Below are positions 1 to 44,408 of a stretch of DNA of 44,408 bases, piece after piece (the stretch's first letter is position 1; each line of letters opens with the position of its first letter). The position numbers and the translations under genes are program-made. The stretch spans positions 1 through 44,408 of the forward strand of contig PBCF01000001.1 in NCBI GenBank assembly GCA_002716945.1, given 5' to 3'. Below the pieces are notes generated by a model that ran no database searches, had not been told where the DNA came from, and worked only from the letters and a program-made list of their open reading frames with translations. The stretch is from Gammaproteobacteria bacterium (GTDB lineage: Bacteria; Pseudomonadota; Gammaproteobacteria; GCA-002705445; GCA-002716945).

Positions 1-169
1 CACCATCCATCACTCCATCTTCATAATCATAATCAGATTGAAGTCTTTCTTGGTTAACGTTGTCACCATAACCATCATCATATCCTTCATTGTAAGAATC
101 ATCTGATATTACTCCCAAAGGATATACTGAGAAAACAACAACCAACATTAATGTAAATATTTTATTCAT
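1..169 (-). CDS. Secreted Tyr/Asp/Gly-rich small protein (partial, C-terminus off window)
   Basis: Reading minus from ATG at 169, the frame stays open to the window edge (56 residues seen). Residues 1-21 form a plausible signal peptide (MNKIFTLMLVVVFSVYPLG, then VIS). The rest is strongly acidic and aromatic, with motifs such as YNEGYDDGYGDN and SDYDYEDG, so the mature protein should be exported, acidic and low-complexity. I do not recognise a family. The C-terminal part and stop lie outside the window. A TATGAT hexamer ends 6 bases before the ATG, which would give a leaderless mRNA. The call rests on the open frame, the signal peptide and the absence of any competing gene. Confidence 0.5.
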   Translation of the reverse strand, partial: MNKIFTLMLVVVFSVYPLGVISDDSYNEGYDDGYGDNVNQERLQSDYDYEDGVMDG

Positions 170-248
170 ATCTTAATCATAACAATATTTATGGCTGTTT
201 TTTAAACAATTGTGGTTAACAAAGTGGTTAATGGGAAAAACTCAATTG

Positions 249-336
249 TACACCCCAATAAGTATAACGTGTAAGAGTGATTTACCTTGGTTCCCGGGCC
301 CAATTTGACCTACTTTTAGGTTCTACACCCCAATAA
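249..336. repeat. Pair of 13-bp direct repeats TACACCCCAATAA
   Basis: TACACCCCAATAA occurs exactly at 249-261 and 324-336, with start points 75 bp apart, flanking the GC-rich core. The sequence is GC-richer than its surroundings, so chance recurrence within 100 bp of AT-rich DNA is unlikely. Binding sites for a regulator or flanks of an inserted element are possible readings. Confidence 0.6.
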
Positions 337-396
337 AATCAACACTTAATTTTTCAAAGACACACGTTTTGTATACCTTAGTGAATATCTTATTGA

Positions 397-402
397 TATA
401 AT
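397..402 (+). promoter_or_regulatory. Putative -10 element of the MazG-like gene
   Basis: A perfect TATAAT ends 6 bases before the ATG at 409. Transcription would start at or next to the start codon, giving a leaderless message. No good -35 hexamer is visible at 16-18 bp. Confidence 0.4.
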
Positions 403-408
403 TAATTT

Positions 409-723
409 ATGAATAATAAAAATGATGATAACAACTATGAGTTGTTAATTGCACAATGGCACCATGATCGAAACCTCATTGAAGGCAGTACTGATAAAGA
501 CCAATACTTAAAGCTTATGCAAGAAGCAGGGGAATTGTCTGATAGCTTATGCAAAGGTAAAGATATTCGTGATGATATTGGCGATATGATGGTTGTCTTG
601 ATTAATATTATGGTAAGAAATAATCTAACAATAAAAGAATGTCTATCAGTAGCTTATGACGATATTAAGAATAGGAAAGGTAAAATGATTGATGGTGTTT
701 TTGTTAAAGAAGGTGATCAATAA
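409..723 (+). CDS. MazG-like nucleotide pyrophosphohydrolase (phage-type small form)
   Basis: This 104-residue protein resembles the short, single-domain MazG-like NTP pyrophosphohydrolases common in phages and some bacteria, which hydrolyse (d)NTPs to NMP and pyrophosphate. The metal-binding signature is visible as EAGEL (about residues 39-43) followed by DIRDDIGD (about 51-58), matching the family's ExxE...(E/D)xxD helices. The C-terminal AYDDIKNRKGKMIDGVFVKE is typical of phage-type members. Family members usually act as oligomers of this all-alpha domain. It stands alone on plus, divergent from the left partial gene and convergent with the SDR group. No other phage genes are nearby, so it may be a domesticated phage gene. 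Substrate preference cannot be read from sequence. Confidence 0.75.
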   Translation: MNNKNDDNNYELLIAQWHHDRNLIEGSTDKDQYLKLMQEAGELSDSLCKGKDIRDDIGDMMVVLINIMVRNNLTIKECLSVAYDDIKNRKGKMIDGVFVKEGDQ

Positions 724-748
724 AATACTTACCATGGCATTAATTACT

Positions 749-874
749 TTAAACAAGATTTTTAATAATCAAAATTATTAACCAAATAAGAGGGAATAAT
801 AATATTAGCGCTAGAATGCCTCTTGCAATATTACTTTTCCTAGCATCTTTTCTTTTATAACCGCTTTTATCCAT
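749..874 (-). CDS. Small single-pass membrane peptide (41 aa)
   Basis: A short frame begins at ATG 874, 7 bp after the SDR stop on the same strand, and ends at TAA 749-751. The 41-residue product has a basic N-terminus (MDKSGYKRKDARKSNIARG), one hydrophobic segment of about 18 residues (ILALILLFPLIWLIILII) and the tail KNLV. This is the classic positive-inside layout of a small membrane protein. There is no clear Shine-Dalgarno sequence. Position and composition favour a real gene translated with the SDR, but no family is recognised. Confidence 0.45.
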   Translation of the reverse strand: MDKSGYKRKDARKSNIARGILALILLFPLIWLIILIIKNLV

Positions 875-881
875 TACTAAA

Positions 882-1607
882 TTATATATTTAATTTTTTG
901 AAAATAAATTCAGGTATGATTCTAATAACCAACATAATATATCGCCAAACCCACTTAGTATAAATTATATTTTTATTGCTTTTTTGTGCATTAAAAATAT
1001 CTTTTGCCACATCTGCTGGCCTTGCAGTAAGTAATTTTGGTCTCTCTATATTTTTGTTTGTATTTATATATCCAGGTATAACCGTTAAAACATGTGTATT
1101 AGATTTTGAGAGTCTGTTTCTCAAACCACTCAAGTATGTGGTAAACGCAGATTTGGCACTTCCATATATATAATTCTTCATTCTGCCTCTTTCTCCAGAT
1201 ACTGAACTTATCCCCACAATAAATCCCTCTCTCCTAATTTCTAAATCATTTGCGACAATATTAAGCAAAGATACAGGGCCTGAATAATTAATATTTATTG
1301 ATTTACTAACATCATCTTGCGATTTTTCGGCATTTTTTTGATCTGGATAAAAGCCAGTGACATTAATAAATCCAAAAGGTTTGGGGTCTAGAGAAGAATA
1401 AAAAGATTGGTGTGTATCAAATTTCTCTATATCAAGTTCTCTTAATTCTGTAATTATCTTGTATTCTGATTGGAGTATCTTTGCAAATTGTTCAATTTCA
1501 TTTATTTTTCTACCACATAAATATATATTATACCCATTCATTGCATAAACCTTTGCTATCTCTTTAGCTAGAATATTTTTTGCGCCTATAATTAATATAT
1601 ATTTCAT
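882..1607 (-). CDS. SDR-family NAD(P)-dependent oxidoreductase
   Basis: This 241-residue short-chain dehydrogenase has a Rossmann-like N-terminus and the catalytic Ser and YxxxK (GISSVSGERGR, then YIYGSAKSAF at about 150-160). The stretch SSVSGERGR...NYIYGSAK and the C-terminal VWRYIMLVIRIIPEFIF resemble the DprE2-like SDR subgroup, which reduces keto-sugar lipids in actinobacteria, but that sub-assignment is tentative. The dinucleotide-binding motif is degenerate: GAKNILAKE replaces the usual TGxxxGxG, keeping only the first Gly. It lies between the conserved unknown gene (1638-2075) and the small membrane peptide, all on minus, probably one unit. Substrate unknown. Confidence 0.8.
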   Translation of the reverse strand: MKYILIIGAKNILAKEIAKVYAMNGYNIYLCGRKINEIEQFAKILQSEYKIITELRELDIEKFDTHQSFYSSLDPKPFGFINVTGFYPDQKNAEKSQDDVSKSININYSGPVSLLNIVANDLEIRREGFIVGISSVSGERGRMKNYIYGSAKSAFTTYLSGLRNRLSKSNTHVLTVIPGYINTNKNIERPKLLTARPADVAKDIFNAQKSNKNIIYTKWVWRYIMLVIRIIPEFIFKKLNI

Positions 1608-1637
1608 TTTTATTTCTATTAACTCTTCTGGACAAAA

Positions 1638-2075
1638 CTAAATAAATGGATCATACGCCCATTGTAATAAAGCTTGTCTTTGTTTTCTCCTGCATTCTAA
1701 ATCATTTTTTCTACAATTTTTTTTTATCCCACCTATGTGTCGTGGACCAAAATTTTTCCATCTCTGTATTTGTATTTTATCCATCTTTGAATTTCTTCTA
1801 CCAATAGTATAACGACAATACCATTGAAACCATCCTAATGGGTCTTCTGGAAATATCCAACCTTTAGCCATCCATTCTTCCATTGAAAGTCCTGCTTTAA
1901 CCTTAAAATAATTTAAATTTACATCAAAATAATCATCATTGATTTTGGCTTTTTTAAACCAATTTTTGGGGTACTCTGAAATATCACCTTTAAAATAATG
2001 CCCACCAAAGACTCCAGCTTCTAACATTTCTTTTGGTGTTAATCCTGGCTTGAATAATAAAGTTATGTCATCCAT
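1638..2075 (-). CDS. Conserved protein of unknown function (WFQWYCRY motif)
   Basis: This 145-residue soluble protein is rich in Trp, Tyr and Arg. It contains TPKEMLEAGVFGGHYF (about 13-28), a central GWIFPEDPLGWFQWYCRYTIGRR (central motif PLGWFQWYCRY) and a terminal C-x5-C with RRKQRQALLQWAY. I recall similar proteins of unknown function in bacteria and fungi sharing the TPxEML..G.FGG.YF and GWFQWYCR signatures, but I know no assigned role. There is no signal peptide or membrane segment. It starts a small minus-strand unit with the SDR, 30 bp apart, with TATAAT (2096-2101) about 20 bp upstream of the ATG. Confidence 0.75.
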   Translation of the reverse strand: MDDITLLFKPGLTPKEMLEAGVFGGHYFKGDISEYPKNWFKKAKINDDYFDVNLNYFKVKAGLSMEEWMAKGWIFPEDPLGWFQWYCRYTIGRRNSKMDKIQIQRWKNFGPRHIGGIKKNCRKNDLECRRKQRQALLQWAYDPFI

Positions 2076-2095
2076 ATTTACATCTCTATTAATAT

Positions 2096-2101
2096 ATTAT
2101 A
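2096..2101 (-). promoter_or_regulatory. Putative -10 element for the 1638-2075 gene
   Basis: TATAAT reads on the minus strand 20 bp upstream of the ATG at 2075, just after the hairpin that closes the his-tat-gpmA operon. No convincing -35 hexamer is seen. Confidence 0.35.
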
Positions 2102-2125
2102 ATATACTAAAACTAGTCCTCCTAT

Positions 2126-2153
2126 ATTAAGCCGGGTTGAACCTCGGCTTAAT
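2126..2153 (-). terminator. Strong hairpin at the end of the his-tat-gpmA operon
   Basis: A perfect 9-bp stem ATTAAGCCG (2126-2134) / CGGCTTAAT (2145-2153) encloses a second GGTT/AACC stem. The hairpin overlaps the gpmA stop codon. It is by far the best hairpin among the gene junctions inspected and lies where the minus-strand operon ends. A clear U-tract does not follow on either strand, so it may be an atypical terminator or an mRNA 3'-end stabiliser. Confidence 0.5.
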
Positions 2154-2695
2154 TATAAAACTTTTAGATGTGTTCCAACTTTTATTTCATACGATGATAC
2201 ATTTATCTCTGTATTGACACCAAAAAGAACTGATGCTGCTCTAATGGTATTTCCATGAGAAACAATTAAAATTTTACCTGAAGTTGGTAGTTCTGATATA
2301 AAATCCTTTAATCTAATACTCACGTCTTTTAAACTCTCACCATTTGGAGGTCTTCTTTCCCAACCTCTTCTTGCTAAAAAAAATTCTTCTTCACCTACTT
2401 CATTTCTAATTTCGTCCTTACTTCTACCAGACCAATCACCATAACTTCTTTCTTTCAATCTTTCATCAAAAATTATTTTAAAATTTTTTGCAATTATTTT
2501 TGCTGTTTCTGCTGCTCTTTTTAATGGTGAACTATAAATATAATTAAACGTGGTTGTTTTAAAACTTTCTGATAAATCATTAGCAGCATTTATTCCTTTG
2601 GATGTTAATTCAGGATCGTGCCAACCTGTGAATAGTTTTTGTTTATTATATACAGATTGTGCATGTCTAACGAACCAAATATTCCTATCACTCAT
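2153..2695 (-). CDS. gpmA: 2,3-bisphosphoglycerate-dependent phosphoglycerate mutase, short form
   Basis: This histidine-phosphatase-superfamily enzyme would interconvert 3- and 2-phosphoglycerate in glycolysis/gluconeogenesis. The N-terminal RHAQSVYNKQKLFTGWHDPELTSKG signature (phospho-acceptor motif RHAQS) marks the dPGM subfamily. ERSYGDWSG, the RRPPNGESL loop and VSHGNTIRA (second catalytic His) follow in order. At 180 residues it is well below the 227-250 of classical GpmA; the long lid insertion is replaced by a short PPNGESL segment, as in the compact alphaproteobacterial type. Its start overlaps the tatC stop by 1 bp, so it is the last gene of the his-tat operon. A broad-specificity phosphatase is the alternative, but FTGWHD argues for a mutase. 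Confidence 0.82.
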   Translation of the reverse strand: MSDRNIWFVRHAQSVYNKQKLFTGWHDPELTSKGINAANDLSESFKTTTFNYIYSSPLKRAAETAKIIAKNFKIIFDERLKERSYGDWSGRSKDEIRNEVGEEEFFLARRGWERRPPNGESLKDVSIRLKDFISELPTSGKILIVSHGNTIRAASVLFGVNTEINVSSYEIKVGTHLKVL

Positions 2696-3510
2696 TATTT
2701 ATCCTTGTCTTTATCCATATTTTTGTTTGATGTATTAGATATATCATCTACAAGTTCTTCTGTAATTGCTACCTTTTTTGATGAACTTACAAATGTAGAA
2801 AAGAAGATACCCAATTCATATAAAATCCATATTGGTACTGCAAGCAAAATCTGAGATATAACATCGGGAGGTGTGAGTAACATTCCAATGATAAATGCAC
2901 CTACAATTACATATGGTCTTTTTTTTATGAGATTTTCCTTAGTAGTAGCGTTTGTCATAACTAAAATAATCGTGATAATTGGCACTTCAAATGCAAAACC
3001 AAAGGCAAAAAATAACGTTACAACAAAGTCTAAATATCGTCCAATATCAGTCATAACTGCAATACCTTCAGGAGCAATACTTATAAAAAATGCAAAGATT
3101 AAAGGAAAAACAATGAAGTATGCGAAAGCTGCACCTAAATAAAATAACAAACTACTGGAAATCAAGATTGGAAGAACCAACTTTTTCTCATGGTCATATA
3201 GACCCGGAGCAATAAACCTCCACATATGATATAAAAGATAAGGTATTGTAATAAAAATAGATAGGAATAGAACTAATTTAAATGGAATAAAAAATGGTGA
3301 TGCAACGTCAATAGCAATCATATTACTATCTTGTGGTAATTTTGTTATAAGTGGTTCGGCAATTATATTATAAATTTCATCGGCAAATGGGAAAAGTACT
3401 AAAAATATTATCAGAATAAATAATAGACATTTTGATATTCTATTTTTTAATTCTTGTAGATGTGGAATTACTGATTTAAAAGAACTATTTTTTTCTTCAA
3501 TAGAATTCAT
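2695..3510 (-). CDS. tatC: Sec-independent protein translocase subunit TatC
   Basis: TatC is the polytopic receptor that, with TatB, recognises twin-arginine signal peptides at the inner membrane. The 271-residue protein has the family layout: N-terminal cytoplasmic VIPHLQELKNRI, then about six hydrophobic segments, with FIAPGLYDHEKK in the first cytoplasmic loop and FAFGFAFEVPII in the middle. The C-terminal tail is long, charged and Lys/Asp-rich (SNKNMDKDKDK). Its start overlaps the tatB stop by 1 bp and its stop overlaps gpmA, indicating translational coupling. Confidence 0.96.
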   Translation of the reverse strand: MNSIEEKNSSFKSVIPHLQELKNRISKCLLFILIIFLVLFPFADEIYNIIAEPLITKLPQDSNMIAIDVASPFFIPFKLVLFLSIFITIPYLLYHMWRFIAPGLYDHEKKLVLPILISSSLLFYLGAAFAYFIVFPLIFAFFISIAPEGIAVMTDIGRYLDFVVTLFFAFGFAFEVPIITIILVMTNATTKENLIKKRPYVIVGAFIIGMLLTPPDVISQILLAVPIWILYELGIFFSTFVSSSKKVAITEELVDDISNTSNKNMDKDKDK

Positions 3511-3770
3511 TACTCTTTGATTTTTTTTGTTTGTTTTTTTATTTCTTCTTCCATTCTAGACATATGTGATTTTTGATCCGATATTATCTTATTAACATCA
3601 GATTGTTCAACTTCATCATCAATAGAGTCTTTCAGATTAATAAAATATCTTTGTATTTTTCCAAACCATTTACCTAAATTAGAAGCAATTAGAGGTAATC
3701 TCTCCGGCCCTAGTACGAAAAGTACGAGTAGAAAAATAACAAATAATTCCCAAAACCCTATATCAAACAT
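3510..3770 (-). CDS. tatB: Sec-independent protein translocase subunit TatB
   Basis: This 86-residue protein has one N-terminal transmembrane helix (FWELFVIFLLVLFVLGPERLP) with the TatB-type GPERLP hinge, an amphipathic helix and an acidic/basic tail. MFDIGFWEL is the usual TatB N-terminus. It pairs with TatC to form the signal-peptide-binding complex. It is shorter than E. coli TatB (171), in line with general compaction. It sits between tatA (5 bp gap) and tatC (1 bp overlap). Confidence 0.93.
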   Translation of the reverse strand: MFDIGFWELFVIFLLVLFVLGPERLPLIASNLGKWFGKIQRYFINLKDSIDDEVEQSDVNKIISDQKSHMSRMEEEIKKQTKKIKE

Positions 3771-3775
3771 ATAGT

Positions 3776-3967
3776 TTATTTTTTATCTTTTGATGAAGAT
3801 TTGCTGTCTATTATATTATCTTCAGACTCTTCTTTAGAAGATTTTTTAAAACTCTTAATCGCTGCACCTAAATCAGAACCAACATTTCTTAGTTTTTTTG
3901 TTCCAAATAAAACAACGATAATTATCAGAATTAATAATATTGACCAAGGTGATATACCACTAAGCAT
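3776..3967 (-). CDS. tatA: Sec-independent protein translocase subunit TatA
   Basis: TatA polymerises to form the Tat conducting element. The 63-residue protein shows one transmembrane helix (SPWSILLILIIIVVLFG), the FGTKKLRNVGSDLG hinge with the conserved FG, an amphipathic helix (AAIKSFKKS) and a charged Ser/Lys-rich tail. It follows hisE by 9 bp, as in Pseudomonas hisIE-tatABC loci. Confidence 0.94.
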   Translation of the reverse strand: MLSGISPWSILLILIIIVVLFGTKKLRNVGSDLGAAIKSFKKSSKEESEDNIIDSKSSSKDKK

Positions 3968-3976
3968 CTTTTTTCC

Positions 3977-4318
3977 TCATTTATTTCTTAATTTCTTTTC
4001 ATCATGACCAGAAATTCCAAATCTCCCACGTAGCTCATGTAAAACGTCTTGAGTTGATAAATTATTATTAGATAACATAACAATGGAATGAAACCATATA
4101 TCTGCTGTCTCATGAATGATATCTTTTTTTTCTTTCGAATTAACAGCTTCAATTAATTCATTAGTTTCCTCTAAAATTTTTTCTCCAATATATTTATCAC
4201 CCTTTGCAAACAATGACGCAACATAGGATGTATCTGGTTGAGCATCTTTTCTTTTATTTATTACAACATCAAGTTCATATAAAATGTTGTTGTCATTTTT
4301 AATATGTTCCATTCTCAT
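3977..4318 (-). CDS. hisE: Phosphoribosyl-ATP pyrophosphatase
   Basis: HisE hydrolyses phosphoribosyl-ATP to phosphoribosyl-AMP, the second step of histidine synthesis. The 113-residue protein is a stand-alone all-alpha NTP-pyrophosphatase domain with SYVASLFAKG (about 31-40), the metal-binding EETNELIEA (about 50-58), and HETADIWFHSIVML (about 69-82), followed by LRGRFGISGHDEK. An internal ATG at 4312 is an equally good start. It is not fused to the cyclohydrolase HisI, and no hisI precedes it: only 18 bp separate it from hisF. Confidence 0.93.
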   Translation of the reverse strand: MRMEHIKNDNNILYELDVVINKRKDAQPDTSYVASLFAKGDKYIGEKILEETNELIEAVNSKEKKDIIHETADIWFHSIVMLSNNNLSTQDVLHELRGRFGISGHDEKKLRNK

Positions 4319-4336
4319 AGAGTAACATAATTAATA

Positions 4337-5101
4337 TTATTCACGCACTAAAACTCCATGAGTTTTTAGATAATCTTTAACTTCCTTGATAGTAAAAATT
4401 GAATAATGAAAAATGCTGGCAGCTAAGACTGCATCAGCTTTACCCAAAATAATAGCATCTTTGAGGTGATCTAAGGATCCAGCACCACCAGATGCAATAA
4501 CAGGAATATTAACATTTGAAGAAATGAGATTAAGTAGTTCTATATCAAATCCTTGTTTTGTTCCATCTCGATCCATACTTGTTAACAATATCTCACCTGC
4601 TCCTCTTTTCTCAACATCTTTTGCCCATTTAAAAGCATCATTACCAGTATTTTTTCTACCTCCATGAGTGAAAACTTCCCATGTTTGTGTTTGGTTATTT
4701 TTTTTTACATCTATAGCCGCAACTATACATTGTCGCCCAGTTTTGTTTGTGATTTCATTAATTAAATTTGGATTTTCTACGGCAGCAGAATTTATGGTTA
4801 CTTTATCAGCTCCTGCATTCAATAAATTATGTACATCCACAAAAGATGAAACACCTCCTCCTACTGTCAGTGGAATAAAAACTTCTTCAGCAACTTTTTC
4901 AACCGTATCTATTATTGCTTTTCTTTTTTCGTGTGTTGCTGTTATATCTAAAAATGTTATTTCATCTGCATTTTCATAATCATATCTTTTGGCAATTTCT
5001 ACCGGATCACCTGCGTCTTTTATTTCTTTAAATTTAGTACCTTTCACGACTCTTCCTTGGTCAATATCCAAACAAGGAATAATTCTTTTAGCTACATCCA
5101 T
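4337..5101 (-). CDS. hisF: Imidazole glycerol phosphate synthase, cyclase subunit HisF
   Basis: HisF is the TIM-barrel subunit that combines PRFAR with ammonia channelled from HisH to give IGP and AICAR. The 254-residue protein has the N-terminal [16 protein letters not shown] with catalytic Asp12, TVGGGVSS in the phosphate site, and the second catalytic Asp in [22 protein letters not shown] provides another phosphate loop. Length is normal. Its start overlaps the end of hisA by 14 bp. Confidence 0.97.
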
Positions 5102-5822
5102 TTATTTCTAACGCCTCTTTTAGATTGATTTTATTTTCATACAAAGCTTTACCAATAACAATGCCAGACAGACCATCTTTATCTAACTTCACAAGTTCAT
5201 GTATGTCATCGATTGTCGTTATTCCGCCAGATGCAATTGTTGAAATTGATGTATTTTTAATAAATTTTTGAATGCAATCAAAATTGATACCTTCTAGCAT
5301 CCCATCTTTATTAATATCCGTATAAACTATTTCAGGTATTTTATTAAGTTCCAAGAATTCAACAAAATCTTTAATATTATTATTGTTTGTCTCCTTCCAA
5401 CCTTTAGATGCTATTGCGTTATTCTTAATTGCTATATCTATAATTATTTTTGATTTGTTATCATCTGATAAATTCGGTATGAAATCAGGATCTGAGATAG
5501 ATTTTGTACCAATTATAACTCTATCTATTCCAGCAGTAAAATATTGTCTCAAAGTAGATTCATTTCTTATTCCTCCACCTACTTGAATAAATAGATCAGT
5601 AAATTTTTTTCTTATTGAATTTATAACTTCAAAATTTGAAGGGGTGCCTGAGCTGGCACCATCCAAGTCAATTATATGTAAATTTTTACATCCTTGATCT
5701 ACCCATCTTTGTGCAATCTCTAACGGGTTGTCTGAATATTCTATAACTTGAGAATAATCACCTTTAGAAAGTCTGACACATTTTTTATTTTTTATATCAA
5801 TAGCTGGAAATATTTTTATCAT
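5088..5822 (-). CDS. hisA: ProFAR isomerase HisA
   Basis: HisA performs the Amadori rearrangement of ProFAR to PRFAR. The 244-residue TIM barrel has [14 protein letters not shown] with catalytic Asp9, QVGGGIRN, the second acid in [12 protein letters not shown], and IASGGITT. It overlaps hisH by 1 bp and hisF by 14 bp, consistent with a coupled his operon. Confidence 0.97.
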
Positions 5823-6457
5823 TATTCAATATCTCCTTCCCAATTTAAAAAATTTTTGAGAAATTGCAGACCATTCTTAGAGCTTTTTTCTGGGTGAAAC
5901 TGCGAAGCAATCATACTATTTTTTTGAATAATTGATGTAAATTTTTTGCCATAGTTTGTTGTGCCTAAAACTACCTTAGGATCTTCAGGCTCAACATAAT
6001 AACTATGCACAAAATAGAAATAACTATGATTTTCTATATCTTGCCAAATATTATGATTAGATGTATGTTCAACTTTATTCCAACCCATATGAGGTATCTT
6101 TAGATTTTTTCCTAAACTTTTAAATCCAGTAACTTTGCCAGTAATAACATCAAGGCACTGAACTCCTTCATCTTCTTCACTGAAACTCATAACTGCTTGT
6201 AAACCCATACATATTCCTAAGAAAGGTTTTTTAGTTATGTGATTTTTAAATTCATCAAGGTCAAATACTTGAGAAATATTATTCATACAACTGCCTACAG
6301 CGCCTTGTCCTGGTAGTATGATATGACTCGAATTTTTTATATCTTTAAAGGATGTTGAGACTTTAACATTTGAATTTTTATCTAAAACATTTTTAACTGC
6401 TTTATAAACACTATGGATATTACCCATGCCATAATCAATGATTACAACTTCTGCCAT
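5822..6457 (-). CDS. hisH: Imidazole glycerol phosphate synthase, glutaminase subunit HisH
   Basis: HisH is the class I glutamine amidotransferase subunit that feeds ammonia to HisF. The 211-residue protein starts with VVIIDYGMGNIHSV, has the oxyanion strand LPGQGAVG, the nucleophile in LGICMGLQ, and the His-Glu pair in SQFHPEKS. The triad is complete. It overlaps hisB by 1 bp. Confidence 0.97.
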   Translation of the reverse strand: MAEVVIIDYGMGNIHSVYKAVKNVLDKNSNVKVSTSFKDIKNSSHIILPGQGAVGSCMNNISQVFDLDEFKNHITKKPFLGICMGLQAVMSFSEEDEGVQCLDVITGKVTGFKSLGKNLKIPHMGWNKVEHTSNHNIWQDIENHSYFYFVHSYYVEPEDPKVVLGTTNYGKKFTSIIQKNSMIASQFHPEKSSKNGLQFLKNFLNWEGDIE

Positions 6458-7050
6458 TACAATGTATCTTTAGTCGATGGAATTTTGTCTTTTTGTCTAT
6501 TATCAATTTCCACAGCCATTCTTAAAGCTTTACCAAAAGCTTTGAAGAGTGTTTCTGCTATATGATGGGAATTTGAACCTCTTAAATTATCTACATGCAT
6601 TGTCACTTTTGCATGATTAACAAAACCTTGAAAAAATTCTTGTAGTAAATCAATATCAAATTCTCCAACTCTTGACCTTGGGAATTTCACATTAAATTCT
6701 AGTCCTGGTCTGCCAGAAAAGTCTAATACAACTCTAGATAAAGATTCGTCTAATGGTATATATGCAGAGCCAAATCTTGTAATTCCCATTTTATTTCCTA
6801 ATACTTTGTCAAATGATTGACCTAACACAATACCTACATCCTCAACGGTATGATGTGCATCTATATGTAGATCGCCCTTTGCATTTAATTCAATATCAAA
6901 CATTCCATGTTTAGAAACTTGTTCTAACATATGTTCCATAAATGGTATGCCAATTTGGATTTTCGATGTTCCAGTTCCATCTAGATTAATATCAATATTA
7001 ATATTAGTCTCTTTCGTTATTCTTTCTAGTGCAGTTTTACGGTTTTTCAT
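6457..7050 (-). CDS. hisB: Imidazoleglycerol-phosphate dehydratase HisB (monofunctional)
   Basis: HisB dehydrates imidazole glycerol phosphate using a di-manganese site. The 197-residue protein is the dehydratase domain only, without the histidinol-phosphate phosphatase fused in enterobacteria. Metal-binding motifs [10 protein letters not shown] and SNSHHIAET and the N-terminal [12 protein letters not shown] are present. It heads the his-tat operon, with a TATAAT (7067-7072) 16 bp upstream. Confidence 0.97.
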
Positions 7051-7066
7051 AACATATCTATATCAT

Positions 7067-7072
7067 ATTATA
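7067..7072 (-). promoter_or_regulatory. Putative -10 element of the his-tat operon
   Basis: TATAAT on the minus strand ends 16 bp before the hisB ATG, in the 66-bp gap after pip. No clear -35 is visible, and read-through from the upstream def-pip group is also possible. Confidence 0.35.
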
Positions 7073-7116
7073 TCGAGATAAGCCATCGCTTTAGCTCTAG
7101 AAAAAATTAGCATAGA

Positions 7117-8055
7117 TCAAGTCAAATTTTTTGGATTAGAAAATATTTTTGTAATTTTTGTTGCAATATCTTTTTCCAATAAAGAATGTCCTGCATTATC
7201 AATTATATATAGATTTGCCTTTTTATAAACTCTCTTAAGATCATAGGCTTGATTAAGAGGACATACCATATCATATTTTCCATGTACAATATAACATTTA
7301 ATATTTTTTATAATATCTATATTTCTAATGATCTGGTTTTCTTTTATAAAACAATTATTTTTAAAATAATGGGTTTCTATTCTAGCAAGTGATATTGAAC
7401 AATCTTTAAAGCTTTTTCTAACAGTCTTAGATTTTTCAACTGTAGAGCAAGCGCCTTCCCAGTTAGACCACTTCAAACAAAAATCATTAGAGTGTTTTTT
7501 AGTAGATTTATGTATTTTTTTATAAAAAGCATTCAAGATATTTTTTTTCTCAGAATCAGATAATAAAGATGTAAATTTTTGCCATTCGTCTGGAAATATC
7601 TCAGAAGCACCAAACTGATAAAACCAATCTATATCTTTTTTTCTGCATAAAAAAATTCCTCTTAAAACTAAGGAATAAATTGTCTCGGGAAATTTTTGTG
7701 CATATAGTAGCGCTAAAGTAGAACCCCATGATCCACCATAGAGAATAAATTTTTGTATATCTAATTTTTTAGTAATTTTTTTTATATCATCAATCAATAA
7801 ATTGGTAGTATTATTCTTAACACATCCATAAGGAATAGATTTACCAGAACCGCGTTGATCAAATAGCACTATATGATAAATCTTTGGATTAAAAAATCTT
7901 TTATAAATCTTTGATAAACCAGCACCTGGCCCGCCATGTAAAAAGATAATTGGTATCCCTTTTGGATTGCCAACTTCTTCTACATAAAGAGTATGTATAG
8001 AATCAACCTTTATAAAATGTTGTTTGAATGGTTTGATATCTGGAAATAATTTCAT
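7117..8055 (-). CDS. pip: Proline iminopeptidase
   Basis: This cytoplasmic alpha/beta hydrolase should release N-terminal proline from peptides. The 312-residue protein has the oxyanion motif HGGPGAGLS (about 40-48), FDQRGSGKS, the nucleophile elbow GGSWGSTLAL, the catalytic Asp in HGKYDMVCP and His in NAGHSLLE. HGGPGAG plus DQRG(S/C)G and GGSWGSTL is specific to this family. It lies 2 bp after lpxL and ends the def-pip group. Confidence 0.92.
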   Translation of the reverse strand: MKLFPDIKPFKQHFIKVDSIHTLYVEEVGNPKGIPIIFLHGGPGAGLSKIYKRFFNPKIYHIVLFDQRGSGKSIPYGCVKNNTTNLLIDDIKKITKKLDIQKFILYGGSWGSTLALLYAQKFPETIYSLVLRGIFLCRKKDIDWFYQFGASEIFPDEWQKFTSLLSDSEKKNILNAFYKKIHKSTKKHSNDFCLKWSNWEGACSTVEKSKTVRKSFKDCSISLARIETHYFKNNCFIKENQIIRNIDIIKNIKCYIVHGKYDMVCPLNQAYDLKRVYKKANLYIIDNAGHSLLEKDIATKITKIFSNPKNLT

Positions 8056-8057
8056 AT

Positions 8058-9035
8058 TTAATAGGGGTACTTTTCACCATTTGGTCTTGTTTGAAATATT
8101 CTTAGACTCCACATGTATTGGTCTGTATTTTTAGAGATAAGTTTTTCAAGGCAATTATTAATTTGAGCTGCATCTTTATTAATATCATTGCTCGGGAAAT
8201 TTTTTAATGGTTCATCTATATATGTAATATATTTGTTATCTTTTTCAGAAAAATGCGATACACATGGAATGACTATTGAATTTGTCATTTGAGCAATTTT
8301 ACTAATAGATGTAAGTGTAGATTTTTTATTATCAAAAAAATCTGCGAACACAGTGTTCGTTGATTCAATATCTTCATCAGCAACATAATAAAAAATACAA
8401 GGTTTCTTTAATCCTTTTATTATTCCTTTAAAACTCATACCGCCTCTAGGAAAGACAACCACATTGTCGGTTGGTTTGCTTCTAGACTTTCCAACAAACC
8501 AATTCAAAAGTGAACTTCTAAGTGGTTTATACATACTAATAATAGGATATTTTGATAAAGATCTTCCACCGAAGTCAACAGACATAGTATGCGGGGTTAA
8601 TAAAATGATACTTTTATTGTTTGATAATTGATGATCAATATGATGACTATTTTTAATAACACAAATTTTTTGCAGTCTATCATTAGATCTCCACCATAAA
8701 ACAGGTAAATTAAAATATGATTTACCTAAGTTTAATAAGTTTTTTTTTGTTAATAAAAGTATTTCCTGAGAATTCATATTTGTAAAACACATTGATAAAT
8801 TTTTCTTAACAATATTACGACGTTTAGTGCTGGTATAATAAATAATCAGACCTGTTAAAGCTCCCAAAATGTCACGTAAAATTTTTGGAAGATTAGTCAA
8901 AATAAAACTAATAAAAATTAATATCCAATCTAGCCAATAATTTGGGAATAGGAATTTTAGAAAAAATTTCTCACCTTTGTTGATTGACATATTAAGAGGA
9001 TTTTTTTTTGATAGAAACGGTTTAGCTTTTTCCAT
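8058..9035 (-). CDS. lpxL: Lipid A biosynthesis acyltransferase (LpxL/HtrB family)
   Basis: This inner-membrane enzyme transfers a secondary acyl chain from acyl-ACP to Kdo-lipid A. It has an N-terminal hydrophobic anchor (WLDWILIFISFILTNLP), the catalytic H(x)4D in LTPHTMSVDFGG, VVFPRGGMSFKGI, YYVADEDI, and the terminal MWSLRIFQTRPNGE. I chose ATG 9035, 8 bp after trkH; a TTG at 9056 would add seven residues and overlap trkH. Whether it is LpxL or the late acyltransferase LpxM cannot be decided. An LPS-bearing outer membrane is implied. Confidence 0.9.
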   Translation of the reverse strand: MEKAKPFLSKKNPLNMSINKGEKFFLKFLFPNYWLDWILIFISFILTNLPKILRDILGALTGLIIYYTSTKRRNIVKKNLSMCFTNMNSQEILLLTKKNLLNLGKSYFNLPVLWWRSNDRLQKICVIKNSHHIDHQLSNNKSIILLTPHTMSVDFGGRSLSKYPIISMYKPLRSSLLNWFVGKSRSKPTDNVVVFPRGGMSFKGIIKGLKKPCIFYYVADEDIESTNTVFADFFDNKKSTLTSISKIAQMTNSIVIPCVSHFSEKDNKYITYIDEPLKNFPSNDINKDAAQINNCLEKLISKNTDQYMWSLRIFQTRPNGEKYPY

Positions 9036-9043
9036 AAGTATTC

Positions 9044-10486
9044 TTAATATTTCCAAAAATATGGAGTTAAAATAATCAATAATGTGAATATCTCTAATCT
9101 TCCAAGTAACATTGTAAAAGATAATAAGTATTTTGAAAAATCATTCATTAAAGAATAATTATCTGAAGCGACTCCCAAAGCAGGGCCAAGATTGTTAAGG
9201 CATGCCGCAGTAGCTGAAAAAGCTGTTAAAAAATCAGTTCCTGACGCAAAGAGTATTAATGAAATTATAAAATACGAAAATAAATATAAAACAAAAAAAC
9301 TCCATACTGTTGTTGATACATCTTCAGATACAATTTTTTCATTTAATTTAATTGGAATTTCTGCCGATGGATGTAAAATCTTCATCAATTCTTTTTTCGC
9401 TAATTTGAATAATAATACTATTCTCATTATTTTAATTCCACCACCTGTAGAGCCAGTGCACGCACCAACAAAACTAATTATAATTAAGAATGTTAAAATG
9501 AAGCTTGGCCATACTGTATAATTAGTGCTTGTAAACCCTGATGTTGTTATGAATGAGACAGCCTGAAAAATAATATGTCTCAAATTTATGTTTTTAGACT
9601 CACTAATATATAAAAAAACTAATAAAACCAAAATTATAAAAATAATTAAAAATAAATAAGCAGAAACTTCTCCATCATTTTTATATATTTTGATATCTCT
9701 ATTTTTTAGAAACATATAATGTAAAACAAAATTTATTGCAGACAGCAACATAAATACTATGCATATTATTTCAATTAAATAATTGTTAAAGTAACCAATG
9801 CTTTGACTATGAGTAGAAAACCCACCAATGGCAATAGTTGAAAAGCTATGGGCAATTGCATCAAAAATATTCATTCCTACCGCATAATAAGAAACTGCAC
9901 ATAGAACAGTTAATCCAATATATACACTCCATAAGTTTTTAGCAGTCTCAGCAATTCGAGGAGAAATTTTATTGTCCTTTATAGGTCCAGTTGTTTCTGC
10001 TTTATATAATTGCATTCCTCCGACACCAAGCATAGGCAGTATTGCTAAAGCAAGTATGACAATACCCATTCCACCTAGCCACTGTAATTCTTGTCTATAA
10101 ATTAAGATAGAATATGAAAGATCATCAAGATTAGAAATGATCGTAGCGCCAGTGGTAGTCCATCCTGATGTAGATTCAAATAATGCATCTGAAAAACTAA
10201 GAGATAACTGAGGATCTATCATAAATGGTATTGATCCAAAAATACTTAACACAACCCAAAATAAAACTACAATTAGAAAACCTTCTCTTATATTAATGTC
10301 ATGTTGTATATTTTTATTTGGTAAATAAAAAAATAATCCAAAAAATAATATAATCAAGGATGATAAAATAAATGTTGCAAGATTATTATCTTGATAGATT
10401 AATGAAATTATCATAGGAAATATTAACGTAACACTAAACATCATTAACATTATTCCTAGTATTTTTTTAATCAATGAATAATTCAT
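9044..10486 (-). CDS. trkH: Trk potassium uptake membrane subunit TrkH
   Basis: TrkH forms the potassium-conducting pore gated by TrkA. The 480-residue protein has about ten membrane segments and four recognisable pore-loop repeats: ESTSGWTTTGATI, HSFSTIAIGGFST, FITTSGFTSTNYT and SATAACLNNLGPALG, each with the selectivity-filter Gly. VGACTGSTGGGIKIMR is also conserved. It follows trkA by 6 bp. Confidence 0.96.
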   Translation of the reverse strand: MNYSLIKKILGIMLMMFSVTLIFPMIISLIYQDNNLATFILSSLIILFFGLFFYLPNKNIQHDINIREGFLIVVLFWVVLSIFGSIPFMIDPQLSLSFSDALFESTSGWTTTGATIISNLDDLSYSILIYRQELQWLGGMGIVILALAILPMLGVGGMQLYKAETTGPIKDNKISPRIAETAKNLWSVYIGLTVLCAVSYYAVGMNIFDAIAHSFSTIAIGGFSTHSQSIGYFNNYLIEIICIVFMLLSAINFVLHYMFLKNRDIKIYKNDGEVSAYLFLIIFIILVLLVFLYISESKNINLRHIIFQAVSFITTSGFTSTNYTVWPSFILTFLIIISFVGACTGSTGGGIKIMRIVLLFKLAKKELMKILHPSAEIPIKLNEKIVSEDVSTTVWSFFVLYLFSYFIISLILFASGTDFLTAFSATAACLNNLGPALGVASDNYSLMNDFSKYLLSFTMLLGRLEIFTLLIILTPYFWKY

Positions 10487-10492
10487 ATTGTG

Positions 10493-11863
10493 TTAGAAAA
10501 ATCCAACCTCTACTTGAAACATTTTTTCAACTTTTGAAATATCTTTCTTATCTAGTAAAAATATAATCATATGATCGTCTGACTCTATCTTAATATCAGT
10601 ATTCGCAAGTATAACTTTATTTTTTCTTACAACAGCTCCAATATTAACTGTATCAGGTAAATTTAATTCTGATATTTTTTTACCAACTATTTTAGAAGTT
10701 TTTGAATCCCCATGGACTATTAATTCTAGTGCTTCAGCGTCTCCAAATCCAAGAGAGAAAACACTAACAATATCACTTGTTCTTACCGACGCTAATAACG
10801 AGCTAATTGTTACATCTTCAGGTGAAATTACAACATCAATTTCTTTTGAAACCAAATTTCTATATGATGATTTATTGATAATGGCGATAGTTTTTTTAGC
10901 ACCCATTTCTTTAGCTAATTTTGATGAGAGTATATTCATCTGATCATCATTCGTGACAGCACAAAAATAGTCTACTGAATCAATTCCTTCATTTTTAAGT
11001 AGCTCTTCATCCGCAATATCATTATTAAGGACTACAGTTGATGACAATTTTTGAGCTACGTTTTTTGAAATTTGTTTATCTTTTTCTATAAGTTTTACTT
11101 TATAGATAGATTCTAATCTATTAGCTAAGGCGCTGCCTATATTACCACCTCCAGCTATCATAACATTATGAGGGTTTTCAGAGGACATCCTTAATTCGCT
11201 CATGAAACGCATATTTTTTTCAGTGGCCATAAAAAATACATCGTCGTCTGGAAGTATAACTGTGTCACCATTAGGAAAAATTGGTTTTTTGTTTCTATAT
11301 ATTGCAACAACTTTTACATCAACATTAGGAAGATCCTTTTTGAATTCTGATAACTTACGACCTGATAATGGACCTTCTTTTAACACAGTTGCAGCTACAA
11401 CTTGAATTAAACCTCCAGCAAACTGAAAAGCTTGGAAGGCACCAGGATGATCAATAATATTTCTTACATAATCTGTCAGTAAAAGGCTAGGACTTATAAC
11501 TTCGTTGATAGAAAAGAAATCATTATCAAAACCATATTCATTATTAAGATAATCATTTGCTCTTAGTCTTGCAACTCTTCTTGGTACATTAAAAATTTTT
11601 TTTGAAATCTGACAAGCACTAAGATTAACTTCATCATGGCCTGTTACAGCAATAACCATATCGCAGTTTTCTGTATCTGCTGCTTTTTGAACAGACGGAA
11701 AGGTTGCATTACCATGAATAGTTTTTAAATCAATTTTTTCTTTGAGGCTTTCAAGAACTTGCTTATCATTATCTATCAATGTTATATCATTTCCATCATC
11801 GGACAGCATTTTAGCTACTGAAGAACCGACTGAACCGCCACCAAAGACAATAATTTTTTTCAT
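10493..11863 (-). CDS. trkA: Trk potassium uptake NAD-binding subunit TrkA
   Basis: TrkA is the cytoplasmic RCK-ring subunit that regulates TrkH. The 456-residue protein contains two RCK_N/RCK_C units: the first begins IIVFGGGSVGSSVAKML, the second NVMIAGGGNIGSALANRL. Both keep the dinucleotide-binding Gly-rich loops. In many gammaproteobacteria rsmB lies between fmt and trkA; here only 60 bp separate them. Confidence 0.96.
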   Translation of the reverse strand: MKKIIVFGGGSVGSSVAKMLSDDGNDITLIDNDKQVLESLKEKIDLKTIHGNATFPSVQKAADTENCDMVIAVTGHDEVNLSACQISKKIFNVPRRVARLRANDYLNNEYGFDNDFFSINEVISPSLLLTDYVRNIIDHPGAFQAFQFAGGLIQVVAATVLKEGPLSGRKLSEFKKDLPNVDVKVVAIYRNKKPIFPNGDTVILPDDDVFFMATEKNMRFMSELRMSSENPHNVMIAGGGNIGSALANRLESIYKVKLIEKDKQISKNVAQKLSSTVVLNNDIADEELLKNEGIDSVDYFCAVTNDDQMNILSSKLAKEMGAKKTIAIINKSSYRNLVSKEIDVVISPEDVTISSLLASVRTSDIVSVFSLGFGDAEALELIVHGDSKTSKIVGKKISELNLPDTVNIGAVVRKNKVILANTDIKIESDDHMIIFLLDKKDISKVEKMFQVEVGFF

Positions 11864-11923
11864 TATGAGTAAGTTTTCAAGACCCTATTCTACACTAAAT
11901 TTTTATAATAAAAATGGTAATTA

Positions 11924-12862
11924 TCATCTTATATTAAGAATTTTTTTTAAAGATTTTGATAGATTTTCGTTGGAATTATATAAATCACCAGCAGTTATCA
12001 TATTTCTACTTGGCAACTGAAGTTTATGGATAATAATTATTCCATCATTAACTGCAATAGATAAACCATCTTTACTAAATCCTAAAATTTCACCAGGTTT
12101 GTTAGAATGCTTTGACTGCGCATAACTAGCAGAAGATATTTTGATAGTATTATTAATTATGTTTGCTTCTGCTATAGGCCATTCTACAAATGCTCGAATT
12201 TGGTTTAAGATATTTTTTCCTGTGTCATTCCATTCTATCTGAGCTTCGCTTTTGTGAATTTTTCGAGCATATAAACTTTCATTGTTATTTTGTTTAATTA
12301 AAACAGAATTATTTTTTATCAATTTTATGACATCATTTAATTTTGACGCAGCTAGTTTAGATAAATTAGTTTGCAAGGTTAGAGTATCATCATCTGCTTT
12401 AATCACATAATCAAATGATGAAATTATATCTCCTGTATCTAAGTTTTCATCAATCTTAAAAAATGTTATACCAGTTTTTTTATCTCCATTTAATAAAGCT
12501 CTTTGAATTGGGGCTGCACCTCTCCACTTTGGTAAAAGAGAGCAATGAATATTGAGTGCTCCATATTTTGGTATATTAATTAGATCTTTTGGTAATATTT
12601 TTCCATAAGAATAAATTATAAATAAATCTGGACGCATATCACTCAAAATATTTATTAAATCTTTATCTTGTAAATTCTTAGGTTTTAAGCAGTTAATATT
12701 TATTATATCAGAATAGATTTCAACTGGAGTTTTTTGGATTTTCCCTCTTTTCCCTATTTTACTATCTTGAGTGATAACAGTTTGTAAATCATATTTTTGT
12801 TTAAGAATCTCATCTATTATAAAGTGTGTGTATGATGGACTTCCAAAGAATATTATTTTCAA
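11924..12862 (-). CDS. fmt: Methionyl-tRNA formyltransferase
   Basis: Fmt formylates initiator Met-tRNA with 10-formyl-THF. The 312-residue protein has an N-terminal formyltransferase domain with LNIHCSLLPKWRGAAPIQRA (catalytic Asn-His, SLLPKWRG) and NLDTGDII, and a C-terminal OB-like tRNA-binding domain (about 205-300). It is preceded by def with a 16-bp gap, the standard pairing of formylation and deformylation genes. Confidence 0.97.
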   Translation of the reverse strand: MKIIFFGSPSYTHFIIDEILKQKYDLQTVITQDSKIGKRGKIQKTPVEIYSDIININCLKPKNLQDKDLINILSDMRPDLFIIYSYGKILPKDLINIPKYGALNIHCSLLPKWRGAAPIQRALLNGDKKTGITFFKIDENLDTGDIISSFDYVIKADDDTLTLQTNLSKLAASKLNDVIKLIKNNSVLIKQNNNESLYARKIHKSEAQIEWNDTGKNILNQIRAFVEWPIAEANIINNTIKISSASYAQSKHSNKPGEILGFSKDGLSIAVNDGIIIIHKLQLPSRNMITAGDLYNSNENLSKSLKKILNIR

Positions 12863-12878
12863 AACAATTCCTCAAAAA

Positions 12879-13415
12879 TTATATAGAATAAGGTACATTT
12901 TTTCTTTCAAATTTTTTACCTTCTGCTTCTAACTTTTGAATTTTTTTTGCTATACGATCTCTCTTTAGTGAAGAAATATAATCAACAAATAATTTACCAT
13001 TTAAATGGTCAATTTCATGTTGAACACAAACTGCCAACAAACCGTCAACATCACGAGTATAAAATTCTCCATTAGGTAATTGCGCTTTGAAAGTTATATT
13101 ATTATATCTATTCACCTTTTCATAAAAACCTGGAACTGATAAACACCCTTCTTCAAACTCTATTTCATTCTTTTTATCTTGAATTTCAGGATTTATTAAA
13201 ATTAAAGGTTCATTCCTATCAGGACTTATGTCTATAACAATAATGCGTTTAATAATATTGACTTGAATGGCAGCAAGACCTATGCCATTTTCTGCATACA
13301 TAGTCTCTAGCATATCTTCAACTACTTTCTCTAAATTTGTATCAAACACCTCAACTTTAGGACATTTTTGCCTAAGTCTACTATCTGGAAAATGCAATAT
13401 TTTTAGTTTGGCCAT
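12879..13415 (-). CDS. def: Peptide deformylase
   Basis: Def removes the N-formyl group from nascent proteins. The 178-residue metalloenzyme shows the three family motifs: GIGLAAIQVN (about 46-55), EEGCLSVPG (metal Cys) and QHEIDHLNG (HExxH). A hydrophobic Ile replaces the more usual Leu in HEIDHLNG without affecting ligands. It starts the minus-strand def-fmt-trkA-trkH-lpxL-pip group and is divergent from topA. Confidence 0.97.
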   Translation of the reverse strand: MAKLKILHFPDSRLRQKCPKVEVFDTNLEKVVEDMLETMYAENGIGLAAIQVNIIKRIIVIDISPDRNEPLILINPEIQDKKNEIEFEEGCLSVPGFYEKVNRYNNITFKAQLPNGEFYTRDVDGLLAVCVQHEIDHLNGKLFVDYISSLKRDRIAKKIQKLEAEGKKFERKNVPYSI

Positions 13416-13435
13416 TTTTTATTTTAAAAAAGTAT

Positions 13436-13465
13436 TTGTCAAATGCTTACATTTAATAGTATAAA
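13436..13465 (+). promoter_or_regulatory. Putative sigma70-type promoter of topA
   Basis: TTGTCA (13436-13441) and TATAAA (13460-13465) are spaced 18 bp apart, 38 bp upstream of the topA ATG. This is among the best -35/-10 pairs in the window. Confidence 0.5.
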
Positions 13466-13502
13466 GTAAAACAATAGAATTATATAAGAGTTCATATAAG
13501 AA

Positions 13503-15821
13503 ATGAAAAATTTATTGATAGTTGAATCGCCAACAAAGGTTAAAAGTATTGAGAAGTTTCTAGGCAATGAGTATAAAGTCCTTGCATCCGTTGGGCATGT
13601 TAGGGATTTGGTGGCTACTGGTAAAAAGGGTATTAATGTAGAAAATGGATATGAACCTGTATGGAAAGTATCTAATGATAAAAAAGAAATTTTAGCAGAT
13701 ATTAAGAAATATTCAGAAACAGCTGAATCAGTATATTTTGCTACTGACCCAGACAGAGAAGGAGAGGCCATCTCTAAGCATATTTTTGATATTTTAAATA
13801 AATCTAAACTACTAACAAATAAGAAAATTTATAGGATTGCATTTAATGAGATAACTAAAAATGCAGTTTTAGAAGCAATAAAAAATCCAAGGGAAATTTC
13901 AGATAATTTATGGAATGCATATTTAGCAAGAAGAACATTAGATTATCTGATGGGTTATGATATATCTGAATTTTTATGGAAAAAAGTAAGCAGAGATGCG
14001 CGCGCAGGCAGAGTACAAAGCCCAGCATTACGACTAATAGTTGAAAGAGAAAAAATAATATCAGAATTTAAACCAGTTGAGTTTTGGATTACTAATGCGA
14101 CATTATGTAAAGATTCTGATTGTATAACAGCTGAATTAATATCAGTTGATGGAGAAAAAATTAAAAAAGACAATATAACATCTGTTAAATCAGAAGCTGA
14201 AGCGAAAATTATAAAAAATGATATTGAAAGTAATAATAAGACTAAAATAGAATCTATTAAATCTAGTGAAAGAAAAAATAAACCGAGAGCACCTTTTACA
14301 ACAGCCTCTTTACAACAAACTGCTTATACTACACTTGGTTTTTCAGTAAGACAGACATCTAGTATTGCACAAAAACTATACCAAGGCATTAGTATTGAAG
14401 ACGAAGGTCTTACTGGATTGATAACATATATGAGAACTGACTCAACGAATTTGTCAGTAGATCATCTTAACGAAATTAAGGATTATCTAAATGAAAAACA
14501 TCCAAAATATACACCTAAAGAATTTAGAAAATATGCAAATAAAGTTAAAAATGCTCAAGAAGCTCATGAAGCAATTAGGCCTACATCAATATTCAATACT
14601 CCTGAAAAAATAAAAAAATATTTAGATCAAAATGAATTTAAATTATATGACTTAATTTGGAGAAGAACTGTTGCTTCTCAAATGACAGATGCCATTCATA
14701 ATCAGCTTACTCTAGAGATGTCGATGAATGATAAATATATTTTTAGATTTACTGGATCATTCATCAAAGAAAGTGGTTTTAAAGAGGTATATAATCCAGC
14801 TTTAGACGATGATAAAGAAAAAATTAACAAAGTATTTCTTGAAGGACTAAAAGAAGGTGAAAATCTCTCATTAAAAAATGTTAATATTGAACAAAAATTT
14901 ACTCAGCCGCCACCTAGGTATAACCAAGCAAGCTTAATAGCTGCTCTAGAAGAACTCGGTATTGGAAGACCGTCAACTTATGTCACTATCATTTCAAAAA
15001 TTATGGAAAGTAATTACATAGATCCAGATAAGAGTAATTTCCAGCCAACTGCTCTAGCAAAAGTAGTTTGTGAAACTTTAACTGAACACTTCAGTAACGA
15101 TTTAGTAGATTTTGAATTTACAGCTAGATTAGAAGATGATCTTGATAAAATTTCTAGAGGAGAACAAGATTTTAAAAATTGTATTAAAGAAACATATGAA
15201 CCATTCAGAACAAACTTATTAAATAAGCAAGAGACAGTAGATATTTCCGAACAAAGAGAATTAAAAAACCTTGGAATTCATCCTGAAACAAAAAGACCTG
15301 TAACAGTAAGATTAACAAAGTACGGTCCTACTATTCAGATGGGTACAAAAGAGGATGAAGAAAAACCTAAATGGGCCGCACTAACACCAGAACTTAAAAA
15401 AAATATTGATAACATAACTTTAGATGATGCAATGAAATTGTTCAATCTGCCTGAAAAGATAGGTTTATTCGAAAATGAAGATATATTAATAAACATCGGC
15501 CCATATGGTCCATATATAAAATGCGGAAATACCAATGTGTCTGTTAGAGATAAAGATATTTTTGAAATAACAGAAATTGAGGCACAAGGACTTATTAAAG
15601 ATAAAAAAGAATTAGATGCAAATAAACAAATTAAATTTTTTGAAAAATCTAATATAAAAATTCTAAATGGTATTTATGGTCCATATGTTACTAACGGAAA
15701 AGTGAATGTTAAAGTTCCTAAAGATGTTGAACCATCATCTCTTGAGGAATCTGTGTGCATTGAAATGTTAGATAATGCACCAAAAAGAAAAAGAAGAAGA
15801 TTTAGATCTATCAGAAAATGA
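13503..15821 (+). CDS. topA: DNA topoisomerase I
   Basis: This type IA topoisomerase relaxes negative supercoils. The 772-residue protein has the N-terminal TOPRIM (LLIVESPTKVKSIEKFLG), the acidic DPDREGE motif (about 80-86), SRDARAGRVQSPALR, and the catalytic Tyr in LITYMRTDSTNLS. The C-terminus has repeats of the GPYGPYIKCG / GIYGPYVTNGK type and ends in a very basic tail (KRKRRRFRSIRK). No tetracysteine zinc fingers of the E. coli type are present. The tail probably binds DNA. Its stop overlaps tsaC by 4 bp (ATGA). Confidence 0.97.
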   Translation: MKNLLIVESPTKVKSIEKFLGNEYKVLASVGHVRDLVATGKKGINVENGYEPVWKVSNDKKEILADIKKYSETAESVYFATDPDREGEAISKHIFDILNKSKLLTNKKIYRIAFNEITKNAVLEAIKNPREISDNLWNAYLARRTLDYLMGYDISEFLWKKVSRDARAGRVQSPALRLIVEREKIISEFKPVEFWITNATLCKDSDCITAELISVDGEKIKKDNITSVKSEAEAKIIKNDIESNNKTKIESIKSSERKNKPRAPFTTASLQQTAYTTLGFSVRQTSSIAQKLYQGISIEDEGLTGLITYMRTDSTNLSVDHLNEIKDYLNEKHPKYTPKEFRKYANKVKNAQEAHEAIRPTSIFNTPEKIKKYLDQNEFKLYDLIWRRTVASQMTDAIHNQLTLEMSMNDKYIFRFTGSFIKESGFKEVYNPALDDDKEKINKVFLEGLKEGENLSLKNVNIEQKFTQPPPRYNQASLIAALEELGIGRPSTYVTIISKIMESNYIDPDKSNFQPTALAKVVCETLTEHFSNDLVDFEFTARLEDDLDKISRGEQDFKNCIKETYEPFRTNLLNKQETVDISEQRELKNLGIHPETKRPVTVRLTKYGPTIQMGTKEDEEKPKWAALTPELKKNIDNITLDDAMKLFNLPEKIGLFENEDILINIGPYGPYIKCGNTNVSVRDKDIFEITEIEAQGLIKDKKELDANKQIKFFEKSNIKILNGIYGPYVTNGKVNVKVPKDVEPSSLEESVCIEMLDNAPKRKRRRFRSIRK

Positions 15822-16369
15822 AAACTGGTAGTCCTGCTGATTCAGTAACATTTTTGAAAAAAGGAAAAATAATACTATACCCAACTGAAGCAGTGTATGG
15901 TTTAGGTTGTAATCCTTTTAATGAATATGCAGTGAAAAAAATATATAAAATAAAAAAAAGATCAATGAATAAAAAAATGATTGTTATTGGTTCGAAACTT
16001 GAGCATTTCAAAAATCTAATAGATTTAGAAAAATTGAAGGAAAAGGTACTTAAATCTTGGCCAGGACATAAAACCTGGTTAATTCCAGCAAAAAAAAGTT
16101 GTCCAGACTGGCTTTATGATGTTGATACAGGTTTAATAGCAATAAGATGTTCAAACCATAAAATAGTTAAAAACATATGTGATAATTATAAAAGTCCAAT
16201 AATTTCTACAAGTGCAAATCTAAGTGGTGATAAAATTACCAACTCATATAATGAAATTATAAATTCTATTGGTAGTAATATTGATTTTATTGTAAATGGT
16301 GATATTGGGAATGAGACTAAACCAAGTATTATAGAAATAATGAATACAGGTGAAATCATAAGAAAATAA
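15818..16369 (+). CDS. tsaC: Threonylcarbamoyl-AMP synthase
   Basis: TsaC makes threonylcarbamoyl-AMP from Thr, bicarbonate and ATP for the t6A37 tRNA modification. The 183-residue YrdC-fold protein has LYPTEAVYGLGCNPF (about 20-34), the KIKKRSMNKKM basic loop, and TSANLSGDKITNS. It is the short form without the Sua5 C-terminal domain. It is translationally coupled to topA and followed by hemF at 2 bp, resembling the tsaC-hemF-aroE clusters of Pseudomonas. Confidence 0.93.
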   Translation: MKTGSPADSVTFLKKGKIILYPTEAVYGLGCNPFNEYAVKKIYKIKKRSMNKKMIVIGSKLEHFKNLIDLEKLKEKVLKSWPGHKTWLIPAKKSCPDWLYDVDTGLIAIRCSNHKIVKNICDNYKSPIISTSANLSGDKITNSYNEIINSIGSNIDFIVNGDIGNETKPSIIEIMNTGEIIRK

Positions 16370-16371
16370 TT

Positions 16372-17259
16372 ATGAAAAAAAATATAAAAATAGTGGAAGA
16401 GCGATTTTCACAATTACATAAAGATCTTATTAAAAATTTTTACAAACATGATACTGGTGTGTCTGAAAAAATCACTAAGTGGAAATATAAATATGGTGGT
16501 GGCGGTACAAGTTGTTTGATGATAAGCAAAAATGTTTTTGAGAAAGTAATGATAAACTTTTCATCTATTAAGGGCAAAAAATTACCTAATTCAGCTCTTA
16601 AAACAAGATCAAAAAATCAAAAATCATCTTTTAGGGCAATTGGTGTTTCTGTAGTAGCTCATCCAAAAAACCCATTCATCCCATGTTCTCATTTTAATGT
16701 TAGATTTTTTGTTACAGATGAATTCAAAAACAATAAATGTTCTTGGTTTGGTGGGGGATATGATTTGACACCATATTTTGCATATAAAGAAGATATAAAA
16801 TTATGGCATGCTAATTCTAAATTATTGTGCAAAAAACATAATAAAAATTTTACGCTTTTAAAAAAAACATGTGATGATTATTTTTATTTAGAACATAGAA
16901 ATGAAAAAAGAGGTGTAGGTGGAATCTTTTTTGATAATTTAAATACAAAAAAATTTGATAATGATTTAAATTTTGTAACTGACGTAGGTTTAGCATACCA
17001 AGACTCATATAATGAAATTATTTCTAGAAGAAAAAGAAAAAAATACAGTAAAAATCATAGACTATTTCAACTATATCGCAGAGGAAGATATGTGGAATTT
17101 AATTTATTATATGATCGTGGAACCACATTTGGCTTACAATCAGGTGGTAGGCCAGAATCAATTTTGATGTCTCTCCCTCCAATGGTGTCATGGGTGCCTT
17201 TAAAAACAAATTTATTGAGAAAATATAATAGAGATTTATTAAAATTTATAAAAAAATAA
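16372..17259 (+). CDS. hemF: Oxygen-dependent coproporphyrinogen III oxidase
   Basis: HemF oxidatively decarboxylates coproporphyrinogen III in haem synthesis, implying aerobic life. The 295-residue protein has GGGGTSCLMI, the substrate-binding HFNVRFFVTD, WFGGGYDLTPYF, HRNEKRGVGGIFFDNL and YDRGTTFGLQSGGRPESILMSLPP (key motif FGLQSGGRPESI). All are diagnostic. Its stop is 2 bp from the convergent thioesterase stop. Confidence 0.97.
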   Translation: MKKNIKIVEERFSQLHKDLIKNFYKHDTGVSEKITKWKYKYGGGGTSCLMISKNVFEKVMINFSSIKGKKLPNSALKTRSKNQKSSFRAIGVSVVAHPKNPFIPCSHFNVRFFVTDEFKNNKCSWFGGGYDLTPYFAYKEDIKLWHANSKLLCKKHNKNFTLLKKTCDDYFYLEHRNEKRGVGGIFFDNLNTKKFDNDLNFVTDVGLAYQDSYNEIISRRKRKKYSKNHRLFQLYRRGRYVEFNLLYDRGTTFGLQSGGRPESILMSLPPMVSWVPLKTNLLRKYNRDLLKFIKK

Positions 17260-17261
17260 TC

Positions 17262-17735
17262 CTATTTAAGAATTTCATTTAATAATTCAATATTACTTGC
17301 AGATTCTTCATCAGATAAACTTACAATCGCAGTAGTTAATCTTGAAATACAACATATTTTATCTAAATCATTTTTAATTTCTATATTCCATACATGTATG
17401 TTTTTACCTAAACTTATGGGTGTAGTAATTCCAGTCACGCTACCCTTTGAAACTGGTCTTAAGTGATTGGCATTAATCTCTAAACCTACTGCTTTTTGTT
17501 TTCTCATGTTAACGCATAAATTTGACGCTATACTTCCTAATGATTCCGCTAAGACACATGATGCTCCGCCATGTAAAACACCACGTGATTGCATCGTTCT
17601 TTGATCAACTGGCATGGTCGCAGAAATGAAATCATCTCCAATTTCTTTAAATTCAATTCCCAAGTGCTGATTTAGATTATTATTTCTCAAACTTATAACA
17701 TGATTTAATGTGAATTTTTCATACCATATTGCCAT
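17262..17735 (-). CDS. Hotdog-fold acyl-CoA thioesterase (PaaI/YdiI-like)
   Basis: This 157-residue single-hotdog protein probably hydrolyses an acyl- or aryl-CoA thioester. It has LGIEFKEIGDDFISATMPVD, QSRGVLHGGASCVLAESLGS with the HGG and catalytic acid (Glu) on the hot-dog helix, and VGLEINANHLRPV. This pattern matches the YdiI/MenI/EntH-like group. The physiological substrate is not evident; neighbours are haem genes. It is divergent from hemB. Confidence 0.87.
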   Translation of the reverse strand: MAIWYEKFTLNHVISLRNNNLNQHLGIEFKEIGDDFISATMPVDQRTMQSRGVLHGGASCVLAESLGSIASNLCVNMRKQKAVGLEINANHLRPVSKGSVTGITTPISLGKNIHVWNIEIKNDLDKICCISRLTTAIVSLSDEESASNIELLNEILK

Positions 17736-17811
17736 TTGTCTACCTATATTTATAATTCATGATAGATTAATATATCATCTTCTCTTAAAATGAAAAGAGT
17801 TGAGTTCATAA

Positions 17812-18804
17812 ATGAAAAAAAGATTTCCTAAAGTTAGAATGAGACGCTTGAGAACAGATAAGTTTACTCGTAATCTTGTTAGAGAGCAATCTCTATCATG
17901 CTATGACTTAATTCAGCCTTTATTTGTAATGGATGGCAAAGATAAAAAACAAAAAATAAAATCCATGCCTTCCATGACAAGAATGTCAATTGATAAAATT
18001 ATTAAGGAAGTTAAGATATTAAAAAATCTAGGTATTCAAGCTGTAGCATTATTTCCTAATATAACAGACAAAAATAAATCCAATGATGGGAAGGAATCAT
18101 ATAATCCAAATGGCCTAATACAAAATTGTATTAATGAAATTAAAAATAAAGTTGATGGTATAGGAGTTATAAGTGATGTTGCGCTTGATCCATATACATC
18201 ACATGGACAAGACGGGATTAGAAATAAGAAAGGCAAAATATTAAATGATGAAACTATAGATGTATTGGCAAAACAAGCAATCAGCCATGCTTCAGCTGGA
18301 GCTGATATTGTGGCGCCATCAGATATGATGGATGGTCGTGTTAAACGCATCCGTCAAGAACTTGAAAAAGAAGGTTTCAAAGATACTAAAATATTATCTT
18401 ATGCAGCTAAATATTCATCTAATTTTTACGGACCTTTTAGAGATGCTGTTGGTTCTAATAAAAACTTAGGTAAATCAAACAAAGATACTTATCAAATGGA
18501 TTTTGCAAATAAAAAGGAATCGTTTAGAGAGATAGAGTTAGATATAAATGAAGGTGCAGATATTATTATGATCAAACCTGCAATGCCATATCTAGATATA
18601 ATATCAGCAATTAATAATGAATTTAATGTACCAATATTTGTTTATCAAGTTAGTGGCGAATATTCTATGATTAAAGCAGCCTGTCAAAAAAAATGGCTAA
18701 ATGAGAAGAAAATTGTACTAGAATCTTTAACAGCTATGAAGAGAGCAGGAGCAAATGCAATATTTACATACTATGCCAAAGAAGCTGCTAAGTGGCTATC
18801 ATGA
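17812..18804 (+). CDS. hemB: Delta-aminolevulinic acid dehydratase (porphobilinogen synthase)
   Basis: HemB condenses two 5-aminolevulinate molecules to porphobilinogen. The 330-residue TIM barrel has DVALDPYTSHGQDG in place of the zinc-binding CxC...C motif, so it should be the magnesium-dependent Pseudomonas-type enzyme. Schiff-base lysines lie in SYAAKYSSNFYGP and IMIKPAMPYLD. Its TGA stop overlaps the aroE ATG (ATGA). Confidence 0.97.
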   Translation: MKKRFPKVRMRRLRTDKFTRNLVREQSLSCYDLIQPLFVMDGKDKKQKIKSMPSMTRMSIDKIIKEVKILKNLGIQAVALFPNITDKNKSNDGKESYNPNGLIQNCINEIKNKVDGIGVISDVALDPYTSHGQDGIRNKKGKILNDETIDVLAKQAISHASAGADIVAPSDMMDGRVKRIRQELEKEGFKDTKILSYAAKYSSNFYGPFRDAVGSNKNLGKSNKDTYQMDFANKKESFREIELDINEGADIIMIKPAMPYLDIISAINNEFNVPIFVYQVSGEYSMIKAACQKKWLNEKKIVLESLTAMKRAGANAIFTYYAKEAAKWLS

Positions 18805-19595
18805 AAAAATTTGCGGTTATAGGTAATCCTATAGAACATAGTTTATCACCAACAATTCATACATTATTTGCACAAGAACAAGGTGAAGTAATTGATTATA
18901 AAAAATTATTATCCACAAAAAATACATTCCAAGAAGATATAAAATTATTTTTTGATAACGAAGGAATAGGAATGAACGTCACAATTCCATTTAAAGATAA
19001 TGCATATTTAATATCAGATGAAAACGATAAAAGCTCAATATTATGTAAATCAGCAAATACACTTTTTAAAAAGGATAACAAAATTAAATCTTACAATACT
19101 GATGGAGATGGATTATTAAATGATTTTGATAAAAATTCAATAGATGTTGAAAACAAAAAAATTCTTGTGATTGGTGCTGGTGGGGCTGCTAAAAGTATTT
19201 TAACTACATTATGTAATAGAAAACCTAATTCCGTACATATATTGAATAGAACTAAAAATAAAATTCCTATAATACTAGATAATATAAAAACTAATACAAC
19301 AATAAATATCTATGAAGAGGGCATGAACTTTGATCTTATAATTAATACAACATCCATAAGTATGATCAATTCAGAAATAATATTTCCTAAAAATATTTTT
19401 ATGAATGATTCTATTTCCTATGATTTATTTTATTCTAAGCAAAAAACTAAATTTCAATTGTGGTCAGAAGAATCTGGAGCTAAAGAAGCTTACAATGGAC
19501 TAGGAATGCTTATTGAACAAGCTGCTTTATCATATGAAATTTGGAATAATTATAAACCTGATACAACACATATAAAAAAAAGCTTAGGTTTTTAA
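18801..19595 (+). CDS. aroE: Shikimate dehydrogenase
   Basis: AroE reduces 3-dehydroshikimate to shikimate with NADPH. The protein (264 residues from ATG 18801) begins KKFAVIGNPIEHSLSPTIH, with GMNVTIPFKDNAY (catalytic Lys) and the GAGGAAKSIL Rossmann loop, and ends with GLGMLIEQAALSYEIW. I chose ATG 18801 because it gives the usual N-terminus and a 4-bp overlap with hemB; a GTG at 18792 is less likely. It ends 12 bp inside the convergent yrdA-like gene. Confidence 0.96.
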   Translation: MKKFAVIGNPIEHSLSPTIHTLFAQEQGEVIDYKKLLSTKNTFQEDIKLFFDNEGIGMNVTIPFKDNAYLISDENDKSSILCKSANTLFKKDNKIKSYNTDGDGLLNDFDKNSIDVENKKILVIGAGGAAKSILTTLCNRKPNSVHILNRTKNKIPIILDNIKTNTTINIYEEGMNFDLIINTTSISMINSEIIFPKNIFMNDSISYDLFYSKQKTKFQLWSEESGAKEAYNGLGMLIEQAALSYEIWNNYKPDTTHIKKSLGF

Positions 19596-20114
19596 TTTTA
19601 AATACTCATTCTTGAGATCTACATAACTTTTAGCTGAATATTTCAAAAATTCTTTTTCCTCATTTGTTAGTTTTCTTGCTTTCTTAACTGGCGTTCCTAA
19701 GTACAAATAACCACCTTCAATTTTTTTACCTGGACCAACTAAGGACCCAGCAGCTAACATACTTCCAGATTCTATAATTGCTCCATCAAGTACTATACTA
19801 CCCATTCCGATCAAACAGGTGTCTTCAATGGTACAGGCATGCAAAATAACAGAATGGCCTATAGTTACATCGTCTCCTACTATTAAAGGGAACTCTTCAC
19901 TATAGTGACTTTTATGAGTCACATGTAGAATAGAGCCATCTTGTATATTCGTTCGACTCCCAACATTAATAGAACTAATATCACCTCTAGCAACTGATTG
20001 CGGCCAAAAAGCGCTATCCTCACCAACAGTAACATTTCCTATAATAGTTGCTGCCATATCAATGTATGCAGATTCATGAATTTTTGGATTATAGTTTTTA
20101 AAATCTCTAATCAT
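19584..20114 (-). CDS. Gamma-carbonic-anhydrase-like hexapeptide protein (YrdA family)
   Basis: This 176-residue left-handed beta-helix protein belongs to the YrdA/CaiE/gamma-CA-like family. Hexapeptide repeats run from about residue 17 to 130 (e.g. TVGEDSAFWPQSVARGD, INVGSRTNIQDGSILH), and the metal-binding histidines are visible in ILHVTH and IGHSVILHAC. A trimeric zinc-binding protein is expected; catalytic activity of YrdA proteins is uncertain. tsaC-aroE-yrdA neighbourhoods are common in gammaproteobacteria. Confidence 0.9.
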   Translation of the reverse strand: MIRDFKNYNPKIHESAYIDMAATIIGNVTVGEDSAFWPQSVARGDISSINVGSRTNIQDGSILHVTHKSHYSEEFPLIVGDDVTIGHSVILHACTIEDTCLIGMGSIVLDGAIIESGSMLAAGSLVGPGKKIEGGYLYLGTPVKKARKLTNEEKEFLKYSAKSYVDLKNEYLKLKT

Positions 20115-20168
20115 AAGATAAATATTCCTTTCGATACTTTAACCATATATTATAGTCATAAAAAACAA

Positions 20169-20179
20169 AAGGTAGGTGA
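20169..20179 (+). promoter_or_regulatory. Shine-Dalgarno site of the fae-like gene
   Basis: AGGTGA ending 6-7 bases before the ATG at 20186 complements the 16S rRNA 3' end. Most genes in this window lack such a clear site, suggesting efficient translation of the fae-like gene. A weak -10 (TATTAT/TATAGT, about 20148-20156) lies upstream. Confidence 0.45.
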
Positions 20180-20185
20180 ATTTTT

Positions 20186-20734
20186 ATGACTGATAGAATA
20201 GTAATGAAAGTAGGTGAATCATTGGTTGCCGGTGGTCCAGCAGGTACTGCGGCAGAACCTGAAGTTATAATAGGTGAATTAGATGGTCCTTTTGGTACCG
20301 CATTTGCAAATTTATTGGGTGATCAAGCAAAAGGGCATTCAAAAGTCTTGGCTATTATGAATACAGATATTATGGTTAAACCTGCAACTATTATGGTAAG
20401 TAAAGTTACAGTTAATAATAATAGATATACAAATATTTTAATGGGAACTGTTCAAGCTGCTATAGCTAATGGCGTTTTAGATTCGGTTAGAAATGGAGAT
20501 ATCCCAAAGGAAAAAACAAATGATGTAGGAGTAATTGTGTCAGTTTGGTTAAATCCATCTGTTGCAAAAGACGATAATTTAGATCATAAAATATTATTTG
20601 ATATACATAGAAAAGCAACAACACAAGCTATCAACAAAGCTATGAACAATCAACCAGATATTGATTGGTTGCTTGAGAAGCAAGATTCTATAATACACAA
20701 ATATTTTCAAATGGGACTAGATGGAAAAATTTAA
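20186..20734 (+). CDS. Formaldehyde-activating enzyme (Fae) homologue
   Basis: This 182-residue protein is homologous to Fae, which condenses formaldehyde with tetrahydromethanopterin in methylotrophs. Family motifs are VGESLV at the N-terminus, GPFGTAFANLLG, GHSKVLAIM, VKPATIMVSKVTV, MGTVQAAIANGVLDSV and IHRKATTQAINKAM. The loop that carries the catalytic His of canonical Fae (VAHIDLIIG in Methylobacterium, from memory) reads TAAEPEVIIG here, placing Glu24 where His should be. The C-terminal tail is also divergent. It heads an operon with ubiA, 5 bp apart. No H4MPT-pathway gene is in view, so a role in formaldehyde oxidation is unproven; it may bind another pterin or aldehyde. Confidence 0.85.
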   Translation: MTDRIVMKVGESLVAGGPAGTAAEPEVIIGELDGPFGTAFANLLGDQAKGHSKVLAIMNTDIMVKPATIMVSKVTVNNNRYTNILMGTVQAAIANGVLDSVRNGDIPKEKTNDVGVIVSVWLNPSVAKDDNLDHKILFDIHRKATTQAINKAMNNQPDIDWLLEKQDSIIHKYFQMGLDGKI

Positions 20735-20739
20735 TCTAT

Positions 20740-21591
20740 ATGATTAATAAATTAGCTTTATATTTAAAATTAATGAGGGTGGATAAACCAATAGGATATT
20801 ATTTACTCTTTTGGCCTGTTGGTTGGGCGTTTTTAATTGCCACATCAGGAAATCCAAATATATATTATTTAATAATTTTTATTTTTGGTGTAATAGCAAC
20901 TAGATCTGCAGGTTGTATAATAAATGATTATTTTGATCAAAATATAGATAAAAGAGTTAGTAGGACTAAAAATAGAGTATTAGCGAATCAATCCATAACA
21001 AATGAAGAGGCAATTATATTATTTCTATTTTTAGTAATTTTTTGTTTTATTTTACTCTTAATGTTAGGCCTAGAAATTTTATTATTTGCAATATTTTCAT
21101 TTGCACTATTAATCTTATATCCTCTGGCTAAAAGATATTTTAAATTACCACAACTTATTTTAGGTCTTGCTTTTGGCTCAAGTATACCGATGGTTTATAT
21201 ATTAGAAACCGGGAAAATAGATATAAATTGTCTACTGATATATTTAACTACTATTCTATGGGCTATAGTGTACGACACATATTATGCTATGGCAGATAAG
21301 CAGGATGATATAAGACTTGGCGTTAAATCATCTGCAATATTTTTTGGTGACAATGATATCAAATATTCTTTATATCTTCATTTCTGTGTGGTTTTATTAT
21401 TTACAATAATTGGACTCATAAATAACTTTCAAATTATTTTTTATATCTTCTTATTAATAAGTTTATTAAATATTATTTATCAAAATACACTTGCGAAAAA
21501 GAGAATACCTTATCAATGTATAGCGGCTTTTGAAAACAATAATATCTTTGGATTAATTATAACTTTTGGTCTAATATTTAATTATCTATAA
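20740..21591 (+). CDS. ubiA: 4-Hydroxybenzoate polyprenyltransferase
   Basis: UbiA prenylates 4-hydroxybenzoate in ubiquinone synthesis at the inner membrane. The 283-residue protein has about eight membrane helices and both Asp-rich motifs: NDYFDQNIDKRVSRT and YAMADKQDDIRLGVKS. MRVDKPIGYYLLFWP is the typical N-terminal signature. Its usual partner ubiC is not adjacent but lies at 34625-35149. Confidence 0.96.
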   Translation: MINKLALYLKLMRVDKPIGYYLLFWPVGWAFLIATSGNPNIYYLIIFIFGVIATRSAGCIINDYFDQNIDKRVSRTKNRVLANQSITNEEAIILFLFLVIFCFILLLMLGLEILLFAIFSFALLILYPLAKRYFKLPQLILGLAFGSSIPMVYILETGKIDINCLLIYLTTILWAIVYDTYYAMADKQDDIRLGVKSSAIFFGDNDIKYSLYLHFCVVLLFTIIGLINNFQIIFYIFLLISLLNIIYQNTLAKKRIPYQCIAAFENNNIFGLIITFGLIFNYL

Positions 21592-21594
21592 ATT

Positions 21595-22545
21595 ATGAAT
21601 AAGAAAGAAATAAGACATAATTGGACAATTTCTGAATTAGAAGAAATATATAATGAACCATTTAATGACTTGCTTTGGTCTGCGCATCAGTTGCATAGAA
21701 ATTACCATGATCCTAATGAAGTACAAATATCTACACTAATGTCAATTAAAACAGGGGGTTGCCCAGAAGACTGCAAATATTGTTCACAAAGCATTAAATA
21801 TGATACAAATCTAGAACGAGAAAAAACTTTACCATTATCAGAAATAATTAATCAAGCAAAAAAAGCAAAAAGTCATGGGGCAACAAGATTTTGCATGGGG
21901 GCAGCATGGAGAAATTTAACAGACAATAATCTTGAAAAAGTCATCAAGATGATAAAAGAAGTAAAAAAATTAAATTTAGAAACTTGTGTAACATTAGGTA
22001 TGATAAGTATAGACCAAGCGACAAAGTTAAAGGCTTCAGGGTTAGATTATTACAATCACAATTTAGACACTTCTGAGGAATATTATTCCAAAGTAGTAAC
22101 AACACGCAAATATCAGGATAGATTAAATACACTTGAATGTGTTAGAAAAGCGGGTATTAAAGTATGTTGTGGGGGAATTATTGGATTAGGTGAATCAAAA
22201 CTAGATAGAATAAAATTGATTCATGTGTTAGGTAACTTAAAAGAACATCCAGAATCTGTACCTATTAATAAATTAGTTAAAATTAAAGGGACACCATTTT
22301 TTGAAAATGCAGATGTTGATGAATTTGATTTTATTAGAATAATAGCATTAACAAGAATAGTAATGCCTAAATCATATGTAAGATTATCTGCTGGTAGAGA
22401 TTCAATGAATGATCAAATGCAAGCATTATGTTTTTTTGCTGGAGCGAACTCTATCTTTTATGGAGATGAATTACTCACAGCTAAAAACGCGTCTGAAATC
22501 CATGACCAATTATTGCTGGATAAACTGAAAATAAGAACCGTATAA
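21595..22545 (+). CDS. bioB: Biotin synthase
   Basis: BioB is the radical-SAM enzyme that inserts sulfur into dethiobiotin. The 316-residue protein carries [11 protein letters not shown] (CxxxCxxC for the 4Fe-4S cluster), [22 protein letters not shown] and GGIIGLGES, plus the [2Fe-2S] ligands and Arg in RLSAGRDSM. It is 3 bp after ubiA and 9 bp before bioF. Confidence 0.97.
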
Positions 22546-22554
22546 ATTTAGTTA

Positions 22555-23727
22555 GTGGCAAATTTTTCACAAAAAAATTTAAAATATAAGAATCTTGGTT
22601 ATTATAGAACGAGATTAGTAGCAAATTCTGCTCAAGATGTATTATTCAAATTAAACAAAAAAAAATATATTTCTTTTGCAAGCAACGATTATTTAGGATT
22701 AGCAAACAATAAAAAAATAAAAAAGGCTTTTATAAAAGGTATAGACAAATATGGAATTGGATCAGGTGCTTCACCACTTATAAGCGGGTATACATCTGCG
22801 CATCAATATCTTGAAAATGAACTGGCAGAATATCTTGGTTTCGAATCAGCTTTGATATGTAATTCTGGATACCTTGCTAATATAGGTTTAATAAATGCAA
22901 TAGCAGAAAGAAATATAGTGATGTTACAAGATAAAGAAAATCATAATTCAATTATTCAAGGTTCAAGATTATCAAGTACTAAATTAGTTAGGTATAAACA
23001 TTTATCTGAAATAGATTTAAATAATCAATTAAAAAAAAATGAATTCTATAAAGAAAAAATAGTTTTTACAGAATCTGTTTTCAGCATGTCTGGAGACATA
23101 TCAAACATAAAAAATATTCATAAAATTTCAAAAAAATATGGATCTTTATTATTTGTTGATGATGCGCATGGTTTTTGTGTTATGGATAAAATAAGAAAAA
23201 AAAATACTTTGCCTAATGTATGTAGTTTCCAAGATATAAATCCCAAAAAAATTGATGCATATATAGGAACATTTGGCAAAGCTGTTGGTACATTTGGGGC
23301 GTTCATTGCTGGATCAAAGGATTTAATTCAACTTCTCATTCAAAATTCAAAACCATATATATATTCAACATCTCTGCCGGCTTCTATTGCTGAAGCAACT
23401 AGAGCAAGTCTTAAATTGATTCTTAAGAATCATGATTATTTTGATAGATTGTATGAAAATATATCTTTATTTAGAAAATATGCACTTGATTCAGGTCTTA
23501 AAATAAATTATTCAATTACACCTATACAAACTATAACTATTGGAAATCCAATAAAAGTCATGAAAGTTCATAAATTACTATTAAAAAAAGGACTATTCGT
23601 ACAAGCAATCAGATACCCAACGGTTCCTAAAAATTGCGATAAAATCAGAATAACAATCACGAGTAATCATAAAAAACAACATATAAGAAAACTCATAAAT
23701 TGTTTGATTGAAGAATCAAAACTGTAG
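22555..23727 (+). CDS. bioF: 8-Amino-7-oxononanoate synthase
   Basis: BioF condenses pimeloyl-ACP/CoA with alanine using PLP. The 390-residue alpha-oxoamine synthase has SNDYLGLANN, GSGASPLISGYTSAH, FVDDAHGFCVMD (the Asp-Ala-His motif) and the PLP lysine in GTFGKAVGTFGAF. The start is GTG 22555. bioH, bioC, bioA and bioD do not follow, so the rest of the biotin pathway must be elsewhere. Confidence 0.95.
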   Translation: MANFSQKNLKYKNLGYYRTRLVANSAQDVLFKLNKKKYISFASNDYLGLANNKKIKKAFIKGIDKYGIGSGASPLISGYTSAHQYLENELAEYLGFESALICNSGYLANIGLINAIAERNIVMLQDKENHNSIIQGSRLSSTKLVRYKHLSEIDLNNQLKKNEFYKEKIVFTESVFSMSGDISNIKNIHKISKKYGSLLFVDDAHGFCVMDKIRKKNTLPNVCSFQDINPKKIDAYIGTFGKAVGTFGAFIAGSKDLIQLLIQNSKPYIYSTSLPASIAEATRASLKLILKNHDYFDRLYENISLFRKYALDSGLKINYSITPIQTITIGNPIKVMKVHKLLLKKGLFVQAIRYPTVPKNCDKIRITITSNHKKQHIRKLINCLIEESKL

Positions 23728-23765
23728 ATAATAAAACTCATTAATTTTACTAAAATATTACATCT

Positions 23766-25019
23766 ATGAGTAAATTGATTAAAACAAATATATTGCTAGG
23801 AATAACTGGAAGCATAGCAGCTTATAAAGCAGCTGATATTGCCAGTATGCTTAAAAAAAATAACTGTAATGTTAAAGTTGTTATGACAAAAAATTCTACT
23901 TCATTTATAACTGAGACTACACTAGAGTGCATATCTAATAATCCAGTTATAACAGATGATGAAAATTGCAAAAATCTTACTAATTTTACACACATAGATC
24001 TTGCCAAATGGGCCGATATCATCCTCATTGCGCCATGCACTGGTAATTTTATTAATAAATTAGCTAATGGATATGGTGATGATTTACTATCAACTATCTG
24101 CTTGGCATTTACTAAGCAAATTTTTGTTGCTCCAGCAATGAACCCAAATATGTGGAATAACCCAATAACACAAAAAAATATAAAGAATTTTGTAAATACA
24201 AATATTTCTATTATAGGACCAGATTATGGCATACATGCTTGTGGCGATACTGGATATGGAAGATTAATGAGTCCAGATGCAATACTCGAGCATATATCTC
24301 AATCATCTAACACTAAAGATTTTTCTAATATTAATATTCTAATAACCGCGGGCCCTACAAGAGAACCAATTGATCCAGTAAGATTTATCAGTAATTATAG
24401 TTCTGGCAAAATGGGATATTCTTTAGCAGAAATAGCTAAAGAAATGGGCGCTAATGTTGAATTAATATCTGGCCCGGTTAAATTAGAACCTATTAAAGAT
24501 ATAGAGACAACATACGTAGAAACATCAGAAGAAATGCTTGAAGTTGTTAAAAATAAGGTTAAATCAAAAGATATTTTTATTTCAACTGCTGCAATTGCTG
24601 ATTATAGACCATCTGCATGTTCAAATACTAAATTCAAAAAATCTAATAAAAATTTGGTGATAGAATTCACGCGGGGTATCGATATCCTTAAAAAAATTTC
24701 TAAAGATAACAAAAATCTCTTTATCATAGGTTTTGCCGCAGAAACAGAAAATCTCGATAAAAACATGCTCTATAAATTAGAAGACAAAAATATAGATATT
24801 ATTGTTGGGAATATAGCAAACCATCAAAAAAATATTGGTTTTGAAAATGATTCCAATGAAGTGATAATCGCTTCAAAAAATGAGAAATATCATATTCAAA
24901 AAGATAAAAAAATTCTAATAGCGAAAAAGATTTTATCTTTTATATCAAAAGAATATAAAAAGAAATTATCAATTATCAAATCTAAAGATAGAGGTAGTGA
25001 TGGATTAAATTCATCATAA
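23766..25019 (+). CDS. coaBC: Bifunctional phosphopantothenoylcysteine decarboxylase/phosphopantothenate-cysteine ligase
   Basis: CoaBC performs two consecutive steps of CoA synthesis. The 417-residue protein has an N-terminal flavoprotein decarboxylase (GSIAAYKAADIASML, HIDLAKWADIILIAPCTGN, catalytic Cys loop near APAMNPNMW and HACGDTGYGR) and a C-terminal ligase (ITAGPTREPIDPVRFISN, SSGKMGYSLAEIA, AAIADYRP). In Pseudomonas dut follows coaBC; here algC follows directly after 8 bp. Confidence 0.96.
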   Translation: MSKLIKTNILLGITGSIAAYKAADIASMLKKNNCNVKVVMTKNSTSFITETTLECISNNPVITDDENCKNLTNFTHIDLAKWADIILIAPCTGNFINKLANGYGDDLLSTICLAFTKQIFVAPAMNPNMWNNPITQKNIKNFVNTNISIIGPDYGIHACGDTGYGRLMSPDAILEHISQSSNTKDFSNINILITAGPTREPIDPVRFISNYSSGKMGYSLAEIAKEMGANVELISGPVKLEPIKDIETTYVETSEEMLEVVKNKVKSKDIFISTAAIADYRPSACSNTKFKKSNKNLVIEFTRGIDILKKISKDNKNLFIIGFAAETENLDKNMLYKLEDKNIDIIVGNIANHQKNIGFENDSNEVIIASKNEKYHIQKDKKILIAKKILSFISKEYKKKLSIIKSKDRGSDGLNSS

Positions 25020-25027
25020 ACTTATTA

Positions 25028-26410
25028 ATGTCTTTTATATGCGATAACATCTTTAGAGCTTATGATATAAGAGGATTATATCCTACCGAAATTAATGAAA
25101 AAACATATAAACTTATCGGTCAATCAATAGGGACTAAAATTGCATCTACCAATCAAAAGAGAGTAGTAGTTTGCATGGATGGGAGAAACTCAAGTCCATC
25201 TTTAAAAGATAATCTTATAATTGGTTTATTGGATACAGGAATAGATGTTACTGATATAGGGATGCTTCCAACGCCTTTACTATATCACTCTCTTAAGTTT
25301 CTAAACATCGCAAATGGATTAATGATAACAGGAAGTCATAATCCAAAAGATTATAATGGAATTAAGATAGTACTAGAAAATAAAACTCTTTTTGGTAAGC
25401 ATATACAGGAAATTAAACAAAACATAATAAATAATACGATTAGTTTAAGTAATACAAAAGGTGTTACTAATAAAAATGATGAAATAATTGATGATTACAT
25501 AAACGTTTTACAAAAAAATTTAAAAATATCTAGTAAATTAAAAGTCACGATAGATTGTAGTAATGGCATAACAGGCAAAATAGCTAAAAAAGTTTTTGAT
25601 TCATTTGAAATAGACACATTTATAATTAATGAGAATGTAAATGGTGACTTTCCAAATCATTCTCCCGATCCAACGAATGAAAACAATTTAAAACAATTAC
25701 AAGAAATTATAAAGCAAAAGAATTCAGATATAGGTATTGCATACGATGGAGATGGTGATAGATTAATCATTGTTAAACCTGATTCCAAGATTATATGGCC
25801 GGATCAATTACTGATGTATTTTGCGTATGATCTTCTTCAAGACAACCCAGAAAGTAAAATTGTATATGATATAAAATGTTCTCAGCATTTAGAAGAAATT
25901 ATATTAAAAAATAATGGAGTCCCAATATTATCTAGAACTGGACACTCTTTTATAAAGAAAACAATGTCATCTGAAAATGCAATATTGGGAGGTGAAATGA
26001 GTGGTCATATATTCTTTGCAGACCGTTGGCCCGGCTTTGATGATGGTATGTATGCATCCTTAAGGTTTTTAGAAATATTATCCAAACATGACTGCGATCT
26101 AGCATCTTTGCAAAATATACCTGAAAGTATTGTAACACCAGAAATTAATATACCATTTAAAGACAACAAACATTTTACTTTTATGAAATTATTTGTAAAA
26201 TTAGCTAAATTCGACGATGCTAAGATTATAGACATAGATGGAATAAAAGTTATCTATGATGATGGCTGGGGCCTCATAAGATGTTCAAATACAACATCTA
26301 ATATTGTCCTAAGATTTGAAGCACAAAGTAAGGAATCTATGATGAAAATACAGTCTATAATGAAAGAAAAAATGCTTGAAGTAGATACTACATTGAACAT
26401 ACCATTTTAA
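25028..26410 (+). CDS. algC: Phosphomannomutase/phosphoglucomutase
   Basis: This alpha-D-phosphohexomutase interconverts 6- and 1-phosphates of mannose or glucose for LPS/exopolysaccharide precursors. The 460-residue protein has FRAYDIRGLYP, the phosphoserine loop MITGSHNPKDYNGIK, the metal site YDGDGDRLIIV, sugar-binding GGEMSGHIFF and the phosphate-binding RFEAQSKESM. Synteny with coaBC and argB supports AlgC orthology. Confidence 0.94.
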   Translation: MSFICDNIFRAYDIRGLYPTEINEKTYKLIGQSIGTKIASTNQKRVVVCMDGRNSSPSLKDNLIIGLLDTGIDVTDIGMLPTPLLYHSLKFLNIANGLMITGSHNPKDYNGIKIVLENKTLFGKHIQEIKQNIINNTISLSNTKGVTNKNDEIIDDYINVLQKNLKISSKLKVTIDCSNGITGKIAKKVFDSFEIDTFIINENVNGDFPNHSPDPTNENNLKQLQEIIKQKNSDIGIAYDGDGDRLIIVKPDSKIIWPDQLLMYFAYDLLQDNPESKIVYDIKCSQHLEEIILKNNGVPILSRTGHSFIKKTMSSENAILGGEMSGHIFFADRWPGFDDGMYASLRFLEILSKHDCDLASLQNIPESIVTPEINIPFKDNKHFTFMKLFVKLAKFDDAKIIDIDGIKVIYDDGWGLIRCSNTTSNIVLRFEAQSKESMMKIQSIMKEKMLEVDTTLNIPF

Positions 26411-26411
26411 T

Positions 26412-27305
26412 ATGAAAGATATAGTTTATAGAGAAGATACAAATATAACGCCATCCATAGCTAAGGTTCTAATAGAGGCTTTACCATATATACAAAAACT
26501 TGCAAATGAAGTTATTGTCATAAAATTTGGTGGCAATGCTATGATTGACAAAAATCTTAAAAATAATTTTGCAAAAGACGTTGTGTTATTAAAGCAAGTT
26601 GGTGTTAATCCTGTTATTGTTCATGGTGGTGGTCCACAAATTACAACATATCTAGAAAAATTAAATATGAAATCTGAATTTGCCAATGGAATGAGAATTA
26701 CAGATGAAAAATCAATTGATACAATCGAAATGGTTCTTGGTGGACTAATAAATAAAGAAATAGTCAACTCTATTACAGCGAATGGAGGCAAAGCTGTTGG
26801 TTTGTCAGGTAAAGATGGTGGGTTAATAAGAGCAAAAAAAATGATTGGTGAAGGAGAATATAAAAATATAGATTTTAAAAATACTGGAATAGTAGATAGT
26901 ATAGATCCAACAGTAGTGAGCTTATTGGATACAACATCATTCATTCCTGTCATAGCACCAATTGGAATTGGAGAAGATTCTAAAACATATAATATAAATG
27001 CAGATTTAGTTGCTGGTAAAATTGCTAATGTTTTACAAGCAAAAAAATTTCTAATATTAACTAATACTACTGGAATTTTAGATGATAAAGATAAATTAAT
27101 TAAACAAATTGATTCATCAAAGGTTAAAAAACTTATAGATAAAAATGTTATTCAGGCAGGAATGCTCCCAAAGATAATTTCAGCACTAGAAGCAGTTGCA
27201 TCTGGAGTTGATCATGTACAAATTATAGATGGTACTGTTGATCATGCACTACTATTAGAACTTTTCACTGATGCTGGAATCGGTACTATGATAAGAAGAA
27301 CATAA
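26412..27305 (+). CDS. argB: N-acetylglutamate kinase
   Basis: ArgB phosphorylates N-acetylglutamate in arginine synthesis. The 297-residue amino-acid-kinase-fold protein has VIKFGGNAMID, VIVHGGGPQI, NGGKAVGLSGKDGGLI, NINADLVAGKIA and GMLPKIISALEAV. Length matches the Pseudomonas-type enzyme. It lies 1 bp after algC. Confidence 0.96.
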   Translation: MKDIVYREDTNITPSIAKVLIEALPYIQKLANEVIVIKFGGNAMIDKNLKNNFAKDVVLLKQVGVNPVIVHGGGPQITTYLEKLNMKSEFANGMRITDEKSIDTIEMVLGGLINKEIVNSITANGGKAVGLSGKDGGLIRAKKMIGEGEYKNIDFKNTGIVDSIDPTVVSLLDTTSFIPVIAPIGIGEDSKTYNINADLVAGKIANVLQAKKFLILTNTTGILDDKDKLIKQIDSSKVKKLIDKNVIQAGMLPKIISALEAVASGVDHVQIIDGTVDHALLLELFTDAGIGTMIRRT

Positions 27306-27306
27306 A

Positions 27307-28059
27307 TTGATAGAACATCTATACCTATTTTTTATTTCTTTTCTTTCAAACTTATTTTCTGCATTTTCAGGTGGGGGTGCTGGTGTAATACAACTTCCAG
27401 CTATTCTTATGTTGTATAATTATCCTTTTGTAGTTTCTTTAGCGTCACATAAAATAGCAACGGTTGCTCTTGGCGTAGGTGCATCAATAAAGTTTTTTAG
27501 TAATATAAAAATTAATAAACAATTTTTTCTGACATCATTATTTATTGGTTTACCAGCAGTAATAATTGGAGCTTATTTCATTAACGGTGTTCAAGATACA
27601 CAAGCACGATTAGCTCTTGGATTTTTTATTATCACCATTGCTATATATTCCTTTAGTCAAAAAACAATAGGATTAAATGAAAAAAAAATGCCGGGATCCA
27701 TACTGAAAAAAACTATTGGTTTTACGCTAATATTTCTAGTAGGTTTACTAAACGGCTCTCTGTCCGCAGGCACAGGTTTATTGTTTACAATTTCCTTGGT
27801 AACAATATTTGGTATGACCTATAAGATGGCAATTGCATATACACTCATTATTGTTGGATTTTTCTACAATCTTGTAGGCGCTATTACTTTGGCAACATAT
27901 GCAAGCATCAGTTGGGAAATTTTACCTTCACTGATTATAGGATCTCTTTTAGGAGGCTATATTGGAGCTCATCTATCAATATCAAAAGATAACAAAACAA
28001 TTAAAAACTTTTATCAGATTGTAACTCTACTAGTGGGTTTAAAGCTAATATATAGTTAA
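27307..28059 (+). CDS. TSUP (TauE/SafE/YfcA) family membrane permease
   Basis: This 250-residue protein has about eight hydrophobic segments and the twofold TauE/SafE repeat: FSGGGAGVIQLPAILML in the first half and NGSLSAGTGLLFTISL in the second. The family exports or imports small anions such as sulfite, sulfoacetate or other organosulfur compounds; the substrate cannot be assigned. The start is TTG 27307, 1 bp after the argB stop. It ends the fae-to-tauE unit and is convergent with pyrE. Confidence 0.88.
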   Translation: MIEHLYLFFISFLSNLFSAFSGGGAGVIQLPAILMLYNYPFVVSLASHKIATVALGVGASIKFFSNIKINKQFFLTSLFIGLPAVIIGAYFINGVQDTQARLALGFFIITIAIYSFSQKTIGLNEKKMPGSILKKTIGFTLIFLVGLLNGSLSAGTGLLFTISLVTIFGMTYKMAIAYTLIIVGFFYNLVGAITLATYASISWEILPSLIIGSLLGGYIGAHLSISKDNKTIKNFYQIVTLLVGLKLIYS

Positions 28060-28060
28060 T

Positions 28061-28699
28061 TTATTTTTTATATTCATTGATGTATTTTGTCATATTATCC
28101 ATATACTTATTATATTTATTATGTGAACTTAAATAATCAAAAACATCATCCAAACAAATCAGAGATAATATATCTATATTATATTTTTCTTTAATTTCTA
28201 ATGATGCTCTCTTGTTTAATCCAATCTCCATTCGATCGAAAGCTACAAAAATAGCAGCCACTTCTGCATTATTTCCTTGTAAAAGTTCTATAGATTCAAT
28301 GATAGATTTGCCAGATGATATAACGTCATCAATAATTATTGATTGTCCTCTTGGTGTGTGGCCTACAAATAATCCTTTTTCTCCATGTTGTTTTTCTTCT
28401 TTTCTGTTGAAACAATATGATTTATTGATGTTATATTTGGATTGTAAAATTGAACTTATTGTTGCAGCTAAAGAGATACCTTTGTAGGCTGGTCCAAATA
28501 TAAAATCAAAATTAATATTAGAATTGATAATTAGTTGACAATAGTATTCTGATAATTTATTTAAAGTTACTCCATCATTACATGTCCCAGTGTTAAAAAA
28601 GTAAGGACTAGACCTACCAGAATTTAAAATAAAATTACCAAATTTAAGAATTTCATGCTCTAATGTGAATTCTATAAAATTATTTTTAATATTAGACAT
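28061..28699 (-). CDS. pyrE: Orotate phosphoribosyltransferase
   Basis: PyrE joins orotate and PRPP to give OMP. The protein (212 residues from ATG 28699) has FIEFTLEHEILKFGNFILNSGR, FGPAYKGISLA and the PRPP loop SIIIDDVISSGKSIIES. I prefer ATG 28699 over TTG 28705. The gene is flipped to minus relative to algC-argB but keeps its place next to the Crc/xth gene. Confidence 0.96.
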   Translation of the reverse strand: MSNIKNNFIEFTLEHEILKFGNFILNSGRSSPYFFNTGTCNDGVTLNKLSEYYCQLIINSNINFDFIFGPAYKGISLAATISSILQSKYNINKSYCFNRKEEKQHGEKGLFVGHTPRGQSIIIDDVISSGKSIIESIELLQGNNAEVAAIFVAFDRMEIGLNKRASLEIKEKYNIDILSLICLDDVFDYLSSHNKYNKYMDNMTKYINEYKK

Positions 28700-28745
28700 T
28701 AGCAATATATTTATACGTCTATATTAACATAGTGCAAATAAGTTT

Positions 28746-29525
28746 ATGAGAGTTTTAACGTTAAATGTGTGTGGAATTAGAGCAAGTCAAAAAAAAGGCT
28801 TATATAATTGGTTAAAAATTCAAAAAGCAGATCATATTTGCCTGCAAGAAGTCAGGGCTAATGAAGAACAAATAAATTCAGAACTATTTACATTAAAAGG
28901 ATATACACGTTATATGTCGACAGCTGAAAAAAAAGGGTATAGCGGTGTTTGTATATATACTAAAGAGAAACCATTTAAAATAGATCATACATTTGGTTCT
29001 AAAATATTTAAGGATGAAGGAAGATTTGTATCGTTAGAATATGAAAAATATATGATTTCTTCTGTATATTTTCCCTCTGGTTCATCTAGCGAAGAAAGAC
29101 AAAAAATGAAATACATTTTTATGTCAAAATTTGAATCATACTTGGCAAAAATAAAAAAATCTAAAAAAATATCTATAATATGTGGCGATTGGAATATAGC
29201 ACATAAAAATATAGACATAAAAAATTGGAAATCCAATCAAAAAAATTCTGGCTTTTTACCTCAAGAAAGACGATGGATGGATAAAGTGATAGATAGGTAT
29301 GGGTATATTGATGCATTTAGAGTGCTAAATAACTTTCCAGATCAATATACTTGGTGGTCTAATAGAGGGAGAGCGTGGGAAAACAATGTTGGTTGGCGAA
29401 TAGATTATCAGATGGTGACTCCAAATATTAAAAATAAGATAAAAAAAGTACAGATTTATACTGATCAACGTTTTTCAGATCATGCTCCTTTAATTATAGA
29501 TTATGATATAAAAAGCAAATGTTAA
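28746..29525 (+). CDS. Crc-lineage exonuclease III family protein with complete active site
   Basis: This 259-residue EEP-fold protein is similar to exonuclease III (AP endonuclease) and especially to Pseudomonas Crc, the carbon catabolite repression protein that works with Hfq. Crc-like segments are the KNW...GFLPQERRWMD stretch, GWRIDYQMVTP and RFSDHAPLIIDYD, and it sits in the crc position after pyrE. Unlike Crc, it keeps every ExoIII catalytic residue I can check: Asn7, Glu35, Asp148, Asn150, Asp220, Asp245 and His246. It is therefore probably an active nuclease. ampG overlaps its end by 7 bp. Confidence 0.88.
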   Translation: MRVLTLNVCGIRASQKKGLYNWLKIQKADHICLQEVRANEEQINSELFTLKGYTRYMSTAEKKGYSGVCIYTKEKPFKIDHTFGSKIFKDEGRFVSLEYEKYMISSVYFPSGSSSEERQKMKYIFMSKFESYLAKIKKSKKISIICGDWNIAHKNIDIKNWKSNQKNSGFLPQERRWMDKVIDRYGYIDAFRVLNNFPDQYTWWSNRGRAWENNVGWRIDYQMVTPNIKNKIKKVQIYTDQRFSDHAPLIIDYDIKSKC

Positions 29526-30757
29526 AAGCTATAAACCCATATTTAGAAAAAAAGATGATAATTACACTCTTAATGGGTTTTGTATCTGGCGTTCCACTTC
29601 TTCTGACCATAACTTTACTACAGGCATGGTTGACAGATGAAGGTATATCTAAATCCACAATTGGTTTATTTGCACTAGTAGGTCTACCATATTCTTTTAA
29701 ATTTCTATGGGCTCCAATTTTTGATAGATTTATAATTAGCTCTCTAGGCAGAAGAAGGGGTTGGCTTATACTAAGTCAAATATTTTTAATAATTTCAATT
29801 GTCCTACTTGGCTTAAGTAGTCCAAGCATGAATGCTTTTAATGTTGCAATTCTAGCACTTATAGTAACATTCTTTTCAGCTTCACAGGATATTATTATAG
29901 ATGCATATAGAAGGGAATCATTGCAAGATGAGGAACAAACTATAGGGGCATCTGCATATGTTCTAGGCTATAGAATTGGTGCATTAGCTGCTGGAGCTGG
30001 TGGTCTTATTTTAGCTGATATCTTCTCATATCAATTTGTTTATGCTTTTATGGCTACAATTATGATTATAGGCGTCATAACAACAATCATTGCTGATGAA
30101 CCAATAACCGAAGGTGAGCCAAAAAATTTTAAAGAAGCAGTTATCAAACCATTTAGTGAATTTTTTGAAAGATATGAAAATGAAAAAGAAAAATATATTA
30201 TTCCAATTTTAATTTTATTTTTTATTTTGTTATACAAAGTTGGTGATACAATGGCCCACTCACTTAGTACAAACTTTTATCTAGATATTGGCTTCACAAA
30301 AACAGAAATAGGAACTGTAGTTAAAGTATTTGGGTTAGTTGCTACACTTATTGGTGCTTTTTTAGGAGGCCTGATTTCTCTCAGAATAGGTCTATATAAA
30401 TCTCTTTTTCTTTTTGGGATCTTCCAAGCGATAGCTACACTTGGTTTTTCTGTTTTATCAATAGTAGGAAACTATATTGAAGTATTGATGATTGTTATTT
30501 CTTTAGAAAACCTAGCAGCAGGTATGGGATATACTGCATATTTAGCATTTATTGCAAATATGACTAATAAAGAATTCACAGCTACACAATTTGCTTTAAT
30601 GACCGCACTTATGTCTATACCAAGAACTGTTTTATCAGGAACATCAGGTTTTTTAGTCGAACTTATGGATTGGCCACTATACTTTGTATTCTGCTCTTTG
30701 ATTGCTATACCTGCTTTGATAATATTAATTAAGATACGTGGAGTTGTAAAAACATGA
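29519..30757 (+). CDS. ampG: AmpG-type muropeptide MFS permease
   Basis: AmpG imports GlcNAc-anhydroMurNAc peptides for cell-wall recycling. The 412-residue MFS protein has about twelve membrane helices and the AmpG-like N-terminus: MGFVSGVPLLLTITLLQAWL, GLPYSFKFLWAPIFDR, and LGRRRGWLILSQ. FFSASQDIIIDAYRRE matches the conserved SASQDI.(I/V)DA motif of AmpG. The start overlaps the preceding nuclease by 7 bp; the stop overlaps rraA by 4 bp. Confidence 0.9.
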   Translation: MLKAINPYLEKKMIITLLMGFVSGVPLLLTITLLQAWLTDEGISKSTIGLFALVGLPYSFKFLWAPIFDRFIISSLGRRRGWLILSQIFLIISIVLLGLSSPSMNAFNVAILALIVTFFSASQDIIIDAYRRESLQDEEQTIGASAYVLGYRIGALAAGAGGLILADIFSYQFVYAFMATIMIIGVITTIIADEPITEGEPKNFKEAVIKPFSEFFERYENEKEKYIIPILILFFILLYKVGDTMAHSLSTNFYLDIGFTKTEIGTVVKVFGLVATLIGAFLGGLISLRIGLYKSLFLFGIFQAIATLGFSVLSIVGNYIEVLMIVISLENLAAGMGYTAYLAFIANMTNKEFTATQFALMTALMSIPRTVLSGTSGFLVELMDWPLYFVFCSLIAIPALIILIKIRGVVKT

Positions 30758-31242
30758 ATGATTTTGTAGTGGCTGATTTGTGCGATCAAAACGATGATAT
30801 AGAAATAATCAAGCCTATATTCCAATCCTATGGTCTTAACAAAAGTTTTTCAGGCAAAATAAAAACAGTAAAAGTCCATAATGACAATTCATATATAAAA
30901 AAACTGCTAGAAAATGATGGTGATGGCTTTATTATGGTGGTTGATGGTGGTGGCTCTCTAGAATGTGCGCTTATGGGGGATAATTTAGCTGAACAAGCAT
31001 GTAAAAATAACTGGAAAGGTATTTTGATAAATGGGTGCATTAGGGATTCAGAAATTATTAATACATTACCAATTAGTATCAAAGCTTTAAATACATGCCC
31101 AATAAAAAGCATCAAAAATAATAAGGGTGAATATGATTCAAATTTATCCTTTGGCGGAGTAACTTTTATTAATGGTAATTATATATATTCGGACAGCGAT
31201 GGAATAATAATTTCTACCAAAGATTTATTACAAGAAAATTAG
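30754..31242 (+). CDS. rraA: RraA family protein
   Basis: This 162-residue protein belongs to the RraA family (RNase E inhibitor in E. coli; related members are 4-hydroxy-4-methyl-2-oxoglutarate aldolases). It shows VADLCDQ, VVDGGGSLECALMGDNLAE and GILINGCIRDS, the conserved Gly/Asp-rich pocket and RD motif. The E. coli-like length favours the RraA regulator type. Its ATG overlaps the ampG stop by 4 bp. Confidence 0.9.
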   Translation: MNDFVVADLCDQNDDIEIIKPIFQSYGLNKSFSGKIKTVKVHNDNSYIKKLLENDGDGFIMVVDGGGSLECALMGDNLAEQACKNNWKGILINGCIRDSEIINTLPISIKALNTCPIKSIKNNKGEYDSNLSFGGVTFINGNYIYSDSDGIIISTKDLLQEN

Positions 31243-31243
31243 T

Positions 31244-31858
31244 ATGCTAAATAGTTACATAAAATTAGAAAATGTAACATTCAAAAGAAATGATCGACAA
31301 ATATTTTCAAACATCTCGCTCGATATTGGCCAAGCACAAATTGTCAACATATTTGGGCCAAATGGAAGTGGTAAAACATCACTATTAAGAAATATTGTAG
31401 GACTGAGTGAACCTTATTCAGGGACAATAAAGAATAAATTCCAAAATGACCTGAACAGTGAGATAATTTTTTTAGGACATAAATTAGGTTTAAAAAAAGA
31501 TCTTACTGTTGATGAAAATTTAATTTTTACACAAGAATTTTATAACTTATATGATAAAGATAAAATTAATTATGCACTTACAAAATTTAAAATAAGCAAA
31601 ACAAGATATACTCCAGTTAAATACTTATCTCAGGGACAACAAAAAATAATTGGATTGTTAAAAATGTTAATAGTCCCATTTTCAATTTGGATAATTGATG
31701 AACCATATACTTCATTAGATACATCTGCATCTGAAATATTAGACTCAGTTATGGAAGAACACACTTATAAAAAAGGAGCAATAATAATGACTAATCATAT
31801 TGCTCTTGAGAATAAAAGATTTAATGTGAAAAATATTTCTATTATAAAAAATGAATAA
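31244..31858 (+). CDS. ccmA: Cytochrome c maturation ABC transporter ATPase CcmA
   Basis: CcmA powers the CcmABCD complex that releases holo-CcmE during cytochrome c assembly. The 204-residue ATPase has Walker A FGPNGSGKTSLLRN, signature KYLSQGQQKIIGL and Walker B IWIIDEPYTSLD, with the H-loop His in MTNHIALE. The signature is YLSQGQ rather than LSGGQ, as usual for CcmA. It overlaps ccmB by 8 bp. Confidence 0.95.
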   Translation: MLNSYIKLENVTFKRNDRQIFSNISLDIGQAQIVNIFGPNGSGKTSLLRNIVGLSEPYSGTIKNKFQNDLNSEIIFLGHKLGLKKDLTVDENLIFTQEFYNLYDKDKINYALTKFKISKTRYTPVKYLSQGQQKIIGLLKMLIVPFSIWIIDEPYTSLDTSASEILDSVMEEHTYKKGAIIMTNHIALENKRFNVKNISIIKNE

Positions 31859-32519
31859 CTTTTTAGTTTCAATCACAAAAGAATTTGCTTTGGTTAAAAG
31901 ATCAGGTTATGAAGCATTTGTTCCTATCATTTATCTATTTTTGATAATGTTATTTTTTTCTATAGCTATAGGTTATATGAGTAAAAATATATTCAATGAA
32001 TTAGTTCCCTTATTTACATGGATAGCTTGCCTACTAATATGTATTCTTAATATAGAAAAAATATTTAGTGATGATTTTGACGATGGAACATTAGAAATAT
32101 TATTGATTAACTTTGATGTCTTAGAGATCAATATACTAGCAAAGATTTTCTCTCATTGGATGTTATCTAATTTTCCTATAGTTATTATCGCTCCTATAGT
32201 AACTATTGTATTAGGTTTAGATACCAATACAGCTTTAGTATTGTTTATTAGCTTACTACTTGGCACACCAACACTAAGTTTGATTGGATCTATTGCTGCG
32301 GCTTTAACAGTTGGTCTTAAAAATAATAAGATATTAATATCAATTGTTGTACTCCCTCTCTATGTCCCAGTGCTTATATTTGGAACATCTGCAGTTAATA
32401 ATTCTTATCTGGAAATGCCATATACGTCTGAACTTTATTTATTAGGCATTTTATTCTTAATATTTTTATTAATAACACCTTTTGCTTGTTCTAAGGCATT
32501 AAAAATTAGTTTAGATTAA
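31851..32519 (+). CDS. ccmB: Haem exporter protein CcmB
   Basis: CcmB is the membrane partner of CcmA. The 222-residue protein has six hydrophobic segments and family motifs: an N-terminal ITKEFALVKRSGYE, DFDDGTLEILL and LLLGTPTLSLIGSIAAALTV (positions about 137-156). It overlaps the convergent ccmC by 4 bp at the 3' end. Confidence 0.94.
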   Translation: MNNFLVSITKEFALVKRSGYEAFVPIIYLFLIMLFFSIAIGYMSKNIFNELVPLFTWIACLLICILNIEKIFSDDFDDGTLEILLINFDVLEINILAKIFSHWMLSNFPIVIIAPIVTIVLGLDTNTALVLFISLLLGTPTLSLIGSIAAALTVGLKNNKILISIVVLPLYVPVLIFGTSAVNNSYLEMPYTSELYLLGILFLIFLLITPFACSKALKISLD

Positions 32520-33241
32520 ATTTTTTTAACCCATGATTTATTTCTTTCTCTAATTAAGATCATATTTCTTGCTGACAATAAGATTGCTCCAATAAAATAA
32601 AAAGTAAAACCAATTGCAGAATAAATAAGAGGGATCAGCATTTCAGTTGATATAGAAGGCGTCCCAAATTTCATAACAGAAGGGCCTTGATGCAATGTGT
32701 TCCACCATTCAACAGAAAAATGAATAATTGGTATATTTATAAAACCTATTATTGCTAAAATACTCGCAGCACGAGCACCTTTTCTATAATCATCAAATGA
32801 ATAATTAAGAATAATAATTGATATATAAATAAAAAATAAAATTAATTCGGATGTTAATCTTGCATCCCAAACCCACCAAGTTCCCCACATTGGTTTACCC
32901 CAAATTGAACCTGTTATCAGAGTTAATAGTGTGAAGAAAGCTCCAATTTTAGCTGATGAAACAACGAGTATTTCGAAAACTTTAATTCTCCATATGATTG
33001 ATACCACAGCACAAAAAAATAAAACTGTATATGAAAAAAGAGAAAGCCATGCGCTTGGCACATGTACATACATGATTCTATATGCATCACCTTGTTGATA
33101 ATCAGATGGAGCTACAAATAATCCATTATAAAAACTATATGATATTAAGAAAAAAGAAATTAGAAGCGCCCACGGTATAACATAAGACGAAAAAGTATAA
33201 AAACCATATGGTGATATTTTTTCTAATAATTCACGAAACAT
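32516..33241 (-). CDS. ccmC: Haem handling protein CcmC
   Basis: CcmC delivers haem to CcmE. The 241-residue protein has six membrane segments, and the haem-binding WGD-like motif appears as MWGTWWVWDARLTSELILF. Conserved periplasmic histidines lie in YVHVPSAWLS and in the IHFSVEWWNTLHQG loop. It is on the opposite strand to ccmAB, whereas ccmABC are normally colinear. No ccmD or ccmE follows. Confidence 0.95.
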   Translation of the reverse strand: MFRELLEKISPYGFYTFSSYVIPWALLISFFLISYSFYNGLFVAPSDYQQGDAYRIMYVHVPSAWLSLFSYTVLFFCAVVSIIWRIKVFEILVVSSAKIGAFFTLLTLITGSIWGKPMWGTWWVWDARLTSELILFFIYISIIILNYSFDDYRKGARAASILAIIGFINIPIIHFSVEWWNTLHQGPSVMKFGTPSISTEMLIPLIYSAIGFTFYFIGAILLSARNMILIRERNKSWVKKI

Positions 33242-33289
33242 ATCTATAGAACTGATTATTATGATAACATAAATTTAATACTGTATTGC

Positions 33290-33436
33290 ATGAAAAATAA
33301 AAAGCAAAAAGATATTTTAAAAAAGTATGAACAAACACTCACTACATGGAATAAATGTTTTTTAGGTAAATACAGAATTTTGAAAAAAATTAATAAAAAA
33401 GCCTTCGCTCAATCACAAAACACTTCTAAAAAGTAA
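33290..33436 (+). CDS. Small basic peptide (48 aa), hypothetical
   Basis: A frame from ATG 33290 to TAA 33434-33436 encodes 48 residues rich in Lys and Gln, starting MKNKKQKDILKKYEQ and containing TTWNKCFLGKYRILKK. It fills the only space between ccmC and nudE and overlaps the nudE 3' end by 11 bp. A TATGAT at about 33260-33265 could serve as its -10. There is no recognised family, and the length is close to what AT-rich sequence yields by chance. Confidence 0.35.
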   Translation: MKNKKQKDILKKYEQTLTTWNKCFLGKYRILKKINKKAFAQSQNTSKK

Positions 33437-33953
33437 ATTTCTCTAGTAAATACATACAAGATATAGCTCTTGAATCTATATTGTTTTGTTGTTTTATAAA
33501 TTTAGATAGGTTGTTTTTTTTGCAACTAATCACTTCAAGTTCTTCAGGTTCATCTCCTTCTAGTTTAGAAGGTATTAAATCTTTCGCCAGCACAATATGT
33601 GTTTTATGGTTTATGTAGCCAGGTGCTAAATCTAAAGTATATATATGTTCTAAATTATTTGATTTAAAACCAATTTCTTCTTGTAATTCTCTATTGGCTG
33701 CATCTAAAATATTCTCACCTTTATCAATACGTCCTTTTGGGAGTGTTATTGAATAATCATCTATAGCTGCAGCATATTCTTTGATAAATATAATGTTATT
33801 ACCATTGACTGGAATAATCATGACAGCTTCGGCGCCAGAACCAGAGATAATTTCAAAATTACGCAAATTATCATTACCAAAATTAATATCGAGGCTTTCA
33901 AGTTTGAATAGCCGTGTTTGTAAAATTGTCTTTTTATTTATAATCTTAGGCAT
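33426..33953 (-). CDS. nudE: ADP-compounds hydrolase (Nudix), NudE-like
   Basis: This Nudix enzyme probably cleaves ADP-ribose, NADH or diadenosine nucleotides to AMP. The Nudix box GRIDKGENILDAANRELQEEIG (core RELQEEIG) is complete. I place the start at ATG 33953 (MPKIINKKTILQTRLF), matching the NudE N-terminus; upstream codons would add 13 residues of unlikely sequence. The divergent yrfG neighbour reproduces the known nudE-yrfG pairing. Confidence 0.9.
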   Translation of the reverse strand: MPKIINKKTILQTRLFKLESLDINFGNDNLRNFEIISGSGAEAVMIIPVNGNNIIFIKEYAAAIDDYSITLPKGRIDKGENILDAANRELQEEIGFKSNNLEHIYTLDLAPGYINHKTHIVLAKDLIPSKLEGDEPEELEVISCKKNNLSKFIKQQNNIDSRAISCMYLLEKFTF

Positions 33954-34000
33954 GATAGTATAAAAATTATTTATTATCCTAAGAATATACAATATTGATA

Positions 34001-34654
34001 ATGGAATTTAAACAAGTTAAGAATTTTTTAATAGATATGGATGGAGTTATATTAGATATAAAGTATGACCATTTTTTTTGGCAAGAACATATGCCTATGG
34101 AATATGCAAAAAAAAATGACCTAAGTCTAATAGAGTCAAAAAAAATACTCCATCAAATTTTTTATTATAAAACTAAAACTAAAGACTGGTATGATCTAGA
34201 TTACTGGTCAAATATGATTGGGATAGATGTGCTAAAAGAGAAAAATAAAAAAGATAACATGGATAAAATAAAATTAAATGATGATGCTATAGATTTTCTA
34301 CAAGTATTAAAAAAATTAGATAAAAAAGTTTTTTTAATTACAAATGCACATAAGAAAACCCTGGATTTAAAAATGTCTAAATTTCCATTGAATAAATATT
34401 TTGATAACATGATATGCTCTCATGAATTAAATTATGTAAAAGAAGAAATACCTTTTTGGTACATGTTAAAAAGAAAATTAAATATAAATTTTGAGAATAC
34501 AGTTTTAATAGAAGATACTTATGAAAACATCAAAGCTGCATATCTTTCAGGTATTAATAATTTTATATATATTTCGGAAGTTGAAAAACAGAATAATGAA
34601 ATTAATATGACCAGAATTAAATCATTAAAGGAAATTTCTTCTGCATTCAAATAG
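34001..34654 (+). CDS. yrfG: GMP/IMP nucleotidase, YrfG-like HAD hydrolase
   Basis: This 217-residue HAD-superfamily phosphatase has motif I IDMDGVILDIKYD, motif II LITNAHKKTL and motif IV-like LIEDTYENIKAAYLSG. FFWQEHMPMEYAKK is typical of YrfG, which dephosphorylates GMP and IMP. ATG 34001 is preferred over TTG 33995. Its 3' end overlaps the convergent ubiC by 30 bp. Confidence 0.88.
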   Translation: MEFKQVKNFLIDMDGVILDIKYDHFFWQEHMPMEYAKKNDLSLIESKKILHQIFYYKTKTKDWYDLDYWSNMIGIDVLKEKNKKDNMDKIKLNDDAIDFLQVLKKLDKKVFLITNAHKKTLDLKMSKFPLNKYFDNMICSHELNYVKEEIPFWYMLKRKLNINFENTVLIEDTYENIKAAYLSGINNFIYISEVEKQNNEINMTRIKSLKEISSAFK

Positions 34655-35149
34655 GGTTAAATCATTATATAACTCTGGGAAAGTTAACCATTCTTGCACA
34701 AATATATATTTTTTTTTAAATCTATAAATAATATTTCTTGTTATTTGCGGTAAATCTCCATGTACAGAATAATCTGTATAAATTTTTTTATATTTTTTTC
34801 GCTTTAATATGAAAGTGCCTAAAGATCTTCCTTTTAGATGCGGTATTAACCTTTCTTTCCCAGTCAGATTTTTCATAGAAATAATGCTTAATGCTTTTAT
34901 AGGTAATCCATCAATTTTAACTGAATCTAATTCTACAGACCTAACAAAACATAAGCCAGGAAAATATAATCTAAGTTCTGGGTTAATTTTTTTACTACAT
35001 GAATTAATATGAGTAATATTTACTTTCTTTTTAATTGTGCTTAGTCGTCTTGTTAATGAACAGTTATCTATAGCCATTAGTTTTTGCTCAAATCTGAGAT
35101 TCTTTAGAGGTCTCTCTTCTAGCCATTTATTTAAATATTTATATTTCAT
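34625..35149 (-). CDS. ubiC: Chorismate pyruvate-lyase
   Basis: UbiC converts chorismate to 4-hydroxybenzoate, the head group of ubiquinone. The 174-residue protein is divergent but shows CSLTRRLS (family GSLTRRL), CFVRSVEL in the position of the (A)RTVIP strand, and KGRSLGTFIL in the position of the R.LG..LF motif. It begins 1 bp after recG and is separated from ubiA by about 13 kb. Moderate confidence because overall similarity is low. Confidence 0.78.
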   Translation of the reverse strand: MKYKYLNKWLEERPLKNLRFEQKLMAIDNCSLTRRLSTIKKKVNITHINSCSKKINPELRLYFPGLCFVRSVELDSVKIDGLPIKALSIISMKNLTGKERLIPHLKGRSLGTFILKRKKYKKIYTDYSVHGDLPQITRNIIYRFKKKYIFVQEWLTFPELYNDLTLFECRRNFL

Positions 35150-35150
35150 T

Positions 35151-37229
35151 TTATAATTCTATATTTTTTTCATTTTGTTTATTCCATCTTTCCAGAAGAA
35201 TATTTATTTTATCATTGTCAATAAATTTTAATTCCTTTTCAGATTCAATAATTAAGTTATGATATAAAATTGCATCCTGAGCTGTTGCCAAAGCGAAATC
35301 ATGATTTGTCCCAGATTGTTTATAGCCAAGATACTCACCAGATCCTCTTAGTCTTAAATCTTCTTCTGCAATAACAAATCCATTTTGTGAATTCTTGAGT
35401 ACATTCAAACGTTCTAAACTAACTTCGTTAAGCTTATTTGAGTGTATTAAGAAACAAAAACTATTTTGATACCCCCTTCCTACTCTACCTCTAAGTTGAT
35501 GTAATTGTGAAAGTCCAAACCTCTCTGCATTCTCAATTACAATGCCTAGCGCATTGGGTGCATCCACGCCAACCTCAATCATTGTTGTACAAACAAGTAT
35601 ATCTAACTCATGATTCATAAAACTATCAATAGATTTTTTATTTTCATAATCAGATTGCCTGCCATGTAAACAGCCTATTTTATATTTACTAAAAACTTTT
35701 AATAATTTTTCATATACACCTGTCACATATTCTGCTTCTAAATTTTCTGTAAAATTTATACATGGGCAAACCCAATAAACTTGTCCTTTATTTTTTATTA
35801 TTGATAAAATTTTCTCGTATAATTGTTCATAATTTTGTTCATTTATTAAGCAAGTTTCTATTGGTTTTCTATTTTTTGGCATATCATCCATTATTGAATA
35901 ATCTAAACCTTGATATAAAACCAGAGACAGAGAACGAGGGATAGGTGTTGCTGACAAGAAAAGTTGGTGTGGTTGTAATTTTGTTTGAGAATCAGCGTTG
36001 ACAATAATCTCTCTTTGTTTTACACCAAATTTATGTTGTTCATCAATTACCACCAAACCTAAAGATTTAAATTTATTACAATTATGTAAAAGTGAATGCG
36101 TACCTATAACAATATCAGTTTGCCCAGATAATAGATTATCTAAAACTAAATTTTTTTCTGCTGATTTTAAATTATTTTTTAATATAGATATTTTTATATT
36201 CAAAGATGAAAAAAATGATGTAAATGTTGTGTAATGTTGGTCGCATAATATTTCTGTCGGAACCAATACAGCTGCTTGATGTCCTGACCTAACTATATAA
36301 TAGCATGCAAATGCCGCCACCAAAGTTTTACCAGATCCAACATCTCCTTGCAGCAATCTTTTCATAAGTCTATTAGATTTAAGGTTTATCTTGATATCCT
36401 CTAAAGATTTTGATTGTGATTTTGTTAAGGTAAAAGGGAGATTATTAATAATTTTCATTTCTTCTTCTTTATCTATATTAATTTTAAGATGATAGTTTCT
36501 TGGAAGTGAATTTAATTTTTTATTTAGCATCAGTTTATAAGCAAATAGTTCTTCTAAAATAAATCTTTGGCGAGAAATTAAAAAATTTTTCTGTGCTGTA
36601 TCATAGTTATTATTATCTGGAAAATGGCAATACTTAATAGCATTAGTATAATTTGGTATATTAAGTTTAGCTAAAAAGTTACTATCAAAAACATCTATCA
36701 AACTTTCATTGGTATCTAAAGCTTGAAACGCCAATTTAATAAGTTTTCTAAATTTATATTGAGATATAAGTTTCTTTGTTTGATAGTATGGAGTTACTAA
36801 TTCTAATGTGTCTCCTTTTTTAATTTTCTCTACTTCTGGATGTATAATTTCTCTTAGATTATTTTTTTTATATAATATTCCTGAGAACCTAATCTTATCA
36901 CCAACTCTCAAGTGTGAAAATATAACTATTTTATGAATAAATCTGATTTGAATTATTCCTTGCCCGATATCTACTTCTGCAATTAGGTTTGCTCTATAGC
37001 CTTTTGTTCGAAAAATTTTTTTTACCAGGCCGATAAGAAGAACTTTCTCTCCAGAGTCAATATTGTCTAAATTTGATAAAGCTGTTTTATCTATCAAGAA
37101 AGAAGGTAAATAAAGAATTAAATCTGATAGTTTATTAATACCTAAGACACTTAAAGATTCTAAGGTTTTTGGACCAACTCCATCTAATTTTTGTAAAGTA
37201 TCATTATTAGACAAAGTTGTTACAGACAT
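35151..37229 (-). CDS. recG: ATP-dependent DNA helicase RecG
   Basis: RecG remodels stalled replication forks and Holliday junctions. The 692-residue protein has the N-terminal wedge/OB domain (about 1-230), Walker A LLQGDVGSGKTLVAA, the DEQH box LVVIDEQHKFGVKQRE, SATPIPRSLSLVLY, and the C-terminal RGRVGRGYQNSFCFL and LRGSGEYLG (TRG motif). Length is normal. It follows ridA by 3 bp. Confidence 0.97.
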   Translation of the reverse strand: MSVTTLSNNDTLQKLDGVGPKTLESLSVLGINKLSDLILYLPSFLIDKTALSNLDNIDSGEKVLLIGLVKKIFRTKGYRANLIAEVDIGQGIIQIRFIHKIVIFSHLRVGDKIRFSGILYKKNNLREIIHPEVEKIKKGDTLELVTPYYQTKKLISQYKFRKLIKLAFQALDTNESLIDVFDSNFLAKLNIPNYTNAIKYCHFPDNNNYDTAQKNFLISRQRFILEELFAYKLMLNKKLNSLPRNYHLKINIDKEEEMKIINNLPFTLTKSQSKSLEDIKINLKSNRLMKRLLQGDVGSGKTLVAAFACYYIVRSGHQAAVLVPTEILCDQHYTTFTSFFSSLNIKISILKNNLKSAEKNLVLDNLLSGQTDIVIGTHSLLHNCNKFKSLGLVVIDEQHKFGVKQREIIVNADSQTKLQPHQLFLSATPIPRSLSLVLYQGLDYSIMDDMPKNRKPIETCLINEQNYEQLYEKILSIIKNKGQVYWVCPCINFTENLEAEYVTGVYEKLLKVFSKYKIGCLHGRQSDYENKKSIDSFMNHELDILVCTTMIEVGVDAPNALGIVIENAERFGLSQLHQLRGRVGRGYQNSFCFLIHSNKLNEVSLERLNVLKNSQNGFVIAEEDLRLRGSGEYLGYKQSGTNHDFALATAQDAILYHNLIIESEKELKFIDNDKINILLERWNKQNEKNIEL

Positions 37230-37232
37230 AAA

Positions 37233-37622
37233 TCAATCACCTACATATAAAATTGCATCCATTTCTATTTTTACGTCTTTTGGTAATTTACTCACTTCTA
37301 CAGCAGCTCTTGCTGGGTATGGTTTTTTAAAAAAAGATCCCATAGCTATGTTTACATCTTGAAAACAATCTAAGTCCGTTAAATAAACTGTAATCTTGAT
37401 ACAGTCATTAATGTTTGCATCTGATGCCATAGCAATTGAGTTAATATTTTTTAGTACTTGTGAAATTTGATCTTTAATAGAATCTCCTACAACCTGCATT
37501 GTTTTTGGATTAAGAGGTATTTGGCCAGATATAAAAATGAAATCTCTTACTTTGACTGCCTGAGAGTAAGCACCAATAGCAGATGGAGCATCAGAAGTAT
37601 TGATTTCAATTTTTTTTGACAT
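37233..37622 (-). CDS. ridA: RidA family reactive imine deaminase
   Basis: RidA hydrolyses reactive 2-aminoacrylate-type enamines. The 129-residue chorismate-mutase-like-fold protein has APSAIGAYSQAVKV, ISGQIPLNPKT, a conserved Arg in YPARAAVEVSKLPKD and the terminal Glu in VKIEMDAIL. It overlaps the DUF971 gene by 1 bp. Confidence 0.95.
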   Translation of the reverse strand: MSKKIEINTSDAPSAIGAYSQAVKVRDFIFISGQIPLNPKTMQVVGDSIKDQISQVLKNINSIAMASDANINDCIKITVYLTDLDCFQDVNIAMGSFFKKPYPARAAVEVSKLPKDVKIEMDAILYVGD

Positions 37623-37978
37623 TAATTTTTTTTCCTATTGACGCCTGCTTTTTTTAATTTTTCCAAATAAGCATTCCAATTAGTTTCATGGTTGACTGAT
37701 AGTTCATATAGGTAATCCCATGAATACAGACCTGTATTGTGACCGTCATCAAAAATTAATTTTACTGCATAATTTCCAACTGGTTCGATATTATCAATAA
37801 AAACATTTTCTTTGCCTATCTGTAATTTTTCTTGGCCTTCACCATGACCTTTAACCTCCGCAGAAGGAGAAAAACAACGAAGATACTCTGAAGGTAATTC
37901 AGCTTTCACACCATCTTCAAATGATATAACTAGAGTGTTACTTTTTTTTCTATGTAATATTTCTGTTGGACGTTTCAT
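37622..37978 (-). CDS. DUF971 (GBBH-like N-terminal domain) protein
   Basis: This 118-residue protein is a stand-alone DUF971 domain, related to the zinc-binding N-terminal domain of gamma-butyrobetaine hydroxylase. It contains LPSEYLRCFSPSAEVKGHG, EPVGNYAVKLIFDDGHNTGLYSWDYLY (key motif DDGHNTGLYSWDYLY). Some relatives have been linked to Fe-S protein handling; function here is unassigned. Adjacency to hslU is conserved in many gammaproteobacteria. Confidence 0.9.
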   Translation of the reverse strand: MKRPTEILHRKKSNTLVISFEDGVKAELPSEYLRCFSPSAEVKGHGEGQEKLQIGKENVFIDNIEPVGNYAVKLIFDDGHNTGLYSWDYLYELSVNHETNWNAYLEKLKKAGVNRKKN

Positions 37979-37980
37979 GA

Positions 37981-39321
37981 CTATAATATATAACGGCTTA
38001 GGTCTTCATTTTCAGTTAGTTCATCTAAATATTTTAAAACATATTTTTCATCAATGTCGAACTTCTTTTTTGATAAATCACTTGCATCAAATGATAAGGT
38101 CTCCAGTAACCTTTCCATTATTGTGTGTAATCTACGAGCCCCTATATTTTCAGTTTTTTCATTTACTTTCCAGGCAATCTCAGCAATTTTATTTATAGCG
38201 CAATCTTTAAAGTTTATATTAATTCCCTCCGTATCTAATAACGCCTTATATTGATCTGTTATAGAAAAATTTGGTTCTCTTAGAATTAATTTAAAATCAT
38301 TAATGTCTAATGCTTTTAATTCTACACGGATTGGTAATCTTCCTTGTAACTCAGGTATTAAATCCGAAGGTTTTGACAAATGAAATGCACCAGATGCTAT
38401 GAATAGTATATGATCAGTCTTTATCATTCCATACTTAGTGGATACAGTGCATCCTTCTACAAGTGGCAATAAATCTCGTTGAACGCCTTCTCTTGATACA
38501 TCCACACCACCCGATGAACTTTTTTGAGCAACTTTATCAATTTCATCTATAAAAACAATCCCGTTCTGCTCTACTATTTTTAAAGCTTCAGATTTTAAGT
38601 CCTCATCGTTAACCAATTTTTTTGCCTCTTGGTCGGCGATAAGTTTGAAAGCATCTTTAATTTTCATTCTTTGTGATTTTGTTTCAGAATTAGAAAAATT
38701 TTTAAACATACCTTGCAGCTGATTCGTCATATCTTCCATGCCTGGAGGGGCCATTATTTCAAATGAAGCTTGGTTTTTTGGAACATCAATCTCTATTTCC
38801 TTATCATCTAATTTTCCTTCTCTTAATTCTTTTCTTAATTTCTGTCTCGTGTCTTTGTTTTTATTTGTTTTTTGATCTTCCCATCCTTGCACATAATTAT
38901 CATCTCTAGATGGTAATAATTTATCTAATATTCTTTCTTCAGCTAGCTCATACGCTCTGTGCTCTACTTTAGACATCTTTTCTTCCCTAATTTGATTTAT
39001 TGCCGCATCAGCTAAATCTCTAATAATACTATCTACCTCTCTTCCTACATATCCTACTTCCGTAAATTTTGTTGCTTCAACTTTTACAAAAGGTGCTTTT
39101 GCAAGTTTAGCCAGTCTTCGAGCAATCTCAGTTTTGCCAACCCCAGTTGGACCAATCATTAGAATGTTTTTGGGAGTTATTTCATTGCTCAACTCATCTG
39201 AAAGTTGTAACCGCCTCCATCTATTTCTTAATGCTATGGCTACAGCTCTTTTCGCTTCCACTTGACCAATAATATGTTTATCAAGTTCTTGTACAACTTC
39301 CCTAGGTGTCATCTCACTCAT
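37981..39321 (-). CDS. hslU: ATP-dependent protease ATPase subunit HslU
   Basis: HslU is the AAA+ unfoldase of the HslUV protease. The 446-residue protein has the N-terminal [16 protein letters not shown], Walker [32 protein letters not shown] (pore loop GYVG), Walker [12 protein letters not shown], the arginine-finger region [12 protein letters not shown], and sensor-2 [13 protein letters not shown]. The C-terminal LSRYIL is the tail that docks into HslV. It overlaps hslV by 8 bp. Confidence 0.98.
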
Positions 39322-39850
39322 CTAGATTCTCAATAGTTAAATTATTGTTAGTATAAATACAAATGCTAGAAGCAATGTTAAGACCTTTTTCAACTATATC
39401 CTTAGCATTCATTTTAGTATTTTCAACTAACGCTTTTGCTGCAGCATGTGCGTATGGTCCACCTGATCCAATTGCAATAATTGATTCCTCTGGTTCAATC
39501 ACATCTCCATTGCCAGAAATAATTAACGAAGTTTCTTTGTCAGCTACAATCAAAAGTGCTTCTAAATTACGTAGAATTTTATCAGTCCTCCAGTCTTTAG
39601 CTAATTCGACAGCCGATCTAGTTAGATGTCCACTATGTTTTTCTAATTTTGTTTCAAATTTTTCAAATAGTGTGAAAGCGTCTGCAGTTGCGCCTGCAAA
39701 TCCGGCTAAAACTTGGTCTTTATAAAGTCTACGGACTTTTTTTGCGTTTCCTTTCATTACAGTGTTACCAAGAGTAACCTGCCCATCTCCACCAACAACT
39801 ACTGTCTTACCCGTTCTAACACAAAGTATTGTAGTACCATGAAATTTCAT
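39314..39850 (-). CDS. hslV: ATP-dependent protease peptidase subunit HslV
   Basis: HslV is the proteasome-like N-terminal-nucleophile peptidase. The 178-residue protein starts MKFHGTTIL; cleavage after Gly5 would expose the catalytic Thr6. The [19 protein letters not shown] and [14 protein letters not shown] segments and [14 protein letters not shown] are canonical. The short propeptide differs from E. coli HslV, in which only Met precedes Thr. It begins 1 bp or less after xerC. Confidence 0.98.
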
Positions 39851-40756
39851 TTATATCTCCTCTGTTAAATTTGCTCTCGGATGACTTTTCTTGTAAACAC
39901 TTTTTAAGTGCTTAAAATCTAGATTTGTATAAATCTGTGTAGTGCTAATATCTTCATGCCCAAGAAATTCTTGTACAGCACGTAAATCACCCGATGACTC
40001 AAGCAAATGAGTAGCACATGTATGTCTTATAGTATGTGGGCTAATTTTACAATGTAAACCCTGAAATTTAACCCAGTAATTTAGTCTATTCTGAACAGAT
40101 CTGTTTGATAGCCTACCACCAAATTTATTAGTGAAAAGAGCATCGTTTTTGTGTTTGGCATAACTAGATCTAACTTGAAGCCAGTGACTTAATGCGGCTA
40201 TTGCATGTGTACCAACTGGAAGGTATCTTTGCTTTTTCCCCTTACCATATACAGAGATTGATTTTGTTGAAAAATCTATAGAATTAGTATTTAAAGATGT
40301 AACTTCACTTAATCTGAGAGCAGAGCTGTACATAAGTTCAATAATTGCTTTATCTCTAATTGCTACGTGATTTTTTGTTGGAATAGAACACAGAAGATTT
40401 ATTTGGTCTATTGTCAACACTGAGGGCAAATGCTTTGGTGTTTTTGGTGTCCTTAATGATTTAGATGGATTTTCTTTTATATATCGTTGTCTAACCAGAT
40501 AATTAAAAAACGACCTAATAGTCGATGTTTTTCTTGCTATTGATGTTGCAGATAACCCTTTTCTATGAAGTTTTTTAATATATTCTTGTATATCTTCATT
40601 ACGAACTTTATCTATAAAAACTATATTTTTAGTATTTAAAAATTCTTCAAATTTTTTAAGATCAAGATTATAGTTTTTTATAGTGTCTTCTGTATATCTT
40701 TTTTCAATTTTAATAAAAGACATAAATTTTTTTAGAGATTCTGATATATTATTCAT
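39851..40756 (-). CDS. xerC: Tyrosine recombinase XerC
   Basis: XerC, with XerD, resolves chromosome dimers at dif. The protein (about 301 residues from ATG 40756) has an N-terminal SAM-like domain (about 1-95) and the catalytic domain with Arg in YSSALRLSEVTSL, HxxR in SPHTIRHTCATH, the second His in FLGHEDISTTQIYT and the nucleophile Tyr in that motif. I prefer ATG 40756, which overlaps dapF by 8 bp; the longer frame starts at 40783. The DUF484 gene normally between dapF and xerC is absent. Confidence 0.93.
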   Translation of the reverse strand: MNNISESLKKFMSFIKIEKRYTEDTIKNYNLDLKKFEEFLNTKNIVFIDKVRNEDIQEYIKKLHRKGLSATSIARKTSTIRSFFNYLVRQRYIKENPSKSLRTPKTPKHLPSVLTIDQINLLCSIPTKNHVAIRDKAIIELMYSSALRLSEVTSLNTNSIDFSTKSISVYGKGKKQRYLPVGTHAIAALSHWLQVRSSYAKHKNDALFTNKFGGRLSNRSVQNRLNYWVKFQGLHCKISPHTIRHTCATHLLESSGDLRAVQEFLGHEDISTTQIYTNLDFKHLKSVYKKSHPRANLTEEI

Positions 40757-41510
40757 TCCAAACCCCATCATATTCAAACTCACTTGGCCCTACTAATTTT
40801 AGAGACATCATATCATCCCAGTGCACTTCTAATATTCCACCTTCTTGTTCTACTTTTATTGGAGAATGTAAAAGCGAGGGATTGTGCTTAATCACATACG
40901 CTACAGCTGCAATAGCTCCACTACCACATGATTTAGTCCATCCTGCTCCTCTTTCTTTTACCTTGATTCTAAGTAAATTATTTTCATCTAGCTCTCCTAA
41001 TATAAAAGTAAAATTGAATTCAGATAGAAATGTACTATGAATATCATCAGAAGTATCACCTTCAATCACAAAATGTTTGTTGCCAACATTTACAATTTCT
41101 CCTATATAGTCATTATGTTTTAGCTCATGCTCATCTTGTGACAAAAAAATAGGCTTGCCGAGATCTACTGATATTTTGTCGTTATCTATAATTTTGGCAG
41201 TATAATCTTTGTTACAAACAACAATTGTTGACTCGATAGTTGAAAATTTTTTATTCAGATATAACATGATAGCTCTCAAACCATTACCACATTGGCATGC
41301 AGTTGTACCATCACTATTATAAATTTTACAAAATACTTTTGTGATATCAGATGTATTTATTAGCAATAACTGATCACAGCCAATATTTTTACGGGAACAT
41401 ATTTTAGTTATATTCTCATGAGTTTCGTCAAAATTCTCATTATTAATATCAATGATTACAAAATCATTGCCTTGGCTATTCATTTTAGTAAAATTAATAT
41501 CTTGGTTCAT
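40749..41510 (-). CDS. dapF: Diaminopimelate epimerase
   Basis: DapF converts LL- to meso-diaminopimelate for lysine and peptidoglycan. The 253-residue protein has FTKMNSQGNDFVIID, the first catalytic Cys in CQCGNGLRAIM and the second in GWTKSCGSGAIAAVAY. It lies 35 bp after lysA in the same orientation. Confidence 0.97.
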   Translation of the reverse strand: MNQDINFTKMNSQGNDFVIIDINNENFDETHENITKICSRKNIGCDQLLLINTSDITKVFCKIYNSDGTTACQCGNGLRAIMLYLNKKFSTIESTIVVCNKDYTAKIIDNDKISVDLGKPIFLSQDEHELKHNDYIGEIVNVGNKHFVIEGDTSDDIHSTFLSEFNFTFILGELDENNLLRIKVKERGAGWTKSCGSGAIAAVAYVIKHNPSLLHSPIKVEQEGGILEVHWDDMMSLKLVGPSEFEYDGVWNE

Positions 41511-41545
41511 ATAAATATATTATGCGAACAAAGTATTAAACACAA

Positions 41546-42790
41546 TTAGACATTTGTTTTTTCATTAGAAAGCAATTGATCATATGTCTCTCTACTTCTA
41601 ATAACCTGAACCTCATCATTAATAATCATTAGCTCTAACGGTTTTCTTCTTAAATTATAATTGGATGACAAAACTGAACCATAGGCGCCAACATTATCAA
41701 TTATAAGAAAATCGCCTTCTTCAACTTTGAAATTTCTCTCTTTGCCAAAAAAATCAGTACTTTCACAAATTGGTCCAACAACATCATATGTTTCGGCTGG
41801 AATTTTTTTATTAACAACCTCCAAAATAGAATGAAAAGCGCCGTAAAGGGGTGGTCTTATAAAATCATTCATACCAGCATCCACTATAATGAAGTTTTTT
41901 GTGTTTGTTTTTTTTAAATATTCAACACGAGTAACCAATATTGCTGAATTACCAACAATTGACCTACCAGGCTCAACTATTAGTTTTAAATCAGTTTTAC
42001 TAAGTAGATTGACTATATTCTCTATGAAATTACTTATTGATGAGATATTTTCTTTTTCATATTTAATTCCTAACCCACCGCCAATATCAATGTGATTTAT
42101 AGAAATATTTTCTTTTTTTAATAGTTCAGTGATTTCAAGTACTTTTAATATAGATTCTTTATATGGATTTGCATCTTCAATTTGCGACCCTATATGAAAA
42201 TCTATTCCTATAATCTTTATGTTAGATAAGGATAATGCATTTTTATACATGGCCATTGCTTCAGTCTGAGATACGCCAAATTTGTTATCTTTCATTCCCG
42301 TAGTTATATACGGATGGCTATCAATATTAATTTCAGGATTAACTCGTATTGCTATTTTTGCTTCCTTTTTTTTATCACAAGCAATATTATTTAACCGATA
42401 CAGCTCTGACATTGATTCAACATTAAAACAATAGATGTTCTGATCTAGCGCCATAACAATTTCTTCTTCAGTTTTACCAACGCCTGAGAAAACAATTTTT
42501 GTAGGATCACCTCCTGCTTTTATGACTTTAAGAAGTTCTCCGCCAGAAACAATATCAAAACCACAGCCTTGTTTACTTAGCAAAGATAATATATACATAG
42601 ATGAATTGGCTTTGACAGAATAACAAATTAAACTATCAATATCTTGTAAACTCGTTTGATACTCATTTAAATTATCAATAATTATATTTTCAGAATATAA
42701 ATAAAAAGGTGTCTGATAACTTTTGGCAATTTGTAAGATATTTTTACTATTAAAATATAAAATATCGTCATTATAAGTTAAGGAAGTCAA
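41546..42790 (-). CDS. lysA: Diaminopimelate decarboxylase
   Basis: LysA decarboxylates meso-DAP to lysine. The 414-residue PLP fold-III enzyme has the PLP lysine in CYSVKANSSMYIL, IDFHIGSQI, HIDIGGGLGI, VEPGRSIVGN and the catalytic Cys in GPICESTDFFG. The start is TTG 42790; the following residues LTYNDDILYFNSKNILQIA fit the Pseudomonas LysA N-terminus. It begins 2 bp after lptM. Confidence 0.97.
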   Translation of the reverse strand: MTSLTYNDDILYFNSKNILQIAKSYQTPFYLYSENIIIDNLNEYQTSLQDIDSLICYSVKANSSMYILSLLSKQGCGFDIVSGGELLKVIKAGGDPTKIVFSGVGKTEEEIVMALDQNIYCFNVESMSELYRLNNIACDKKKEAKIAIRVNPEINIDSHPYITTGMKDNKFGVSQTEAMAMYKNALSLSNIKIIGIDFHIGSQIEDANPYKESILKVLEITELLKKENISINHIDIGGGLGIKYEKENISSISNFIENIVNLLSKTDLKLIVEPGRSIVGNSAILVTRVEYLKKTNTKNFIIVDAGMNDFIRPPLYGAFHSILEVVNKKIPAETYDVVGPICESTDFFGKERNFKVEEGDFLIIDNVGAYGSVLSSNYNLRRKPLELMIINDEVQVIRSRETYDQLLSNEKTNV

Positions 42791-42792
42791 TT

Positions 42793-42960
42793 CTAATTCT
42801 CAAGATTATTTAAATTGGCTGATTGATACGAAGAATAATTATTAGTAAATGAAGATTGAGGTATCTCAAGAGGGCCTTTATTGCCACACGAAGTTATGAA
42901 CACAAATAAACCAAAAATCATAATGTTTTTTAGCAATTGATAATTTATAAATTTAGGCAT
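42793..42960 (-). CDS. lptM: LptM-like outer-membrane lipoprotein
   Basis: This 55-residue product begins at ATG 42960 and ends at TAG 42793-42795. It has a basic N-terminus, a hydrophobic segment (IMIFGLFVFI) and a lipobox ending TSC with Cys25, followed directly by GNKGPLEIP. The CGNKGPL(Y)xP motif right after the lipidated Cys, together with the position just upstream of lysA, identifies LptM (LppL/YifL), which assists LptD disulfide maturation in LPS assembly. A minus-strand TATAAT (42966-42971) lies 5 bp before the ATG. Confidence 0.88.
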   Translation of the reverse strand: MPKFINYQLLKNIMIFGLFVFITSCGNKGPLEIPQSSFTNNYSSYQSANLNNLEN

Positions 42961-42965
42961 ATCTT

Positions 42966-42973
42966 ATTATAAT
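42966..42973. promoter_or_regulatory. Palindromic bidirectional -10 element between lptM and the esterase
   Basis: ATTATAAT reads TATAAT on both strands (plus 42968-42973, minus 42971-42966). It could drive the divergent lptM (ATG 5 bp away) and the esterase (ATG 20 bp away). No matching -35 was found. Confidence 0.4.
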
Positions 42974-42992
42974 CATAATTAGATACTTATAC

Positions 42993-43658
42993 ATGAAAAA
43001 TATTGATTACAAAGATACAGTTTCTATTGGAGATAAAGATAATGCAAAATATATAATTATATGGTTTCACGGTTATGGTGCCAATAATTGGGATATGGAG
43101 CCTGTAATGAAGACATTAAATATGGTGTGCAATAATAGTTTATATATTTTTTTACCAAATGCCCCTATTACTGAAGGAAGAAGATCATGGTACCCATTGC
43201 CTAAAATCGATTCAAATAATGAAATTGTTGAAGATTATGATGGTTTGATGCGCACACACAAAATGATTCATGAGGCTATAGATTATTATCAAAATAAAAA
43301 TCCACAGCTTTTTAAAGAAAAGAAAATAATTTTTGGAGGATTTTCACAAGGTGGGGCCTTGGCATTAAGTATGCATTTAGCCGAAGATAAATTATCCTCA
43401 GGCGCAATATCAATTGCAGGATATATGCCATGTGCAACTTCTTTTGAGAATATTAATTATTCAATTAAAAATGTTTTTTTAGCTCATGGCACTAAAGATT
43501 TAACAATAACGATTGAAACACACAAGAAAACGTTAGAATTTTTAAATAGAAAAAAAATTAATGTAAATGATTTCAGCTCAACATTTGGTCACACTATCAC
43601 CAAAGAAGTAATATCAGAAACTAGCTACTGGTTAAAAGACTACTTTGGTTCTCTATAA
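42993..43658 (+). CDS. Carboxylesterase/lysophospholipase-like alpha/beta hydrolase
   Basis: This 221-residue cytosolic esterase belongs to the carboxylesterase 2/acyl-protein-thioesterase-like family. It has the oxyanion region WFHGYGANNWD, the LPNAPITEGRRSWYP motif, the nucleophile elbow FGGFSQGGALAL, Asp in AHGTKDLTI and His in FGHTITKEV. Substrate is not predictable from sequence. It overlaps the convergent unknown gene by 19 bp. Confidence 0.9.
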   Translation: MKNIDYKDTVSIGDKDNAKYIIIWFHGYGANNWDMEPVMKTLNMVCNNSLYIFLPNAPITEGRRSWYPLPKIDSNNEIVEDYDGLMRTHKMIHEAIDYYQNKNPQLFKEKKIIFGGFSQGGALALSMHLAEDKLSSGAISIAGYMPCATSFENINYSIKNVFLAHGTKDLTITIETHKKTLEFLNRKKINVNDFSSTFGHTITKEVISETSYWLKDYFGSL

Positions 43659-44002
43659 CGAGCTGCTGCTGCTTGTGCAGTTTCGCTACCATATTTTTCA
43701 TTAATTTTTTCAATACTTTCAAAGTGATCTGCCCTACGATGAGTCAAGCACATACCTTTTTTATCTACGCCCCATAACGCGTATGCTATGAAAGTTTTTA
43801 AGTGGTCTGGTGTTTGGTCCATATGTGGAATTCCAAATCTTATGAGCAGATTATTTCTATCTGCACCACTATCTTTTTGTTCTTTCATTATCCTTTGAAC
43901 TTCTACTTGAAGATCTTTTACATCTTCACCGTTCCATTTACCAACAACCGTTCCGTCAGGTAAAATAATATCGTCTCCTTGTGGTACTGGATGATCCGGC
44001 AT
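43640..44002 (-). CDS. Hypothetical protein (120 aa), soluble
   Basis: I do not recognise this 120-residue soluble protein. It opens with MPDHPVPQGDDIILPDGTVVG, continues with a helical Lys/Glu/Arg-rich middle, then FIAYALWGVDKKGMCLTHRRADHF (key ALWGVDKKGMC, THRRADHF), and ends AAAARYREPK. There is no signal peptide or membrane segment. A clear AAAGGAG Shine-Dalgarno sits about 8 bp before ATG 44002, stronger than for most genes here, suggesting good expression. The His/Asp/Arg cluster near the C-terminus could be functional but that is conjecture. Confidence 0.7.
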   Translation of the reverse strand: MPDHPVPQGDDIILPDGTVVGKWNGEDVKDLQVEVQRIMKEQKDSGADRNNLLIRFGIPHMDQTPDHLKTFIAYALWGVDKKGMCLTHRRADHFESIEKINEKYGSETAQAAAARYREPK

Positions 44003-44082
44003 TTTTATTCTCCTTTAAAAAATTATTAGACTCTATGATAATAAATATTAACTATAAAAACAAGACCATATTATAAATAAGG

Positions 44083-44408
44083 TTAATTGCATGGGAAGTT
44101 TCTCGCAAAAGAATTCCTCAGGGCAAGCCCAATAAGTGGCTCGTCTTTATATTTACTATAAAAAGAATCTCTCATATTTAATTCTTCATCTATCATTTTT
44201 TTAATTTCATTTGATGGAAGCATGATATCTTTTGGTTTGCAAAATAAAGACATATCATGTTTTCTGAAGGCATACTCAGAAGCCCAATCTAGTCCATTTT
44301 CTAACCCATATAAATAACCATCAAATTTAGTGTTATCACGATTTTCTTTATATTCAGCAACAGTGGGCACGTCTTTGGCAAAGCTTAAACTCGTCAAAAA
44401 GAAAAAAG
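44083..44408 (-). CDS. Rap1a/Tai-like secreted small protein (partial, N-terminus off window)
   Basis: The minus-strand frame is open to the window edge; the visible start (FFFLTSLSFA, then KDV) looks like the end of a signal peptide, so the true start lies beyond 44408. The mature part (about 102 residues) has GYLYGLENGLDW, FCKPKDIMLPSNEIKKMID, and a terminal PLIGLALRNSFARNFPC. The layout of two Cys, a helix after the first Cys and a final AL...F.FPC resembles Rap1a/Tai immunity-type periplasmic proteins. Such proteins are widespread without toxins, so an immunity role is not claimed. Confidence 0.5.
   Translation of the reverse strand, partial: FFFLTSLSFAKDVPTVAEYKENRDNTKFDGYLYGLENGLDWASEYAFRKHDMSLFCKPKDIMLPSNEIKKMIDEELNMRDSFYSKYKDEPLIGLALRNSFARNFPCN

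Follow-up and report, generated by a model that had tools for sequence, protein, structure and literature searches.

In the window, i.e., the whole stretch of 44,408 nucleotides of gammaproteobacterial DNA that was analysed, the gene at 20186–20734 of the forward strand encodes a Fae-family protein in which Glu stands in place of the catalytic His of formaldehyde-activating enzyme. The protein has the Fae fold, belongs to a clade that has lost this His throughout (hereafter the Glu-type), shares its genome with a canonical Fae and the H4MPT pathway, co-occurs with mch across genomes, and is under strong constraint. Judged from sequence, we regard the chances as about evenly balanced that this paralogue, most probably the published Fae3, binds a pterin or C1 adduct and serves the H4MPT pathway as an accessory protein, carrier or sensor. 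The group itself is already known and unexplained; what is added here is the invariant catalytic substitution, the kept presumed pocket, the near-constant presence of mch and canonical Fae in the same genomes, and the high constraint.

Gene, Family and Fold

The open reading frame is intact and codes for 182 amino acids, and it has its own Shine-Dalgarno-like sequence, as the first-pass annotation had noted: AGGTAGGTG at 20170–20178 (+), 7 bases 5′ of the ATG. It scores 200.7 bits (E 1.8e-59) against Pfam Fae (PF08714), whose curated cut-off is 27 bits, and 134.7 bits against the NCBIfam equivalog TIGR03126, with a cut-off of 118.05. The only solved relatives found by sequence are the Fae of M. 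extorquens (1y5y, 5.3e-19) and a construct holding the same protein (8ub7). The AlphaFold model of the Glu-type protein has its best fold match in 1y60 (1y60_A; also 1y5y) with E 5.7e-10 and TM 0.71–0.76, and its modest confidence (pLDDT 61.7) is sufficient for the fold and too poor for judging the pocket. Chance is excluded as the source of this assignment, and the protein, which had earlier been called Fae-like from its letters, is a genuine member of the family. The Fae domain of the archaeal Fae-Hps fusion is also matched (NF009833, 109 bits against a cut-off of 274 bits), but the window protein, with its 182 amino acids, has no C-terminal hexulose-phosphate synthase domain.

Loss of the Catalytic Histidine

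VAHIDLIIG of M. extorquens Fae and AAEPEVIIG of the window protein align without a gap, so that Glu24 lies opposite the catalytic His, just as the first-pass annotation had read it. The codons of Glu24-Pro25-Glu26 occupy 20255–20263 (+), where canonical Fae has His-Ile-Asp. The small insertion that was said to precede Glu24 depends on the comparison: it is seen against the M. extorquens protein, which is shorter in this loop, but not against the canonical Fae of the same genome, which is one residue longer there than the window protein. In the alignment, E24, P25 and E26 occur without exception in 98/98 distinct Glu-type relatives, the sister group (hereafter the Met-type) has M-P-E in all 14 of its proteins, and canonical Fae has H-[IV]-D, with His in 23/23 proteins. 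In the tree, the Glu and Met groups lie apart from the His group (SH-aLRT 100), and the Glu-type (94) and the Met-type (90) each fall on one side of a branch; the window protein carries the AAEPE motif and stands in a single clade with its relatives. Since E-P-E and M-P-E are invariant and the tree separates the groups, the sequences indicate that the loss of His is old and fixed rather than a local accident, and that the Glu24 substitution is not peculiar to the host genome. A literature search found no paper naming the missing His in Fae2 or Fae3, though one may still exist.

Around this position the pocket is partly changed and partly conserved. The Glu- and Met-types share the further fixed residues His51, Trp121 and Pro124, among which His51 (codon 20336–20338 (+), alignment column 60) is invariant in both types and corresponds to Phe in most of the bacterial canonical Fae sampled; in total, 30 alignment columns are fixed differently between the Glu-type and canonical Fae. 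Lys73 and Thr75 (codons of Lys73-Val74-Thr75 at 20402–20410 (+), columns 82–84), Gln90 (codon 20453–20455 (+), column 99), which is invariant across all three groups, and His171 are common, with rare exceptions, to the Glu-type, the Met-type and canonical Fae. That is to say, the window protein resembles the canonical Fae of M. extorquens (1y60/1y5y) and of its own genome in fold, Fae profile, the Lys/Thr/Gln of the presumed pocket and His171, but it lacks the catalytic His and is only 28–32% identical to them. In the M. extorquens structure, we take the His to be the general acid, and the Asp, Lys, Thr and Gln presumably line the pterin site. At these presumed pterin-contact positions, the Asp of canonical Fae has become Glu26 in the Glu-type while Lys, Thr and Gln are retained; if the site roles are right, this group would have given up the acid and retained the binding site, apart from the exchange of Asp for Glu.

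Canonical Fae and the H4MPT Pathway in the Host Genome

The host assembly comprises 1.09 Mb (100% complete, 4.71% contamination), and, among named relatives, uncultured marine gammaproteobacteria come closest to it. The first-pass annotation saw no methanopterin genes in view and supposed a probable heterotroph. The former stands for the window, where profiles detected no H4MPT genes among the proteins scanned, but the latter falls, since the same genome holds mch, fhcBADC-like and H4MPT-synthesis genes together with a second, canonical Fae (C4:548828–549340). This protein reads NEISHIDLLMG with the His present, and is 69% identical to M. extorquens Fae. Its gene cluster contains mch (403.8 bits), a tetrahydromethanopterin glutamate ligase-like protein, a beta-RFAP synthase-family protein, TIGR03123, a dihydropteroate-synthase-like protein, an AfpA-like flavoprotein and an fhcB-like protein, after which come the fhcA-, fhcD- and fhcC-like genes. 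Among the genes for which a genome search had been proposed, mch and fhc were therefore found, and mtdB only by resemblance: the 296-aa protein adjoining mch resembles MtdB, a label that is our own, as no NCBIfam model matched it. The full H4MPT pathway, one half of what the earlier reading had named as speaking against itself, is present, although it is served by a different Fae.

The fhc genes are adjoined by an SBP56/methanethiol-oxidase protein (156.6 bits), a SCO1/SenC-MauG fusion and a redoxin, the operon lying on the reverse strand at 4238–8219 of locus L204 (C4:555500–575499). The same arrangement is known from the mto clusters of Methylophaga thiooxydans (PMC6548844). A profile search of the host genome gave no PQQ alcohol dehydrogenase (methanol dehydrogenase) or Hps above cut-off, and no match to GMAS. 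Because the mto operon adjoins fhc and these other genes were not detected, methanethiol is a plausible and likely formaldehyde input in this genome, and the host may be a small marine bacterium that oxidises methanethiol and carries the H4MPT pathway.

Distribution and Constraint

Among 369 genomes of the class, with the Glu-type called at more than 250 bits, the Glu-type is present in 23, covering 13 family codes, and mch in 48. mch is found in 22 of the 23 Glu-type genomes (Fisher p 4e-21, a value that overstates independence because members of one class share ancestry); the one genome without it, G032, is only 75% complete. Canonical Fae is likewise present in the same 22 genomes. The Met-type occurs in 10/369 genomes, nine of them with mch. 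In phages, the search gave no relative of the Glu-type Fae. As for a common source of formaldehyde, PQQ methanol dehydrogenase was rejected, being present in only 12 of the 23 Glu-type genomes (one of them below cut-off), and so was GMAS (7/23).

Over 16 loci of the same gene order, the mean identity is 84.9% for the Glu-type Fae, 71.7% for bioB, 63.3% for ubiA and 48.3% for aroE, which places the Glu-type Fae first in conservation within its gene block and bioB second. Moreover, it is at least as conserved as canonical Fae across most of the same genomes.

Relation to Published Fae2 and Fae3

It has been reported that the Fae-like groups 2, 3 and 4 are of unexplained function, for which sensing, regulation or H4F-linked transfer has been suggested (PMC11748545). 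The fae3 of Methylotuvimicrobium fails to complement the fae1 deletion of AM1, and its own deletion causes no growth defect (PMC11748545). Deletions of fae2 and fae3 in Methyloversatilis are also without growth defect, fae3 rises about tenfold on methylamine, and Fae3 has been named a C1 shuttle candidate (PMC5023235). In the Methylophilaceae examined, Fae2 is present in all and Fae3 in some (PMC4109929), and deletion of fae2 in Methylobacterium slows growth on methanol (PMC7356819).

The Fae2 of M. aquaticum 22A (pMaq22A_1p) is of the Met-type, His-less, with the motif TDAMPE, and isolates of Methylobacillus, Methylovorus and Novimethylophilus hold the His-, Met- and Glu-types together. For these two reasons it is likely that the Glu-type is Fae3, an identity drawn from the distribution of types. 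Like Fae3 (M. alcaliphilum 20Z MEALZ_RS07105; Methyloversatilis fae3), the window protein is a remote paralogue of Fae that shares its genome with a canonical one, as in H4MPT methylotrophs; unlike theirs, its genome is that of a 1.09 Mb gammaproteobacterium with no methanol dehydrogenase detected. The Fae2 of M. aquaticum 22A belongs to the sister clade and also lacks the His, but has Met where the window protein has Glu at the catalytic position, and the two are 33% identical.

Possible Function of the Glu-Type Protein

As an accessory of the H4MPT pathway, the Glu-type would accompany, not replace, canonical Fae in bacteria that oxidise formaldehyde via H4MPT. It would still bind a pterin (H4MPT, its methylene form and possibly H4F), because Lys73, Thr75 and Gln90 are kept and the Asp is changed just to Glu26. 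Fast condensation would not be expected of a protein that lacks the His acid; a binding protein of this kind would buffer, sense or hand over the C1 unit, or regulate the pathway. The earlier suggestion, that a Fae-fold protein may here bind or sense or catalyse another reaction, is supported, the substitution being clade-invariant and the function unexplained in the literature (PMC11748545). In its most specific form, put forward tentatively, the Glu-type clade would be a dedicated pterin/C1-binding sensor or carrier (of methylene-H4MPT/formaldehyde status), which arose from an enzyme by loss of the acid, is more tightly constrained than the genes around it in methanotrophs, methylotrophs and small marine gammaproteobacteria, and regularly bears the annotation formaldehyde-activating enzyme. 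Two considerations tell against the accessory role: judging from the loci, no conserved partner gene backs sensing, as the neighbours differ between lineages, and, as Glu is itself able to serve as an acid, the Glu-type may be capable of slow or altered catalysis.

Such altered chemistry is rather unlikely in our estimate. Glu24, together with Glu26 or His51, would act as acid/base instead of His, in condensation with H4F, in formaldehyde release from methylene-pterin, or in C1 transfer between H4F and H4MPT. A re-tooled active site of this kind is expected to look much like what is found, with Glu24 invariant and paired with the clade-specific fixed Pro25, Glu26, His51, Trp121 and Pro124, and the published proposals of H4F-linked transfer for Fae homologues (PMC11748545) and of the C1 shuttle (PMC5023235) are in its favour; however, fae3 mutants have no growth defect (PMC5023235, PMC11748545), and the sister clade has at position 24 a Met, which cannot be an acid. 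While this Met speaks against a conserved acid across the wider group, the fixed Glu of the Glu-type speaks against simple decay.

That the protein is an ordinary, if slow, Fae isoenzyme, in which the His is dispensable and formaldehyde is condensed with H4MPT under other conditions, we consider improbable. The equivalog cut-off of TIGR03126 is passed, the remaining columns of the presumed pocket are conserved, and the fae2 whose deletion slows methanol growth in Methylobacterium (PMC7356819) also encodes a His-less protein; yet canonical Fae stands alongside in 22/23 genomes, and the Methylotuvimicrobium fae3, if of the Glu-type as inferred, fails in complementation (PMC11748545). The distinction matters for annotation, since Fae serves as a marker for formaldehyde oxidation via H4MPT, and His-less proteins, which pass TIGR03126, are given the same name 'fae'; should the Glu-type clade prove inactive as Fae, many 'fae' genes would be miscounted. 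The invariant exchange to Glu or Met, the retained presumed pocket and the tight link to mch make the role of Fae2/Fae3 directly testable.

Genomic Neighbourhood

In the window, the gene heads a real unit with short gaps, as first described. It is followed on the forward strand by ubiA (4-hydroxybenzoate octaprenyltransferase, 20740–21591; TIGR01474, 287.1 bits against a cut-off of 275.45), bioB (21595–22545; TIGR00433, 394.9 bits), a bioF-like acyltransferase (22555–23727; TIGR00858, 364.3 bits, under its cut-off of 426.45), coaBC (23766–25019; TIGR00521, 405.5 bits), an algC-like phosphomannomutase/phosphoglucomutase with four PGM_PMM domains (25028–26410) and argB (26412–27305; TIGR00761, 229.6 bits), the successive gaps being 5, 3, 9, 38, 8 and 1 bases. 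Because the first gap is 5 bases, fae is probably co-transcribed with ubiA. A divergent gamma-carbonic-anhydrase-like hexapeptide protein, assigned by profiles and synteny, lies at 19584–20114 on the reverse strand, and is in the same place in 18/80 relatives.

The order hemB-aroE-carbonic anhydrase-fae-ubiA-bioB-bioF-coaBC-algC is found in these 18 relatives, all of one lineage, and the other 62 of the 80 loci have different neighbours. The operon is therefore lineage-specific and gives no general indication of function, and the meaning at first drawn from ubiA/bio/coa is not supported. A role in ubiquinone, biotin or CoA synthesis with no part in C1 metabolism, which the 5 bases ahead of ubiA and the order common to 18 relatives could suggest, is very improbable, being largely refuted by the 62 loci with other neighbours and by an occurrence that tracks mch. 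A conserved partner gene for the Glu-type was sought among the 80 loci and none emerged; the neighbours vary by lineage, and include ubiA, radical SAM, a dCMP/cytidine deaminase-like protein, MlaE, Msr and ApbE, and, as another type, a cNMP/rhodanese protein with a histidine kinase nearby.

Several of these loci have peculiarities of their own. In most syntenic relatives, an extra open reading frame of about 149 aa lies between coaBC and algC, which is absent at 25019–25028 of the window. At L066 (3488–7846), L031, L034, L041 and L062, an 808-aa cyclic-nucleotide-binding and rhodanese protein is encoded 5′ of the Glu-type Fae, and at L066 and similar loci (L031, L034, L041, L062) a 416-aa protein without Pfam match is encoded 3′ of it. 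A chemotaxis-type receptor gene immediately precedes the gene for the His-less Fae in Novimethylophilus (L081:3937–6549) and that for the Met-type Fae in Azospirillum (L117:3236–5522); a claim of sensing from these was rejected, as two cases in distant bacteria are too few. On the conjugative plasmid pLVM1 of Methylobacterium sp. DM1 (L115:2296–7041), a Glu-type relative of 67% identity is placed after type III glutamine synthetase and glutamate synthase-like genes and before a globin, and on plasmid pTB101 of Aquabacterium olei (L175:2917–3453) a His-less Met-type Fae lies inside fhcA-fhcD-fhcC-fae-pabB; both neighbourhoods point to C1 metabolism.
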